From NCBI GenBank assembly GCA_035546535.1, contig DASZWQ010000167.1, positions 1 to 64,000 on the forward strand: DNA of 64,000 nt, in the 5' to 3' direction. Shown piece after piece: positions 1-64,000 of the stretch. This DNA comes from Pirellulales bacterium. Lineage in GTDB: Bacteria > Planctomycetota > Planctomycetia > Pirellulales > JACPPG01. Made by a program: the position numbers and the translations under genes. The notes beneath the pieces were generated by a model. That model saw only the letters and a program-made list of their open reading frames with translations. It was not told the origin of the DNA and searched no databases. Within the stretch, counting starts at the first letter, position 1; every line of letters begins with the position of its first letter.

Positions 1-183
1 ATTCTCAGTAAACTCGCAAAGCGAATTCGACTTCGGTCGGACCAAAAGACAAGCCCGAAGCGCGAGCGAGGAGTCCATTCGTGGGTCGATCCCTCGCTGG
101 CGCTTCGGGCTGGTGTGTTTGTAGGGTGCCCAGTGGGCACCAGCATCGAGTGTGGTCTTGGTGCGCACAGCGCAGCCTACTAC

Positions 184-1308
184 CTACTGGCTGTTGTGCT
201 TCGGCAGGAAGTAGCACAACAGCACGCCGCCGAAGTACAGGAACGTCAGCGGCAGCGCCATGAAGAGGATGCTGTACGGATCAGCGGGCGTGAGGATGGC
301 CGAGATGATGAAGATCACCAGCACCGCCACGCGCCACTTCTCCATGTACGTGCGGATGTTGAAGATGCCGATCCGCTCGAGAAACAGCATCACCAGCGGC
401 AATTGAAAGCTGATGCCGAAGCCGAGCGGCAACAGCAGCACGAAGCCCAGCCATTCGCTGATTCGCGGATCGGGGTCGACGCCCAAGCTGCTGTTGAACG
501 TCAACAAGAAGCCGAGCACCGGCTTGAACACGAACAGATAAGCCGTCGCCGCGCCCAGCAGGAACAAGCCCAGGCTGAACGGCAAGAACAAGTGGACGTA
601 CTTCTTTTCGTGCGGATACAAACCAGACGCAACAAAGTTCCAGATCTGATAAAAGACCCACGGGCTGGAAAGGATCGTGCCAACGACAAGGCACGCCTTC
701 AGCCAGATCGTGAACATTTCGGGAAAGCTGAAGCTCTTGGCGTGTACCCGATCGTCTTCGGCACCGGGATGGAACATCAGCACGGGCGCTAAGCCGGCCG
801 AGATCAGGGGTTCGGCCGCTTCGGCCTGTTTGTCTTGCACAGCCGGCGGGCTCGTCGCCGTGGCCAAGGTTTCGGCGGGTTGGCTTTCTGGTTTCCGCTC
901 GGCCTCGGCCGGCATCGGCAGTTTGCCGATCCACTGCGGGTTCAGCCGCGTGGCCTCCTGCCAGGCCTGGCGCGGATCGACATACATGATCTCGAACAGC
1001 ATCCGATCATGGTTGACCAGCTGCACGATCTGCTCGTGCGTATAGGGAACGGGCAGGTTTTTTGATTGTCGTTCGGCGACCCACTCGTCGTACTTTTTGA
1101 TCGAATTGCCGGCGTAGTACGTCTCCAACGCGCTTTCGAGCGGCCCCAGGATGATGCTGACCATCCAACTGCCAACGAACAGGCCCACGACGCATCCGGC
1201 GATCAGGCCCAACAGCGCCTTGAACAGCGCCACGCGCAACTCTTCGAGGTGTTCCCCGAAGGTCATCGTGGTATCTTGGAACAGGTCTTCGTTCGGTTTG
1301 GGCGTCAT
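184..1308 (-). CDS. tatC: Twin-arginine translocase subunit TatC with enlarged first loop
   Basis: TatC is the polytopic inner-membrane receptor that recognises the twin-arginine signal of folded exported proteins. The N-terminus has the family motif MTFGEHLEELR at about residue 15, followed by TM1. Later come SFPEMFTIWLKA, the FYQIWNFVASGLYPHEKK stretch and several further hydrophobic segments, all typical of TatC. At 374 residues it is about 120 longer than the E. coli type. The extra length is a hydrophilic insert between TM1 and TM2, roughly residues 65-190, containing a Pro/Ala/Glu-rich part. The start chosen keeps the conserved N-terminal motif. It is transcribed divergently from the isomerase gene at 1535. 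DUF1501 proteins in this window carry Tat signals and are plausible clients. Identity is firm; the role of the insert is unknown. Confidence 0.95.
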   Translation of the reverse strand: MTPKPNEDLFQDTTMTFGEHLEELRVALFKALLGLIAGCVVGLFVGSWMVSIILGPLESALETYYAGNSIKKYDEWVAERQSKNLPVPYTHEQIVQLVNHDRMLFEIMYVDPRQAWQEATRLNPQWIGKLPMPAEAERKPESQPAETLATATSPPAVQDKQAEAAEPLISAGLAPVLMFHPGAEDDRVHAKSFSFPEMFTIWLKACLVVGTILSSPWVFYQIWNFVASGLYPHEKKYVHLFLPFSLGLFLLGAATAYLFVFKPVLGFLLTFNSSLGVDPDPRISEWLGFVLLLPLGFGISFQLPLVMLFLERIGIFNIRTYMEKWRVAVLVIFIISAILTPADPYSILFMALPLTFLYFGGVLLCYFLPKHNSQ

Positions 1309-1534
1309 CGGCCAGCAAGGATACGCGATATAATCGGCAAAGAGGACTCGCGCGGCGAGCGGTCTATTCTACGTCTTGCGCCACGAAGCGCGGAAGAATC
1401 CAGCGGGCGCGACCGGGCGGGAATCGATCGGCAGGACCGAACGGATCGATCATAACACCCGTGGCGGCGCGGGGCAACTTGGCCGCCCGTCACGCCCTTC
1501 CGGCGGAAAGCATTCGCGCTCACAATAGTTCGCC

Positions 1535-2506
1535 ATGACGCCTCTCTATCCTCTCCGCTTTCACCCGCTCTTGCGTCACTACATGTGGGGCGGCGAAAAG
1601 CTGCGCACCCTGCTGGGCAAATCATTCGATGATCACGCGACGTGCGCCGAGAGCTGGGAAATCTGTGATCGCGGGGCGGATCAAAGTGTCGTCGCAGCCG
1701 GGCCGCTGGCAGGCACGACGCTCGGCGAGCTCGTCATCACGCGCGGCGCCGAACTGCTGGGAAGGCACGCGCCACAGCCTCGATTTCCGCTCTTGTTCAA
1801 GTTTCTCGACGCCCGGTTGAAGCTGTCGGTGCAGGTGCATCCCGATGACGAACGGGCCAGCCAGCTAACGCCGCCCGACCTGGGCAAGACCGAAGCATGG
1901 GTCGTCATGGATGCCGAGCCCGACGGCCTGATCTACGCTGGCTTGAAGCGAGGGTTCGATCGCGCGGCACTCGCGCGCGAGATCGCCCGCGGCACTTGCG
2001 AGCTATGCCTGCACAGCTTTGTACCGCGCGCTGGCGACTGCATCTTTCTACCCGCGGGCGTCGTGCATGCGCTCGGCGGTGGCTTGCTCGTGGCCGAGAT
2101 TCAGCAATCGAGCGATACCACCTGGCGCCTGTTCGATTGGAATCGCCTCGGTCCGGATGGCCGGCCCCGCGCACTGCACATTGCCGAAGCGCTCGACGCG
2201 ATCGATTATGCGGCCGGCCCGGTATCACCTGTGCATCCGGCCGCCACGGAGAAGTCGGCGGTCGAGCGGCTCGTCGAATGCGATCCGTTCGTGCTCGATC
2301 GGTGGCGTTTGTCAGAACGGTACGAGCTACGTGACGATGATCGTTGCCATATTCTGGCGGTCGTCGAGGGCGCGGTTGAAGTCTCCGACGACGCCGCGCA
2401 GGTGCCACTAAAACTTGGCGAGACCATGTTACTGCCCGCCCGCCGCGCTGCGACTTCAATGATTCCAAGACCCAGCGCGATTGTTCTGGACGCCTTCTTG
2501 CCGTAG
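1535..2506 (+). CDS. manA: Mannose-6-phosphate isomerase, class I (short type)
   Basis: This enzyme interconverts mannose-6-phosphate and fructose-6-phosphate, linking glycolysis to GDP-mannose and glycan synthesis in the cytosol. The cupin-type zinc site is visible: QVHPDD at residues 100-105, the glutamate in GKTEAW at about 120, and the histidine in VVHALGGG at about 178. The active-site region DTTWRLFDWNR follows. Its length of 323 residues matches the short bacterial class I isomerases such as Bacillus ManA rather than the longer enterobacterial form. A C-terminal cupin-like portion is present. No clear ribosome binding site precedes the ATG, but the start gives the usual N-terminus (PLRFHPLLRHYMWGG). 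It stands alone, divergent from tatC. Confidence 0.93.
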   Translation: MTPLYPLRFHPLLRHYMWGGEKLRTLLGKSFDDHATCAESWEICDRGADQSVVAAGPLAGTTLGELVITRGAELLGRHAPQPRFPLLFKFLDARLKLSVQVHPDDERASQLTPPDLGKTEAWVVMDAEPDGLIYAGLKRGFDRAALAREIARGTCELCLHSFVPRAGDCIFLPAGVVHALGGGLLVAEIQQSSDTTWRLFDWNRLGPDGRPRALHIAEALDAIDYAAGPVSPVHPAATEKSAVERLVECDPFVLDRWRLSERYELRDDDRCHILAVVEGAVEVSDDAAQVPLKLGETMLLPARRAATSMIPRPSAIVLDAFLP

Positions 2507-2736
2507 TTTCCTCGCCGGCTGGATATACCGGTAAATCGCCGCGCCGCAACTTCAAGCCGCGCTCTGCGCAACGACGATGCTGACCTTAGACCAATGACTT
2601 TAGTCCGAGGCGACCGGATTTCGCTCGGGTAACAGCAGCACGAGCGTGGGGCGATACGGAAACGCTTGATTGCTTGCACAGGCAGGGCTCGTTGGCGCCA
2701 CGGTGGGCTCCCGACGGCGGAAGGGGGAAAACCTTG

Positions 2737-3276
2737 ATGCGTGGGAAATGCTTGACCGTGGCAGTGATTTTGATGATGGCGGTGGCCTTTGCGGCCGTGT
2801 GGGCAGGGGAAGCGCGGGCGGCTGGCGGCATCGCGCTGCCACGTCTCTTCAACCCTCCTCCACCGCGCGCCCAAGTGGCCGACGCGCAGGTGTGGGATCC
2901 TTACGTGCTTCCCGAGACAAGTGTTGGTCCGCCCGATCGCGCCGCCAACGTGCGGCCGCGCGATTTTCTGTATCCGCCTCCCGAGGCTACGCGAGTGCGC
3001 GTCTGGTACGGCGCACCGGGCACCTTCCCGCGGCCTCAACCACAGTTGCATTCGTGGGCGCCGGTGGACTATCCGAATATCAGGAAGCGGTTCATCTCCT
3101 CGCGACGCACCGCGCCGGCCGGCGTACCCGTCGAGCAAGGACCAGCGCTGGAAACACCGCCCGAGGGCGATGATTCCAAGACGAATGACGCCGAAGCCGT
3201 GCCGGCGCGGCCGGTCAAGCAGTCGGTGTTGCGTGCTCCTCGTCCACCTGGCGGGACAAACGCGCCGGACTTTTGA
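2737..3276 (+). CDS. Small secreted proline-rich protein of unknown function
   Basis: I do not recognise a family. The ATG at 2737 is preferred over one at 2674 because a purine-rich AGGGGG lies about ten bases upstream and because it puts a clean signal peptide at the N-terminus: MRGKCLT, a hydrophobic core, and a likely cleavage after AEARA. The mature part is rich in Pro and Arg, with short motifs such as WDPYVLP, RPRDFLYPPP and SWAPVDYP, and no membrane segment. The motif RPRDFLYPPP is nearly repeated as RPRDYLLPPP in the convergent lipoprotein gene at 3396-3683, so the two proteins may be related. Function is unknown; export is inferred. Confidence 0.7.
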   Translation: MRGKCLTVAVILMMAVAFAAVWAGEARAAGGIALPRLFNPPPPRAQVADAQVWDPYVLPETSVGPPDRAANVRPRDFLYPPPEATRVRVWYGAPGTFPRPQPQLHSWAPVDYPNIRKRFISSRRTAPAGVPVEQGPALETPPEGDDSKTNDAEAVPARPVKQSVLRAPRPPGGTNAPDF

Positions 3277-3303
3277 GCCCACTTCAGCGACCACGACATC
3301 ATG

Positions 3304-3364
3304 AAACGGGAGAAGGCGGCTCGTCGCGCGGTTTAAAGCGCGGGGCTGGCACCTCCCGTTTTCG
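3304..3364. terminator. Hairpin between convergent genes, possible bidirectional terminator
   Basis: A nine-base perfect arm, AAACGGGAG at 3304-3312, pairs with CTCCCGTTT at 3353-3361. A smaller nested arm (CGCGC/GCGCG) lies in the loop. The outer arm runs into a short T-rich stretch on the plus strand, and the mirrored A-run serves the minus strand. Its position between two convergent genes fits a shared terminator. The loop is long, so confidence is moderate. Confidence 0.45.
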
Positions 3365-3395
3365 TTTGCTGAACTTGCAAGTCACCGCGGCGCTA

Positions 3396-3683
3396 CTACG
3401 GTCCGCTCGCCTGCCAGCGATCGGGTGTGTATCCGGCGCCGGTCTTGATATCGATCGAGCGGATGGTCGGATCCGTTTGCGGCGGCGGTAATAGGTAATC
3501 GCGTGGCCGGGCGCTGCCGTCGTCGTGTGCCGTATACGGATCGGGATAGGGATCGAAGCGCTGGGCGCGCGTGCGCTGTTGACGCGCGGTACCGGGCGCG
3601 AACCAATCGGGGCCGGCGACATCGGAGCAGCCTACGGCCGTGGCCAGCGCTAGCGCAATCAGGGCGGCGGCGATGCGTCGCAA
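3396..3683 (-). CDS. Small lipoprotein with RPRDYLLPPP motif
   Basis: This 95-residue protein starts with a lipoprotein signal: MRRIAAALIALALATAVGC, with the lipobox cysteine at residue 19, so it is probably lipid-anchored at the cell envelope. The remainder is hydrophilic and Pro/Asp/Arg-rich (FDPYPDPYTAHDD, RPRDYLLPPP, GYTPDRW). The RPRD-aromatic/Leu-L-x-PPP motif is shared with the convergent secreted protein at 2737-3276, which suggests a small local paralogous family. No function can be assigned. The coding call rests on the clean signal peptide and the shared motif. Confidence 0.68.
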   Translation of the reverse strand: MRRIAAALIALALATAVGCSDVAGPDWFAPGTARQQRTRAQRFDPYPDPYTAHDDGSARPRDYLLPPPQTDPTIRSIDIKTGAGYTPDRWQASGP

Positions 3684-3878
3684 ATCGAGCCTCGCAATGG
3701 TGTGACGGGACGCAGATTGTACGCACGCGGCGGCTTTTGGGAAAAGAGGAAATGCCGCCTGCTAGCGGTGCGCAAGCGGATTGTTGAGCCCCACGAGAGC
3801 GTCCGTGGAATACCGGGCCGTGCCGACTTTGCTAGCATGAAGGGTGTCGCAATGCTGCTTTCGTCAGGAGACAAGTCC

Positions 3879-4316
3879 ATGATTACTCGCGCCCCTTACG
3901 TCCAAATCAATCGGCCGGCCTATGATGCGCTGGCCGCGGTCGGAAAGCACTTCACGAGCATCAGCCCGAAGTTGCGAGCACTCGTCGAGCTGCGCGTCTC
4001 GCAGATCAATGGTTGCGTGTACTGCGTCGATTTGCACTCGCGGCAGGCGCGCGAGCACGGTGAAACTCAGCAGCGGCTCGACTGCTTGCCCGCCTGGTAT
4101 GAATGCCCCTTCTTTGACGACGCGGAGTGCGCGGCGCTTGCCTGGGCCGAGTCGCTAACGAATATTTCCGCGACGCACGCCCCCGATAACGTCTACGAGG
4201 CCCTGACCGATCATTTCAACGAGCAGCAGATCGTCGATCTGAGCCTGATCGTGGCCACGATGAATGCCTGGAACCGGCTGGCGATCGGCCATCGATCGAT
4301 GCCCCCTAAACACTAG
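3879..4316 (+). CDS. Carboxymuconolactone decarboxylase/AhpD-like protein
   Basis: This 145-residue protein belongs to the CMD/AhpD-like superfamily of small all-helical proteins, many of which are disulfide-dependent peroxidase partners. The signature ELRVSQINGCVYCVDLHS contains the redox CxxC pair (C46 and C49) and the downstream histidine at residue 53. The ATG at 3879 is chosen because AGGAG sits at 3866-3870, eight bases upstream; in-frame starts further upstream would add an unrelated leader. The C-terminal half (DLSLIVATMNAWNRLAIGHR) is also typical of the family. It has no obvious operon partner. A peroxidase or peroxide-stress role is inferred from the family only. Confidence 0.85.
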   Translation: MITRAPYVQINRPAYDALAAVGKHFTSISPKLRALVELRVSQINGCVYCVDLHSRQAREHGETQQRLDCLPAWYECPFFDDAECAALAWAESLTNISATHAPDNVYEALTDHFNEQQIVDLSLIVATMNAWNRLAIGHRSMPPKH

Positions 4317-4487
4317 GGAAAACCGAGGCCGCATAGCGACCTCCTGCCGGAATCGACGGGCATGGAGTATGCTAGACAGTCCCGCGTCGACAGCAGAGTA
4401 ACCTTTCGGACACTGTGCCAGGGTTGGGGCGCGGTCCATACCACCGACAAGCTGCGTTGATGCGCGGGAAAGTACCTGGTTAAGAAG

Positions 4488-5636
4488 ATGAAACGTACAC
4501 GCGGCGCCTACAAATCGGGACTTCCCTCGCGGCCGCGGCCGGCCGAGAGCGCTGCGGACGGCGACGCCGGTGCACAGGCCGAGCGTTTGCAAAAGGTCAT
4601 GGCCCGGGCCGGCGTCGGCAGTCGACGGCAGTGCGAAGAATTGATCGCCGCCGGCCGTGTACAGATCGACGGTCGTGCCGTGACCGAGTTGGGGACAAAG
4701 GTCGCGCGGGGCCAGCAAGTCGTGGTGGACGGCACGCCGCTTGGTAACGTGCGGTTGGTGCATTACGTCGTTAACAAGCCGGTCGGCGTCGTCTCGACGA
4801 ACTTCGACCCTTCGGGCCGGCCGCGTGTCATTGACCTGTTGCCGCAAATCAACGAGCGGCTGTTCGCCGTCGGCCGGCTCGATATGTCGAGCGAGGGGCT
4901 GATCCTCGTCACCAATGACGGCGAACTGGCCAATCGCCTGGCGCATCCGCGCTACGGCGTGGAAAAGACGTATCTTGTGCAAGTTGCAGGCACGCCCGAT
5001 CGCGAAGTGATCGCGACACTGCGGCGGGGCGTTCACCTGGCCGAAGGGCTGGCGCGGGCCACGCAAGTACGCGTAAAGAAAACGCTGACGCACAGCTCGC
5101 TTTTGGAAATTGTCTTGAGCGAGGGGAAGAATCGCGAGATTCGCCGCATCCTGGCCAAAGTGGGCCACAAGGTGCTGCGACTCAAGCGCATCGCCATCGG
5201 ACCGGTGCGATTGGCGCAGTTGCCCTCGGGTGAATTCCGGCCGCTCACGCCCGAGGAATTGAAAGAGCTGCGCGGGCATCGGCCCTGTAAGCCAGCGGCG
5301 CGCAAACGTGCGGTCGCCAACGCCCGGCCGCATTTGCGGCCCACCGGCGTTCGAGCGAACGCGATGCCGGCGCCGTCGAAACAACCAGCGAAGACGATGA
5401 AACCCGGTACCGGCACGATCATCCTTCCCGACGAAGAGCGCGAGGCGAAGGGCTTCGCAAGGCGCGAAGAGCGCGCGCGCCGAGAAACCCCCGGCAGCGG
5501 AGCGGGGCGGACGCCGCGCACGACTGTCAAAGTGCGCGGGCGTGCCGCTGACGCTGGCCCGTCCGGTCCGGCGACGCGACACAAAAAGCCAGGCGGCTCG
5601 AAATTCCGACGCAAGCACAAAGGGCGACGCGGCTAA
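4488..5636 (+). CDS. rluB: RluB/RsuA-type pseudouridine synthase with long basic tail
   Basis: This enzyme isomerises a uridine in rRNA to pseudouridine; family members modify 23S (RluB) or 16S (RsuA). An S4 RNA-binding domain spans about residues 32-80 (RLQKVMARAGVGSRRQCEEL). The catalytic domain has the motif AVGRLDMSSEGLILVTNDG with the catalytic aspartate at about residue 132, and the conserved EKTYLVQV and GKNREIRR motifs. From about residue 265 to 382 there is an unusually long Lys/Arg/Pro-rich, probably disordered tail that may bind RNA. The stop codon overlaps the next start by one base (TAATG), so it is translationally coupled to the flavoprotein gene. The exact rRNA target is uncertain. 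Confidence 0.9.
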   Translation: MKRTRGAYKSGLPSRPRPAESAADGDAGAQAERLQKVMARAGVGSRRQCEELIAAGRVQIDGRAVTELGTKVARGQQVVVDGTPLGNVRLVHYVVNKPVGVVSTNFDPSGRPRVIDLLPQINERLFAVGRLDMSSEGLILVTNDGELANRLAHPRYGVEKTYLVQVAGTPDREVIATLRRGVHLAEGLARATQVRVKKTLTHSSLLEIVLSEGKNREIRRILAKVGHKVLRLKRIAIGPVRLAQLPSGEFRPLTPEELKELRGHRPCKPAARKRAVANARPHLRPTGVRANAMPAPSKQPAKTMKPGTGTIILPDEEREAKGFARREERARRETPGSGAGRTPRTTVKVRGRAADAGPSGPATRHKKPGGSKFRRKHKGRRG

Positions 5637-6505
5637 TGGGCCTCACGGATGCGACCTGCTTTGCCGACCGGGCACGCTACAGAACCGTCGTCGTGCGCGA
5701 GAACGTGAAAATCGCCCGCGACACGTACCGCGTCCGCTTCGACTGTCCCGAAATTGCTCAGCAAATCGTGCCGGGGCAGTTTCTGATGATGCGGCTTTCG
5801 GAGTGCAATGATCCGCTGCTGGGCCGGCCGCTGGCCTTCTATGACGTGGTGGTCGATCAGAAGGGCATACCCGTCGGCCTCGACGTCGTCTACCTGGTGG
5901 TGGGCAAGTTTACCTCCCGGCTGGCGCGAGCCTCGGCCGGGCAACAAATCGACGTGTGGGGACCGCTAGGGAATGGTTTCACGCCGCGGCCAGCCGGGCA
6001 CTTGGTCATGGTCGCGGGCGGAATCGGCCAGACCCCCTTTCTGGCGCTGGCGCGCGAGTACCTGGGGACGTACGTTTTCGGCGATCCGCCGCGTGCTGCC
6101 CAGCGGGCTGAGCGCGTCACCCTCTGCTACGGCGCTCGCAGCCAGGAGTATCTGGCCGGCCTCGAAGATTTCACCGCGGCTGGCGTGCGCGTGCTGACGA
6201 GCACCGACGACGGATCGGCCGGCCGGCACGGCCTGGTGACCGACGTGCTGCGCGAGGTGATCGCTGCAGCGCCCCGGCCAAGTCATATCGTCTGCTGCGG
6301 GCCCGAGCCGATGATGCACGCCGTGGCCGAAATCGCCAAAAGCGCGCAGATCTCTTGCGAGGTCTCGCTCGAGTCGCCGATGGCATGCGGAATCGGCATC
6401 TGCTTCAGCTGCGTGGCCAAGGTGCGCGACGCGAGCGGAGGCTGGGACTACCGGCGCACCTGCGTCGAGGGTCCCGTCTTCGATGCGGCCACGATCGAGT
6501 TCTAA
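5636..6505 (+). CDS. pyrK: Dihydroorotate dehydrogenase electron transfer subunit-like FAD/[2Fe-2S] protein
   Basis: PyrK passes electrons from dihydroorotate dehydrogenase B (PyrD) to NAD+ in pyrimidine synthesis, using FAD and a [2Fe-2S] cluster. Visible here are the FAD-binding GRPLAFYD motif, the ferredoxin-reductase NAD-binding GGIGQTPFLALA and CGPEPMMHA motifs, and a C-terminal cysteine set, MACGIGICFSC followed by RRTCVEGPVF, as expected for the PyrK cluster. The length of 289 residues is a little above the usual 250-260. No pyrD lies beside it; instead it is coupled by a one-base overlap to a pseudouridine synthase. A generic ferredoxin-NADP reductase role cannot be fully excluded. 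Confidence 0.88.
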   Translation: MGLTDATCFADRARYRTVVVRENVKIARDTYRVRFDCPEIAQQIVPGQFLMMRLSECNDPLLGRPLAFYDVVVDQKGIPVGLDVVYLVVGKFTSRLARASAGQQIDVWGPLGNGFTPRPAGHLVMVAGGIGQTPFLALAREYLGTYVFGDPPRAAQRAERVTLCYGARSQEYLAGLEDFTAAGVRVLTSTDDGSAGRHGLVTDVLREVIAAAPRPSHIVCCGPEPMMHAVAEIAKSAQISCEVSLESPMACGIGICFSCVAKVRDASGGWDYRRTCVEGPVFDAATIEF

Positions 6506-6631
6506 ATAGTTCTCGAATTGTCAGTGGACGGATGCCGCCTCTTTTGGTTGGATGCCTTGGCGTCTTCGCCATAAAATCTGCCCGGATTTTCGTTCCGGCG
6601 CGTTCCCGCCAGGCACTAATAGGGGTGGAGT

Positions 6632-7975
6632 ATGTCAGAAACGGCTTTATCGACCGATCGGGTGCTGATTTCGCCCACGGACGACGAACTGCTGGCGCGG
6701 TTTGTCGCTTCGCGAGACGAGGAGTCGTTCCGCGCGCTGGTCGCTCGGCATGCTCCTTTGGTGTGGCGCGTGTGCAGGCAGGTTAGCCGGCAGCGGGCCG
6801 ATGCCGAAGATGCGTTCCAAGCGACGTTTATTGCCCTGGCCCAGCGCGCCGCGAGTATTCGGCAACGAGCGTCGGTAAGTGGCTGGCTTTATGCAATCGC
6901 CCAGCGCACGAGTTGGCGGCTGCGCGTGGAGGCACAAAGACTTCGCGAGCACCCCATTGTGCCCGAGGTTTCGCAAACCAATCAATCACTGTCCGGGGAA
7001 GAGGCCCTGGCGTTGCATGCCGAATTGGGGGCTTTGCCGCGAAAATATCGCGACCCGCTTGTGATGCGCTACCTGCAGGGAGAGTCGCTCGAGCAGATCG
7101 CGGCAACACTTGAGGTCAGCCCGCTGGTGGTGAAGGGACGGCTGCAGCGCGGCAAGCGCGAGCTGCGGGCGCGATTGGCATTGCGTGGCGTCACGGGGCT
7201 GTCGCTGGCAGCACTGGTCGCGCGAACCAATAGCTTGGCCGCTGAGGCTGTTCCTCAAACCGCCGGAATTGTCGAGCGAGCGAGCCAGATCGTACCAGGT
7301 GTTTCAGAATCAGCGGTGCCGGCCGGCAGGTTGGCTCGGCGCGCTGCCACCGCTGGTGGAAAGGAGCTAACGATGATCATCCGCGTTATCGAAGCGCTTA
7401 CCTTGGCGGGCGCGGCAGCCGTCCTGGGGCTGGCGGTACCTCAGCGCGAGGCGGCAACCAATCAGCAATCCGCCGCTGCGCCACCGGCCGTGCTGACGGC
7501 CTTCGCGCCAGGCCCGCAAACCCTCTCGTATGGCGATGGTACGCCCGACGGCAAAAAGAGCATCGCGGGCACGGGGGAAATGATTCGCTTTACGGCGCCT
7601 GCGGACAAGAACTCGTTGACCGGGATCGCCGTGCACGGCGCCCGATATGGCTATCCACAGCCGCCGAACGAGGATATCAAGATCTATGTCCTGGCCGAGG
7701 ACGGTAAGAAGGTGTTGCGCAGTGAGAAGGTTCCCTACGCACGTTTCGAGCGGGGGGAATCACGTTGGACCGAGCTCAAATTCGGGCAGCCGGTCGAGGT
7801 GCCGAAGTCATTCTGGATCGTCGCCGACTTCGACGCGGCGCAAACCAAGGGGGTCTACGTCAGCTACGACACCAGCACCGGCGGCCAGCACTCGCGCACC
7901 GGGCTGCCGGGCCAAGAGCCCAAAGCTATCGCCTTCGGCGGCGATTGGATGATCCGCGCCTACCTCGCCGAATGA
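6632..7975 (+). CDS. ECF sigma factor fused to a transmembrane segment and extracytoplasmic domain
   Basis: Residues about 15-90 form an ECF sigma region 2 (DEESFRALVARHAPLVWRV, DAEDAFQATFIALAQRA), and about 120-185 form region 4 (LPRKYRDPLVMRYLQGESLEQIA). A single hydrophobic segment follows at about 246-270, then a roughly 170-residue beta-rich domain (ADKNSLTGIAVHGARYGYP, FWIVADFDAAQTKGVYVSYD) that would lie outside the membrane. Fused, membrane-tethered ECF factors are known from planctomycetes. The tail probably acts as a sensor in place of a separate anti-sigma factor, but this is inference. AGGGG lies upstream of the ATG. No anti-sigma gene is adjacent. Target promoters are unknown. 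Confidence 0.88.
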   Translation: MSETALSTDRVLISPTDDELLARFVASRDEESFRALVARHAPLVWRVCRQVSRQRADAEDAFQATFIALAQRAASIRQRASVSGWLYAIAQRTSWRLRVEAQRLREHPIVPEVSQTNQSLSGEEALALHAELGALPRKYRDPLVMRYLQGESLEQIAATLEVSPLVVKGRLQRGKRELRARLALRGVTGLSLAALVARTNSLAAEAVPQTAGIVERASQIVPGVSESAVPAGRLARRAATAGGKELTMIIRVIEALTLAGAAAVLGLAVPQREAATNQQSAAAPPAVLTAFAPGPQTLSYGDGTPDGKKSIAGTGEMIRFTAPADKNSLTGIAVHGARYGYPQPPNEDIKIYVLAEDGKKVLRSEKVPYARFERGESRWTELKFGQPVEVPKSFWIVADFDAAQTKGVYVSYDTSTGGQHSRTGLPGQEPKAIAFGGDWMIRAYLAE

Positions 7976-8085
7976 GGATGCTCTTGCGTGACGCCGAAGG
8001 GCCGCGCGTACGATGCCACGTGGAACGGGTTCTAAATCGGAACGGCATGGACGGGATTCTCTCGTTGCGCAGACGGGCGCGACTC

Positions 8086-8868
8086 CTACGCACCTGGTGC
8101 TTGAGTTGTTGCCCCTTGGTTACGTCGACGGTATTTCGTGCGCGCACCCATCGCGGCTACTCCCAGCCCCGATAGCAATAGCATGCCGGTGGCCGGTTCG
8201 GGTGCCCTTACGGTGACGCTGTTGATCATGACAAGATTGTCCATCGTGATCTGGGTGGCGGTGTTGAGGTCGAAGTTTATTAAGGGAATGTCGGTAAAAG
8301 CCGAGCCCCAGGCGCCGCTGATGTCAAAGGTGGGCACGGCGGCGATGGCGTTAATGACGTCCATGCCGCTCCCCAGCACATCGCCAAAAACGGTAAATCC
8401 ACCGTTCTGATTGTTGAGATTTGACGAGTTGTCGACCAGGTTGAAGAACCATTCACTCGTGGCACTGTTGGGATCGTTACCGAGTTTGGCCATGGCGATC
8501 GTGCCTGCCACGTTCGACAGGTTGAACTCGTTCTGAACGGGTGCGTTCTGCGTGATATGGCCGGGCGGGGTACTGGGAAGAAACGGCGAGCCGGTGCCGC
8601 TGTAGCCGCCACCTTGAATAATGAAATTGGCCACCGACCGGTGAATGATGGTGTTGTTGTACGCGCCGCTATCGACATAGTTGATGAAGTTCTGCACCGT
8701 GAGCGGGGCAACGTCCGAACGCAGCTCGACTTGAAACGAGCCGAGCGAGGTATTAAATGTCGCGATCGGCAGGGCATGCGCCTGGTTCGCGAGGGACAAG
8801 ACCCCAAACACGGGAACCAGCGACAAGATCGTGATGCGGCGAATCGTTTGTAAAGAAGCGGAGATCAT
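8086..8868 (-). CDS. Secreted cyclophilin-type peptidyl-prolyl isomerase with PEP-CTERM tail
   Basis: The protein starts with a signal peptide (cleavage near NQAHA). A cyclophilin domain spans about residues 33-205, with the active-site motif TIIHRSVANFIIQGGG and the SEWFFNL and FTVFGDVLGSGMDVINAI segments. The catalytic arginine of the family corresponds to the R in IIHR. The C-terminus has the PEP-CTERM sorting pattern: APEPATG, a hydrophobic helix and a basic TKYRRRN end. Proteins with this tag are processed by exosortase and placed at the envelope or outside. A cyclophilin would catalyse prolyl isomerisation of exported proteins. No exosortase gene is in the window. A few residues follow the basic cluster, slightly longer than usual. 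Confidence 0.9.
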   Translation of the reverse strand: MISASLQTIRRITILSLVPVFGVLSLANQAHALPIATFNTSLGSFQVELRSDVAPLTVQNFINYVDSGAYNNTIIHRSVANFIIQGGGYSGTGSPFLPSTPPGHITQNAPVQNEFNLSNVAGTIAMAKLGNDPNSATSEWFFNLVDNSSNLNNQNGGFTVFGDVLGSGMDVINAIAAVPTFDISGAWGSAFTDIPLINFDLNTATQITMDNLVMINSVTVRAPEPATGMLLLSGLGVAAMGARTKYRRRNQGATTQAPGA

Positions 8869-9307
8869 GGATCCTCGTCAAAGGGGGAAGGACAGCGGGC
8901 GCGCCGTGATTGAAAGCGCGATGCAGAAACAGCCGTGTGTTGCGGAAGGAGCCGGTCCGCGGCGTGCAGAACCTCGCCTTTTCGCAGCTTCGTTCCGTAT
9001 CCGCGGCCGGTTGCGCGACACATCCAGTAATGTGCGCAAGGGCAGCCCGTTGAGGGGAAACGAGGTGCGACGGTGGGTGGCCGGCGGGCGGCTCTAGTCC
9101 GTCTGCTTAAGAGGTCGTCGCAGTAGCAACCACCGAAAGAAAAAAACTCTGGCCCAGCAACCAGCGCCAGCCTGCCGGTATCTTTGCCGCCGTCGCCTGC
9201 CCACGATGTCGGACTTGCCCAGTGCCGGTTTTTCTGGCTGACCCCTCGACTATAGATGCCGAGCGACCGATTGACAAGGATTTTTACGGAAATTTTGGGG
9301 GATCGGG

Positions 9308-9356
9308 CGGCATCCGTTCCTGGGGGAGAATCCACGTTTTAGAGCTACTGGCAGCG
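9308..9356. repeat. 49-bp direct repeat, copy 1
   Basis: This sequence recurs at 9431-9479 with one mismatch in 49 bases (G at 9322 against C at 9445). The copies are offset by 123 bp. Identity stops sharply at both edges. The unit ends with a core reading GTTTTAGAGCTACTGGCAGC. Confidence 0.9.
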
Positions 9357-9430
9357 GCCCATTTCACAGGGTTCCTTATGAGTCCTACCGTGGGAAGCCA
9401 TCGATCCCCCGGCCATCGGTCTGCCGCCAT

Positions 9431-9479
9431 CGGCATCCGTTCCTCGGGGAGAATCCACGTTTTAGAGCTACTGGCAGCG
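9431..9479. repeat. 49-bp direct repeat, copy 2
   Basis: Second copy of the 49-bp unit at 9308-9356, 48 of 49 bases identical. The 74 bases between the copies and the flanks are unrelated to each other. Two copies are too few to call an array, and no cas gene is nearby. Confidence 0.9.
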
Positions 9480-9573
9480 ATCACCGCGAACCATCGCCGT
9501 AGCGCGCCGAGAGGCCGATCTTGCCGGTCAAGTGAATTCGCCTTCACTGCTGACATCCTTCAGGAGCGAATGC

Positions 9574-9606
9574 AAAAAAACCGGACGGCCTCACGGGCTC
9601 GTCCGG
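9574..9606 (-). terminator. Rho-independent terminator of the glycine-rich protein gene
   Basis: Read on the minus strand, a stem CCGGACG/CGTCCGG with an inner GCC/GGC pair and a five-base loop (9581-9606) is followed directly by seven T residues (9574-9580). It lies about 170 bp downstream of the stop codon of the minus-strand gene ending at 9777, where a terminator is expected. Confidence 0.85.
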
Positions 9607-9776
9607 CTCTCGATTTCAGTTCAGTCTTAATGGTCAGGTGGGAGCGGGCGGGACGGGTTTCACAGGAGCGGCGTTACTTCCTCATCCCACCCCACTCCCT
9701 CGGACAGCGATCCTCGAGCACCACACCTCGCTCGGGAATCGATTGACCGCGGTTGATCGCGGCGACGCGATGATGA

Positions 9777-11123
9777 CTAGGTGGCGGGCTGCACCGCGGT
9801 GCGGTCGACGCCCGTCGCGTTGTTGTCGCGATTCACATCGTTCACTTCGCCGTGGCTGTCGACGAACACGAACAGCTTGGCGAACTCACTGTGCGCGTCG
9901 CTACCCATGTCGAAGGCCGTGGCCGGCAGCCGCAGATCGACACTCGTCACGTCACTCGTCGCTACCGAGGAGATACGGCTTTCGATCGTCGGCAGATTCG
10001 TGGTTAAGTTCGCATCATCAGCCGCAATAAGCGCCACGTTGAACGCATGATCCACGGGCGAGGTGCCGGCGTTGCGAAACGAGACGCGATAGCGAGGTCC
10101 GATTTGCTTCGCGGCATCACCGTTGTCCAGCAACCGCACGTCGATCAGTTGCAGATCAACGCCGGCCACGGTCGCGGCTGGAGTCGCCGCAGCGACTGTG
10201 GGAGCAGTGGCTGGCGACGAATCCGCGACCATCGTTGTGCCGCCGTACGAGCCGCCCGAGTAGCCACCGCCATAACCACCGTAACCACCAAACGCGCCGA
10301 GACTGGCGAACAGAGGCCAGAAGCCCCAGCCGCCATACGGATGGCACTTGCCCGAGCCCATTCCGCCCGACCCGGTGCCACCAGTTCCGCTGCCGCCCGT
10401 GCCACCTGTGCCGCTCCCGCCATTTCCAGTGCCACCGTTCCCTCCGGCGAGTCCGCCGATTGCCGTGATCGGATGCGAGGGAAATCGGGAAATTGCACCG
10501 CCCGCACCGCTTGTGCCGCTTCCACCATTACCTCCAGCGAGTCCGCCGATCGCCGTGATTGGTTTCGCTGGAAATTTCGAGATTGCACCACCGACGCCGC
10601 TCGTCCCTATGCCCCCGTTACCTCCGGCGAGTCCGCCGACTGCCTTGATCGGCCCAGTCTGAAACCGGGAGATTGCACTTGTCGGGCCGCTCGTACTTGT
10701 GCCACCAGCACCGCCGGTGGATCCGCCGTTTGCCTTAAAAGGTTGGTTGATATTGGTGATGCTATTGTTGGTGCTGCCGATTATCGTCGCCTTCACACTA
10801 CCGTTCTTGACGATCGAACTTGGACTGCTTTGCAACGACCCCTTGTTGATCAGGCTCGTATTGGCGCCCGCGAACTGGACGGCCTGCGAGGTCTTCGGTG
10901 TCGAGTTGAGCTTGCTAAGAGTCAAGTTCTTCGAGCCGAGGTTTGACGACGTGCGGGCCATGCTCGAGAAATTGTGGCTAGCGCCGCTGCTGCCCATGTG
11001 CCCCATACCACCGCCGCCACCACCACCGCCATGAGCCATCACCGGCGATGCGCCCGACAAGGCGCAACCGGCCACCGCTGCCATCGTCACGAACCACTTC
11101 GCCTTCACCAGTGAGGTCTTCAT
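9777..11123 (-). CDS. Secreted glycine-rich repeat protein with CARDB-like C-terminal domain
   Basis: The 448-residue protein begins with a signal peptide (cleavage near SPVMA), followed by a run of eight glycines. The middle has about three tandem 30-residue repeats built on AISRFP..PITAIGGLAGGNGG, then a Gly/Tyr-rich segment (GFWPLFASLGAFGGYGGYGG). The last 130 residues (VAGVDLQLIDVRLLDNGD, YRVSFRNAGTSPV, DVNRDNNAT) resemble a CARDB-type Ig-like adhesion fold with the usual closing D-x-N-x-x-NN. It is probably a cell-surface or matrix protein. The Gly-rich part may form a flexible or aggregating segment. A strong terminator lies downstream. Family assignment of the C-terminal domain is by pattern only. 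Confidence 0.8.
   Translation of the reverse strand: MKTSLVKAKWFVTMAAVAGCALSGASPVMAHGGGGGGGGMGHMGSSGASHNFSSMARTSSNLGSKNLTLSKLNSTPKTSQAVQFAGANTSLINKGSLQSSPSSIVKNGSVKATIIGSTNNSITNINQPFKANGGSTGGAGGTSTSGPTSAISRFQTGPIKAVGGLAGGNGGIGTSGVGGAISKFPAKPITAIGGLAGGNGGSGTSGAGGAISRFPSHPITAIGGLAGGNGGTGNGGSGTGGTGGSGTGGTGSGGMGSGKCHPYGGWGFWPLFASLGAFGGYGGYGGGYSGGSYGGTTMVADSSPATAPTVAAATPAATVAGVDLQLIDVRLLDNGDAAKQIGPRYRVSFRNAGTSPVDHAFNVALIAADDANLTTNLPTIESRISSVATSDVTSVDLRLPATAFDMGSDAHSEFAKLFVFVDSHGEVNDVNRDNNATGVDRTAVQPAT
10441..10710 (-). repeat. 90-bp in-frame tandem repeats within the glycine-rich gene
   Basis: Near-identical blocks beginning CCTCC(G/A)GCGAGTCCGCCGA occur at 10441, 10531 and 10621, exactly 90 bp apart. 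Each encodes one 30-residue repeat unit, so copy number can change without breaking the frame. Confidence 0.85.
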
Positions 11124-11383
11124 CGCTTTGCTCCCCAGGTTTAAAGGACTCGATGTTTATCAGCCGTCTGCCCTTATCAGCGGAGAGTCGGCCTGGATGT
11201 TACGCCGAGGGGTCGAAACGGGCGGAAAAGCCCCGGAGACGCGGCAGAAAGGAGAACCGTGCCCGCCCTAACCTGTTTCGCCCAATGGCGATAAGTTGGC
11301 GGGAGGGCCCGATGGCCGCGAATGGAGATGGGGCCAGAGTTTGCAAGCCGGGGCACCACAGCCTTGGACTCGCGTCAACGGCC

Positions 11384-12595
11384 CTAATTCACGCGGGCCG
11401 GCTCAACCGGATCGTGGGGCGTCACGGCAGGCCGTTGGATCGGCCGTTCGGTGGGGACGCGTTCCTCGATTGCCGCGTCGCCAAAGTCATACATGCGGAA
11501 CGTCTTGCTGCGGTGCAAACCGGCTTTACGCATCCCGCCGATGGCCAGCGTGTTGGTTTCCGAAATCCAGGAGAATTCCGCCTCGGCAAAACCAAGCTCC
11601 AAGGTCTTGGGCAAAAGTGATCGCAGCAGCACCAGCCCTAGCCCCCAACGCTGATATTCAGGCGCCACGGCCATCGCCAAGACGCAGAATCGCTTCAGGC
11701 CACGGCGCGACAGCAATCGCAAGAAGCCAAAGGGCCAGAGCCGGCCGTCGATCTGGCGGATGCGCGGGTTGTAATCAGGCACCCCGATCACGGCTCCCGC
11801 CAGTTTACCCTCGACCTCGGCCAACAGCGCGAACTGTGGCTCGATCAGGTGCCGTAACGAACTCATCAGGTACTCGAGCTCGGCACGCGCAAGCGGAACA
11901 AAGCCCCACATGCCTTCGAGCGACCGATTGAACAGTTCCAGAAACCGATCGACGTCGCGGCTGCTGCGCGAGGTGTCAAGCGGCCGAATCACGGGTTGCC
12001 AGCGTTCTTGGATTTGATCGGTCAGCGGGTCAAGTCGTCGTTGGAAATCCGGCAGCTCATCGCGGTAACCGAGGAAGGCGAACATGTCATGAGCCTTCCG
12101 GAAGCCGTAATCCGTAAGCAAGCGCGGGTAATAGGACGGATTATACGGCAGCGAAAATGTCGGCGGGCTATCGAAGCCGTCGACCAGCATACCGCTCACG
12201 TAATTCATCGAAGGATTTACTGGACCACGCAGACCGTACGCGTCGTGCTCTTCGAGCCATTCGCGCGCGGCGTCGAACAAGGCACGCGAGACCTGGCAAT
12301 CGTCGACGGCCTCGAAAAAACCAAAGAAGCCGCGGCGCTCGTGAAATTCGTGATCGTGCGCATGATTGATGATCGCGGCAATCTGACCAACGACTTCCCG
12401 GCCGCGCCAGGCGAGGAACGTTTGAATCTCGCCGACGTGCCGAAAGGGGTGCGGGCGATAGCCCAACAAAGGGGCCTGCGACGATCGCAGCGGAGGAACC
12501 CAGTTCGGGTCGTTGCGATAGAGCGACCACGGAAAACGCATGAACCTGCGCCGGTCGAGCCACGACGTAACAGGCTGAATGCGAAGGATCGACAT
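11384..12595 (-). CDS. GNAT-fold N-acetyltransferase-like protein (YghO type)
   Basis: A protein of about 400 residues, possibly starting at 12631 instead. The shorter start is preferred because family members usually begin just before the block RFMRFPWSLYRNDPNWVPPL. The C-terminal half carries a GNAT acetyltransferase fold, with FCVLAMAVAPEYQRWGLGLVLLRSLL as the acetyl-CoA-binding motif A region and SWISETNTLAIGGMRKAGLHRSKTFRMY as the conserved end. The N-terminal part (FLAWRGREVVGQIAAIIN, NPSMNYVSGMLVDGFDSPP) is typical of large uncharacterised GNAT proteins related to YghO. The substrate is unknown. No good ribosome binding site is visible at either start. Confidence 0.8.
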   Translation of the reverse strand: MSILRIQPVTSWLDRRRFMRFPWSLYRNDPNWVPPLRSSQAPLLGYRPHPFRHVGEIQTFLAWRGREVVGQIAAIINHAHDHEFHERRGFFGFFEAVDDCQVSRALFDAAREWLEEHDAYGLRGPVNPSMNYVSGMLVDGFDSPPTFSLPYNPSYYPRLLTDYGFRKAHDMFAFLGYRDELPDFQRRLDPLTDQIQERWQPVIRPLDTSRSSRDVDRFLELFNRSLEGMWGFVPLARAELEYLMSSLRHLIEPQFALLAEVEGKLAGAVIGVPDYNPRIRQIDGRLWPFGFLRLLSRRGLKRFCVLAMAVAPEYQRWGLGLVLLRSLLPKTLELGFAEAEFSWISETNTLAIGGMRKAGLHRSKTFRMYDFGDAAIEERVPTERPIQRPAVTPHDPVEPARVN

Positions 12596-12941
12596 AAAGG
12601 GCCGGCAGGAGGAAGGGGCCGCAATCTCCATGTTAAGCTGGCAAACGGTGCGCCGGCAGTAAAAAATGCGGCTCTCGCGCCATCAAGTTGGATCGTGGGA
12701 GGGCAGGCCGATTCGACGACAGACGGCGCCTCGCACTTTTTCTTACGAGCCGCCGGTTTCGAGAGGTCGGTTTCCAGCCCGGCCAGGCGGTCGCCTGTCG
12801 CAAAAGTCAGCAATGGGCGGACAGGGCTCGATTTCCTAATGGCCGCAGCGGCTGCGTGGGTCGAACCCACGGCCCGTCTGGGAAGAGCGAAGAGCGCGCG
12901 GCCGGTAAAGCGGTGGCCCAGCCTGCAACCGCGTGGCTGCC
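12596..12941. other. Intergenic stretch, nothing recognised
   Basis: About 345 bp lie between the start of the GNAT gene and the end of the cinA-like gene, both on the minus strand. Short frames on either strand have no signal, motif or ribosome binding site. It presumably contains the GNAT promoter, which I could not locate. Confidence 0.5.
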
Positions 12942-14198
12942 TCAGCGAATATTCAGCAGCGTCAGACGGACCAGATTCAGAGCCTGTTTCGCCGCGCGGG
13001 CTTTCAGGATGTCGGGGCTGCCAAAGTGCGGCACCGAGCGCGTCGTTACCTCGTCCGCTGCAGCCAACGCCAGGAATAAACGCTGCGGCGTCTGCTGCTT
13101 GGTGATCGCCGCGGGAAACTGGCTGACAGCCAGCGCCAGATCGGCTCCCGATTGTTCCCGGCAGCCACGGGCCATGGCTTCGACCACCTCCGCGCTAACC
13201 GGGGTATGTGTGGCGATCAGCGCGGGCTCGACATCTAGCAAGCGAACGAGCGATGTCTGGTTGGGAACGACCAGACCGCCCAGATAATTATCTTCCTCGT
13301 TCTTGCCCGCATCATGCAGGCGGTCGGCCAATAGCCCGCCCGTTCCCCATTCGGCTGTGGCCAGAGTCAGACCGTGCTGACGCAATAGTCGAAGAACGGC
13401 ATCCTCGAGTTCGTCGTCCTCTTCTCCGAATACGACGTCCCCCAAGCACTCGTAAATCGTGGCCACGGTGGGTTCAGCCAGTGCGCGACATTCTTCGTCG
13501 CTGGCCCCCTGGGTGGTGATGCGCAGGGTGATCGTGGCTGCGCTGACCGTGATACCGACGCTGGGAACGCGGCCCCGGCGAATCAAGTCGGGCAGGCGCC
13601 CTTCCAGCTCGCTTTCGCTGAGGCCAAAGCACTTGATGCGGCGATGGCGAATCACCTGCGGCGCGCCGCAGATGCGCACCAGCTCGGGCCGCACTGTTTC
13701 GTCCCACATGCGGAACATTTCCGATGGCACCCCAGGGAGCGCGTACACCCGACAAGGTGCGCGCCCCTCGCGGGCAATCTCCTGGGCAATGCCTGGCGCG
13801 GTACCGGTTGGATTCGGAATGATGCGGCTGCCGCGCGGAAACAGCGCCTGGACTTTGTTCTTCTCGGGCATGTCGCGCCCGAAGCGAGCGAAGAGAGCGC
13901 GAATCTGCTCGACAATCTCGTCGTGCATTTCCAGCTCGACGCCGGCCAGCTGCGCCAGGACCTCGCGCGTCAGGTCGTCGGCGGTGGGCCCCAAGCCGCC
14001 GGTGGCAATGACCACATCGGCTCGCTCGCTGGCAGCGCGGAAGACATTGACGTTGGCCGCCAGATCGTCAGCAACGGTGGTGTGGTAAAGTACCCGGATG
14101 CCGATTTCGCCCAGTCGCTCGCTCAACCATTGGCTATTGGTATCGAGACGCTGCCCGCTGGTCAGCTCGTCGCCAATGGAGATGATTTCGGCATCCAT
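12942..14198 (-). CDS. cinA: CinA-family protein with degenerate nicotinamide-nucleotide amidase domain
   Basis: CinA proteins combine an N-terminal MoCF/COG1058 pyrophosphatase-like domain with a C-terminal NMN amidase (PncC-like) domain, used in pyridine nucleotide recycling. The N-terminal domain is well preserved (IISIGDELTSGQRLDTNSQWL, ATGGLGPTADDLTREVLA, ALPGVPSEMFRMW). In the C-terminal domain the expected catalytic motif TAESCTGGLLA reads TAEWGTGGLLA, so the nucleophilic serine is missing. The normally conserved YSNxxK segment reads VPNQTSL, losing Tyr and Lys too. The length of 418 is normal and the frame is intact, so this is loss of activity rather than decay. Nucleotide pyrophosphatase function may remain. 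Confidence 0.88.
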   Translation of the reverse strand: MDAEIISIGDELTSGQRLDTNSQWLSERLGEIGIRVLYHTTVADDLAANVNVFRAASERADVVIATGGLGPTADDLTREVLAQLAGVELEMHDEIVEQIRALFARFGRDMPEKNKVQALFPRGSRIIPNPTGTAPGIAQEIAREGRAPCRVYALPGVPSEMFRMWDETVRPELVRICGAPQVIRHRRIKCFGLSESELEGRLPDLIRRGRVPSVGITVSAATITLRITTQGASDEECRALAEPTVATIYECLGDVVFGEEDDELEDAVLRLLRQHGLTLATAEWGTGGLLADRLHDAGKNEEDNYLGGLVVPNQTSLVRLLDVEPALIATHTPVSAEVVEAMARGCREQSGADLALAVSQFPAAITKQQTPQRLFLALAAADEVTTRSVPHFGSPDILKARAAKQALNLVRLTLLNIR

Positions 14199-14438
14199 GT
14201 CGCGCCCAGGTTTTAGTCAAGAAGCTTACTGAAGTGTCCGGCGTCCGGTTTGGCGTATTCTGGCAGGAATTCACGGTTCGTCCAGCGGCTGCGAGGTACG
14301 CTTGTGCGGCGAATTTTCCGGGTGCCGACGCGTCGCGACGCGAAGGCTTGCCTCGATTCCGTATGCTTAGGAAGAACCGAATTGCGTCGACCACGCGCGA
14401 CCAGGATTTAGTGGCAAGGGGGATTCAGGGGCGAGGCC

Positions 14439-16898
14439 ATGGACAACGACAAGTCGACGATCGACGACCGCGATGAACCTCGGGCGACTCAGTCGCCAGA
14501 ATCCCCTGGCCAGGGAATGCCCTCGCTAACCGTTCTGCAAAGCGCGACCGGCGCGCAGGTGCGCGACCCCGTTTGTGGCATGACCGTCGATCCGGCCAAG
14601 ACGCCGCACAAGCATGCGCACGCCGACAAGACGTATTACTTTTGCTCGGCCGGCTGCGTGAGAAAATTCGCCGCCGACCCCGCGAAGTATCTTTCTGCCA
14701 ATCAATCGGCCATTGCGACACACGATCACGAGCACCACGCGGGTGAAGCGCATCATGCGAACCCGCACGCGCCGGCCAGCAAGGATGCCGAGTTCACCTG
14801 CCCGATGCATCCCGAAGTGCGGCAGATCGGGCCGGGCTCCTGCCCTATTTGCGGCATGGCTCTGGAACCAGTCGATATCACGGCTGCCGGGGAAGACCAT
14901 TCCGAATTGCGCGACATGCGGCGGCGGCTGTGGATCTCGGCCGCATTGACAATCCCACTGTTCGTGATCGCGATGTCCGAAATGATTCCCGGCGCGCCTC
15001 TGGCGCATCTGCTCAGTCCGCGCGTCTCGGCATGGGTGCAGCTCATTCTGGCGACGCCTGTCGTTACGTGGGGCGCCTGGCCCTTCTTCGTTCGCGGGTG
15101 GAATTCGCTGCTGACGCGCCAATTCAACATGTTCACGCTGATCTCGCTGGGTGTCGGCACGGCTTTTCTCGATAGCATCGTGGCCACGGTCGCGCCGGGC
15201 GTTTTTCCGGAATCCTTTCGCGGACACATGGGGGAAGTCGGCACGTACTTCGAGTCGGCCGCCGTGATCGTGACCCTGGTGTTATTCGGCCAGGTGCTTG
15301 AGCTGCGGGCCCGCAGTCAAACCTCCAGCGCAATCCGCAGCCTGCTTGGCCTGGCGCCGCGTACGGCGCGCAAGATCGACGGCAGTGGCGAGCATGACGT
15401 GCCGCTGGAAGAGGTGCAGCCAGGCGACCGGTTACGCGTAAGGCCGGGGGAGAAAGTGCCTGTCGATGGCGTGGTCGTGGAAGGGCATAGCAACGTCGAC
15501 GAATCGATGATCACGGGCGAACCCTTGCCGGTAGCGAAGGAAAACGGCTCGCCTGTCACCGGGGGAACAGTGAACGGCACCGGAACGCTCGTAATGCAGG
15601 CCCAACGCGTGGGGCGCGACACGCTCCTGGCGCAAATCGTGCAAATGGTCGGCGAGGCGCAGCGCAGTCGCGCGCCGATTCAACTGCTCGCCGATGTGGT
15701 CGCCAGCTATTTCGTGCCGGCCGTAATGCTCACGGCCGTGGCCACGTTCCTGGTTTGGGGCTGGTTAGGGCCCGAGCCACGGCTTGCCCATGCCCTGGTC
15801 AATGCGGTGGCAGTGCTAATTATTGCCTGTCCCTGTGCACTGGGGCTGGCCACGCCGATGTCGATCATGGTTGGCACGGGGCGAGGCGCGACGGCGGGAG
15901 TGCTCATCCGCAATGCCGAGGCGCTCGAGCGATTGGAAAAGGTCGACACGTTGGTCATCGATAAAACCGGGACGCTCACCGAGGGGAAACCGCGCGTCGT
16001 AAGCATTATCGCCGCCGAGGGTTTTGCCGAGGACGAAGTATTACGCCTCGCCGCGGACCTGGAATTGGCCAGCGAGCATCCGTTGGCAGCCGCCATCGTT
16101 GCTGCCGCGCGCGAGCGGGGCTGGTCGCCCGTCGCGGCTCTCAACTTCCAATCGACCACGGGACAGGGTGTGGCTGGATCGATCGACGGACGCAACGTGT
16201 TGCTCGGTAATCTGACGCTTCTGGAAAACGCGAGAATCGAAGCGGCGATGCTCGCCAAGCGTGCCGACGAATTGCGCCGGCAGGGGCAAACGGTCATGTT
16301 TCTGGCCGTCGACGGTCGCGCGGCAGGTTTGATCGGCGTCACCGATCCGATTAAACCGTCGTCGCGCGAGGCGGTCGACCTGCTCCGCGGCCAAGGCCTG
16401 CGGTTGGTAATGCTAACCGGTGATAGTCGTGCTACGGCCGCCGCGGTCGGCAGCCAATTGGGACTTGTAGATATCGAGGCCGAAGTGCGACCCGAGCAAA
16501 AGAACGCTGTCATTCGCCGGCTGCAGAATGCAGGAAGGATCGTCGCCATGGCGGGCGACGGGGTCAACGACGCCCCGGCGCTGGCCCAGGCCGATGTCGG
16601 CATTGCCATGGGCACGGGGACCGACGTGGCGATTCAGAGTGCTGGCGTAACCCTGGTGAAAGGCGATCTGCGCGGCATCGTGCGGGCACGTCGACTCAGC
16701 CATGCCACGATGCGCAATATTCGCCAGAATCTGTTCTTTGCCTTCATCTACAATGGGGTCGGCGTGCCGATTGCGGCCGGAATCCTCTATCCTGTGTCCG
16801 GATTACTCTTAAGCCCGATGATCGCCGCGGCCGCCATGAGCTTCAGTTCGGTATCGGTCATCGCCAACGCGCTACGGTTGCGTCGCGTGAAGTTGTGA
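14439..16898 (+). CDS. copA: Copper-type P1B heavy-metal-translocating ATPase with YHS and HMBD N-terminus
   Basis: This membrane pump exports monovalent metal (Cu+ or Ag+) using ATP. The N-terminus lacks the common HMA domain. Instead it has a YHS domain at about residues 45-90 ([28 protein letters not shown]) and a heavy-metal-binding domain at about 120-150 ([26 protein letters not shown]). A His-rich linker lies between. The P-ATPase core follows, with eight membrane segments, the TGEPLPV actuator motif, the Cu-type CPC motif in [12 protein letters not shown], the phosphorylation site [10 protein letters not shown], an HP motif in SEHPLAAAI and [10 protein letters not shown]. Length is 819 residues. 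A methyltransferase gene follows after 33 bases. Metal specificity is inferred from CPC. Confidence 0.94.
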
Positions 16899-16931
16899 GC
16901 CAGACACCGATGCAAAATCAGGTACGCCGCC

Positions 16932-17723
16932 TTGGCCGAGAGTAGCTCACGTCCCGACTGGCGGTTGCCACGCGGCGTCACGCGGGCATTGGCGGAGCAC
17001 GCCCAACTGTCCGACGTGGCCCTGGCGTACGACGAGCGCTTTTCCGTCGGCGACGGCGGCGAGCTGGATGAGAAAATTCTTAACAAGTATGTGCAGCCGC
17101 CCGGCCTCGTCGTGGATCTGGGATCCGGCGCGGGGCGGTTAGCCGTGCCGCTGGCGCGGCGCGGGCTGCGCGTTGTCGCCGTCGACCTGTCGCGACCGGC
17201 GCTTAAGGCTTTGCGGGCACGGAGCGACTTGGACGGACTTTCCATCGAATGCCTGGTTGCCAACCTGGTCGAGCTGGACGCACTGCGCGATGGCACCGCG
17301 GACTATTGCATCTCGATGTTCAGCACGCTGGGCATGATCCGCGGGCACGAGAATCGTCGCCAGTTTCTCCGGCACGTGCGGCGCATTCTCAGGCCCGGCG
17401 GACGATTCGTTCTGCACGTACACAACCGCTGGTATCACCTGTGGCAGCAGCAAAGTCGCGGCTGGTTCTTACGCAACCTTTTCCAAAGCCTGACGCGACG
17501 CGACGTCGAGGCTGGCGACAAATACTTCACCTACCACGGCGTGCCGAACATGTTCGTACACGCTTTCACGCGCCGCGAACTATTGAGCGACCTGCGGTCC
17601 GCCAGCTTGCGTGTCGAGACGCTCATTCCGCTTTCCATCGAGCGCCGGCACCCGTTGAAAATGCCATGGCTGCTTGGTTCGATTCGGGCCGGAGGTTGGA
17701 TCGCAGTCTGCAAAAGGCGATGA
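16932..17723 (+). CDS. Class I SAM-dependent methyltransferase
   Basis: The 263-residue protein has the Rossmann motif I VVDLGSGAGRLAVPLARRG (about residues 56-74), an acidic end of beta-2 (VVAVDLSRPAL), and a post-I region ending in RRILRPGGRFVLHVHNRW, the usual signature of class I methyltransferases. The substrate cannot be told. The start used is TTG with AGG about nine bases upstream; no in-frame ATG fits better. It follows the P-type ATPase by 33 bases, so the two are probably co-transcribed, although a functional link is not obvious. Confidence 0.85.
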   Translation: MAESSSRPDWRLPRGVTRALAEHAQLSDVALAYDERFSVGDGGELDEKILNKYVQPPGLVVDLGSGAGRLAVPLARRGLRVVAVDLSRPALKALRARSDLDGLSIECLVANLVELDALRDGTADYCISMFSTLGMIRGHENRRQFLRHVRRILRPGGRFVLHVHNRWYHLWQQQSRGWFLRNLFQSLTRRDVEAGDKYFTYHGVPNMFVHAFTRRELLSDLRSASLRVETLIPLSIERRHPLKMPWLLGSIRAGGWIAVCKRR

Positions 17724-18010
17724 TCGCCAGGTGATGAGTGCCAAGTTGGCCGGACACCGCACCGTGCCCTCGCGGTCGAAATCTGGGCGGTATGCACTTC
17801 CGAACGTAACGCTTTTTCGACCTGTACCGGAAACCGCTCTTGCCAGACCTTGTCGGGCCGAGCGTTTTCGAACCACCCGTAAAAGCCCCGTGCGGCGCGA
17901 CCTATATATAGAGTGCGCCGGCATTTGACTACCTGGATCAGCCGACCGGACGCGCCGCCCCAGGCCGCGGCCGAAGAATCCTCTGGCGCTCGGCAAACCG
18001 TCTCATCGAG

Positions 18011-20791
18011 GTGACCTCAGTGCCAGCCGACAGTGTGATCGACACGTGTCCGGAAAGCAGGCAATTGGCAGCTCTGTTTGCCGGCCAGCTTCCGACGGCG
18101 GAGATGGCGCAGCTGCTGCGCCATGCGACGTCCTGCGAACATTGCCTGGCGCTGATGCGCAGCGCCGGCCTCACTGGCGATGAATCATCGGCACCACGAA
18201 ATCCTGGGAGCGATACGGTGAACGGGGAGAAGGCAATGTGGGCATCATCCGCGACCGGAACGCATCAGGATGCTCCGCGCTCGGCGGTGGCCGATACGCC
18301 CACGTGCGACGCGCCGCCAACCTGGCGCCATATGCTGGCGCCCGCGCAGCAGAACGACGAACTCGGCCGCCTGGGTGGATATCGCATTCTGCGCGTGCTG
18401 GGCGAAGGTGGGATGGGAGTTGTCTTCGAGGCCGAGGATGTCACGCTCGACCGACGCGTGGCCATCAAGGTGCTACGTTCGGGAGACATCGATCTGCCGC
18501 AGCGCAAACGCTTTTTGCAAGAAGCGCAGCTCGTGGCCTCGCTCTCGAGCGATCACATCGTCACGGTACACCAGGTCGGCGAAGAGTCAGGCTGCTTGTT
18601 CATCGTCATGGAGCTGCTGCGCGGCGAGACGCTCGACACGCGATTGCGCCGCGAGGGATCATTGCCCGTCGCCGAAGCGCTGCGAATCGCCCGAGAAGTT
18701 GCCGAAGGCCTGGCCGCAGCGCATGAAAAACAACTCGTCCACCGCGATATCAAGCCCGCCAACGTGTGGCTCGAAACACGACGTGCGGACGAACCGGCGC
18801 GGCGCATCAAGCTGCTTGATTTCGGCGTGGCCCGCCCGCTGGCGGTTCACGAGCATCTCACGATCGGCGGTCAGATCATCGGCACGCCGGTGTACATGTC
18901 TCCCGAGCAGGCGTGCGGCATGCCCGTCGACGAACGCTCGGACCTGTTCTCGCTCGGCTCGATCATGTACGCGATGCTGGCGGGCAAGTCGCCGTTCGAG
19001 CGACCAAGCTACTTACACGTTTTGAAAGCAGTGGTGGAAGAGCACCCTACGCCGTTGTCGGAAGTCATGCCCGGCGTGTCGCCCGAAGTCGAGCGGCTGG
19101 TCAAGCGGCTGCTGGAAAAAGACGCGAAGGCGCGTCCGGCGAGCGCGCGGCAGGTGGCCGATGAAATTCGCCGCCTGGAACAGAGCTTTACCTGCAGCGG
19201 TATGGTGCCGCCGCAAATCTCGGCGGCCACTTTGCGCGCCGGGAAATTCCGCCAGCATTTGAGTTGGGGCGTGTGGTCCGGCGTGTTGGCCATCGTGGCG
19301 GCGGCTTCCATCGGGATTCTGTCGCAATACCATCGAGTGCTTGAACTACGACATCACGACGACGTCGAGGGCGCGGTCGTTGCGTCAATGACATCGGACC
19401 CGGCCGTGGGTGTGCCCCAAGGCAAACCGCGTGTGACTACCGCCGCGGCGGCGGGCACCTCGGGTTCATCGTCCGGTGCGTCAAAGGTAAATACCGGCGG
19501 GGAAAACAATGCCACAGCGGCCAGCGGCGCCGATCCACAACCGTTGCCCGACGCCGCGGCGCCCGCCAACGAACTGCCAACCATCAAGATAGGCATTATC
19601 CACTCCCTGACCGGGCCCATGGCCACAAGCGAACGCGCCATTGTCGACGCGTTCTTAATGGCCGTGGGCGAGATCAATCAATCGGGTGGACTGCTCGGTG
19701 GCCGACAAGTCGAGGCAATCGTGCGTGACGGTAAGTCGAACGAGAACATCTTCGCCGAGCAGGCCGAGGAGCTGATCACCAAGGAACACGTGGTAACCCT
19801 TTTTGGTTGCTGGAGGTCCCCTTGCCGCAAGCTGGTCGAAGCCGTGTGCCGTCGACACGATCATCTTCTGATTTATCCGACGACTTACGAAGGGATGGAA
19901 GAATCTCCCTACGTGATTTACATGGGGGGGGCTCCCAATCAGCAGATCCTGCCGGCTACGAAGTGGGCCTTTGCCTTTCTCGGCAAGCGCAAGTTCTTTT
20001 TGATCGGCGCCGACGGCATCTACTCGCATTGCGCGCACGAGATCATTCGCGATGAAGTCGCGGCCTTAGGGGGTCGAGTCGTCGGCGACGGTTATCGGCC
20101 GCTCGGCGACACGAATTTTTCCGAGATCGCGCGGCAGGTCGCGGACTCAGGCGCCGACGTCGTCATGAACACGGTCAGCGGTACTGGAAACATCAGCCTG
20201 TTCAACTGCCTGCGCGAGGCGGGGGTAACGGCCGAAGCAGTCCCCACGATTTCGTTCAAAGTCACGGAAGAGGATCTGCAGTACATCTCGGCACACGATC
20301 GCGACCTCGTGGGCGATTATGCCGTCTGGAATTACTTCCAAACGGTCAACACACCGGACAACATCGAGTTCCTCGCGCGCCTGCACGATCGGTATGGCCC
20401 AGCGCGCGTCGCCACTGATCCGATGGTCGCCGCCTACACCGGCATGCACATGTGGGGCTACGCCGTCGACGAGTGTCAATCCGACCGGGTGACAGACATT
20501 CGTGCCGTGATGGGGCATCAGACGCTCAATGCGCCCGAGGGGGCCGTCGAAATCGACGAAAGAAATCGGCACGCGCGGCGCGCGGCAATGATCGGGCGGA
20601 TCGGCGAGGACTTGCAATTCGACATCGTGTGGAGTTCGCCCAAGCCGATCGTGCCCGAGCCATTTCCCGCTTCACGCACACCCGAAGAGTGGCAAAAGTT
20701 CCAGGAGCACTTGTACCGGGAATGGGGCGGCAACTGGCGCGCGAGTGCGCCCCCGAAATCCCATGGGAACCGCGCTGCGAGCGGCCGATGA
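18011..20791 (+). CDS. Transmembrane Ser/Thr protein kinase with UrtA/AmiC-like urea/amide-binding sensor domain
   Basis: This is a 926-residue receptor kinase. Residues 1-60 carry an anti-sigma-like zinc motif H38-x3-C42-x2-C45. The kinase domain (about 123-390) is complete: LGEGGMGVVFEA, the lysine in VAIKVLR, HRDIKPAN, LLDFGVA, and GTPVYMSPEQ in the activation segment. One membrane helix lies at about 418-440, then a Ser/Gly/Ala linker. Residues about 523-890 match the urea/short-chain amide periplasmic binding family (IKIGIIHSLTGPMA, LFGCWRSPCRKLVEAV, GGAPNQQILPA, ATDPMVAAYTGMHMW). The sensor would be extracytoplasmic, so binding of a small amide could control the kinase; that is inference. 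Start is GTG. The stop overlaps the bestrophin gene (ATGA), implying coupled translation. Confidence 0.92.
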   Translation: MTSVPADSVIDTCPESRQLAALFAGQLPTAEMAQLLRHATSCEHCLALMRSAGLTGDESSAPRNPGSDTVNGEKAMWASSATGTHQDAPRSAVADTPTCDAPPTWRHMLAPAQQNDELGRLGGYRILRVLGEGGMGVVFEAEDVTLDRRVAIKVLRSGDIDLPQRKRFLQEAQLVASLSSDHIVTVHQVGEESGCLFIVMELLRGETLDTRLRREGSLPVAEALRIAREVAEGLAAAHEKQLVHRDIKPANVWLETRRADEPARRIKLLDFGVARPLAVHEHLTIGGQIIGTPVYMSPEQACGMPVDERSDLFSLGSIMYAMLAGKSPFERPSYLHVLKAVVEEHPTPLSEVMPGVSPEVERLVKRLLEKDAKARPASARQVADEIRRLEQSFTCSGMVPPQISAATLRAGKFRQHLSWGVWSGVLAIVAAASIGILSQYHRVLELRHHDDVEGAVVASMTSDPAVGVPQGKPRVTTAAAAGTSGSSSGASKVNTGGENNATAASGADPQPLPDAAAPANELPTIKIGIIHSLTGPMATSERAIVDAFLMAVGEINQSGGLLGGRQVEAIVRDGKSNENIFAEQAEELITKEHVVTLFGCWRSPCRKLVEAVCRRHDHLLIYPTTYEGMEESPYVIYMGGAPNQQILPATKWAFAFLGKRKFFLIGADGIYSHCAHEIIRDEVAALGGRVVGDGYRPLGDTNFSEIARQVADSGADVVMNTVSGTGNISLFNCLREAGVTAEAVPTISFKVTEEDLQYISAHDRDLVGDYAVWNYFQTVNTPDNIEFLARLHDRYGPARVATDPMVAAYTGMHMWGYAVDECQSDRVTDIRAVMGHQTLNAPEGAVEIDERNRHARRAAMIGRIGEDLQFDIVWSSPKPIVPEPFPASRTPEEWQKFQEHLYREWGGNWRASAPPKSHGNRAASGR

Positions 20792-21675
20792 TCGAATATA
20801 AATCCGAACGCTGGTGGCGCACGACGTTCGCCTTCTACGGCACGGTCCTACCGAACGTGCTGGGCCGGGTTGGCGTGCTCACCGCGTTGAGCCTGATGTT
20901 GTGTGTGCTCGACGTACACGTCTTTCAGCCGCACGGCTTTCCGCTGCCTTCGCTCGATCAACTTGGGCATTCGGTGCTTGGCGTGGCGATGAGCATGTTG
21001 ATCGTGTTTCGCACCAACTCATCGAACAACCGTTATTGGGACGGTCGCACATTCTGGGGCGTGTTGGTCAACGGCTCGCGCAACCTGGCGCGACTCGGCT
21101 CGCGCTATGCGGGGCCAGCCGAGGATCTCGCGGCGCTTATCACGGCCTACGTCACCGCGGTCCGTGAGACGCTGCGCGGCGGTTTTGATTATAAGAGCAT
21201 CGTAAATCTGGTGCCGGGCCGACTGGCAAGGCAAGCCGCCGCGGCCTCGAATCCGCCCACGGTGCTCGCCGGCGCCATCAGCGATTGGATTCACCACCAC
21301 AAAAGCGACGGACGTATCGGAGAGTACGAGGCGATGGCCATGGAGCAAGTGCTCAATTGCATGGTCGACGCCCAGGGGGGCTGCGAGCGGATCCTGAGAA
21401 CGCCGCTTCCCTTTGTGTATGCGTCGCTCATTCGCCAGTTGCTGCTGATTTACTTGGGGTCGCTTCCCTTTGTGCTCGTCGGCCGGATGGGCTATGCGGC
21501 GCCCTTGGTCGTGGCCGTGGTCTCGTTCGGTATGCTGGGGATCGAAGAAGCGGGCGCGGAAATCGAGCGGCCTTTTGGCACTGATCCCAACTGCCTGCCG
21601 CTCGAGCAAATCTGCACGACCATCGCCCGCGACACGAAGACCCTTTGTACTCCATACGAGACGTCGGCCGTTTAG
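20788..21675 (+). CDS. Bestrophin-family (UPF0187) anion channel
   Basis: The 295-residue membrane protein has the bestrophin features: RWWRTTFAFYGTVLPNVLGRVGVL at the first membrane segment, FRTNSSNNRYWDGRTFWG just after the second, and the C-terminal GIEEAGAEIERPFGTDPNCLPLE with the acidic stretch typical of the family. Bacterial homologues form pentameric channels, reported as cation- or anion-conducting depending on the protein. The ATG overlaps the kinase stop by four bases, so channel and receptor kinase are made together. The longer upstream open frame is the antisense-like extension through the kinase gene and is not used. Regulation of the channel by the kinase is a hypothesis. Confidence 0.9.
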   Translation: MIEYKSERWWRTTFAFYGTVLPNVLGRVGVLTALSLMLCVLDVHVFQPHGFPLPSLDQLGHSVLGVAMSMLIVFRTNSSNNRYWDGRTFWGVLVNGSRNLARLGSRYAGPAEDLAALITAYVTAVRETLRGGFDYKSIVNLVPGRLARQAAAASNPPTVLAGAISDWIHHHKSDGRIGEYEAMAMEQVLNCMVDAQGGCERILRTPLPFVYASLIRQLLLIYLGSLPFVLVGRMGYAAPLVVAVVSFGMLGIEEAGAEIERPFGTDPNCLPLEQICTTIARDTKTLCTPYETSAV

Positions 21676-21842
21676 CGGCACGCGATGGAATATACTGCCA
21701 GCCGGGTGCGCATCGCGGAGAATCTCGCGAACCTGGCGGCGCCCCGCGCCGTCTCACGGATAGTTGGCGGATTTCGAAGTGATCGGCCGGCGGCCGGCGG
21801 ATCCGACGATTGCTCCGGGACCATGGAAGTCGCAGGTGTCGC

Positions 21843-22400
21843 ATGGAAAATGCCAGGTTGGCGACTCGCGAGGAGATGGAATCCTGCCTGGAGGAGATTC
21901 GCAATTCACCGCGCGACGCCGGCAAGATCGAAATGATCGTGCGTCGGCCGCAGCCGGGCGAGCGTGACGTCGTGACGTCCGCTGTGCTCGACGCCGATAT
22001 CGGACTCGTCGGAGACAATTGGCTTGCGCGTGGTAGCCGCCACACTCCCGACGGCACAGCCGATCCGGCCGCGCAACTGACGCTGATGAATGCGCGGGCC
22101 ATCGCGGCTATCACGCGGGGGCGGGACCGCTGGACCTTGGCCGGAGATCAGCTCTTCGTCGACTTCGACCTGAGCGAGACGCACATTCCACCGGGAACCC
22201 GGTTGCAGGTCGGCGCGGCACTGGTTGAGGTCAGCGCCGCGCCCCATACCGGCTGCAAACACTTTGCCGCGCGATTCGGAGTCGACGCGGTAAAGTTCGT
22301 CAACTCGCCAGTCGGCAAGCAATTGCACCTTCGCGGCATCAATGCCAGGATTATCCGTTCCGGCGAAGTGCGCGTCGGCGATGCCATTACAAAGATTTAA
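21843..22400 (+). CDS. MOSC-domain protein
   Basis: MOSC domains occur in molybdenum-cofactor sulfurases and in small stand-alone proteins such as YiiM, where a conserved cysteine handles sulfur. This 185-residue protein shows GLVGDNWLARGSRHTPDG, LTLMNARAIAAI, GDQLFVDFDLSE and HTGCKHFAARFG, the last including the conserved cysteine. The start at 21843 (MENARLATREEM) is preferred because AGGTG precedes it by five bases and because the previous in-frame ATG would add only an unrelated leader. It follows the channel gene by about 170 bp and may be in a separate unit. Substrate unknown. Confidence 0.85.
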   Translation: MENARLATREEMESCLEEIRNSPRDAGKIEMIVRRPQPGERDVVTSAVLDADIGLVGDNWLARGSRHTPDGTADPAAQLTLMNARAIAAITRGRDRWTLAGDQLFVDFDLSETHIPPGTRLQVGAALVEVSAAPHTGCKHFAARFGVDAVKFVNSPVGKQLHLRGINARIIRSGEVRVGDAITKI

Positions 22401-22583
22401 GAGCCGGATGTTTGTCGGCCAGGGTGGCTCCCTGGCAGCCACTCAGCATGCGACGACTTGTCGCCGCCGAGGTATTCCGGCGGGTGGACTGGCGACGAAA
22501 CCGTCGGCGCAATATATGCACGCGCGTTTGGCAGTGGCAAAGTGTCTTCCCGTTTTCAACCTCAGTAATTCCCGGGTGCGGCC

Positions 22584-22781
22584 ATGACGAAATCGCAGCC
22601 GTCCAAGAAGTCGAAAGAAAAAAACGCCGCTGGCGGAAAGCAAACCGCGCCTCAGCCGAAGCAAGAGAAGGGACGCACTCCGGCAGCGGATATACAGCGC
22701 CGCGACCCGCCAGCGCCCGAAGATCCATTGGACGAATCGTCCTGGGAATCATTCCCGGCGAGTGACTCGCCCGCACATTGA
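22584..22781 (+). CDS. Small conserved protein with DESSWESFPASDSP motif
   Basis: A 65-residue hydrophilic protein: a Lys/Gln/Pro-rich N-terminal half and a C-terminal motif, EDPLDESSWESFPASDSPAH. The ESFPASD-P pattern recurs at the C-terminus of many short, uncharacterised bacterial proteins, which supports this being a true gene despite its size. There is no signal peptide or membrane segment. It stands between the MOSC gene and the FG-GAP gene on the same strand. Function unknown; family recognition is from memory of the motif only. Confidence 0.7.
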   Translation: MTKSQPSKKSKEKNAAGGKQTAPQPKQEKGRTPAADIQRRDPPAPEDPLDESSWESFPASDSPAH

Positions 22782-22904
22782 GCTCTCGAGCGAGTGACAC
22801 CTCCGGGTCGGCGGACTTTTTTCTCGCGGCGGGACATCCCCCTTTCGCGCTGTTAGAATCGGCACGGACAATCGACCGCCGGTCGCGAAAAAAGGGGAGA
22901 TCCT

Positions 22905-24182
22905 ATGCATCGCTCGATCCCATGGGTACTGCTGCTCGTCGCCACGCGGGCAGCGCTCGTTTCTGCCGCCGACTACCAGTTGGACCAGTTCAAGACGATT
23001 CCGCTCGTCGATGCCTATTACTCCGAAGGGGCCAACGTCGGCGACATTGATGGCGACGGCGTACAAGACGCCATCTATGGTCCCTATTGGTTCAAGGGGC
23101 CGGATTACAAAGAAAAATACGAAATCTATCCGCCGAAGCCGCAACCGGTCGAAGGCTACGCGAACCATTTCTTCTGCTGGGCGTATGATTTCAACGGCGA
23201 TCGACATCTGGATATTCTCACGGCAGGCTTTCCCGGCACGCCGGCTTTCGTCTACGAAAACCCGGGACCGGCCGGGCTCGACAAGCATTGGCCGCGACAC
23301 ACGGTGCTCGATTCGGTGTGCAATGAATCGCCGCAGTTCTTGAACATCGTCGGCGATGAGCGTCCGGAGTTCGTCTGCACACACGACGGTTACTTCGGCT
23401 ATGCCACGATCAACTGGGATAAACCCCTTGCATCCTGGACGTTTCACAACGTCTCGGAGCGCAACGCACCAAAACCTTTTGGCCATGGGCTGGGCGTCGG
23501 TGATATCAACGGTGACGGCCGTCAAGACATTATCACGAAGGATGGCTGGTTCGCGCAGCCGGGGTCTGTCGAAAGCGACAGTCGCTGGGAATTTCATCCC
23601 GTCTCGTTCGCCGGTTCCGGGGGCGCCGAGATGTATGCCTACGACGTCGACGGCGATGGCGACAACGACGTCATCACTAGCCTGGCCGCGCACGAATTCG
23701 GGCTCGCCTGGCACGAACAGCGCCGGCAAGGGGACCGCATTGAATTCACGCCTCACACGATCATGGGAAGCGAGCCGGCTGCCAACCGTTATGGCCTGGT
23801 GTTCAGCGAATTGCATTCGGTGAATCTGGCCGACATCGACGGCGACGGATTGAAGGACATCGTCACGGGCAAGACCTATTACTCGCACCACAAGCAGAGC
23901 CCGTTATGGAACGCCGGTGCCGTCGTCTATTGGTTCAAGCTCACGCGCACCAAGGACGGAATCGATTGGATTCCCTTCCGCGCTGCCGACGATACCGGCA
24001 TCGGTCGGCAACTCACGGTCACCGATATCAACGGTGACGGCCTGCCGGACATGATCGTCGGGGGCATGAAGGGAGCGCACGTACTCATGCACGAGCGCAA
24101 AAGCGTCAGCCGCGACGAGTGGGAGAAAGCGCGGCCGCGGCCCGTTGCCGACGAGGGCAAGCAAGCAGCGGGACGCGATTAG
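22905..24182 (+). CDS. Secreted FG-GAP/VCBS repeat beta-propeller protein
   Basis: The 425-residue protein has an N-terminal signal peptide ending near LVSAA and repeated calcium-binding FG-GAP/VCBS motifs such as VGDIDGDGVQDAIY, DFNGDRHLDILTAG, VGDINGDGRQDIITKDGW, DVDGDGDNDVITS, NLADIDGDGLKDIVTG and DINGDGLPDMIVGG. These repeats form a seven-bladed propeller and typically bind Ca2+ through the DxDxDG loops. A good ribosome binding site (AGGGGAG) precedes the ATG. It is convergent with a second propeller gene at 24228. Such proteins are abundant in planctomycetes; the ligand is unknown. Confidence 0.88.
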   Translation: MHRSIPWVLLLVATRAALVSAADYQLDQFKTIPLVDAYYSEGANVGDIDGDGVQDAIYGPYWFKGPDYKEKYEIYPPKPQPVEGYANHFFCWAYDFNGDRHLDILTAGFPGTPAFVYENPGPAGLDKHWPRHTVLDSVCNESPQFLNIVGDERPEFVCTHDGYFGYATINWDKPLASWTFHNVSERNAPKPFGHGLGVGDINGDGRQDIITKDGWFAQPGSVESDSRWEFHPVSFAGSGGAEMYAYDVDGDGDNDVITSLAAHEFGLAWHEQRRQGDRIEFTPHTIMGSEPAANRYGLVFSELHSVNLADIDGDGLKDIVTGKTYYSHHKQSPLWNAGAVVYWFKLTRTKDGIDWIPFRAADDTGIGRQLTVTDINGDGLPDMIVGGMKGAHVLMHERKSVSRDEWEKARPRPVADEGKQAAGRD

Positions 24183-24227
24183 AGACGCGAAGATCTGTTG
24201 CGACGCCCTGGCCCGTTCAATCGAGCG

Positions 24228-25154
24228 CTACCGTATTCGATACATTATTGCCGAAGTGTCGTATCCGTCGAAGGTCCAAACGACCTTCTTCGACCTGGGC
24301 TCAAGCTCGATGACCAGCGGCTGCCCGGGGCCCGCGTGACAATTGCCGATCAGGTAATTCCCATTTGGTAGCACGGCGACGGTCGTCACCCAAGCCAGCG
24401 TGATGCCGGAGAGGTCGTTCTGCTCGATACGCCCGACAATTTCCTTATCGGGCGTGACTTCCAAAACGCTGTGGCCGTTGCCCGTTGAGATGAGCGTATT
24501 GCCGCTACTCAGGCGCAGCGCGGCAAAGCATTTGTTGCCGAAGGCCTCGGGCCCGTGCCCGGGTTTTGGCTCGCGACCAAACAGGGGGACGGGATATTCC
24601 CAGGTGACCTTGCCCGAGCCGTCGTATTCGCGCACGACGCCATCCCCTTCGTGGCAGACCAGGTAATGTCCGTTGTCCAATTTGCGTGCGAGCCGAGTAT
24701 CGGTATGCGGATGAGGGTGATCGATCTTCAGTCTGATGTCGCGCAGCTGATGGCCGTCGCGATCGATTTCGATAATCCGGCCTGCCCCGCTTTCGGCAAT
24801 CATCATCTGTCCGTCCGCGAGCGGTTGGAACGCATGCACCTCAATCGTCTTACCTCGATTTTCGCGTGATGCGCCGGAATCGTAGGTCCAGACGACGCGT
24901 TTGTTTTCGGGATCGATCTCGGCAACTTTGTTCGCGCCTTGCTGGACTACGATGTGCCCATCGGCAAGGACGTGCATATCGTGAATTCCGCCCCACGGCA
25001 TTTGCCATTCGATTTGGCCATCGCGATTGACGATCGCCAGCTTGTCGCTGCCTTGGACCAATAGACGATGTTGAGCTAGCGCTTCACTGCGGCCATCAAA
25101 CAGGAACACGGCAGCGGCGACCGCGCATTCAATGGTCCGAATGGATCGCGGCAT
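24228..25154 (-). CDS. Secreted PQQ/NHL-like beta-propeller protein
   Basis: The start at 25154 (MPRSIRTIECAVAAAVFLF) is preferred over a longer frame because it gives a signal-peptide-like N-terminus and has AGAGGA just upstream. Repeats of the form DGxI.W...GG.HD, NKVAEIDPENKRVVWTYDSG, GRIIEIDRDGHQL, GVVREYDGSGKVTWEYPVP and IELEPRSKKVVWTFDG are typical of outer blades in PQQ-like or NHL propellers. About 308 residues. No catalytic motif is seen, so it may bind rather than react. It is divergent from the PSCyt1 gene at 25346. Confidence 0.83.
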   Translation of the reverse strand: MPRSIRTIECAVAAAVFLFDGRSEALAQHRLLVQGSDKLAIVNRDGQIEWQMPWGGIHDMHVLADGHIVVQQGANKVAEIDPENKRVVWTYDSGASRENRGKTIEVHAFQPLADGQMMIAESGAGRIIEIDRDGHQLRDIRLKIDHPHPHTDTRLARKLDNGHYLVCHEGDGVVREYDGSGKVTWEYPVPLFGREPKPGHGPEAFGNKCFAALRLSSGNTLISTGNGHSVLEVTPDKEIVGRIEQNDLSGITLAWVTTVAVLPNGNYLIGNCHAGPGQPLVIELEPRSKKVVWTFDGYDTSAIMYRIR

Positions 25155-25345
25155 GGGAGTCCTCTCTAAGCCGGGTCGCGGCTTTTGGTTATTGGCGGAT
25201 TGGAAGTCGGTTTCGATGGCGCGGGTGCTGTTGCGGGTCGGCAATCGGGCAGGCGCCGGCGAGATCGTGTATACTGTATCCTGATTTTCGTGGCCCGCCT
25301 GCCCGCGTATCCTACGCCCCTACCGAACAGCTCTTGTCGCGCCGG

Positions 25346-27793
25346 ATGAGACTTTCTCTCGATCGACACCATCTGCCGACGGTCCGGATGCTCGCCGGGG
25401 CTCTGGCTGTTGCTGCTAGCCTTGGCAGGGGTGTCCTATCGCGCGCGGCTGAACCGCCAACGGCGCCAGCCAATGCGGTCAATTTCCGCACCGAGATTCA
25501 GCCGATTCTGGCACAGCGCTGCTACCGCTGCCACGGGCCCGATCAGGCCAAGGGCGGCCTGCGGCTCAATAGCCGGGACGCCGCCTTTGCGGCATTGGAA
25601 TCGGGCCAGCATGCCGTTGTGCCGGGCCAGCCTCACGAAAGCGCATTGATTGAGCGTGTCACCTCGGCCGACGAGGGGACGCGTATGCCCCCTGAGGGAA
25701 AGCCTCTCTCGCCGGAGCAAATCGCTGTGCTCCGCGCCTGGATCGCTTCGGGCGCGAAGTGGGAGAACCACTGGGCCTTCGAGCCCGTCCAGCGACCGCC
25801 GGTGCCCGAGGTGGCTGACGCCGCCTGGGCGCGTAATCCGATCGATCGCTTCGTGCTCGATAAGCTCACGGCGCGCGGCCTGCAACCGGCCGTTCCCGCC
25901 GGCAAGCCGGCGCTCTTGCGACGTGTTTACTTCGACTTGATTGGCCTGCCTCCGACGCCAGAGGAAGTCGATGCTTTTCTCGCCGACACGGCGGACGACG
26001 CCTACGAAAAAGTTGTCGATCGGCTCTTGGCCTCGCCGCGACATGGCGAGCGCTGGGCCCGCCACTGGCTCGACCTGGTGCGCTACGCCGATACCAACAG
26101 CTTCGAGCGCGACGGCGTAAAGCCGAATGCCTGGCGCTTCCGCGATTACGTCATTCGTTCGTTGAATGACGACAAGCCGTACGACCGTTTCGTGCGCGAG
26201 CAACTCGCCGGCGACGAGCTGCCGGAAGTCACGACCGATACGCTCACCGCGACCGGCTATTACCGGCTGGGGCTGTGGGATGACGAGCCGGCGGATCCGC
26301 TACAGGCCCGCTATGACGAGCTCGATGATATCGTCGCCACGACCGGTCAGGTGTTCTTGGGTCTGACGATCAATTGCGCCCGCTGCCACGATCACAAGCT
26401 CGATCCGATTCCGCAGGCCGATTACTACCGGATGGTGTCGTTCTTCAACGAAATCGATCGGTACAACACGAAGACGTGCCAGGTCGACGTTTCCTCGCCG
26501 GAAGTGGCTGAACAACACCGCAAGCACGACGCGCGGACTGACGCGATTCGCGAGGCGATGCTGCTCATCGAGCGCGCGGGTATCGAAAAGATGTCGGCCG
26601 AAGATCGGCGCCGCACAGAGGGTCCCGACCGTGGCAAAGTCTTGAAGGAAAAACTGCAGTCGTGCCTCAGCGAGGAGTCGTGGCAGGAGTACACGAAGTG
26701 CAAAGAAGAATTGGCCGAGGTTGAACGGACGGTGCTGCCGCCGCGCGAGCAGATCTTGGGGCTGGGGAAGATCCTGGATCGGCCGCCCCCGGCGCACATT
26801 CTGGCGCGCGGCAACCCCCACGTCCCCGGCGACGAGGTGCAGCCTGCGTTTCTTGCGGCTTTGGGGGGCGGAGAACCGGCGATTGCCCCGCGGGCGGACG
26901 GCGCTCGCACGTCAGGCCGTCGTTCGGCGCTGGCCGACTGGATCGTCTCGCCCACAAATCCGCTTTCAGCCCGGGTGATGGTGAATCGTGTCTGGCAGCA
27001 TCATTTCGGGCGAGGGCTGGTGCGCTCGAGCAGCAATTTTGGCAGCCTGGGCAATCCACCAACTCATCCCGAACTACTCGACTGGCTGGCGGCGGAATTT
27101 GTCGATCTGGGTTGGCATCTCAAGCCGCTGCATCGCTTGATTGTCACCTCCAACGCTTACCGCATGTCGTCGGCAGGCAATTCGCAGGCGTTGGCCGCCG
27201 ATCCCGAAAACGATCTTCTCTGGCGCTTTGACATGCGGCGCCTGGCGGCGGAAGAAATGCGCGACGCCATGCTGGCCACGACCGGCGCACTGAACCTGAA
27301 AATGTTCGGTCCGGGCGTGTACCCGAAAATGTCGCAAGAGGTGCTGCACACGCAATCGATGCCTGGCAGCGGCTGGGAAAAATCATCGCCCGAGGAACAA
27401 AACCGGAGAAGCGTCTACATCCACATCAAGCGCTCGCTCGTGCTGCCGATCCTGGCTGAGTTCGACGTTTGCGATACCGATAGCAGCTGTGCGGTGCGGT
27501 TTGCAACTACGCAACCGACACAGGCCTTGGCGATGATCAACGGCGAATTTGCCCACGAGCAGGCGGCCGCGCTCGCGCGCCGCGTGAAGCAGGAAGTTCC
27601 CGAAGATCTAGCTCAGCAGATCGCTCGGGCGCTACGCCTGGCACTGGGAAGACCTGTCGAGGCCCACCAAATCGAGCAAGGACGGCAGTTGATCGAGCGT
27701 TTGCAATCAAAGCACGGCCTCTCGGCGGAAAAGGCCTTGGAATACTACTGTCTGACCGTCCTGAATTTGAACGAGTTTGTTTACCTGGATTAA
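25346..27793 (+). CDS. Planctomycete cytochrome PSCyt1-DUF1549-DUF1553 protein
   Basis: This large exported protein of about 815 residues has a signal peptide, a PSCyt1 c-type heme motif ([17 protein letters not shown], with CYRCH), a DUF1549 (PSCyt2) domain from about residue 140 ([36 protein letters not shown]), a second CxxCH in [12 protein letters not shown], and a DUF1553 (PSD1) domain at about 480-800 ([38 protein letters not shown]). These domains are characteristic of planctomycetes and always occur with DUF1501 proteins; their role is unproven, with suggestions of envelope redox or polysaccharide degradation. The ATG at 25346 is preferred over TTG at 25334. DUF1501 gene follows after four bases. 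Confidence 0.93.
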
Positions 27794-27797
27794 ACGC

Positions 27798-29267
27798 ATG
27801 AGCAGCGACACGCCCAAAAGCACCTTCTGCGGCCGCACACGCCGCGAATTTCTGTGGCAAGCCGGCGGCGCGTTTACGTCGGTCGCCCTGGCGGGCATGC
27901 TCAGCAAAGACGGATTCCTGGCTGCCCAGTCGCGCGCTGCCGATGGCATAACGCCATTTGCGAATCCGCTCTCGCCCAAGCCGCCGCATTTTGCTCCCAA
28001 GGCGAAGAGCGTGATCTTTCTATTCATGTACGGCGGCCCAAGCCACGTCGACACGTTCGACTACAAGCCGATCCTGTACAAGCTCGATGGCCAGACAATA
28101 CCGGTAAAGACCAAGGGACGCGGCGGCTCGAAGAACGAGGGACGCGTGGTCGGGCCGAAATGGAATTTCAAGCAGTACGGCCAGTCGGGCCAGTGGGTCT
28201 CGGATTTGTTTCCGCATCTGAGCCAGCACGTCGACGACATCGCATTTCTCAAGTCGATGACCGCCGATTCGCCGATTCACGGCTCGGCGATGCTGCAGAT
28301 GAACTCCGGCCGCATCTTGAGCGGCAGCCCTGCCCTCGGCTCGTGGGTGAATTACGGGCTGGGCACGGTTAACGAGAACTTGCCGGGCTTCGTCGTAATG
28401 CTCGACCCGACGGGCGGCCCGATCAGCGGGGCCAAAAACTGGTCGAGCGGCTACATGCCGGCCACCTACCAGGGGACGCTGCTTCGATCGAAGGGCGCTC
28501 CGATTCTCGACCTGAGCCTGGCCGATGGAATGACGCAGCCCGTCGAACGCGAATTACTCGACGCGCTGCACGCCGCCAACAGCGATCACCTGGCCCAGCA
28601 TCCGGACAACAGCAACCTGGCGGCGCGGATCGCCAGTTACGAGCTCGCGTACAAAATGCAGCAGTATGCGCCCGATGCAATCGATCTCGCGCAAGAGACG
28701 CAAACGACGCTGGATATGTACGGCGTGAACCAGGAGCGCACGCGCGACTTCGGCCGCCGCTGTTTGCTTGCGCGAAGACTGGTTGAGCGCGGGGTGCGCT
28801 TCATTCAGCTCTATTCGGGCGGGTCGCACAACGACGCCAACTGGGATGCGCACGGCGACCTGGAGAAGAATCACAACTTCCACGCCGGCAACACCGATCA
28901 GCCGATCGCGGCGCTTTTGACCGACTTGAAGCAGCGTGGTCTGCTCGACGAGACCTTGATCGTGTGGGGCGGGGAGTTCGGCCGCCAGCCGACCGCCGAA
29001 TATGCCAAGGGAACGGGCCGCGATCACAACGCCTATGGTTTCACCATGTGGATGGCCGGAGGCGGCATCAAGGGGGGCCAAAGCGTGGGCACGACCGACG
29101 AACTAGGCTCGGCCGCGGTCGAGCATCCGTTCCACGTCAAGCACCTGCACGCCACGATCCTGCACCAGATGGGGCTCGACCCGAACGCGCTCGCTTATTT
29201 CTACGGCGGCCTCGATCAAAAGCTGGTGGGGGTCGAGCACGTCGAACCGATCCGCCAGATCATCTGA
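27798..29267 (+). CDS. Tat-exported DUF1501 protein (sulfatase/phosphatase-like fold)
   Basis: The 489-residue protein begins with a twin-arginine signal (CGRTRREFLWQAGGAF) and then shows the DUF1501 hallmarks VIFLFMYGGPSHVDTFDYKP, RRLVERGVRFIQLYSGG, DETLIVWGGEFGRQPT and GRDHNAYGFTMWMAGGG. DUF1501 is distantly related to the alkaline phosphatase/sulfatase superfamily; the Asp/His-rich motifs suggest metal binding. The ATG at 27798 comes four bases after the stop of the PSCyt1 gene, so the two form an operon, as in other planctomycetes. Function beyond the fold is not established. Confidence 0.92.
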   Translation: MSSDTPKSTFCGRTRREFLWQAGGAFTSVALAGMLSKDGFLAAQSRAADGITPFANPLSPKPPHFAPKAKSVIFLFMYGGPSHVDTFDYKPILYKLDGQTIPVKTKGRGGSKNEGRVVGPKWNFKQYGQSGQWVSDLFPHLSQHVDDIAFLKSMTADSPIHGSAMLQMNSGRILSGSPALGSWVNYGLGTVNENLPGFVVMLDPTGGPISGAKNWSSGYMPATYQGTLLRSKGAPILDLSLADGMTQPVERELLDALHAANSDHLAQHPDNSNLAARIASYELAYKMQQYAPDAIDLAQETQTTLDMYGVNQERTRDFGRRCLLARRLVERGVRFIQLYSGGSHNDANWDAHGDLEKNHNFHAGNTDQPIAALLTDLKQRGLLDETLIVWGGEFGRQPTAEYAKGTGRDHNAYGFTMWMAGGGIKGGQSVGTTDELGSAAVEHPFHVKHLHATILHQMGLDPNALAYFYGGLDQKLVGVEHVEPIRQII

Positions 29268-29299
29268 CTGGATTCAGAAAGGCCGCCACAATCGCACCA

Positions 29300-29336
29300 G
29301 CGGCGGGTACAGGGGGCACAGGTTTGCACCCGCCGC
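29300..29336 (+). terminator. GC-rich hairpin downstream of the DUF1501 gene
   Basis: A nine-base perfect arm, GCGGCGGGT at 29300-29308, pairs with ACCCGCCGC at 29328-29336, about 30 bp past the stop codon. No T-run follows, so it may be a structured 3' end or a weak terminator rather than a classical one. Confidence 0.35.
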
Positions 29337-29466
29337 CGAGCAGACGCGCCTCTCCCGTCGTGTCATCCGTGATCTTCCCGATCGAAACCTTGCTGCGCGC
29401 CCGGTGGCATTGCATCATTAATCACGATTCTTTATTGCTCATTCGTGCTCCGTCCGCGCTGGTGCT

Positions 29467-31653
29467 ATGGCCGCCACGAACGAAGTTCTCGCCACTGCGA
29501 TCGAAATGCACCGTACCGGGCAGTTGGCGGCGGCGCTTCCCCTCTATCAGGCCGTGCTGGCGCGAGAGCAGGACAACGCCGACGCGCTGCATTTGCTGGG
29601 CGTCCTGCACCATCAACAGGGCGATCAAGCGAAGGCGATCGAATTGATCGGCCGCGCCGTGGCGTTGCGGCCCGGTGCTTTCGCCTTTCACGCCAATTTG
29701 GCCGAAGCCTATCGAGCGCAAGGGCAGTTCGATCGCGCGATCGGCTGCTGTCGCATGGCCTTGTCGCTTGCGCCTGATTATCCCGAGGCGCTGTGCAACC
29801 TTGGCGCGTCGCTGCAAGGTCAGGGAAAGCAGGCGGAGTCGATCGAATACTTTCGCCGTGCCCTCGCGCTTGTCCCCGACTTTGCCGTGGCACACAACAA
29901 CCTCGGCATCGCACTGCGAGAAACAAGGGATACCGAAACAGCGCTTGAGCACTTCCGCCGCGCGGTCGAGTTGGAACCCACGTTCGCAGCCGCGCGAACG
30001 AATCTCGGGCAAATGCTGTTGGATCGTGGCGAGGCCGAGGCCGCCTTGCCTCACTGCCAAGAGGCTGTCCGGCTACAGCCGAATGTCGCCGCCATGCATC
30101 ACAACCTGGGCAACGCTCTGCGCGCGCTCGAACGCCATTTTGACGCACGCGTGGCCTACCTCGAAGCGCTTCGCCTGGAACCCAACCTGGCGATTTCGCA
30201 CGCGCATTTGGGACTCACGCTGGGACAGCAAAACGAGTCGGCCGAAGCGCTGCAATGGCTGAAGAAGGCCACGGAACTGGAACCGGGAAACGCGACGTTC
30301 TGGGAATACCTGGCCGAGGCGCATGACGAACAGGAAGAGCCGGCACATTCGATTCCCTGCTGGCGACGTGTGTTGGAATTGGGTGAGGAGCGGGCCGGAC
30401 CGCATTTATCGCTCGGCTGGGCTTTGCAGGAAGAGGGACGGCTCGACGAAGCCGCTGAGCATTATCAGGCGGCGGCGCGACTGAATCCCGAAGGAGGGAT
30501 GCCGCCGATGAGCCTGGCCGGCGTCTACGAAGAGCAAGGCAAACTGGCCGAAGCTGAAGCGGCGCTGCGCGAGGCGATCCGCCTGCAACCGCAATTCGCC
30601 CTGCCCCACGCACGATTAGCCACGCTGCTCCGCGGAAAAATGAACGACGAGGACCTGGTAGCGCTCGCAGATCGCATTGCCGATGAGAATATCGGTAACG
30701 GACCGCGGGCTCGAATGCTGTTTGCCCAGGCACATGTGTTCGATGCTCGGCGAGACTACGCACAGGCTGCGGAATGCCTGCGCAAGGCCAACGCCTTGAC
30801 CCTGGAGTTAAATCACAAGCGCCGCGATTATTCACCGGAAGAGCACCAACAGTTCGTCGATATGCTGGTGAATCAATTCAACCCGGAGTTTTTCGAGCGA
30901 CTGCACGGTGCGGGATCGGATTCACGCCGGCCGGTGTTCGTGTTCGGATTGCCACGCTCGGGAACAACCCTGACGGAGCAAGTGTTGGCGAGCCATCCAG
31001 AAGTGCATGGCGCCGGCGAGCTGCGCCTGGTGCGTGGCACCTTTGAAAGCTTGCCCGAGGCGGTAGGGCATGCCGGTTTTCCGCGAGACGCGCTCCCCCG
31101 CCTCACCCCGCCGGTGATCGCCAACGTCGCGGCGCGCCATCTCGAGCGCCTGGCGGACTTGGATGGCGGACAAACGCCGCGTCTGGTCGACAAAATGCCC
31201 GACAATTATATGTACCTGGGCCTGCTGGCCGCGCTCTTCCCGCGGGCCACATTCATTCATTGTCGACGGGACTTGCGCGACATCGCCGTTTCCTGTTGGA
31301 TGACCGACTTCCGCAGTATCCGTTGGGCCAACTCGCCCCAGCACATCACGACGCGCTTCCAACAATACCAGCGATTAATGGACCATTGGCGGCATGTTTT
31401 GCCAGCGCCGATCCACGATGTCGACTATGAGGAAATCGTCGAAGACCTGGAGGGCGTCGCCCGGCGACTCATCGACGTGTGCGGCCTGGAATGGGATCCG
31501 GCCTGCCTGGAGTTCTATCGTTACCAGCGGCCGGTGCGCACCGCCAGCGTGACCCAGGTGCGTCAGCCGGTGTACAAACAGTCGGTGGCGCGGTGGAAAA
31601 ACTACGAAGCCGATTTGGCGGAAGTGTTCGCCGCTCTGGGGAATCCCTCGTAG
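29467..31653 (+). CDS. Tetratricopeptide repeat protein with C-terminal sulfotransferase domain
   Basis: Residues 1-460 consist of about a dozen TPR units (for example DALHLLGVLHHQQGDQAKAIELI and HNNLGIALRETRDTETALEHFRRAVELEP). The last 250 residues form a PAPS-dependent sulfotransferase: the 5'-phosphosulfate loop FVFGLPRSGTTLTEQVLASHP, DKMPDNYMYLGLLAALFP, and the 3'-phosphate motif FIHCRRDLRDIAVSCW. The protein would transfer sulfate from PAPS to an acceptor held or recruited by the TPR scaffold. TPR-sulfotransferase fusions are frequent in planctomycetes and some proteobacteria. There is no signal peptide. It stands alone with about 200 bp on its upstream side. The acceptor is unknown. Confidence 0.92.
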   Translation: MAATNEVLATAIEMHRTGQLAAALPLYQAVLAREQDNADALHLLGVLHHQQGDQAKAIELIGRAVALRPGAFAFHANLAEAYRAQGQFDRAIGCCRMALSLAPDYPEALCNLGASLQGQGKQAESIEYFRRALALVPDFAVAHNNLGIALRETRDTETALEHFRRAVELEPTFAAARTNLGQMLLDRGEAEAALPHCQEAVRLQPNVAAMHHNLGNALRALERHFDARVAYLEALRLEPNLAISHAHLGLTLGQQNESAEALQWLKKATELEPGNATFWEYLAEAHDEQEEPAHSIPCWRRVLELGEERAGPHLSLGWALQEEGRLDEAAEHYQAAARLNPEGGMPPMSLAGVYEEQGKLAEAEAALREAIRLQPQFALPHARLATLLRGKMNDEDLVALADRIADENIGNGPRARMLFAQAHVFDARRDYAQAAECLRKANALTLELNHKRRDYSPEEHQQFVDMLVNQFNPEFFERLHGAGSDSRRPVFVFGLPRSGTTLTEQVLASHPEVHGAGELRLVRGTFESLPEAVGHAGFPRDALPRLTPPVIANVAARHLERLADLDGGQTPRLVDKMPDNYMYLGLLAALFPRATFIHCRRDLRDIAVSCWMTDFRSIRWANSPQHITTRFQQYQRLMDHWRHVLPAPIHDVDYEEIVEDLEGVARRLIDVCGLEWDPACLEFYRYQRPVRTASVTQVRQPVYKQSVARWKNYEADLAEVFAALGNPS

Positions 31654-31853
31654 CTTCGCGCTCCGAGAGTAGAGGACCAGCGAACCTGTACGTGCAGCCA
31701 GATGTTTGCTCCGTCTTTCCGCATGCGCATTCGGCCTACTGCGAGAGCGAATCGCGTCGAGGAGGACGGCCAGGGGCAATCTACCGCACAGCCTGGCTAC
31801 TTGGAGATCACAAGCAGAGCGATCGCTGCGACCTGAGCAAGGCAACGCGCATC

Positions 31854-32075
31854 TTACCGAAAGGCCAAAGCCCAGTGCGCAGACCTTTCCCGCGTAATGT
31901 CGGCGCATCGAATGGTCGGTGCTGTCCAGGTCGCCGGGGTTGCCACCGTGCGGCGACGACGGTCGCGCGCCGACCAATGGCTCTGGATTTCCAGGCACAT
32001 CTGCTGCACTTCATCGGGCGATGGATGGACGACGTCTGGAACGGGGGGCCGGGGCCCCTTCTTGCGGCGGCTCAT
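31854..32075 (-). CDS. Small basic hypothetical protein
   Basis: The 73-residue frame starts at an ATG with GGAGAGAG upstream on the minus strand. The protein MSRRKKGPRPPVPDVVHPSP..EIQSHWSARDRRRR..WTAPTIRCADI is basic at its N-terminus and has an amphipathic middle (PDEVQQMCLEIQSHW). The pattern of a short MSRRKK leader, a helix ending in W-S-x-R-x-RRR, and a closing WTxP resembles small planctomycete proteins I have seen, but I cannot name a family. Upstream in-frame codons lack a ribosome binding site. It is the only supportable gene in the 31.7-32.5 kb interval. Confidence 0.55.
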   Translation of the reverse strand: MSRRKKGPRPPVPDVVHPSPDEVQQMCLEIQSHWSARDRRRRTVATPATWTAPTIRCADITRERSAHWALAFR

Positions 32076-32478
32076 GATGTGCTCTCTCCGGCAAAGATGG
32101 ATAGTTCGGCACCTCACCTCCCGAAGCACATTCAGTGCCAAAAACGCTTGGCCGACGCTCTTACGCCGCATCGTGAACCGTCGAATTGGCGCCGCCCGCC
32201 TCAGGACTGAGCAGATTCTCGCCACCATCTGGCCGTGCTTCTTGGACTTGTTCCTTGATCTGATCGGCTTCGGTGCCGAAGTTCCCTCGGCCTTGGTAGC
32301 GACGGCGGCTGGGAAGGAATCAGATTGCTCGCGAGACGACCGCCCCAGGCCGTGCTTGCGGCTTCAAGCTGATCGATAGCGTGCAAGAGACAGTGGTTAC
32401 GCCGGCTGCGGACGTGATCGATCGGCATAATTGAAGACTCGCTGCCAGGAGATGCGCTCTCGGGGCGCGGGAATAGAA
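32076..32478. other. Intergenic stretch, nothing recognised
   Basis: About 400 bp between the small minus-strand gene and the terminator of the PEP-CTERM gene. Frames on both strands look non-coding (irregular composition, no ribosome binding site). No repeat or structured RNA signature was seen. Confidence 0.5.
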
Positions 32479-32507
32479 AAGGCCCCGTGCGCTCGGCACG
32501 GGGCCTT
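32479..32507 (-). terminator. Rho-independent terminator of the PEP-CTERM gene
   Basis: A 12-base perfect stem, AAGGCCCCGTGC at 32479-32490 with GCACGGGGCCTT at 32496-32507, closes a five-base loop. On the minus strand it runs into TTTTCTATT. It lies about 50 bp past the stop codon of the minus-strand gene ending at 32558. Confidence 0.88.
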
Positions 32508-32557
32508 GTGATGTGGGAGTTCGTTCTTGGTCAGGCGGGCACGCGCGACGCGAGCCG

Positions 32558-33256
32558 CTACCGTAAACGGCGACGAGCCTTCGTCAGTCCGCCAACCAAT
32601 ACCGTCGCTAACAGAGAGCCGCACAAAACGAAGGAGGCGGGTTCAGGCACGGGGCTGAAAAAGCCGCCGGAAATGGAGCTGTTCGTCAACCCTCCCCCGT
32701 TGTCGATCGAATTCAACGCGACGAAGCCGCCTCCAACATTTGCCAGGAATTGCACGTTGGCGGTGAAATCGGCCCCGGTACTGTCATCAACCACAGCACC
32801 CATGCCCGCCGGAAGCCCCAGAGGAACGGCCGGCACCCACGGGCTCGCGCCCAAACCCGAAATCGACACGATCATCTCGATGGGAACGTTGCTGGTGGTG
32901 ACGAGCGTGTGGGGGTTGGTGTAGGTCGTCAAGCCGGTCCAGGTCGCGGTCGTCCCCGAACTCGACGAAAACGCGAGCGCTGCTGCCGTGCCATCGAGTC
33001 CAGCGGTTACGGAGTTACCGGTGGAATTGTCGTCGTAGGTGCCCCAGTAGAGCGCCGTGAAGGCTGAATTATCGAATCCGGTGAACACAAATGACGAGCC
33101 ACCGGCGTCGCCGGGGGAAGCGGCCCCAGCGAAATTCAAAGTGACGCCGCCCGGCGGCGGATAGGCGCCCGGATAGTTGAGTGGCGCGGCGCAGACGTAA
33201 GCGGCCATTGACGCCGTCGCAGCGAGTGCGACGAACCATACTTTGGTCGAGATCAT
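32558..33256 (-). CDS. PEP-CTERM surface protein of unknown function
   Basis: The 232-residue protein has a signal peptide (MISTKVWFVALAATASMAAYVCA), a Gly/Ser/Thr/Ala-rich middle with no catalytic motif (NSVTAGLDGTAAALAFSSSSG, GFDNSAFTALYWG), and a C-terminal exosortase sorting signal: VPEPASF, a hydrophobic helix and TKARRRLR. It should be exported, tethered and possibly released by exosortase. The middle could be a beta-sandwich. A strong terminator follows the gene, which is therefore monocistronic. The long upstream region to the tetR gene holds operator-like sequences. Confidence 0.87.
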   Translation of the reverse strand: MISTKVWFVALAATASMAAYVCAAPLNYPGAYPPPGGVTLNFAGAASPGDAGGSSFVFTGFDNSAFTALYWGTYDDNSTGNSVTAGLDGTAAALAFSSSSGTTATWTGLTTYTNPHTLVTTSNVPIEMIVSISGLGASPWVPAVPLGLPAGMGAVVDDSTGADFTANVQFLANVGGGFVALNSIDNGGGLTNSSISGGFFSPVPEPASFVLCGSLLATVLVGGLTKARRRLR

Positions 33257-33506
33257 TAGCGTGCTCCTTTCATGAGGGCAACATCAACTGAACCGTTAGG
33301 TCGAAACACAATGTTGTCGACCTCTTCCCTGTCGTACTTCAGTGGACGACGCATGTACGCGACCGCTTCCTGTGCGACACGGACTCTTGTGAGCGCGTCG
33401 CGCGTTGCACCTTGTACGCGTCCACAAAATCAAAAATGCTTTTCGATTGCAAGGGAAAAAATACAAAGAAGCACAGTATTTCTTTACGCGTACTTCTTCA
33501 GGGCTA

Positions 33507-33559
33507 CGACATCCTGTCGCGCTGAAACGTTTCGCTCATTTCTCCACGACATCTTGTCG
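33507..33559. promoter_or_regulatory. Pair of identical-type palindromic operator candidates
   Basis: CGACA-TCC-TGTCG at 33507-33519 and CGACA-TCT-TGTCG at 33547-33559 are perfect inverted repeats with a three-base spacer. The wider context, ACGACATC(C/T)TGTCGCG, is the same in 15 of 16 bases. The two sites are 40 bp apart, close to four helical turns, so dimers bound at both would face the same side of the DNA. They lie between the PEP-CTERM gene and tetR. Confidence 0.55.
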
Positions 33560-33611
33560 CGATTACCAGCAGCGGCGCAGTGCTACGTGGCACGTTCACG
33601 AACGGTGACGC

Positions 33612-33627
33612 GCGCTTGCGCAAGCGC
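33612..33627. promoter_or_regulatory. 16-bp perfect palindrome
   Basis: GCGCTTGCGCAAGCGC is fully self-complementary. It lies in the same intergenic region as the paired operator candidates and the tetR promoter. It may be a protein-binding site; in GC-rich DNA chance is a real alternative. Confidence 0.35.
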
Positions 33628-33797
33628 AAGTACGAGCCATGCGAGTTCGTGATATGGGAGCGCCCCAGTGTCGACGCGCGTGCGCGAGAAACAACGAATA
33701 AGTTGGCGCTGTGGTCGCGCAGCGAAGCCAAATACGCAGGCGTTTTGCTCCTGCTGCGGCCGGTTGCTGGCGAAAAACGGCGCGGACACCGCAAACA

Positions 33798-33841
33798 TTG
33801 ACAATCGTGACGCTTTGCCTTCTACTAACCGGTCGGTAGAA
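33798..33841 (+). promoter_or_regulatory. Sigma-70-type tetR promoter overlapped by a TetR-type inverted repeat
   Basis: A perfect -35 box TTGACA (33798-33803), a 17-base spacer and a -10 box TCTACT (33821-33826) point to tetR. A 22-bp inverted repeat at 33820-33841, with 9 of 11 base pairs matched around a central ACCGGT, covers the -10 box and likely start point. Many TetR regulators bind operators of this length with a central CCGG. Placement argues for autorepression. Confidence 0.7.
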
Positions 33842-33916
33842 CACGGCGGGCCGTTCTTTAGCGGGCGGCCCCATCGGTTTCCCGCCGTGCAAAGTCCTTG
33901 ACGAGCAACGACCGTC

Positions 33917-34543
33917 GTGAAACTGAAAGCCAAGAAACCACCGGCGGGATCCGAACGCGATCGCACGATCGAGATTTACGGCAAAGCCGCTGAAATCTTC
34001 CACGAGCGCGGGTTTGACGCTACGTCGATGAGCGATATTGCGTCGGCCGTGGAACTCACCAAGGCCGGGCTGTACTACTACATCGAAAGCAAAGAAGACC
34101 TGCTCTACGCCATCGTAAATTTTGCCATGGAACGGCTGGAAGCCACGGTGATCGAGCCGTCGCGTGCTTGCGCCGATCCACAGCAGCGGTTGCTGAGCAT
34201 CGTCACGCGCCACGCGCAGCTGCTGACCGAAGGAACCAAGGCGATCACGATCCTGACCGACGAAATCGATGGCTTGAAGCCCAAGCACCGCAAGCAAATC
34301 TTGGATCGCAAACGGGCCTACTTCGATCTGGTGCGCGGCACGCTTGAAAAGCTTCAAGCCCAGGGTAAGTTGCGCGACGTGGATCCGACGGTCGCCGCCT
34401 TCAGCATGTTCGGGACGCTGCTTTGGTTACCACGCTGGTTCCATGTCGGCGGGGCGCTTACCAGCGAACAAGTCGTTCAAAACATCGTTACCTTCGTGAC
34501 CGGCGGACTTCTAAAGGGAAAAGGTCGTAGCACGCTCGCATGA
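33917..34543 (+). CDS. TetR/AcrR-family transcriptional regulator
   Basis: The 208-residue protein has the N-terminal TetR helix-turn-helix (AAEIFHERGFDATSMSDIASAVELTKAGLYYYIESKEDLLYAI) and a C-terminal helical ligand domain of the type seen in fatty-acid and sterol regulators such as FadR/KstR. Start is GTG without a clear ribosome binding site. Its stop overlaps the etfB start by four bases (ATGA), so regulator and electron-transfer genes form one operon. The natural ligand is probably an acyl-CoA, inferred from the neighbouring acyl-CoA dehydrogenases. The upstream promoter and 22-bp inverted repeat suggest it represses its own operon. Confidence 0.93.
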   Translation: MKLKAKKPPAGSERDRTIEIYGKAAEIFHERGFDATSMSDIASAVELTKAGLYYYIESKEDLLYAIVNFAMERLEATVIEPSRACADPQQRLLSIVTRHAQLLTEGTKAITILTDEIDGLKPKHRKQILDRKRAYFDLVRGTLEKLQAQGKLRDVDPTVAAFSMFGTLLWLPRWFHVGGALTSEQVVQNIVTFVTGGLLKGKGRSTLA

Positions 34544-35334
34544 ACATCATCGTTTGCATCAAACAGATTCTCGACCCAGAGATTCCAGCACGAGACTTTC
34601 GCGTCGACAGCGCCAAGTGCCAGGCCGAGCGCGGCGGCGCCAACCTGGTCACGAACATCTTTTGCGAGAACGCGCTGGAGACGGCGCTGCAGGTGCGCGA
34701 GGCGCACGGGGGCAAGATCACGGCCGTGACGTGTGGCGGCGCAGAAGCCGAAGAGGTGCTGAGAAAGGCATTGGCCCTACGTGCTGATGATGCCGTGCTC
34801 TTGGAATCGCCCGTCGAAAACCCCGATCCGTCGTTTGTCGCCCGCACGCTGGCAGCCGGCATTCGCAAGCTCGCGCCCTACGACGTGGTGCTCGTCGGTC
34901 GCGAGGCGGGCGATTGGGGCGCGGGTCAGACCGGCGGTCTGTTAGCTGAGGAGTTGAATCTGCCGTGCATTGCGTTCGCCGAATCGTTCGCGCCCGCGAC
35001 CGCTGGCCAGGTACAAGTGAAGCGGCAGACCGATAACGGCTGGGAACAGTTCGAATCGTCGACGCCGCTTGTGATCACGATCACGAACCACGACAAGAAC
35101 GTTCCCCGTATTCCCAAGACGCGCGATGTCATGCAGTCGTATCGCAAGCCGCTCACGAAGTGGCCCTTGGCCGAGCTTGGGATCGATCCTGCGACCAGCG
35201 GCAGTTACTCGCGCGTCGTCGAACTGTTCGTGCCTAGCAAAGAAACGCAGTGCGAGTTCATTTCCGGCGATTCGTTGGAAGCCAAGATCGACGCCTTCGC
35301 CGATCGTGTGACGGCCGTGATGCGTTCCATCTAA
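34540..35334 (+). CDS. etfB: Electron transfer flavoprotein beta subunit
   Basis: ETF accepts electrons from acyl-CoA dehydrogenases. The beta subunit holds AMP and interacts with the dehydrogenase. The sequence has MNIIVCIKQILDPEIP at the N-terminus, ENALETALQVREAHGGKITAVTCGG, DVVLVGREAGDWGAGQTGGLLAEELNLP and the closing block VPRIPKTRDVMQSYRKPL, the ETF-beta signature region. Length of 264 residues is usual. It overlaps tetR by four bases and is followed by etfA after about 40 bases. Confidence 0.95.
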   Translation: MNIIVCIKQILDPEIPARDFRVDSAKCQAERGGANLVTNIFCENALETALQVREAHGGKITAVTCGGAEAEEVLRKALALRADDAVLLESPVENPDPSFVARTLAAGIRKLAPYDVVLVGREAGDWGAGQTGGLLAEELNLPCIAFAESFAPATAGQVQVKRQTDNGWEQFESSTPLVITITNHDKNVPRIPKTRDVMQSYRKPLTKWPLAELGIDPATSGSYSRVVELFVPSKETQCEFISGDSLEAKIDAFADRVTAVMRSI

Positions 35335-35375
35335 CGTCGTTTTCGATCTAAATCATCTTTTTCGCGAGAAGTATC

Positions 35376-36338
35376 GTGCCTGATGTCATTGCATGTTTAT
35401 GGGGCCGTGCCGGTTTGGACCGCGCGGCGCAGGGCCTTCTCGGAGCGGGCCGTCGCCTGGCCGATGGTCTGAGTGGCAAGCTCCGCGCCGTGGTGGTTGG
35501 CTCGATCGATCCTTCCGCGATCGCTGCCGTACAAACCGCAGCCGACAGCGTGGTGTTGGTCGAAGACGACTTGCTGGCCGAGTACAATCCGGAAAACTAC
35601 CTGGCAGCTTTAACCGCAGCATGTCAGAAGCTTGCGCCGCAGGCCGTGCTCTTAGGCAATGACTCGTATAGTCAGGAATTGACCGCCCGACTCGCGCATC
35701 GACTCGGGGGGAGCGCGGCGGGAGACGCGGTTGAAATCACGAGCGCCGACGGACAATTGCGCGTGACGCGAGGCGTTTACGGTGGCAAAGCCACGGCCGT
35801 GATTGCGCTGGCCAAATCGCCGGGTGTCGTCTGGGTGCGGGCCCGAGCTATGTCACCTGCCGAAGCCCGATCGCCGGGCGAAGTCGAACGCGTGCAGTTA
35901 GGTCTCGCCGCCGATTCGCGCGTCAAGCTCTTGTCCAGCCATGTGGAAGCCAAGGAGGGCGCGCGATTGGAAGACGCCCGCTTGATCGTCTCGGGCGGGC
36001 GCGGCCTGGGCGGGCCCGAACCCTTCGAGCAACTGCAAGCCTTGGCAGGCGCCATGGGAGCCCAGATGGCCGCGTCGCGCGCGGCTTGCGACGCCGGCTG
36101 GGTGCCAGCCTCTTGGCAGGTCGGTCAGACCGGAAAGAAGGTCGCGCCAGAGCTTTACATGGCCATCGCCATCTCGGGCGCCAGCCAGCACATCATGGGC
36201 ATCGCCGATTCAAAAGTGATCTGCGCGATCAATCGCGATCCCGATGCCCCGATCTTCAAGCATTGCCGCTTCGGCCTGGTCGAGGACTACCAAAAAGTTG
36301 TCGGTCCCTTGACCGCGAAGCTGTCCCAGCACCAATGA
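35376..36338 (+). CDS. etfA: Electron transfer flavoprotein alpha subunit
   Basis: The alpha subunit carries the redox FAD. Its C-terminal FAD domain is clear: [48 protein letters not shown] and [30 protein letters not shown]. The N-terminal domain is the usual alpha/beta fold. Start is GTG with GAGAAG just upstream. The stop overlaps the start of the membrane oxidoreductase gene by four bases (ATGA), so the two are translationally coupled, which fits direct electron transfer from ETF to that protein. Confidence 0.95.
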
Positions 36339-38344
36339 ACGATCCGCTCACCGCGACGCGCGAAGTCTTTTGGAACATCACTCATGTTTGGGTGATGTAC
36401 GCGCTGTTGCTGCCGACCGTGGCCGTAGCGGGTTACGGCGTTTTCCGCCGCGTGCGTGTCTGGCGCCGTGGCCAGCCAGAAAATCGCTTTGATCAGCCGG
36501 CGCGGCGCATCGCCCAGGTGGGCAAGTATGCGCTTCTGCAGTTGCGCACCTGGCGCAAACTGTATCCCGGCGTCATGCACGCCATGATTTTCTGGGGATT
36601 CATCGTCCTTACGATTGCTACGACGGTCGTAATGCTCGACTACGACTTCGGCATCCCGATCATGCACGGGTACTTTTACCTGCTCTTTCAATCGTTTATT
36701 ACCGACGTTTTTGGTGCACTAGCGATCATCGGTATCGGCATGGCGATGCTGCGACGCTGGGGGACGCGACCGCGCGAGTTGGTCTACACGCGCGAAGCCT
36801 CGCTGATCCTGGTGGCCGTTCTTGTGATCCTCGTCAGCGGTTTCCTGGTCGAGGGATGGCGCATCGCGGCGACCGCCGACCCGTGGGCCGCCTGGTCACC
36901 TTTCGGCAACCTGGTGGCCCGGGCGTCGGCGCCCTTCCTGTCCGAGGCAGCCATGCAAAATGCGCACCGGGCCACCTGGTGGCTACACATGGCGCTGGTA
37001 TTTGGTTTTCTTGCTTGGGCTCCATACACGAAGATGGTTCACATCTTGACGTCGACCTTGAACATCTACACGGCGCGGCTGGCGCCGATCGGCGCGAACT
37101 TGCGCAAAGTCGATTTCGAGTCGGAAGAGAAGCTGGGGATCCACACGCTGGCCGGATTCACCTGGAAAGACCTGCTGGATTTCGACGCCTGCACCGAATG
37201 TGGCCGCTGCACGGCGGCTTGCCCGGCGCATCGCGTGGGCAAGGAACTGTCTCCGCGCGACATTATTCTCGATCTGCAGCGTTTGACACGCGCCACAAAT
37301 GCCGACTTCTCACAGCCCTTTATCGGCGCGACGGCGGCGCTTTCTGTCGACGCCATGTGGGAATGCACGACCTGCGGTGCGTGCGTCGAAGCATGCCCGG
37401 TGTTGATCGAACAGATGCCGAAGATCGTCGACACGCGGCGCTTTTTGGTGATGGAGGAGGCCGACTTTCCGGAGACGATGCAACAAGCGCTCACATCGGT
37501 CGAGACGCGGGCCCATCCGTTTCGCGGCACGGCGTTCTCGCGTGTGGATTGGGCGCAAGGCCTGCCGATTGCCACGATGGCCGAAGCGCGCGAGGCCGAG
37601 GTGCTGTTGTGGGTGGGTTGCGGCGGCGCCCTCGTTGAGCGCAACCAGAAAATCGTGAGATCGCTAGCCCAACTATTGGCCAAGGCCGGCGTCAAGTTCG
37701 CCATCCTGGGACGTGAAGAGAAATGCACGGGCGATCCGGCCCGACGCATCGGCAACGAGTTCCTGTTCCAGCAGATGGCTGAGGACAATATCGCCACGCT
37801 GGATCGGTATCAGACGAAAACGATCGTCACGTCCTGCCCGCACTGCTTCAACACGCTACGCAACGAATATCCGCAGTTTGGCGGACATTACGAAGTGTTC
37901 CACCACAGCGAGTACCTGGCCCGGCTGGTGCAGGACGGGAAACTTGTGGTGGACGCGCCAACGGACAAGAAAATCACGTTCCATGATCCCTGCTATTTAG
38001 GGCGGCACAACGGCGTGTATGACGCTCCGCGCGAGTTGGTGCAGATCTCAAGCAGTTACGCCCTGATCGAAATGGCGCAGAGTCGTCAGAATGGTTTCTG
38101 TTGCGGCGGCGGGGGAGGCATGAGCTTCATCGACGAGCCAGCCGACAAGCGCGTCAACCAGGAACGGGCTCGCCAGGTGCTGGAAACCGACGCCGATATC
38201 GTTGCCGTTGGATGTCCGTTCTGCACCACCATGCTCGAAGACGGGATCAATGCGAAACGTGGCGATCGCGAGATTCAAGTGCTGGACGTAGCGGAATTGC
38301 TGTGGCAAGCCGTCGAGCGTCCTGCGCGCTCTGATTTGTCCTAA
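36335..38344 (+). CDS. Membrane iron-sulfur ETF:quinone oxidoreductase (FadF/EMFOR-type, HdrD-like)
   Basis: The protein of about 669 residues has an N-terminal NarI-like membrane domain with five to six helices (HVWVMYALLLPTVAVAGYGVF, MIFWGFIVLTIATTVVML), two [4Fe-4S] motifs (CTECGRCTAACPAH and CTTCGACVEACPVL) and two CCG-type cysteine domains (CPHCFNTLRNEYP, HDPCYLGRHNGVYDAPRELV, NGFCCGGGGGMSF, GCPFCTTML). Proteins of this type coupled to etfBA transfer electrons from reduced ETF to menaquinone. The ATG at 36335 overlaps the etfA stop. It replaces the single-chain FAD/4Fe-4S ETF dehydrogenase of other bacteria. The b-type heme assignment is inferred from fold. Confidence 0.9.
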   Translation: MNDPLTATREVFWNITHVWVMYALLLPTVAVAGYGVFRRVRVWRRGQPENRFDQPARRIAQVGKYALLQLRTWRKLYPGVMHAMIFWGFIVLTIATTVVMLDYDFGIPIMHGYFYLLFQSFITDVFGALAIIGIGMAMLRRWGTRPRELVYTREASLILVAVLVILVSGFLVEGWRIAATADPWAAWSPFGNLVARASAPFLSEAAMQNAHRATWWLHMALVFGFLAWAPYTKMVHILTSTLNIYTARLAPIGANLRKVDFESEEKLGIHTLAGFTWKDLLDFDACTECGRCTAACPAHRVGKELSPRDIILDLQRLTRATNADFSQPFIGATAALSVDAMWECTTCGACVEACPVLIEQMPKIVDTRRFLVMEEADFPETMQQALTSVETRAHPFRGTAFSRVDWAQGLPIATMAEAREAEVLLWVGCGGALVERNQKIVRSLAQLLAKAGVKFAILGREEKCTGDPARRIGNEFLFQQMAEDNIATLDRYQTKTIVTSCPHCFNTLRNEYPQFGGHYEVFHHSEYLARLVQDGKLVVDAPTDKKITFHDPCYLGRHNGVYDAPRELVQISSSYALIEMAQSRQNGFCCGGGGGMSFIDEPADKRVNQERARQVLETDADIVAVGCPFCTTMLEDGINAKRGDREIQVLDVAELLWQAVERPARSDLS

Positions 38345-38379
38345 TCACAATCAACCACTGCATCGGAAAGTCCGCATTC

Positions 38380-39555
38380 ATGGATCTAAGTCTCACGCCC
38401 AGCGAGCTAAAGTTTCGCGACGAGCTGCGCGCCTGGCTCAAAGACAACTTGCCGCCAAAGGGCGCGCACGCGGCGAACACTGCGGAGGCGCCCGCCCATT
38501 TCCACAAGCAGATCCGCGACTGGCAACGCAAGCTGTACGAAGGAGGCTACGCCGGGATTGCCTGGCCCAAGGAATTTGGCGGCCGCGGCGCCACGTTCAT
38601 CGAACAAGCCATCTTCCAGGAAGAGATGGCCGTGGCCGACACGCCCGAGACCGCCACGATTGGGCAGAGCCTGGTCGGGCCGACGATCATTGCCGTGGGA
38701 ACCGAGGCCCAGAAGAAACGGTTCCTGCCCGGCATCCTTTCCGGCGAAGAGGTCTGGTGCCAGGGCTTCTCCGAGCCGAACGCCGGTAGCGATTTGGCGT
38801 CGCTCGAAACCAAGGCCGTTCTCGATGGCGATCATTTCGTCGTCAATGGCCAGAAGATCTGGACTAGCTTTGCCCATTTCGCGGATCTGTGCCTGCTGGT
38901 TGTGCGCACCGACACGAACGCCGCCAAGCACAAGGGAATCACGTGCTTGTTGGTCGACATGAAGAGCCCCGGCATCACGGTGCGGCCGCTGAAGATGATG
39001 TCCGGCGATTCGGAATTCAACGAGATGTTCTTCTCCAACTTGCGCGTGCCCGTGGATCGCGTGCTGGGCAAGGTGAACGAAGGCTGGAACGTCGCCATTA
39101 CGGCCTTGAGCAACGAGCGCGCCAACCTGGGCATCGGTCTGTACGTGGCGTTCAAACGAAATCTCGATTCTGTCGTCGAACAGGCACGCCAGTTACGTCG
39201 GCACGGGAAGCCGGTTTTGGCCGATCCGGTGCTGCGGCAAAAACTCGCGCAGGCTTACGTCGATCTGGAAGTCTTTCGCCTGAACACGACCCGGGCCTTG
39301 AGCACGTTGAATAAAACCGGCGCGCCGGGGCCCGAGGGCTCGATCCAAAAACTGTACTGGAGCGAACTGAATCAGCGCAACGCGCAGATCGCCATGGAAG
39401 TGCTCGGACCCTACGGCCAACTGAAGGATTTCGACGGTGGGCGCTGCGTCTACAACTACCTGCGTTCGCGCGGCAACACCATTGAAGCCGGCACCAGCGA
39501 AGTGCAACGCAACATCATCGCCCAACGTGTGCTGGGGCTGCCGCGCAGCTATTGA
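38380..39555 (+). CDS. Acyl-CoA dehydrogenase, larger partner subunit (FadE type)
   Basis: The 391-residue flavoprotein oxidises an acyl-CoA at the alpha-beta bond and passes electrons to ETF. Features: GYAGIAWPKEFGGRGAT, CQGFSEPNAGSDLASLETKA (FAD-contact motif), GQKIWTSFAHFADLCLLVVRT, and the C-terminal TIEAGTSEVQRNIIAQRVLGLPR. It lies 35 bases after the oxidoreductase gene and 78 bases before a second acyl-CoA dehydrogenase that is shorter and more divergent. Adjacent unequal FadE pairs often form alpha2-beta2 heterotetramers, as in the steroid-degrading FadE28/29 type. Substrate not deducible. Confidence 0.93.
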   Translation: MDLSLTPSELKFRDELRAWLKDNLPPKGAHAANTAEAPAHFHKQIRDWQRKLYEGGYAGIAWPKEFGGRGATFIEQAIFQEEMAVADTPETATIGQSLVGPTIIAVGTEAQKKRFLPGILSGEEVWCQGFSEPNAGSDLASLETKAVLDGDHFVVNGQKIWTSFAHFADLCLLVVRTDTNAAKHKGITCLLVDMKSPGITVRPLKMMSGDSEFNEMFFSNLRVPVDRVLGKVNEGWNVAITALSNERANLGIGLYVAFKRNLDSVVEQARQLRRHGKPVLADPVLRQKLAQAYVDLEVFRLNTTRALSTLNKTGAPGPEGSIQKLYWSELNQRNAQIAMEVLGPYGQLKDFDGGRCVYNYLRSRGNTIEAGTSEVQRNIIAQRVLGLPRSY

Positions 39556-39633
39556 ATAGTCGCGCAGAGGCCGATTCGCCCTCTCAATCGAACAACCAAA
39601 ACTCAAAATACGACCCACCAAGGCATTGTCACG

Positions 39634-40746
39634 ATGGAATTCGAACTCTCCAAACCGCAGAAGCTGCTGCAGAATTCGGCCCGCGAATTGTTCGCCCGCC
39701 TTAGCCCGGCCTCGCGCGTTCGCGAGTTGATGGCAACCGACACGGCGCTCGCTTCCGAACTTTGGTCCGAAGTAGCCGACCAGGGCTGGCTCGGCATTCA
39801 CTTGAATGAGGAGGCCGGCGGCCTGGGGCTCGGTGTCATCGATCTGGTGGTTGTCGCCGAAGAGATGGGACGTGCGTGCTTTCCTGGCCCGTTCCTGGGC
39901 ACGGTGTGGGCCGGAACCCTTGTCGCCGAAGCCAAGCCGGCTTCGAAGTATTTACCGCAACTAACCGCGGGCGAGCTCAAAGGCGCGGTCGCGCTACTCG
40001 AGCCGGAAGCCAGCTGGGACCTGGCCGACGTCCAGCTGCAAGCCGTGAGGTCGGGGGCGGGTTTCAAGATCACCGGCCGCAAGACGTTCGTCACCGATGC
40101 CGGCGTTGCCGATCTGATCGTGTGCGTGGCACGATCCGGCGATGACCTGGTTCTGCTCGCCGTGCCGGCCAAAACTGCGGGCGTCACGATCAATCCGACC
40201 GCAGGCCTGGACGCCACGCGCAAGCTCCATGACGTCACATTCGAGCATGTCACCGTCGAAGCCGATCACGTGCTGGCCAGCGGCGCCGCGGCCACTACGG
40301 CACTTGCGCGCTCGATGCATGTCGGCACGCTCGTCGTCTGCGCCGACATGCTGGGCGGGATGCAATGGATTCTCGAGGACGCGGTCGAGTACGCCAAGAC
40401 ACGTCAGCAATTCGGCAAGGTCATCGGCTCGTTCCAGGCCGTGCAGCACATGTGCGCGGATATGTTGCTATGGACCGAGAGCGCGCGATCAGCGATCTAT
40501 TTCGCCGCCTGGGCCTTGGATGCAGAGCCCAAGAGCGCGGCGCGGGCCGTGACAACAGCCAAGGTCTATACCTCGGACGCCTCGCGCGAGGTGGCCAATC
40601 GCGGCGTGCAGGTCCACGGCGGCATCGGCTTCACGTGGGAGCACGATTTGCAACTCTACTACAAGCGCTCGAAAGCCTCGGAAATTCTCTTCGGCGATGC
40701 CGGTCACCACCGGGCCCGCATGGCCGAGATGGTGCTCGACGGCTGA
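39634..40746 (+). CDS. Acyl-CoA dehydrogenase, smaller partner subunit (FadE type)
   Basis: The 370-residue protein is in the acyl-CoA dehydrogenase family but diverges from the previous one. N-terminal QGWLGIHLNEEAGGLGLGVIDL, middle KITGRKTFVTDAGVADLIVCVA, and C-terminal RQQFGKVIGSFQAVQHMCADM and GVQVHGGIGFTWEHDLQLYYKRSK are visible. The usual SEPNAGSD-type motif is replaced by LEPEASWDLADVQLQAV, as in partner subunits of heteromeric dehydrogenases. The RQQFGKxIGSFQ motif supports FAD binding. It probably pairs with the product of the preceding gene. Convergent with the third dehydrogenase. Confidence 0.9.
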   Translation: MEFELSKPQKLLQNSARELFARLSPASRVRELMATDTALASELWSEVADQGWLGIHLNEEAGGLGLGVIDLVVVAEEMGRACFPGPFLGTVWAGTLVAEAKPASKYLPQLTAGELKGAVALLEPEASWDLADVQLQAVRSGAGFKITGRKTFVTDAGVADLIVCVARSGDDLVLLAVPAKTAGVTINPTAGLDATRKLHDVTFEHVTVEADHVLASGAAATTALARSMHVGTLVVCADMLGGMQWILEDAVEYAKTRQQFGKVIGSFQAVQHMCADMLLWTESARSAIYFAAWALDAEPKSAARAVTTAKVYTSDASREVANRGVQVHGGIGFTWEHDLQLYYKRSKASEILFGDAGHHRARMAEMVLDG

Positions 40747-40784
40747 AGCCCACCGTGCCTTGGCGATCATCGTGATTGCTTTGC

Positions 40785-41984
40785 TTAGCGGCGCGGGGCG
40801 ATGCCTTCGAACTTGGCGATGATGCCCAGCATGATTTCGTCGGCGCCGGCGCCGATCGACATCAACCGCGAATCGCGGAAGTAGCGGGCCATCGGGTATT
40901 CTTCCATGTAGCCCATGCCGCCGTGAAATTGCATGCAGATGTCGGCGACTTCGCGTACCAGGCGGCCCGCTTTGAGCTTGGCCATAGACGCTTCACGCGT
41001 GAAATCCAGTCCGCGGTCCATAAGACGGCCGCACTGGTAGCACATCTGCCGCAGGAATTCGACTTCGGAGATCAGCTCGGTAAGCTTGAAGTAGATCCAC
41101 TGATTCTCGATCAGCGGCTTTCCGAACGTCGAGCGGCCGCGGCAATACTCGATCGTCATCTTCAGGATCTTTTCCGCGCCGGCCACGGCGCCCAGCGAAC
41201 CGATCAGGCGCTCGTTCTGGAATTGCTGCATCTGGTAGATGAAGCCCATCCCTTCCTCGCCGATGCGGTTGGCCACCGGCACGCGGCAGTTGTCGAAAAC
41301 CAGTTCCGCGGTGTCGCTGGCCCAGTTGCCCATCTTCTTCAGCTTTTTGCTGACCGTGAAACCCTTGGTATCCGTGGGCACGACGATCAACGACATCCCT
41401 TTGTAAGTCGTGCCTGGCGTCGTGCGGGCCAACAAGCAGATCCAATCGGCTTGTGCGCCGTTGGTGATGAACATCTTGCTGCCGTTGATGACATAGTCAT
41501 CGCCATCGCGCTCGGCCTTGGTGCGAATCGATGCCACGTCGGAGCCGCCGCTGGCCTCGGTCACCGCGATGCTGCAAACCGCATCGCCCGTGATGGCCGG
41601 TTCGAGATACGCCTTCTTTAGCTCGTGCGAACCGTAGCGGGCCAGGGCGGGCGTAGCCATGTCGGTTTGCACGCCCATCGCCATGGGGATCGCGCCGCAA
41701 TTGCAGCGGGCCATTTCTTCGGCCATGGCGATGTTGTACCAGTAGTCGGCGCCCGAACCTCCGTACTCGGTCGGATAGGAAAGGCCCAACAGCCCCAGGT
41801 CACCGGCCTTCTTGAACAGTTCATGGGCCGGGAAGATTTCGTCTTCTTCCCACTGATCGATGTATGGATTGATCTCTTCGTCGACAAAGCGGCGCACGGT
41901 TTCGCGAAATAGTTGATGAGCCTTGGTAAAGCCCGTGCCGGGGACCGTAACTTCCGCGTCGTTTTGAAGTACTTCTGAGGCCAT
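40785..41984 (-). CDS. Acyl-CoA dehydrogenase, conventional homotetramer type
   Basis: The 399-residue enzyme shows LGLSYPTEYGGSGADYWYNIAMAEEMAR, CSIAVTEASGGSDVASIRTKA, NGSKMFITNGAQADWICLLART, RSTFGKPLIENQWIYFKLTELI and MQFHGGMGYMEEYPMARYFRDSRLMSIGAGADEIM, which together fit a full-length acyl-CoA dehydrogenase with all flavin-contact motifs. It is on the opposite strand, converging on the partner-subunit gene with 38 bp between stops, so it has its own promoter. It most likely feeds the same ETF. Chain-length preference unknown. Confidence 0.94.
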   Translation of the reverse strand: MASEVLQNDAEVTVPGTGFTKAHQLFRETVRRFVDEEINPYIDQWEEDEIFPAHELFKKAGDLGLLGLSYPTEYGGSGADYWYNIAMAEEMARCNCGAIPMAMGVQTDMATPALARYGSHELKKAYLEPAITGDAVCSIAVTEASGGSDVASIRTKAERDGDDYVINGSKMFITNGAQADWICLLARTTPGTTYKGMSLIVVPTDTKGFTVSKKLKKMGNWASDTAELVFDNCRVPVANRIGEEGMGFIYQMQQFQNERLIGSLGAVAGAEKILKMTIEYCRGRSTFGKPLIENQWIYFKLTELISEVEFLRQMCYQCGRLMDRGLDFTREASMAKLKAGRLVREVADICMQFHGGMGYMEEYPMARYFRDSRLMSIGAGADEIMLGIIAKFEGIAPRR

Positions 41985-42134
41985 GATGAAAACCCACTAT
42001 TGATTTGGTTCGAACGGGCGGAGCGACCGAAACGAAGACGTGCCGAGCCTAGATTGTAGCAGGCTGAAGGGCATCTGTGGCCATCTGTCCGACTCGAAAG
42101 CAGACGGTCGCAGAAAGCCCGACCCTGCTGCCCG

Positions 42135-43802
42135 TTATTTGCTCGCAGCCGCGGTAATGGTGAGCCACGCATCCGGGGTTCGCTGCCCCCGTCCGATCAG
42201 CGGCGCCGTCGCTGTGTGCGGCTCGAGAGTCGCGCCGGCCGTGGTGCCGATGACGCGGATGGGCCCGGAGAAAGCCGCATCTCCCGTGGTGATGACCAGC
42301 TTCACGGTTTTGGCCGAATCACCTTCGCCGAGCGAGACCGCCGGCTCGACGGTTACTCCACCAGGCAGCCCCTCGACACGCAGGTTGATCGGTTCCTTAT
42401 AGCCCTGCAATCGCTCAATCGTGATTGGCAGCTCGAGTCGTTGCCCGACCGCGACGCTGAACGTGTCTCCGCCGAGCGATAGTGCATAGTCAGGCCGCGC
42501 GGCGAGGGCGGAAAGTCGATAGACAAAGTTTGGCGCTCCGTGCCGATGCAGGTCCGATACCACGATTTGATATTCACCGTCGGCGGGTGCAGCGAAGGTA
42601 ATTTCAGCGTCTCGGCCGGCTCCCACATCGTCGACACGCGACAGCAGCTTGCCTTGAGAATCGCGAATTTCCAGGACGGGATCGAGCGGATAGCCGAGTT
42701 GCCGGCTCTCCACGCGAAAGTTGAGCGTCTCCCCTGTCTTCGCCGAGAAGCGAAAGGAATCCTTGTCGCGAGGAAACTCGATGCGCCCCGTGATCGTTAC
42801 CGGCAGCGTGATGTTCTGCGGAATTTCGGGCCGACTGGGCTCATCGGCCAGGATCGATGCGTGCTGTACGACCGGAATGAGAAGCGTGTTGGCCAACTGC
42901 GGGTGAAAAAGCGCCGCTTCCTTGGCATTCGGCAGAATTGCTGGCGCCACCTGTTGTGTTTCTGGCAAAAGATTCCAGCCGTGGGCCTGCACGTGCGCCG
43001 TGTCGGCAGAGACGGCCAGCGGTAGCGAATAGTTCAGGAAACCGGCCGAAGTTAGAGTCAGCCGATACGCATAGCTATCGTCGCCGGCCAGCGCGATCGT
43101 GCTGTTGGGGGCGGCGGGAAAGCCGAACACGCGCACCATGTATGACCCGCTTCTGGGCACGGCAAAGACGAGGCGCGAGTCCAGCTCCTGGTCGTCGTCG
43201 TTGCGTGCCAGTACAAATCCGCCCGTCGTCGAAACCATCTCCAAAACCGTGTCGACGGGCGAGGCCAAGGTGCGATGTGCATCGATTTCGGCCACAAGGG
43301 TCTGGCCCTTTTCCAAGTGGACGGCAAATGTGTCGACGTCGCCTCTTTTCTGCAGCCGGCCGTTCACCACGACCTGCGGTGGTCCGACGTCTTGTGGCCT
43401 GGTGGGCGCATCGTTGGGCTCCTGCTCGCACGCTTCGCGCAGGTAGCCGACGACAAAGGGCACGAGCGGAGTAGCCCCTTCCGCATCGTAGAATCGCAGC
43501 CAGTGAACGCCCGGCAGCGCGTTGCCGGCGACCGTGGCGACGAATTTTCCCTTGTCTTCCTTGGCAGAAATTGTCACGCCCGGTCGATCGGCCCACACCG
43601 CCAGCGGCCACTGCTCGAATTTTCCGCGTGCTTCAAGCTCGACGGTCGTGCCAACCTGCGCGCCCGCTGGAAACAGATATTTCCATTGCGGGGGCGCGGC
43701 GTACGCCATGTGTGTGAAAAACGTGATCCCCAGCAGCAGCGCAGCGCCAAAACATGACGCCGCGCGATGCGAGTGCAGGCCTTTGTTCCCACGCATGCGC
43801 AT
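42135..43802 (-). CDS. Secreted PPC-domain (bacterial pre-peptidase-type) protein
   Basis: The 555-residue protein starts with a Met-Arg-rich leader and a signal peptide (FGAALLLGITFFTHMAYA). It then has two pre-peptidase C-terminal-like modules (QEPNDAPTRPQDVG, RGDVDTFAVHLEKGQTL, GSYMVRVFGFP; and GRIEFPRDKDSFRFSAKTGETLNF, GEYQIVVSDL) and a C-terminal Ig-like part. These beta-sandwich domains are found in secreted planctomycete proteins. The start chosen shares one base with the upstream DUF1501 stop (TGATG), so it is the third gene of the minus-strand operon. Function is probably binding or structural at the envelope. Confidence 0.85.
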   Translation of the reverse strand: MRMRGNKGLHSHRAASCFGAALLLGITFFTHMAYAAPPQWKYLFPAGAQVGTTVELEARGKFEQWPLAVWADRPGVTISAKEDKGKFVATVAGNALPGVHWLRFYDAEGATPLVPFVVGYLREACEQEPNDAPTRPQDVGPPQVVVNGRLQKRGDVDTFAVHLEKGQTLVAEIDAHRTLASPVDTVLEMVSTTGGFVLARNDDDQELDSRLVFAVPRSGSYMVRVFGFPAAPNSTIALAGDDSYAYRLTLTSAGFLNYSLPLAVSADTAHVQAHGWNLLPETQQVAPAILPNAKEAALFHPQLANTLLIPVVQHASILADEPSRPEIPQNITLPVTITGRIEFPRDKDSFRFSAKTGETLNFRVESRQLGYPLDPVLEIRDSQGKLLSRVDDVGAGRDAEITFAAPADGEYQIVVSDLHRHGAPNFVYRLSALAARPDYALSLGGDTFSVAVGQRLELPITIERLQGYKEPINLRVEGLPGGVTVEPAVSLGEGDSAKTVKLVITTGDAAFSGPIRVIGTTAGATLEPHTATAPLIGRGQRTPDAWLTITAAASK

Positions 43803-45151
43803 CAACCCATCAACTCTTTGATCGGTGTCGGATCGCTTACCAAATGGGCCGGTCGGCCATTGGGCGCGTAGTAGATCTTGCCGGGGTCGATGCCGAGTTT
43901 CGCGTAGACGGTCGCCACGAAGTTTTCTGGCGAAAGAATTCGCTCGACCGCCGAGTGCCCCGTGCGATCGGTGGCGCCGACGACCTGACCGCCAGGAGTG
44001 CCGCAACCGGCAAAGAGGATCGACATCGCATTCGCCCAGTGATCGCGCCCGGCTTTCTTCTGGTCAGGCAGGGTGGAAATCTTGGGCGTGCGGCCGAATT
44101 CGCCGAGCGCGATAATCAACGTCGTTTCGAGCAGCCCGCGCTGTTCGAGATCTTCGATCAAGGTGGCGATGGCATTTTCGAAGGGCGGCAACCGCTTCGC
44201 GATCGCGCCGAATATATCCGAGTGGTGGTCCCAGCCACCATCGTAAAGCGTGACGAATGGCACGCCCGCTTCGACCAGGCGCCGCGCCAACAGGGCTCGC
44301 TGCCCGAAGGGATTGCGACCGTAGCGGTCGCGCATCGCGTCCGGCTCGACCGCAATATCGAAGGCGCGCTGCGCCTCGGGACTGGTGACCAGGCTGTAGC
44401 CCTGTTCGTAGTATTCGTCGATCGCCTTTACCGGATCGCCGGCGGCATCCTCGGGGATACGGGCGAGCCGATCGACAACGCCGCGCAAGTCACGCCGGCT
44501 CGTGAAGCGGTCATTCGCGAGACCGGCGGGCGGCGCCACGTCACGGACGCGAAAATCCTTCTTGTTCGGATCATCCGCGACGACAAACGGTGCGAACTTG
44601 GCGCCCAGAAAATTCGGCCCGCCCGAGCGCGACATGCTGGGCATCGAAAAATACGCGGGCAGTCCGCCGCGATTGCCCCGTTCGTACGCGGTAACAGAGC
44701 CCAGGCTGGGGTGGAAGCTGACAAACGCGCCGCAACCGACGGGGATGCGCGGCGGCGCGCCGGTCATCATGTAGTGATTGCCCGCGCCGTGATTGCCCTG
44801 GTTGTGGCAAACCGAGCGCACGATGGCCAACTTGTCGGCGATGCCGGCCAGCCGTGGCAGATGCTCCGAAAAATGAACGCTGGGGATCTTCGTCGAGATC
44901 GCGCCGAGTTCGCCACGGATTTCTACCGGTGCATCGGGCTTGGGGTCGAAGGTCTCGAAGTGCGATGGTCCGCCGTCCATCCAAATAAGGACGCAACTCG
45001 TCGGTCGGCGCGACGGGGTGCCGGCTCGCGATTCGTTCGCCTGCCCCACGAGGCGCAGCAGATCGACAAATCCGCCGCCCGCCAGGCAACCAACTCCCAG
45101 CTTAAGGGTGTCGCGGCGACTCCAACCTTCGCAGTTTCGCGGTTGACTCAT
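43802..45151 (-). CDS. Tat-exported DUF1501 protein, second module
   Basis: The 449-residue protein carries an N-terminal twin-arginine signal (GWSRRDTLKLGVGCLAGGGF) and DUF1501 motifs VLIWMDGGPSHFETFDPKPD, GNHGAGNHYMMTG, RRLVEAGVPFVTLYDGGWDHH, TTLIIALGEFGRTPK and GRDHWANAMSILFAGCG. The conserved histidine and aspartate positions suggest a metal site, as in the alkaline-phosphatase-like superfamily to which DUF1501 is related. It follows the PSCyt1-type gene by 44 bases on the minus strand and overlaps the PPC gene by one base, forming a three-gene operon. Confidence 0.92.
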   Translation of the reverse strand: MSQPRNCEGWSRRDTLKLGVGCLAGGGFVDLLRLVGQANESRAGTPSRRPTSCVLIWMDGGPSHFETFDPKPDAPVEIRGELGAISTKIPSVHFSEHLPRLAGIADKLAIVRSVCHNQGNHGAGNHYMMTGAPPRIPVGCGAFVSFHPSLGSVTAYERGNRGGLPAYFSMPSMSRSGGPNFLGAKFAPFVVADDPNKKDFRVRDVAPPAGLANDRFTSRRDLRGVVDRLARIPEDAAGDPVKAIDEYYEQGYSLVTSPEAQRAFDIAVEPDAMRDRYGRNPFGQRALLARRLVEAGVPFVTLYDGGWDHHSDIFGAIAKRLPPFENAIATLIEDLEQRGLLETTLIIALGEFGRTPKISTLPDQKKAGRDHWANAMSILFAGCGTPGGQVVGATDRTGHSAVERILSPENFVATVYAKLGIDPGKIYYAPNGRPAHLVSDPTPIKELMG

Positions 45152-45195
45152 CCTTGCGATCCTCGTGGCTCGTATCGTTCGTTAGTGACGTGCTG

Positions 45196-47430
45196 TCAGT
45201 TCTTGAAAATGAATTCGGGAGTATTCAGCAATGCCCAAAGCAGGTCTTCAATGGCCTGGCGCCGCTCAGCGCTATCGCCTTTGATCAGCGCCGCGGTGGC
45301 GAGTCGTTCTTCACTGGTAGGGTTGCGCGAGTAGGTCGCCAGGTACAACTCTTCGACAATTTGTTCCGGCGACTGACTGCTGGCGGCCAATCGTGCCACG
45401 CGACCGGTATCGCCCGTCAGGCGGCGGTCCAAGCTCGGCGCGTTCATCAAATGCAACGCTTGCACAACGGTCGTTTCGCCCGTCCGTTCGCAGGGGGGAT
45501 CCTGATTAGCGTCCGGCCGGCCGAATGCATCCAGAAACAGTGATTCGATGCGGTGCGTCCACAGTTCGACAGCCCGTGCCTCGGGAGGCATGGCTGCGTA
45601 AGACTCTCGGACCTCGGTCACATCACCGATGGCATCGAGCAACACCTCGGCCTCGAGCCGCTGCCGATAATGGCGCGAAAAGTTGTGCGTATCCGCGACA
45701 TTGCCGGTGCTCGGCAAGGATGCCAGACCGTACACGTACGAACCGGTAATCAGTCTCAGCAGTTCCTTCTGGTCGTACTTCATGCGGCGAAATTCATCGG
45801 CGAGGCAATCGAGTAGCGCTGGATTGCTGGGCGGATTCGTGGCCCGCAGGTCATCCACCGGATCGACTACGCCGCGTCCCATCAATTCCGCCCAGACGCG
45901 ATTGACCGCCACGCGCGAAAAGAAAACCTTACCGTCGGCCAGCATCCAATCGGCAAATATTTCGCGCGGGTCATCGTCCGGGCCAGGCGTGCGCGCCTGA
46001 CCGAACAGCGGTCGAGGGGCGAGCGTCTCGCCCGTGAGCGGATGCGTCACGCTGCCGCTTTCGGCCGTGAACACGATTTCTTCGCCACCGGAAATCGGCG
46101 GCGAAAGTCCCGTGCCCTTGTAGCCAACGCGGCTGAAGAATGCGGCCAGGCTATAGAAGTCGTCCTGCCCCCACACTTCGAAGGGATGATGGTGGCACTT
46201 GGCGCACTCCAGACGCGTGCCCAGGAACAACTGGCTGACAAGCGTCGTGATTTCATCCGGCGAGCGCCGATCGCGAAATACCGTGACCGCGCCATTGCGC
46301 CAGGTACTTCCCTGGGCCGTAATCAACTCGCGGGCAAAGCGATCGTACGGCCAGTTCTCGCGAAACACCTCGCGCAGCCAGCTGTCCAGACTGAACGTTG
46401 CCTTGATGCCCACGCGATAGGGATTGGGACGCAACAGATCGGCCCACTTGTTGGCCCAATAATCGGCATACTCGGGGCGATCCAATAGAGTGTCGACCAA
46501 TCGCGCGCGTTTGTCCGGCGCGGCGTCCACCAGGTAGCGACGACTTTCTTCGACACTCGGCAAACGGCCAATGATGTCTAGATAGACGCGACGAAGAAAC
46601 GTGCTTTCGTCAGCCGGCTCACTCGGCTTGATGTTTAGCTGCTGAAGCTTGTTCCAGACATGGGCGTCAAGGACGTTATTGCGAGGAAGCTGTTCATAGA
46701 ATTCCGCGGGCACGGGCGTCGGCAGCGGAATCGCGGTATTCCAGGTGGCGATGTTTCCCATGTAGCGAGCCATGATGCTGGCTTCGCCCGGCAAAGTCCC
46801 GGCCACCACCAGCCCCCCACTGTCGACGGCCACGATCGCCGCTTCATTCGAGGCGAAATTCGTGAGCCGTGTCACGTCGCACGTCGAGCCATCGGAATAA
46901 TGGGCAGTCACGAGCAGTTGCTCGCGCGCGCCCGCTGGTAGAACGTGCTCTTCGGGGGCAAGCGATATCCTCATCAACTTTGGATCGCTGTCCTGTGCCC
47001 TTTGCATGCCGGTCACGATCCAGGTGCGCAGGGTTGCGTATTCAGCACTATTGACATCGAGCCTCAATCCGCCGCCATGCGGCTCAGCGCCGGAGGCCTT
47101 CCGCAGCAATAGGCTGTTATCGGCGGCGCCCGGAAACACGCGCCGACCGCGCGCGTTCTTGACGATGGAGTCGTAATCCGTTGCGGCGTCAAATCCCAGC
47201 AGCGAAAGCGCGAAACCATTCTGGCCGCGCGACTTGCCATGACATGCTCCGGAGTTGCAGCCCGCCTTGGTCAGAATCGGCAGCACGTCGAGTTCAAACA
47301 CCGGCCGGTCGGTACGCGTCTCGGCAGCCTTTAGGACGTAACGGGCCTGGCCGGCGATCATGCACGCCATGGCCGCGCAAGCGCAAATTACTGCTCGGGG
47401 CAGGGCCCGGGTTGAATCGCTCGATGGCAT
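45196..47430 (-). CDS. DUF1549-DUF1553 protein with Big_2 domain and variant heme motif
   Basis: This exported protein of about 744 residues differs from the first module's cytochrome. After a signal region it has a variant motif GCNSGACHGKSRG (C-x4-CH), then a Big_2 Ig-like domain (VLPAGAREQLLVTAHYSDGST, FASNEAAIVAVDSGGLV), a DUF1549 domain (TFLRRVYLDIIGRLPSVEE), a classical CxxCH in CAKCHHHPFE and a DUF1553 domain (VFFSRVAVNRVWAELMGRGVV, LLRLITGSYVYG). An alternative GTG start lies at 47457; neither start has a clear ribosome binding site. It heads the three-gene minus-strand operon. Envelope location is likely; activity unproven. Confidence 0.92.
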   Translation of the reverse strand: MPSSDSTRALPRAVICACAAMACMIAGQARYVLKAAETRTDRPVFELDVLPILTKAGCNSGACHGKSRGQNGFALSLLGFDAATDYDSIVKNARGRRVFPGAADNSLLLRKASGAEPHGGGLRLDVNSAEYATLRTWIVTGMQRAQDSDPKLMRISLAPEEHVLPAGAREQLLVTAHYSDGSTCDVTRLTNFASNEAAIVAVDSGGLVVAGTLPGEASIMARYMGNIATWNTAIPLPTPVPAEFYEQLPRNNVLDAHVWNKLQQLNIKPSEPADESTFLRRVYLDIIGRLPSVEESRRYLVDAAPDKRARLVDTLLDRPEYADYWANKWADLLRPNPYRVGIKATFSLDSWLREVFRENWPYDRFARELITAQGSTWRNGAVTVFRDRRSPDEITTLVSQLFLGTRLECAKCHHHPFEVWGQDDFYSLAAFFSRVGYKGTGLSPPISGGEEIVFTAESGSVTHPLTGETLAPRPLFGQARTPGPDDDPREIFADWMLADGKVFFSRVAVNRVWAELMGRGVVDPVDDLRATNPPSNPALLDCLADEFRRMKYDQKELLRLITGSYVYGLASLPSTGNVADTHNFSRHYRQRLEAEVLLDAIGDVTEVRESYAAMPPEARAVELWTHRIESLFLDAFGRPDANQDPPCERTGETTVVQALHLMNAPSLDRRLTGDTGRVARLAASSQSPEQIVEELYLATYSRNPTSEERLATAALIKGDSAERRQAIEDLLWALLNTPEFIFKN

Positions 47431-49060
47431 GGGGCGTGAAGCGTGGCGGGCGGGCACGGAACCATTGCGTCACAGCCGGATGCCGAATTCGATGACGTGT
47501 TGAATCGTCATCAACCAGCAACACGGCCACGCCATGGACCGCAGCCCAAGGGGGCGTGCTAATGCTATTAAACTAGCCGATTTGCGCAGGACGCTCAATG
47601 TTTTTCCGCGGCCGCGTGGCGCCAAATGTCAGCTCCGGAAGCCAGCCTGTGGCCATTGGGGGGCTGGTTTTCGGCCTGGTTCATGCATCCCACGTGGACT
47701 GGTTTGGCAAATATCCCAACTCAGGTGCCAGGATCGAGGCCTTGCTTTTCTGCTTTATGAGAAGAGAGCTCGGGAGCCCTCCACGCGTGCGATGGAGCCG
47801 GGGCCTTGGCCGACCAGCAATTCGACCAGTCGCGCTGAACGGTTCTCCATCGCGGCGCGCGTTTTTATCGGTTCGCCTCACGGCGCGATCCCATGCGGTG
47901 CCAACAGCGCGGCTGCCGTCGAATTTGCCACATTTCCTTACGGCGACGTGGTCGCGTCGCTCAAAAGAATGCGCGACTGAGCCGCCCTTTGAACATCGCA
48001 CGACTCAGCAACGTTCGCGTCAGTTCACTTTGCACTGGGTTCGACGAGTGCACTGTCGCCTCGCGAGGGATCGCTCACCTCTCCTCGACAATGGCGGACG
48101 GTTTCAAGTTCTTGGCGGCGTAATCTATCCTGAAAGGCCGTCCCGACTGAACCATTTGTCGATTTCGTCGCTCTTCGGCTGGGTAAGGCCGCACCGGAGT
48201 CGCTCCGGACGTGGCTGCTGGATCTCGAACAAAACGGGCGAACCGTTCGCATACCGATTTAGGGGGCCGGCCGGTCTGCCGTTGAGGAACGCCCGTTGTT
48301 CACCGATTTCCCGTTGCAACTGGGCGCACCGTTTGCGGTGTATCGCAGACGCGCCGTTCGACCCGTCGGTTCTGAGTCGGGCCGAAGGCTGCTCAGTTCG
48401 TTTTATGCAGAGGAGAATGGTCCTGCCTAATGGGTGAGTATCGCGCCCGTGGCCAAAGCGGGTCGCCGGGAGTACCAGATTAGTTGCCCGTTATTTCCCG
48501 AGGGCGTTGAGGCGTCGCGGAGCAGATCTCCCAGCTCCTCCAATGCCTAGGATTATCACTGAAAGATTACATTTGCTTCAGGTATCGGCGTCCGTTAGGT
48601 CCGAGGGGGGATCCTGGGATGCGGACGCAGGCTCCGTCTGCGAGTATTCCAGCCAGTCACAACGTCTTATTTTCGCAGCGGCGTTTGCCGCTTTTTGTGG
48701 CAATTTCGGTCTTATGAGGAAAGCCCGTTGCTGCATTTGGTGACAAATTCGTAAGAGGGGTCTCTTTTACGCTAGGATAAATTGACGGCATTTGCGTCCG
48801 GCAATACGATCGGTTCATATGACTCGTCGTACGTGAGTCACCTTATTGCGATTCGGAAGCTGTCTGATCGCAGGGAGGAGACGGCCGATGGATCCATCGT
48901 ATTCGCCAGGCGGCGACCGGTGACAGTTTTTGATGTTGGGTTTCGTCTTCTTCGGCGGTATTCAGGTGCGCCAAAGAAGAGGTGCATCCGCATCTTCCCT
49001 CCTCTGATTTCCCGCACATTGTTCCAATCCGCGAACCAAGCGTTCAACGAGCCAAACCAC
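47431..49060. other. Long non-coding or decayed region upstream of the RND operon
   Basis: The 1.6 kb stretch has no gene I can support. A plus-strand frame at 47598-48437 is open but its translation is basic, low in acidic residues and without motif, and overlapping frames look equally plausible, which points to chance opening. Base composition falls toward 48600-48800, where the RND operon promoter is expected. It contains one terminator-like hairpin near 48677. No transposase remnant was recognised. Confidence 0.5.
48677..48696 (+). terminator. Terminator-like hairpin upstream of the RND operon
   Basis: AGCGGC (48677-48682) and GCCGCT (48687-48692) close a four-base loop, followed by a run of T residues to 48696. 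It could end transcription from the left or act as an attenuator ahead of the efflux operon. The stem has only six base pairs. Confidence 0.45.
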
Positions 49061-50146
49061 ATGAAAGTTTTATCGCCCCTGGCCATCATCGTGGCTATGG
49101 CTTGTCTTTCCCTGCCCGCCTGCAACCACGTCGAGGAGCAGCACCACGAGGCGCACACCATCACGGCGACGAGCCCTTCGGTGCAGCCCGTCACGCTGAC
49201 GCAACCCTACGTCTGTCAGATCCACTCCCAGCGCCACATCAAGGTGCGTGCGCTCGAGATGGGGTATCTCGAAGAGATTCGTGTCAAGGAAGGGCAGCAG
49301 GTTAAGGCGGGTGACACGCTCTTCACCGTGATCCCCATTCTCTATCAGAAGAAAGCCGAGGCCGAGAAGGCCGAGGCGAATCTCGCCAAGTTGCAATATC
49401 AGTACACGCAGAAGCTGGCTGCGGACAAAGTCGTTTCGCCCAATGAAGTCAGCTTGCGTCAAGCCGAGTTGCAAAAGGCGGACGCAAAGGCGGATCTAGC
49501 TGCTGCGGAGTTGGGGTTCGCTACGGTCAAAGCGCCCTTTGATGGGATCATCGACCGTCTGCACTTGCAGCAAGGGAGCCTGGTCGAAGAGGGAGAGGTT
49601 CTGACAACGTTGTCCGACAACAGCACGATGTGGGTTTATTTCAACGTGCCGGAAAAGCGTTACCTCGAGTACATGCAGGATCCGCACAAGGACGAGTTGA
49701 AGATCGAACTCGTATTGGCGAGCGGTAAGAAATTCGACCATGTCGGCAAGATCGGGGCGATCGAGGCGGACTTCAACAACGAGACAGGAAACATTCCCTT
49801 CCGTGCCGACTTCCCGAACCCGGATCGCCTGTTGCGACATGGTCAGACCGGTACGGTGATGATTAGCCGCGTGCAGAACGACGCGCTGGTTATCCCACAG
49901 CGTGCTACGTTCGAGGTCCTCGCCAAGCGGTACGTTTTCGTCATCGATAAAGACGACATCGCACACCAGCGGGAGATCACCTACTCGACCGAACTGGACG
50001 ACATCTTCGTGATCGATAAGGGGCTCGAGCCGGGCGACAAGATCGTCCTCGAGGGACTCCGGCAGGTTCACGAGGGTGACAAAGTCGAATACGAAGACCG
50101 TCCCTCAGAGCAGGTAGCGTCGCATTTAAAGTACCACGCCGAATAG
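49061..50146 (+). CDS. RND efflux periplasmic adaptor lipoprotein (MFP/HlyD type)
   Basis: The 361-residue protein starts with a lipoprotein signal (MKVLSPLAIIVAMACLSLPAC, lipid cysteine at about residue 21). It has the adaptor order: beta-barrel and lipoyl halves (RALEMGYLEEIRVKEGQQVKAGDTLFTV, FATVKAPFDGIIDRLHLQQGSLVEEGEVLTTL), a coiled-coil hairpin between them (KKAEAEKAEANLAKLQYQYTQK), and a membrane-proximal end. It bridges the RND pump and outer-membrane channel. The ATG at 49061 is chosen for the signal peptide; the open frame extends 280 bases upstream without signal. The pump gene follows after 48 bases. Confidence 0.92.
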   Translation: MKVLSPLAIIVAMACLSLPACNHVEEQHHEAHTITATSPSVQPVTLTQPYVCQIHSQRHIKVRALEMGYLEEIRVKEGQQVKAGDTLFTVIPILYQKKAEAEKAEANLAKLQYQYTQKLAADKVVSPNEVSLRQAELQKADAKADLAAAELGFATVKAPFDGIIDRLHLQQGSLVEEGEVLTTLSDNSTMWVYFNVPEKRYLEYMQDPHKDELKIELVLASGKKFDHVGKIGAIEADFNNETGNIPFRADFPNPDRLLRHGQTGTVMISRVQNDALVIPQRATFEVLAKRYVFVIDKDDIAHQREITYSTELDDIFVIDKGLEPGDKIVLEGLRQVHEGDKVEYEDRPSEQVASHLKYHAE

Positions 50147-50194
50147 GAGTCGAAACGGGTACGGGCACGGGGCGCCGTCTGATCCCTCAAAAGC

Positions 50195-53100
50195 ATGTTC
50201 TCAAAATTCCTCCAAAGACCTGCGCTGGCGATGGTGATTTCGATCATCATCCTCTTCCTGGGGGGATTGTCGATTACGACACTGCCTATTTCGCAGTTCC
50301 CCAACGTCGCGCCCCCGAGCGTCTCTGTCACGCTCGCTTATCCGGGCGCTAGCGCCAACGTTCTCGTCGATTCGGTGCTCGTGATCCTGGAGCAGGCCAT
50401 CAACGGCGTGCCCGACATGCGATACATGGCTTCGGCGGCTACCAGTGCCGGCGAAGCCACGATCATGATCATCTTCGAGCCAGGCACAGATCCAAACGTG
50501 GCGGTACTGAACGTACAGAACCGCATTCAGACCGTGAAGCAGCGGCTCCCTCCTCTCGTCGAGTTGGAAGGCATCGTCGTCATGCAGATGATGACGAGCA
50601 TGTTGATGTACGTGAACATCTACAGCACTGAGGAGAGTCACGATCAGAACTTCCTCTACAACTTCGCCTATGTAAACATCGTTCCTGAAGTCAAGCGCGT
50701 GCGCGGCATCGGCAGCGCCAATATTCTCGGCAGCCGCGCGTACGCCATGCGGGTCTGGCTGAATCTGGACCGCATGCGGGCCTACAATATAGGCGCCGAA
50801 GACGTCATGGACATGATCAGTAAACAGAGCATGATAGGTTCGCCTGGCCGACTAGGCCAGGCGACCGGACGTACGTCCCAAACCGTCGAATACGTGCTCA
50901 CCTGGGTCGGCCGTTACAACAAGCCGGAACAGTACGAAAACATCATTCTGAAGGCCAACCCCGACGGTGAGGTGCTGCGGCTCAAGGATGTCGCCGAGAT
51001 CGACATGGGGCCGTCGTACTACAACATTTACTCGGATATCGACGGCCATCCTTCCGCCGCGATCGTCCTCAAGCAACTTCCCGGCACCAACGCAGCGGTC
51101 GTCATCGAGCAAGTCAAGGAAAAGCTGGAGGAGATCAAGGAAACCTCCTTCCCCGCGGGCATGACCTATGAGGTCAGCTACGACGTTTCCAGCTTCTTAG
51201 ACGCCTCGATCGAGCAGGTGCTGCACACCTTGTTCGAAGCTTTCGTGCTGGTCTCCCTGGTAGTCTTTCTGTTCCTCGGCGATCTTCGATCGACGCTGAT
51301 TCCTACGTTGGCCGTTCCCGTCTCTCTGATCGGGACCTTTTTCTTCCTGCAACTATTTGGCATGTCGATCAACCTGATTACGCTGTTCGCACTCGTGCTG
51401 GCGATCGGCGTCGTGGTCGACGACGCGATCGTCGTGGTGGAGGCCGTACACGCCAAGATGCACGAAAAGCACCTCTCGCCTTATCGAGCGACCAGAGAGG
51501 TCATTAACGAAATCAGCGGCGCGATCATTGCTATTACTCTGGTGATGACCGCCGTGTTCGTACCCGTCACCTTCATGACCGGGCCTGTGGGCACGTTCTA
51601 CCGGCAGTTCGGCATCACGATGGCGACGTCCATCATCCTTTCCGGTGTCGTCGCGCTGACGCTGACGCCCGTGCTGTGTGCGATGATCCTGAAGCCACAC
51701 ACGGGCCATAAGCGGCGTACGCCGCTGGCGATTTTCTTGCGCCTCTTTGACCGCGGCGTGGAGAAGGTTACGGGCGGCTACACGGCGTTCTTGGGGCCCG
51801 TCGTTACGCGACGGCTGCTCACGATGCTGGTCATCGGGGGCTTCGGCGTCGGTATCTTCATGGTGAATACCATCTTGCCGACCGGCTTTATTCCGCTGGA
51901 AGACCAAGGCATGATTTATGGGATCATCCAGACGCCTCCGGGCTCGACGATCGAGTACACCAATTCCAAATCGCACGAACTGCAAGATATTGCCAAGAAG
52001 GTCGACGGCGTCCATTCGGTGTCGTGTTTGGCCGGCTACGAGGTGCTTACCGAAGGTCGCGGCTCGAACGCAGGCACCTGTCTCATTAATTTGAAGCCTT
52101 GGCACGAGCGCAAGATGACCTCGAAGGAGATCATCTCGGTGCTCGAGCACGAAGGCCGGAAGATCGCCAACATCAAGCTCGAATTCTTCGAACCGCCGGC
52201 CGTGCCAGGCTTCGGCGCTGCGGGTGGCTTTTCCACTCGTGTGTTGGACAAGACCAACACCATGAACTACAAGCGGCTCGGCGAGGTCACCGAAAAATTC
52301 TTGGCCGAACTAGGCAAGCGCAAAGAGGTGAGGGGTCTGTTCACCTTCTTTGCCAGCAACTATCCACAGTATGAAATCATCATCAACAATGACGTGGCCA
52401 TGCAGAAGGGAGTGACCATCTTCAAGGCGATGGATACCCTCTCCACCGTCGTGGGTAGCACGTGGGGACAAGGCTTCATTCTCTTCAACCAATTCTACAA
52501 GGTCTTCGTGCAGGCTAAGCCCGAATTCCGCCGCTTCCCCGACGACTTCGAGAATATGTTCGTCAAAAACGACAAGGGGGAAATGGTCCCGTACACCTCG
52601 TTCATGACGCTCAAGAAGCAACAGGGCATGAACGAAATCAATCGCTACAACTTGTATCCGTCTGCCCCCATTCAAGGCGCGCCGGCCCCCGGTTTCAGCA
52701 GCGGCCAGGCGATCGCGGCCATCCGCGAAGTCGCCGCCGAGACCCTACCGCCGGGCTTCGACCTGGGGTGGGAAGGACTCTCCTTTGACGAAGCGAAAAA
52801 AGGCAACACGGCCGTCTACATTTTCTTGGTCGTGGTGATCTTCGTCTACCTGGTGTTGGTCGGACAGTACGAAAGCTTCATTCTGCCCCTGGCCGTGATC
52901 ATGTCGCTGCCCGTGGGGATTTTTGGCTCGTTCTTGTTCCTGCAAGCGATGGGCTTGGCTAACGACGTCTATGCCCAGATTGGTCTGGTCATGCTCGTTG
53001 GGCTATTGGGCAAGAACGCGATTCTCATCGTGGAGTTCGCCGTACAACGGCATCACGAGGGTGTGTCGATCAAGGACGCCGCCATCGAAGGTGGGAAGTT

Positions 53101-53353
53101 GCGATTCCGGCCGATCTTGATGACTTCCTTTGCCTTCATTGCCGGTTTGATTCCGCTGGTTCGTGCTACTGGTCCCGGCGCCATCGGCAACCGTACCATT
53201 GGCACGACCGCCGTTGGTGGTATGCTGCTTGGCACAGTCATCGGCGTATTGCTCATCCCTGGTCTCTACTATCTGTTCGCCAAACTGTCGGGCGACCGCA
53301 AGCTTCTGCAGGATGAGACTGGCGAACCGCTGAGTGAGGTCCTTGAGCACTAA
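50195..53353 (+). CDS. RND-family hydrophobe/amphiphile efflux pump (AcrB/MexF type)
   Basis: The 1052-residue protein is a proton-driven inner-membrane pump. It begins MFSKFLQRPALAMVISIIILFLGGLSITTLPISQFPNVAPP, the standard HAE1 N-terminus with TM1. The central membrane block includes FALVLAIGVVVDDAIVVVEAVHAKM, holding the paired aspartates of the proton relay, and the motif GIVVDDAIV is conserved. Two large periplasmic loops and a second membrane bundle (LVGLLGKNAILIVEFAVQ, GNRTIGTTAVGGMLLGTVIGVLLIPGLYYLF) follow. Length and motifs fit AcrB/MexB/MexF. It works with the adaptor and channel encoded on either side. Substrate range unknown. Confidence 0.96.
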   Translation: MFSKFLQRPALAMVISIIILFLGGLSITTLPISQFPNVAPPSVSVTLAYPGASANVLVDSVLVILEQAINGVPDMRYMASAATSAGEATIMIIFEPGTDPNVAVLNVQNRIQTVKQRLPPLVELEGIVVMQMMTSMLMYVNIYSTEESHDQNFLYNFAYVNIVPEVKRVRGIGSANILGSRAYAMRVWLNLDRMRAYNIGAEDVMDMISKQSMIGSPGRLGQATGRTSQTVEYVLTWVGRYNKPEQYENIILKANPDGEVLRLKDVAEIDMGPSYYNIYSDIDGHPSAAIVLKQLPGTNAAVVIEQVKEKLEEIKETSFPAGMTYEVSYDVSSFLDASIEQVLHTLFEAFVLVSLVVFLFLGDLRSTLIPTLAVPVSLIGTFFFLQLFGMSINLITLFALVLAIGVVVDDAIVVVEAVHAKMHEKHLSPYRATREVINEISGAIIAITLVMTAVFVPVTFMTGPVGTFYRQFGITMATSIILSGVVALTLTPVLCAMILKPHTGHKRRTPLAIFLRLFDRGVEKVTGGYTAFLGPVVTRRLLTMLVIGGFGVGIFMVNTILPTGFIPLEDQGMIYGIIQTPPGSTIEYTNSKSHELQDIAKKVDGVHSVSCLAGYEVLTEGRGSNAGTCLINLKPWHERKMTSKEIISVLEHEGRKIANIKLEFFEPPAVPGFGAAGGFSTRVLDKTNTMNYKRLGEVTEKFLAELGKRKEVRGLFTFFASNYPQYEIIINNDVAMQKGVTIFKAMDTLSTVVGSTWGQGFILFNQFYKVFVQAKPEFRRFPDDFENMFVKNDKGEMVPYTSFMTLKKQQGMNEINRYNLYPSAPIQGAPAPGFSSGQAIAAIREVAAETLPPGFDLGWEGLSFDEAKKGNTAVYIFLVVVIFVYLVLVGQYESFILPLAVIMSLPVGIFGSFLFLQAMGLANDVYAQIGLVMLVGLLGKNAILIVEFAVQRHHEGVSIKDAAIEGGKLRFRPILMTSFAFIAGLIPLVRATGPGAIGNRTIGTTAVGGMLLGTVIGVLLIPGLYYLFAKLSGDRKLLQDETGEPLSEVLEH

Positions 53354-53983
53354 AGGGCCATTGGTTTCTGCCGGAATCATTTGCCCCCCCGGCACCGTTC
53401 GATCTCCAAGTCGACGTCAGCTCCCGGCGCTTACACGACGGCGCCTTGGACCCGCGGACGTCGCTACTAACCGGAACGAGATAGAAGCCAGCGCCTTCGC
53501 TTGGCGCAGCACCCTACGTGTGCTCTCCCGCCGCAACAGCCGCGCGACCGGTCGCTAGAAGCCGTGGTGGGATGTCCGCGGTTCGGGTAGCGCGCATTGC
53601 GGAATCACTTGCCCTCCGGCACGCTAGCGACGCATGCAGCCCCTCATTGACCTCCCATTCGCCGGAGTCGCACGGGCTAGCGGCCGTTTGCATGCATCTT
53701 TGTTTCGCCAAGTGTTAGCTTGTAGCGACTCTTCGCAATTCATCGCCGCCGTCCGACTTCAGTCGACGATGACATAGTCTGTCCACGCGCTGTCACGCGA
53801 GCAAGATGCTCGAATGCAACAGCTATGGTCGGAGAGGTGGCGTCATCTGGCGGAACGGATTTGGCCTCGCGCCCGATTGGTCGGGCAAGTGAGGTCAGAA
53901 CCTGCTTCCTCATCCGACGTGGGCTCGGGGCGCGAAAACCGTACGGATCGCCGACACGCGCAAGCTCATCAAGGACGGCAAGG
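53354..53983. other. Intergenic stretch inside the RND operon, nothing recognised
   Basis: About 630 bp separates the pump gene from the outer-membrane factor gene, which is long for an operon. Frames on both strands are short or unlikely. No hairpin followed by T residues was found, so read-through transcription is possible, but a separate promoter may exist. AAGGA at 53971 is the ribosome binding site of the next gene. Confidence 0.5.
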
Positions 53984-55783
53984 ATGAAGGCCTTCGTGAG
54001 ATTCTCCAATACGAATCGTGACAAGAGCGCTGTGGCGGCAGCGTTTCTATGCGGCATATTGCTGGCTGCGGCCGGCTGTGGAATTCCCAAATTACATCCA
54101 CCACTCCCGGGACCTGAGGTACCACCCACGTTCAACGGATCGAATGATCCGGAGAATTCCGCGCAGGTGCCGATTGCTGAGTTCTTCAATGATCCACTGC
54201 TGATCAGTCTGGTCGATCAGGCATTGTGGGGCAACCAGGAACTGCGAATCCTCGCACAAGACATCGCGATCGCCCAGAACGAGGTATGGCGTCGGAGCGG
54301 TGCTTACCTTCCGTTCCTCACCTTCGGGGCAAACGCATCGTACGACAAGCTAAGCACGTTCACCCCCCTGGGCTCTGACCTGAGCCAGATCACAACCCCC
54401 GTCGGCGGCCCGTTTCCGAACCCGCTGCCTGATTTTCTTTTGGCGGGCGATATCACGTGGCAGATCGACGTCTGGAGACAGTTGCGCAACGCGCGGGACG
54501 CCCAATCGCTTCGCTATCTTGGCACCATCGACGGTCGGAACTACATCGTTACCCGCATGGTAGCGGAGATTGCCGAAAATTATTACCGTCTGATGGGGCT
54601 GGATAAGCAACTGGAAACCCTGGATGGCACCATCGCCTTGATGGAGCAAAGCCTGGCACTAGCCAAGGCACAAAAAGAAGGTGCTCGCGGGACCGAGCTA
54701 GGCGTCCAACGTTTCCTGGCCGAAGTTCGCAAAAACCAAAGCCAGAAGCTGATCGTGCGGCAGGAGATCATTCAGACGCAGAACAGAATCAACTTCCTCT
54801 GCGGTCGTTACCCACAGCTTGTCGAACGTATATCGGCTCGTTTCCTCGAGTTGCAGCTACAAGCGTTGCGTGTTGGTGTTCCCTCGCAGTTGCTCCTCAA
54901 TCGACCAGACATCCGCGAGGCGGAGCGTAACTTGCAAGCGGCCGGGATCGACATCCGAGTCGCCCGCGCCAGCTTCTTCCCGAAAGTCATCATCACTTCC
55001 GGCGTAGGCTACGAGGCCTTTCAGCCACAGTTCTTGTTCTACACTCCCGAGTCTTTGATCTATAGCGTCGCGGGCGGGCTGGTCGCTCCGGTCGTCAACA
55101 GAAGGGCGATCCAGGCCGAGTTTTTGAACGCGAACGCTCGGCAGTTGCAGGCCCTGTACGAATACCAGCGGACGGTTCTGAACGCCTTTACCGAAGTGGT
55201 CAATCGCGTGTCAAAGGTGCAGAATTACAGCCAGAGCATCGAACTGAAATTCCAGCAGTTGGCGTCCCTCGAATCGGCAGTTGACGTCGCCAACAAGCTC
55301 TTCCAGAACGCGCGTATCGAATACCTCGATGTGTTGACCGCCCTGCGTGACCGCAACGACGCAAGAATCGTCTTGATCGAGACGAAGCAGGAACAGCTTT
55401 CGGCCATCGTGAACGCCTATCAAGCCTTGGGTGGCGGTTGGCGGTATGTGGGCGGACCGATCCAACTGCCGCCTCCTGGTTTCCAAGGGCCGCTGCCCCC
55501 GCCGCTTGCCCCGCCCCTTGCCCCTCCGGCAAGACCTGCCGAAGAGATTGCCCCGCCGCAACCGGGCCCGGTGGTGGGACCAGCGCAAGGCGGACCTGCC
55601 ATGCAGGCCCCTGGAAAGAACGAGCCCGTGATTCAAGGCCCCGTGCAAGGCGGCCCGAGCCCGATGCCTCCGCCCGATGGTGCTAAAGGACCGCGGCGGC
55701 AAGGCCCTATGGTACAGCCGTTGCCTCCGCCGTCGGCTGTTGGCCGTGGAGCAAGCTCACCGCAAAACCCTCGCGCCGGGTAG
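53984..55783 (+). CDS. TolC/OprM-type outer membrane factor lipoprotein with proline-rich tail
   Basis: The 599-residue protein starts with a lipoprotein signal ending AAAGC and continues with PPLPGPEVPPTF, a start typical of NodT/OprM-type outer-membrane factors. The two duplicated coiled-coil/beta-barrel halves are visible (LLISLVDQALWGNQELRILAQDIAIAQNEV; LLNRPDIREAERNLQAAGIDIRVARASFFPKV, AYQALGGGWRY). The last 110 residues are an unusual Pro/Gly/Gln-rich tail rich in PPP and GGP motifs. The ATG at 53984 has AAGGA upstream; the frame extends back to 53825 without a signal. It completes the tripartite pump. Confidence 0.92.
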   Translation: MKAFVRFSNTNRDKSAVAAAFLCGILLAAAGCGIPKLHPPLPGPEVPPTFNGSNDPENSAQVPIAEFFNDPLLISLVDQALWGNQELRILAQDIAIAQNEVWRRSGAYLPFLTFGANASYDKLSTFTPLGSDLSQITTPVGGPFPNPLPDFLLAGDITWQIDVWRQLRNARDAQSLRYLGTIDGRNYIVTRMVAEIAENYYRLMGLDKQLETLDGTIALMEQSLALAKAQKEGARGTELGVQRFLAEVRKNQSQKLIVRQEIIQTQNRINFLCGRYPQLVERISARFLELQLQALRVGVPSQLLLNRPDIREAERNLQAAGIDIRVARASFFPKVIITSGVGYEAFQPQFLFYTPESLIYSVAGGLVAPVVNRRAIQAEFLNANARQLQALYEYQRTVLNAFTEVVNRVSKVQNYSQSIELKFQQLASLESAVDVANKLFQNARIEYLDVLTALRDRNDARIVLIETKQEQLSAIVNAYQALGGGWRYVGGPIQLPPPGFQGPLPPPLAPPLAPPARPAEEIAPPQPGPVVGPAQGGPAMQAPGKNEPVIQGPVQGGPSPMPPPDGAKGPRRQGPMVQPLPPPSAVGRGASSPQNPRAG

Positions 55784-55817
55784 TCAGCGCCGGTCGAAAT
55801 TGACGCTGTAGCCGGAA

Positions 55818-57467
55818 CTACGAATGGCAGGCGTGACCGCACCCTTCGGGCCGGCGGTAAGCAGTCTCGACAGCCGCCGCAAGCTGATGGATATCAAGGG
55901 GCTTCGAAATGAAGTCGTCCATACCGGCTGACTTACAGCGATCGCGATCTTCGCTGAGCGCATGTGCCGTGAGCGCGATGATCGGCACGTCCTTGCCAGC
56001 AGGCAGGGCGCGAATCGCAGCGGTCGCTTGAAAGCCGTCCATGATGGGCATTTGCAAGTCCATCAATATGACGTCGAAGTGCGACTGCGACACCAAGTTG
56101 ACGGCCTGGCGCCCGTCTTCAGCGATCTCGACCTTATGCCCGCGCCGCGTCAGCGCGCGGCGAACGATTTCCTGGTTGGTTCGCGTATCTTCGGCCACCA
56201 GAACGTGCAATTGCGCACCTGGGGAATCGGGCGCCGAACCAGCCGCCGCTTGCGTGGCTCCCATACCAATCGGTACCGCCTTCTGAGCCGATCGTGTGAT
56301 CGCGTAAGCAAGCGGCACCACCACGGCGAATTCGCTGCCACTTTGCGGCGTACTGCTGAGCGAGATTTGCCCTCCCATCGCGGCCACCAGTTCCTTGACG
56401 ATTGCCAGGCCCAGTCCCGTTCCTCCGTGGCGGCGCGTCGTAGAGGCATCGACTTGCGTAAAGGGCGCAAAAATCCGTTCCTGGTCGGCCTGCGAGATGC
56501 CTATACCCGTGTCGCGAATCGCGAACCTGAGGGAAGCTTCTTGCGCGGTCGTCGAATCGACCGTAACGGTCAGCGTTATCGATCCTTGGTCCGTGAATTT
56601 CAACGCGTTAGAGAGCAGATTGTCGAGCACCTGACGCAGGCGCAACGGATCGCCCAGGAAACGAGCAGAAGTGTCCGGCGAAACTGCCGTCACGAACGTG
56701 AGTCCCTTTTGCTCGGCCCGGTAATGCGCGGAGGGGATCAACTCGGAGAGCATTTCGTGCAACGAGAAAGAGGTCCTTTCCAGGACGAATTTTCCGGACT
56801 CGAGTTTCGCCAGGTCCAAGAGCTCGTTCAGCAACTCCAGCAGGACGGCGGCGTTCGACTTCACGGCCTCCAGGTATTCACGCATGGCGGGCGCAGGGGA
56901 ATCAGTGAGCGCCAAGTCAGTCATGCCGATAATGGCGTTCATCGGAGTCCGCAACTCGTGGCTGACGTTTGCCAGGAACTCGCTCTTGGCGCGGTTGGCG
57001 CGCTCGGCGGCCAGGCGGGCTGCGTGCTCCTGCGCCAAGGTCACGCGTTGTGCGGCCTGCTGCTCGACCTGTCGCGACATCCGATACAAATCGACAAATA
57101 CCGCCACCTTGGTCTGCAGAATCTCGGGGACGACGGGCGTCAGAATGAAGTCCACTGCGCCCAGCGAATACCCGCGCGCCGCGAAGGCGTCGTCGGGAAA
57201 CGCCGTAATGAAGATGATCGGCGTGTGCTCACAGCGAGGATGCTGCCGAATCAGTGCCGCCGTCTCGAATCCATCCATGCCGGGCATGTTGACGTCCAGC
57301 AGGATGACGGCGAAGTTCTCCGTCAGCAAAAGCCGCAGCGCTTCGGGGCCGGAGTGGGCAGACAAGACCGTCTGCCCTAGCTCCTCCAACACCGCCTGCA
57401 AGGCCAGCAGTTTGTCCGGCTTATCGTCGACAACCAGGATTTTGACTTTTTCGAGTTCGGCCATCAT
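55818..57467 (-). CDS. Hybrid histidine kinase with receiver domains at both ends
   Basis: The 549-residue protein has the order REC-HisKA-HATPase-REC. The first receiver (about 8-125) has KILVVDDKPDK and phosphoacceptor ILLDVNMPGMDG at about residue 58. HisKA is SEFLANVSHELRTPMNAIIGM with the histidine near residue 170. The ATPase lobe has NLLSNALKFTD, DTGIGI and [13 protein letters not shown]. The final receiver is LVAEDTRTNQEIVRRAL and ILMDLQMPIMDGF, near 470. There is no membrane segment. The ATG at 57467 shares one base with the stop of the upstream giant kinase (TGATG), so the two are coupled and the N-terminal receiver could take a phosphoryl group from it. Confidence 0.93.
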   Translation of the reverse strand: MMAELEKVKILVVDDKPDKLLALQAVLEELGQTVLSAHSGPEALRLLLTENFAVILLDVNMPGMDGFETAALIRQHPRCEHTPIIFITAFPDDAFAARGYSLGAVDFILTPVVPEILQTKVAVFVDLYRMSRQVEQQAAQRVTLAQEHAARLAAERANRAKSEFLANVSHELRTPMNAIIGMTDLALTDSPAPAMREYLEAVKSNAAVLLELLNELLDLAKLESGKFVLERTSFSLHEMLSELIPSAHYRAEQKGLTFVTAVSPDTSARFLGDPLRLRQVLDNLLSNALKFTDQGSITLTVTVDSTTAQEASLRFAIRDTGIGISQADQERIFAPFTQVDASTTRRHGGTGLGLAIVKELVAAMGGQISLSSTPQSGSEFAVVVPLAYAITRSAQKAVPIGMGATQAAAGSAPDSPGAQLHVLVAEDTRTNQEIVRRALTRRGHKVEIAEDGRQAVNLVSQSHFDVILMDLQMPIMDGFQATAAIRALPAGKDVPIIALTAHALSEDRDRCKSAGMDDFISKPLDIHQLAAAVETAYRRPEGCGHACHS

Positions 57468-60400
57468 CACACGGTTAGCCAGGCGCTCAGCACCGCGAGC
57501 ATCTGATCAGGGTCGACCGGCTTCGACAAATAGTCCCAAGCGCCGGCCTCGATGCACTTCTCCCGATCGCCTTTCATCGCCTTGGCGGTAACGGCGATGA
57601 TCGGCAGGTTTTTGAAACGTTCGTCACGGCGAATCGCGCACATCGTATCAATCCCGTCCATTTCCGGCATCATGATGTCCATCAGCACGGCATCCACGGC
57701 CGCGGCGGCTTGCAAAAGGTTGATGGCGTCGCGCCCCGTCTCGGCTGACACGGTGATAACGTCTTGTCGTTCCAAGATGCTGGTGAGCGCAAAGATATTG
57801 CGAATGTCGTCGTCTACGATCAACACGCGCTTGCCGGCCAGCACGCGCGCTGGCGCGTGCAGTTCGCCGATCGCGCGCTGTGCGCGCTCGGGAAGTTTGG
57901 CCACCGGGCAGCACAATGCGAGCGACACCTGGTCAACGAGCGTCTGCGGTGACTCGATCCATGACATGCCCAGTTCCTGGCCCACGTGCCGCCAACGCTG
58001 TGCCTCGTCCGAGCCGAACGCGCCCCCGGGGTATAAAAAGAGCCGGCGCGGACGCGACAGAGACTCTCTCGCCAACCTTCCAGCAAGCTCCGCAAGCGTC
58101 GGCTCGCCAATATCCGACGTCAGGACCACCGCGTCGATATTGCCATTCGCAACCGCCGCCAGAGCCTCGTCGGCGTTCGAAACCGTGATGACTTTCAGCG
58201 GCAGATCCGCGAGGGCTGCTGCGATCTCGGCGTGCGAAGCGCCCTGGGGGTGGATAATGAGCAGCGTACGCTGTTCGGCGTCAACGAATGCCCGCACGTC
58301 GCCGAGGAAGCTCTCCAGCTCTTGGGCCGTATGAATCGGTTTCGGCAAGATTCCCTGGGCACCAAGTGCGATGCCCTCCAACAACCGGTCGGGATCCGTG
58401 GTCGAAACCAGGTACACGGGCAGATGACGCAGCGACAGGTCGCCTTTGAGTCTGCGGAGCACCCGCCAGCCGTCAATGTCGGGCAGTGAAATATCGAGCA
58501 GAATGGCCTGCGGTTGGTATTGCTGAGCGAGCGCTAGCCCCGCCGCGCCTGACGGCGTCAAGATTCCCTTGAAATCCACATGGTGGCCGGTTTCACGGAC
58601 AAAGCGGGCGAAATCCACGTCGTTGTCAATGATCAAGATGCCTCGGTCGCTCGCGGAGAGAGAGCCGCGATCGTCGTCCTCTTTCTTATCTGCCGCAACG
58701 GTCAGCCCGGAATTAATACTGACTGGTGTCGGCGACGGTTCGACAGCACGTCGAACGACTTGCCGCCGTACGACCTTGGGCGGCGTGAAGCTCTGGGGCA
58801 GATAAAGCGTGAACGTACTGCCAAACCCCGGCGTGCTGACCAACCCAATCTCGCCCCCCAGCAGTCGGGCGATTTCGCGGCTGATGGCCAATCCCAGACC
58901 GGTGCCGCCGTATTTGCGACTCGTGCTGCCGTCGGCTTGTTGGAATGCCTCGAAGATGATGGGCTGCTTTTCTTCGGGAATGCCGATGCCGGTATCGTTG
59001 ACGGAAAACGCGAGCACGGACGGCGCCGCGTTCAAGCTTTCGTTGTCGGCGTTCCAGCCACCGTGCGCGGTGGATACGCGCAGGTCAACGCGTCCCTGAT
59101 GCGTGAACTTGAAGGCATTGGAAAGCAGGTTTTTGATGATTTGCTGTAGCCGCGTGCTATCGGTTGTCAGCGTGCGCGGCAAGGCGGGATCGATTTCGAC
59201 CGCAAAGTCTACACCCTTCGCCTCGGCCACGTGTCGGAACGTACGTTCCACGTAGCTGTGGATATCGGAGAAGCGCAGCTCGCCGACGTCGAGCACCACG
59301 GTACCCGACTCGATCTTCGACAGGTCGAGAATGTCGTTGATCAGCATCAGCAGATCGTTGCCGGACGAGTGAATGGTCTTGGCATATTCCGTTTGCTTGA
59401 AACTGAGATTGCCGTCGGGATTCTTCGATAACTGATCCGACAGGATCAACAGGCTGTTAAGCGGGGTGCGCAGCTCGTGCGACATGTTGGCGAGAAATTC
59501 CGACTTGTACTTCGACGTCAGGGCCAGCTGCTCGGCCTTTTCTTCGAGCGCCTGACGCGCTTGCTCGACCTCCTGGTTCTTTTGCTCGACCTCGACGTTT
59601 TGATGAGCCAGCAGTCGTGCCTTCTCCTGAAGTTCTTCGTTGGTTTGCTGTAGCTCTTGCTGCCGGCTTTGCAGTTCCATGGCCAGCGATTGCGATTGCT
59701 TCAGCAGATCCTCGGTACGCATATTGGCTTCGATCGTGTTGAGCACGATGCCGATGCTTTCGGTCAACTGGTCGAGGAATGCCTGGTGCGTGGCGCTGAA
59801 CCGCTCGAACGAGGCCAGCTCGAGGACGGCCTTGACTTGGCCTTCGAACACGACCGGCAGAACGATAATGTTCACCGGCGCGGCACTTCCCAGTCCCGAG
59901 GAGATGCGCACGTAATCAGGCGGTACGTTGGCCAGCAGGATCTTACGTTTTTCCAGCGCGCATTGGCCGACGAGTCCCTGTCCGAGTTCCAGCGTGCGTC
60001 CAACTTCTTCGGGACGTTCGTAGGCGTAGCTGGCCAGCAATTTTAACGAGGCCTTTTCGCCGACATTGTCATAGATATAAAAGACCGCGTGCTGGGCCGT
60101 GACCACCGGCGCCAGTTCGGAGAGGATCAACCGTCCCACGGTGAGCATGTCTTTCTGGCCTTGCAGCATGCGGCTGAACTTGGCCAGGTTGGTCTTTAGC
60201 CAGTCTTGTTCGGCATTCTTGAGAGTCGTGTCCTTGAGGTTGACGATCATCTCGTTGATGTTGTCCTTGAGCGCCGCCACTTCCCCCTGCGCTTCGACTT
60301 TAATCGACTGCGTTAGATCGCCCTTGGTCACGGCCGTCGCTACTTCGGCGATGGCGCGCACCTGGGTCGTCAGATTCTCGGCCAACTGGTTGACGTTATC

Positions 60401-63184
60401 GGTGAGGTCCTTCCATGTGCCGGCCGCACCGGGCACGCTCGCCTGGCCGCCTAACTTCCCTTCCACGCCCACTTCACGGGCCACGCCCGTCACCTGATCG
60501 GCGAACGTGGCCAAGGTTTCGATCATGCCGTTGATCGTGTCGGCCAGCGCCGCGATTTCCCCCTTCGCCTCGACGGTCAGTTTTTGCAACAAGTCGCCGT
60601 TGGCCACGGCCGTCACGACGCGCGCGATGCCGCGCACCTGGCTCGTCAGGTTGCCGGCCATGAAATTCACATTATCGGTAAGGTCTTTCCAAGTGCCCGA
60701 CACGCCTTTCACGTCGGCCTGTCCGCCCAGTTTGCCTTCGGTGCCCACTTCGCGCGCCACGCGTGTCACTTCCGACGCGAACGAGCGAAGCTGGTCGACC
60801 ATCGTATTGATCGTGTTCTTCAGCTCGAGGATTTCGCCGCGCACATCGACCGTAATTTTCTTCGACAAGTCGCCCGTCGCCACGGCCGTCGTGACCTCGG
60901 CGATATTGCGCACCTGGCCGGTGAGATTTCCGGCCATCGAATTCACGCTGTCGGTCAGGTCGCGCCAGGTTCCTTCCACGCCGCGGACGTCAGCCTGGCC
61001 GCCCAGCTTTCCCTCGGTGCCGACTTCGCGGGCCACGCGCGTCACTTCGGCGGCGAAGGAACGCAGTTGATCAACCATCGTGTTGATCGTGTTCTTCAAC
61101 TCCGAGATTTCACCGCGCACATCGACCGTGATCTTCTTCGACAAGTCACCGCGGGCGACAGCCGTGGTCACGTCGGCGATGTTGCGCACCTGGCCCGTGA
61201 GGTTACTGGCCATGAAATTGACGCTGTCGGTGAGGTCCTTCCAGGTACCTGCGACCCCCTTCACGTCGGCCTGACCGCCGAGCTTTCCTTCGGTACCGAC
61301 TTCGCGCGAGACGCGGGTCACCTCGGCGGCGAACGAACTGAGCTGATCGACCATGGTATTGATCGTGTTTTTCAGTTCGAGAATTTCTCCCTTCACGTCG
61401 ACGGTGATCTTTTTCGAGAGGTCGCCGCTGGCCACGGCCTTGCTGACTTCGGCGATGTTGCGCACCTGGGCCGTGAGGTTGCCGGCCATGAAATTGACGC
61501 TATCGGTCAGGTCCTTCCAGGTTCCGGCCACGTCGCGGACGTCGGCCTGGCCGCCCAGCTTGCCTTCGGTGCCCACTTCCCGCGCGACGCGGCTGACTTC
61601 CGACGCGAAGGCGCGCAACTGATCGACCATCGTGTTGATCGTGTTTTTCAGCTCGAGGATCTCGCCGCGCACGTCGACTTCGATCTTCTTCGACAAGTCG
61701 CCCTTGGCGACGGCCGTGGTCACTTCGGCGATGTTGCGCACCTGCGTGGTCAGGTTACTGGCCATGAAATTCACGCTGTCGGTAAGATCCTTCCAGGTGC
61801 CGGCGACGCCTTTCACGTCGGCCTGGCCACCCAATTTGCCTTCCGTACCCACCTCGCGCGAAACGCGGGTCACTTCAGCGGCGAACGAGCTGAGCTGATC
61901 GACCATCGTATTGACGGTGTTCTTCAGCTCGAGGATTTCACCCTTCACGTCGACGGTGATTTGTTTCGAAAGGTCACCGTTGGCCACGGCCTTCGTGACG
62001 TGGGCGATATTGCGCACCTGGGCCGTGAGGTTGCTGGCCATGAAATTGACGCTATCAGTCAAGTCCTTCCACGTGCCCGCGACACCCTTTACGTCGGCCT
62101 GTCCACCCAGCTTGCCTTCGGTGCCAACTTCGCGGGCCACGCGGGTGACCTCGGCCGCGAATGAGCTCAGCTGATCGACCATGATATTCGTGGTGTTTTT
62201 CAGCTCGAGGATCTCGCCTTTCACGTCGACCGTGATCTTCTTCGAAAGGTCGCCGTTGGCGATCGCCGTGCTTACGGCTGCAATGTTGCGCACCTGGGCC
62301 GTCAGATTACTGGCCATGAAATTGACGCTGTCCGTCAGGTCCTTCCACGTACCTGACACACCCTCCACACGTGCTTGACCACCGAGCTTTCCTTCCGTGC
62401 CCACCTCGCGGGCCACGCGGGTCACTTCAGCGGCAAAGGAGCGGAGCTGATCGACCATCGTGTTGATGGTGTCTTTCAATTCGAGGAACTCGCCGCGCAC
62501 GTCGACGGTGATCTTCTTCGACAGGTCGCCGTTGGCGACGGCGGTGGTCACGTCGGCAATGTTGCGCACCTGAGCCGTCAGGTTGCCGGCCATGGAATTG
62601 ACGCTGTCGGTCAGGTCTTTCCAGATGCCGGCCACGCGTTTCACTTCGGCCTGGCCGCCGAGTTTTCCATCGGTTCCCACTTCGCGGGCGACGCGCGTCA
62701 CTTCCGAGGCGAAAGAGCCGAGCTGCTCGACCATGCGATTCACGGTCTTGGCCGTGCGCAAGAATTCGCCTTCGACCGGCCGACCATCGATTTCCATGGC
62801 CATCGACTGCGACAGGTCACCACGGGCCACGGCGCCGATGACGCGCGCCATCTCGCTGGTGGGTCTGACAAGGTCGCCTACCAGGGTGTTAACCGATTCG
62901 ATGGCCCCGGCCCAGGAGCCGGTGAGCCCTCCGAGCACAGCCCGATCCTTGATTTTTCCTTCCTTTCCTACGACCCGGCTGATGCGATCGAATTCGTTGT
63001 TCATCCCTTCCAACTGATCCATGACCTCGTTAAAGGTGTCGCCGACTTTGCCTCCCAGCCCCACCCATGTGCGCGGAAGGCGGACACTGAAATCGCCCCT
63101 CCGCAGGGCGGTAAGCGCCACGAGCAACGTTTGCAGATCGATCGGTTCCTGTCCCAGGCTTTTGGTGGATTCGGCCACTGCCAT
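57467..63184 (-). CDS. Giant soluble hybrid histidine kinase with tandem HAMP array, GAF and receivers
   Basis: The 1905-residue protein has about ten HAMP-type repeats of 92 residues (residues about 100-985), each built around [18 protein letters not shown] and [16 protein letters not shown] domain follows (about 1000-1160), then a long coiled coil, HisKA ([21 protein letters not shown], histidine near 1236), and HATPase ([36 protein letters not shown]). Next come a receiver ([22 protein letters not shown]), a degenerate receiver with the acceptor aspartate lost ([10 protein letters not shown]), and a C-terminal receiver ([19 protein letters not shown]). No signal peptide or membrane helix, so it is cytosolic, resembling fungal Nik1/Os-1 kinases. 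A ribosome binding site (GGAAGGA) precedes the start. Confidence 0.94.
60250..62860 (-). repeat. Tandem 276-bp repeats encoding the HAMP array
   Basis: About nine to ten consecutive 276-bp units run within the giant kinase gene. For example, the segment reading GTT/ATTGATCGTGTT recurs near 60530, 60806, 61082, 61357, 61631, 61907 and onward at the same 276-bp spacing. Nucleotide identity is high between several units, so recombination could change copy number in frame. Confidence 0.9.
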
Positions 63185-63595
63185 GGAGTCGATCCTTCCG
63201 GGTTGATGAACGACTTAGATTTCAACCTGCGAGGCCAAACTGCGAGCGCGAAAGCACCCTTCGAAAGTCACCTTGCAGCCGAAAAGTGGATGCATTTAGA
63301 CCATCTTGGTCGTTCGGCGGTCGGCCACGACGAATACGTACGCTTCCTACGGCCCGATGTTCCGGTGGGGGACGATGTTGCAATCGACATGCCACATCGC
63401 CTGCCGGCAGAATTCCGATTCGCGAGGCACGGCGGGAACAATAGTTGCTCCTCCCGCGAGGGCTGCCGAAGGAAGCAGTTGTGTGGGTTTTCGACCCGGT
63501 TGTCGCATCTCTACCGACCGGATTGGCTTCCTTCCGCGCAGGGAGGGCCGTTCGCTTGTCGATCGCTTGGAAGTCCCAAACCAGGGAGCAAAAAA
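63185..63595. other. Divergent intergenic region between giant kinase and csrA, nothing recognised
   Basis: About 410 bp separate the start of the kinase gene and csrA, which are transcribed divergently. Longer frames crossing this region have no ribosome binding site or motif. Both promoters must lie here, but I could not identify hexamers with confidence. Confidence 0.5.
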
Positions 63596-63841
63596 ATGCT
63601 CGTACTCAGCAGAAAAGTCGGGGAACGGATCGTGATCGGACCCAACGTGACGATCACGGTGGTAGCCGTGCATGGAGAACGAGTAAAACTCGGCTTCGAA
63701 GCGCCGGGCAGTGTGCCCATTCATCGCCACGAGATTTATCAGCGCATTCAACTCGAGGAAGAAGCTGCCCATGCGGCAACTTCTCGAGCGGCCGATGCCT
63801 CGGTTTCCCTTGTTACGGCATTGCACCCCGAGTTCGCGTAA
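63596..63841 (+). CDS. csrA: Carbon storage regulator CsrA
   Basis: CsrA is a small dimeric RNA-binding protein that represses or activates translation by binding GGA motifs near ribosome binding sites. The sequence MLVLSRKVGERIVIGPNVTI, VVAVHGERVKLGFEAPGSVPIHRHEIYQRI matches the family closely, including the RNA-contacting first strand and the VKLGxxAP motif. A 15-residue extra tail extends it to 81 residues. The ATG at 63596 has AGGGAG upstream. It is divergent from the giant hybrid kinase at 411 bp distance, so regulatory linkage is possible but not shown. No csrB-like RNA was found. Confidence 0.95.
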   Translation: MLVLSRKVGERIVIGPNVTITVVAVHGERVKLGFEAPGSVPIHRHEIYQRIQLEEEAAHAATSRAADASVSLVTALHPEFA

Positions 63842-64000
63842 GGCAGTTTACTGACGTGCTCGGGCAAGGCCATAAATTCCGGCCGCAATAGCCTTGATCG
63901 TTCTCGGCACGATGGCCATGGCCGCCAAACGAAAAAAGTGGGTGCGACGTACAAACAGTTTCGACCTTCCCGCCTCCCGACACCTTCAATCAGGATGCCG

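Follow-up and report, generated by a model that had tools for sequence, protein, structure and literature searches.

In Agrobacterium tumefaciens CinA (AtCinA; PDB 2a9s), a stand-alone PncC protein, Ser31 and Lys63 have been described as the catalytic dyad and Tyr58 and Arg145 as the residues that hold the phosphate of NMN, and each of the single mutants S31A, K63A, Y58A and R145A had undetectable activity (PMC5384747). Further contacts to NMN come from the backbone of G46, S48, A108 and G109 (PMC5384747; PMC4246079), and in 2A9S the PncC domain is reported to form dimers across an extensive interface. The three-domain CinA of Thermus thermophilus (TtCinA; PDB 4ct8, 4uux and 4uoc) is bifunctional, with Mg and ADP-ribose residues in its COG1058 and KH domains, an amidase pocket that includes Lys301, Tyr296 and Arg377, and a KH domain that closes off the partner chain's pyrophosphatase site (PMC4246079). 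Drug tolerance in Mycobacterium tuberculosis is not restored by CinA with the pyrophosphatase mutation D80A, whereas the deamidase mutant K323A does not show this failure (PMC9033802), which may be read as a precedent for the two halves working apart. E. coli YfaY (lineage 2.2.1.2) is described as an inactive two-domain CinA in which most PncC blocks are gone and the Ser has become Ala, in an organism with a separate active PncC (YgaD), and the first branch in the same report holds four inactive two-domain enzymes, not named there, which could include planctomycetes (PMC3855486).

Here we analyse a CinA from a Pirellulales bacterium, encoded in a stretch of 64,000 nucleotides that is called the window throughout, together with its counterparts in related genomes.

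An intact CinA frame with a degenerate PncC domain

The initial annotation had described a cinA gene with an intact frame and an intact N-terminal domain, and this description holds: the frame is open from start to stop, and the metal and ADP-ribose residues E11, D19, D44, D75, E160 and E195, identified by their alignment columns, are all kept (Table 1). The protein scores 299.6 bits against TIGR00200, the two-domain CinA family (cut-off 243.15), and 62.9 bits against the NCBIfam PncC_domain model TIGR00199, under its cut-off of 68.9. Like TtCinA, it has three domains with the Mg and ADP-ribose residues in the COG1058 and KH domains; where bifunctional TtCinA has Lys301, Tyr296 and Arg377, it has Leu, Pro and Pro (PMC4246079). 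It resembles YfaY in that a COG1058 domain is fused to a PncC domain without active-site residues. Unlike YfaY as described in PMC3855486, however, it retains a strong fold signal (81.6 bits against PF02464) and has Trp in place of the Ser, and its score against the YfaY model NF002978 is 171.6 bits, under the cut-off of 496. The genomic settings differ as well, since E. coli has YgaD whereas the window genome has no ordinary PncC and carries a PncC/adenylyltransferase fusion instead.

Table 1 Features of the window and the PCN gene of the same genome.
Feature	Position	Strand	Evidence
cinA, 418 aa, three-domain CinA	12942..14198	-	open frame ATG to stop; Pfam and NCBIfam matches
N-terminal COG1058 / MoCF_biosynth domain, residues 4-173, ADP-ribose pyrophosphatase type	13680..14189	-	PF00994 E 7.5e-39, 133 bits
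CinA KH domain, residues 185-258, invariant Glu E195 present	13425..13646	-	PF18146 E 2.9e-18, 66.1 bits, over cut-off
Degenerate PncC / NMN amidase domain, residues 262-413	12960..13415	-	PF02464 E 5.9e-23, 81.6 bits, over cut-off
W284 codon, replaces catalytic Ser31 (AtCinA numbering)	13347..13349	-	site alignment
P312 codon, replaces substrate-binding Tyr58	13263..13265	-	site alignment
L317 codon, replaces catalytic Lys63	13248..13250	-	site alignment
P395 codon, replaces phosphate-binding Arg145	13014..13016	-	site alignment
GNAT-family protein, cinA neighbour	11384-12631	-	
P-type ATPase with YHS and heavy-metal-binding domains, cinA neighbour	14439-16898	+	
PCN (L150; name coined here), PncC-fold :: NMN/NaMN-adenylyltransferase-fold fusion, ~407 aa	own genome G000:C131:5052-6272		PF02464 E 0.0017

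As in the window, a metal P-type ATPase gene adjoins cinA in the flanks of L003-L005, L009, L010, L013, L019 and L021 (8 of 29 loci tested, flanks of ~1.5 kb), so that the pair occurs in the genus and in several order genera farther away. A tRNA search of the 64-kb window returned none.

Loss of the NMN amidase site

At the altered motifs the CinA translation includes LATAEWGTGGLL and GGLVVPNQTSLVRLL. In an alignment that set it beside 27 CinAs of other classes and 4 of sister families, 13 of 17 known PncC site residues proved to be changed (reference ESCTGGSYKMTGAGPGR, window EWGTGKEPLMSQPAAQP). The absence of Ser, Tyr and Lys claimed by the initial annotation is confirmed, with W284, P312 and L317 at their places, and the loss runs deeper than thought, as a proline (P395) also occupies the place of the phosphate-binding Arg. 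Replaced in addition are C32, G46, S48, T105, G106, A108, G109, P110 and G120 (AtCinA numbering), and only E30, T33, G35 and M88 are kept, as E283, T286, G288 and M342 of the window protein. An alignment with relatives had been suggested as a check; it bears out the missing catalytic serine, and a search of the CinA alignment for a shifted Ser/Lys pair in the window protein found none.

The C-terminal domain belongs to the same fold family as AtCinA, which has both the Ser31/Lys63 dyad and the phosphate-binding residues, whereas window CinA lacks the dyad and, with it, phosphate-binding Tyr58 and Arg145. The earlier statement that Ser, Tyr and Lys are needed for amidase activity agrees with the undetectable activity of the AtCinA mutants S31A, Y58A and K63A in PMC5384747, to which R145A adds the Arg site, and the reading of the domain as a pseudoenzyme is accordingly well supported by comparison of the residues. 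The suggestion that it binds NMN only finds no support: along with the phosphate contacts G46, S48, Y58 and R145, the ribose contacts A108 and G109 have disappeared too (K299, E302, P362 and A363 stand at the backbone-contact positions G46, S48, A108 and G109), so that NMN binding is unlikely, and a structural, dimer-forming role appears likelier.

Distribution of the site loss

The altered site had been presented as a feature of one gene and turned out to be general to the order. A match to window CinA was found in 54 of the 57 genomes searched (its own and 56 relatives), and S-Y-K-R is kept in none of 57 CinAs of the order, 51 of which came from this search and 6 from a sample of the phylum; one row (L020) ends at a contig edge past the K63 site, and six order genomes in which no full CinA could be used (G006, G029, G031, G034, G039 and G056) lie outside the 57. 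The four residues are likewise kept in 0 of 21 CinAs of another family of the class, f21, for which 21 of 32 genomes were looked at. They are kept in all 31 outgroup CinAs, namely 27 of 27 from other classes, a set that leans towards intact proteins as it was drawn from the 30 best-scoring phylum-sample matches, and 4 of 4 from families f22 and f23, which may be Gemmataceae/Isosphaeraceae-like. Three of those 30 matches were filtered out, L068 (169-aa frame) and L077 (300-aa frame) for length and L075 because it belongs to f22. The CinA alignment leaves out L001 and L002, which are the window itself, L030, whose genome is also that of L113, and a pair of other-class CinAs fetched by the PCN search described below (L177 and L179), which were dropped by mistake as duplicates. 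CinA is also intact in the named Zavarzinella and Isosphaeraceae genomes, the analogy behind the tentative placing of f22 and f23, and PF02464 matches occur in 236 of 242 phylum-sample genomes outside the class and 288 of 294 overall.

In one genome from another class of the phylum (G060), CinA (L254) keeps Tyr, Lys and Arg while its catalytic Ser has given way to Gly; PCN is also present there.

A PncC-fold/adenylyltransferase-fold fusion

The search for a separate PncC gene that the initial annotation had recommended was run on the 210-contig draft genome and gave a mixed outcome, in that no ordinary PncC rose above the cut-off while a sub-threshold match proved to be a fusion protein, for which we coin the name PCN. 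At E 0.001 there was no PF02464 match besides cinA, and up to E 1 only PCN (E 0.0017) and one chance-like match (E 0.4) appeared, on which grounds a hidden stand-alone PncC in this genome was rejected.

Residues 12-159 of PCN weakly match PncC and residues 233-399 weakly match nucleotidyltransferases, and Pfam and NCBIfam scans gave the protein no name. A predicted model of its relative L214, built on an alignment of 18 named relatives, reached pLDDT 93.1; in this model residues 1-161 adopt a PncC fold (2a9s_B, Z 17.2, rmsd 2.4, 149 aligned) and residues 203-369 a NaMN/NMN adenylyltransferase fold (3e27_B, Z 12.9). A profile of the PCN N domain matched the intact PncC profile with probability 94.9 over 142 columns. 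Compared with window CinA, PCN has a divergent PncC-fold domain that keeps G46 (50/50 rows), S48 (49/50) and Y58 (50/50), and it carries a NadD/NMNAT-fold domain and no COG1058 domain. The Ser31 place holds Thr or Ser in 44 of the 50 rows and Ala in 6, while Lys63 is kept in none, with L, M, F or Q instead; the rows combine alignments A1 and A2, which share one genome (G344, Thermogutta, is G045), so that its PCN is counted twice. With such residues at the two places, deamidase activity of PCN is doubtful by the dyad criterion, and the protein may act on NMN in another way.

In the adenylyltransferase half the HxxH and SSTxxR motifs are invariant in A1 (H242, H245, S395, S396 and R400), and the score against TIGR00482 is 14.9 bits, under the cut-off of 112.45. 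A canonical NadD was found in 51 of 51 genomes tested, 50 of them over the cut-off; this rules out PCN as a substitute for a missing NadD and means that its adenylyltransferase part fills no obvious gap. Conserved neighbours of PCN were mostly antisense shadow frames and gave no useful signal. PCN (loci L150-L167 and L180-L209) is conserved in nearly the whole order and occurs further afield, among others in SAR86, Woeseia, Chloroflexi, Rokubacteria and Latescibacteria, and At2g01220 is presumably a plant relative. Our literature search returned no functional paper on PCN or on At2g01220-type proteins, and nothing on PCN in titles or the beginnings of abstracts.

Distribution of PCN and stand-alone PncC

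Across 95 genomes of the order and f21, PCN and stand-alone PncC exclude each other almost perfectly: 54 have PCN only, 38 PncC only, none both and one neither, and two are cut by contig ends. The 63 order genomes comprise 52 with the PCN N domain, 8 with a stand-alone PncC, none with both, one with neither (G020) and two contig-cut (G039 and G041), while in f21 stand-alone PncC prevails (30 of 32 genomes, the other two, G319 and G323, having PCN, with none showing both or neither). S, Y and K are present in each of the 38 stand-alone PncCs; in this scoring and in that of the genomes outside the phylum, sites close to the domain ends (R145) and the rows L104, L266 and L268 were misaligned, so that L104 was read from the CinA site alignment and L266 and L268 were assigned by bit score. 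Fisher's exact test gave p values, inflated by relatedness, of 3e-9 for the order and 2e-25 for the order plus f21. On a tree of the N and KH domains of non-enterobacterial CinAs, the PCN/PncC labels need 7 changes of state. Well-supported branches give 3 independent pairs and all branches together 7, which are nearly always opposite, with a sign test p of 0.25 for the 3.

Some PncC-bearing genomes, e.g., G006, G015 and G228, keep only the adenylyltransferase part, and in the f21 genome G220 the PCN N domain is a remnant. In L237 an intact pncC (2432-3100) overlaps the start of a PCN-type adenylyltransferase gene on the same strand, the unfused form of the PCN pair; in G228 pncC and the adenylyltransferase gene are adjacent and divergent. 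Two Chloroflexi loci show divided halves of PCN: in L232 (~3552) a single stop codon parts two neighbouring halves that share a reading frame, and in L242 (~3502-3528) the halves overlap in different frames.

Outside the class, a full PCN was found in 2 of 242 phylum-sample genomes. One is G060, with the Ser31-to-Gly CinA described above, and the other is G082, where a search at E 0.001 gave no match for CinA; five other genomes lack both proteins. The exclusion is weaker outside the phylum, where 15 genomes with the PCN N domain, non-planctomycete by record title, divide into 10 with no intact PncC, 4 with one (the genomes of L218, L223, L234 and L235) and 1 with a Lys-to-Arg form (L232). Two of these, a betaproteobacterial MAG (G345, L218) and a Rokubacteria MAG (G350, L223), contain at least three different PncC-type genes each, including low-scoring, planctomycete-like fused CinAs, and are possibly mixed assemblies; both are still counted as exceptions.

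Constraint on the PncC domain and alternative explanations

Throughout nearly all order CinAs the N-domain and KH invariants (E11, D19, D44, D75, E160, E195 and nearby glycines) are kept, and they match the Mg/ADP-ribose ligands reported for TtCinA (PMC4246079). Mean pairwise identity is 0.60 (N), 0.61 (KH) and 0.35 (C) among order CinAs versus 0.41, 0.29 and 0.49 in the intact CinA set, so that the C domain, the best conserved part of the protein in the intact set, has become the least conserved one in the order. One could read the low value for C against that for N as the mark of a neutral leftover heading for loss, an explanation we think unlikely. Among congeners the dN/dS of the C domain is 0.09-0.20 (roughly 0.1-0.2) in 9 of 10 pairs, the tenth not being computable, and that of the N domain within the genus 0.06-0.14, both rough values with dS near saturation. 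E283, G288, A343, K404 and R411 are conserved in 95-98% of order C domains, and the residues that remain conserved, judged from the alignment, are mostly core and last-helix positions. The low dN/dS and these conserved positions indicate that the C domain is not decaying freely.

The domain is also retained in all 57 aligned order CinAs, with new conserved features (a G393-H-P395 loop at the place of the phosphate Arg, W293, and K404 in 95%) that could line a changed pocket, as would suit a pseudoenzyme with lasting NMN or NaMN binding that regulates the pyrophosphatase, the role that the initial annotation had considered. This ligand-sensing reading is improbable in the face of a pocket whose NMN residues vary widely even within the order: R145 has become Pro in ~77% of order CinAs, none retains Y58, and most have lost G46, S48, A108 and G109. 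The same new residues, together with a His at position 394 in 75% of order CinAs, might instead belong to an amidase whose catalytic residues have relocated, but position 394 is Ser in the window, the substrate-binding residues were lost together with the catalytic ones, and nearly every genome has another PncC-fold protein, all of which makes a relocated site very unlikely. As for a sequencing or assembly error, which a draft in 210 contigs might invite, its probability is next to nil, since the same loss recurs in 52 other order genomes and in four congeners, whose separate assemblies share an identical EWGTGG motif, so that neither sequencing error nor chance can account for it.

A candidate division of labour between CinA and PCN

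We consider it likely that CinA in this order is now a single-activity protein whose C domain serves as a scaffold, and that the NMN task has moved to PCN or to a stand-alone PncC. This reading starts from what the computation gave directly, namely the site loss and its spread, the conservation of the N domain, the presence of PCN and the near-perfect exclusion of PCN and PncC. The COG1058 domain, to judge from its conserved residues, would still cleave ADP-ribose, with the KH domain of the partner chain closing over its pyrophosphatase site. The PncC domain, deprived of the Ser/Lys dyad and the NMN pocket, would be a dimer scaffold that joins two chains and thereby lets each KH domain reach the pyrophosphatase site of the opposite chain. 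Because the predicted model of window CinA folded alone had a pLDDT of 35.3 and was set aside, this scaffold role is argued from TtCinA and from conservation.

NAD-dependent DNA ligase releases NMN, and its presence in the window's own genome means that NMN has to be handled there. In that genome PCN would probably process it, and in some relatives the stand-alone PncC would do so; a search of the own genome for the NAPRTase family returned one weak member (30.2 bits). More tentatively, and at somewhat less than even probability in our judgement, PCN may be an NMN-recycling enzyme with a dyad-less pocket that has replaced PncC in Pirellulales and occurs also in SAR86, Woeseia, Chloroflexi and other bacteria. 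Such an enzyme would take up NMN and pass it to its own adenylyltransferase domain, yielding NAD directly or NaAD after deamidation, and its presence would have made the amidase half of CinA dispensable, leaving CinA as a pyrophosphatase whose scaffold is an inactive enzyme domain.

Two-domain CinAs that are inactive have been published before, YfaY among them, and by sequence comparison the planctomycete CinAs probably form a new lineage of this known kind. In a search mostly of literature open without subscription, we found neither a planctomycete lineage of inactive CinAs, nor the Ser-to-Trp form, nor a link to PCN; the same search yielded no paper joining CinA, Planctomycetes and nicotinamide mononucleotide, none on CinA fused with a nicotinamide-nucleotide adenylyltransferase, and none on the pyridine nucleotide cycle in Planctomycetes.

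CinA is commonly annotated as an NMN deamidase, and for its amidase half this label is probably wrong in the window's order and in another family of the class. That PCN and stand-alone PncC exclude each other suggests that several phyla share another, putative way of recycling NMN, and it provides an assay-ready hypothesis for PCN, a family without an assigned role in the libraries searched.
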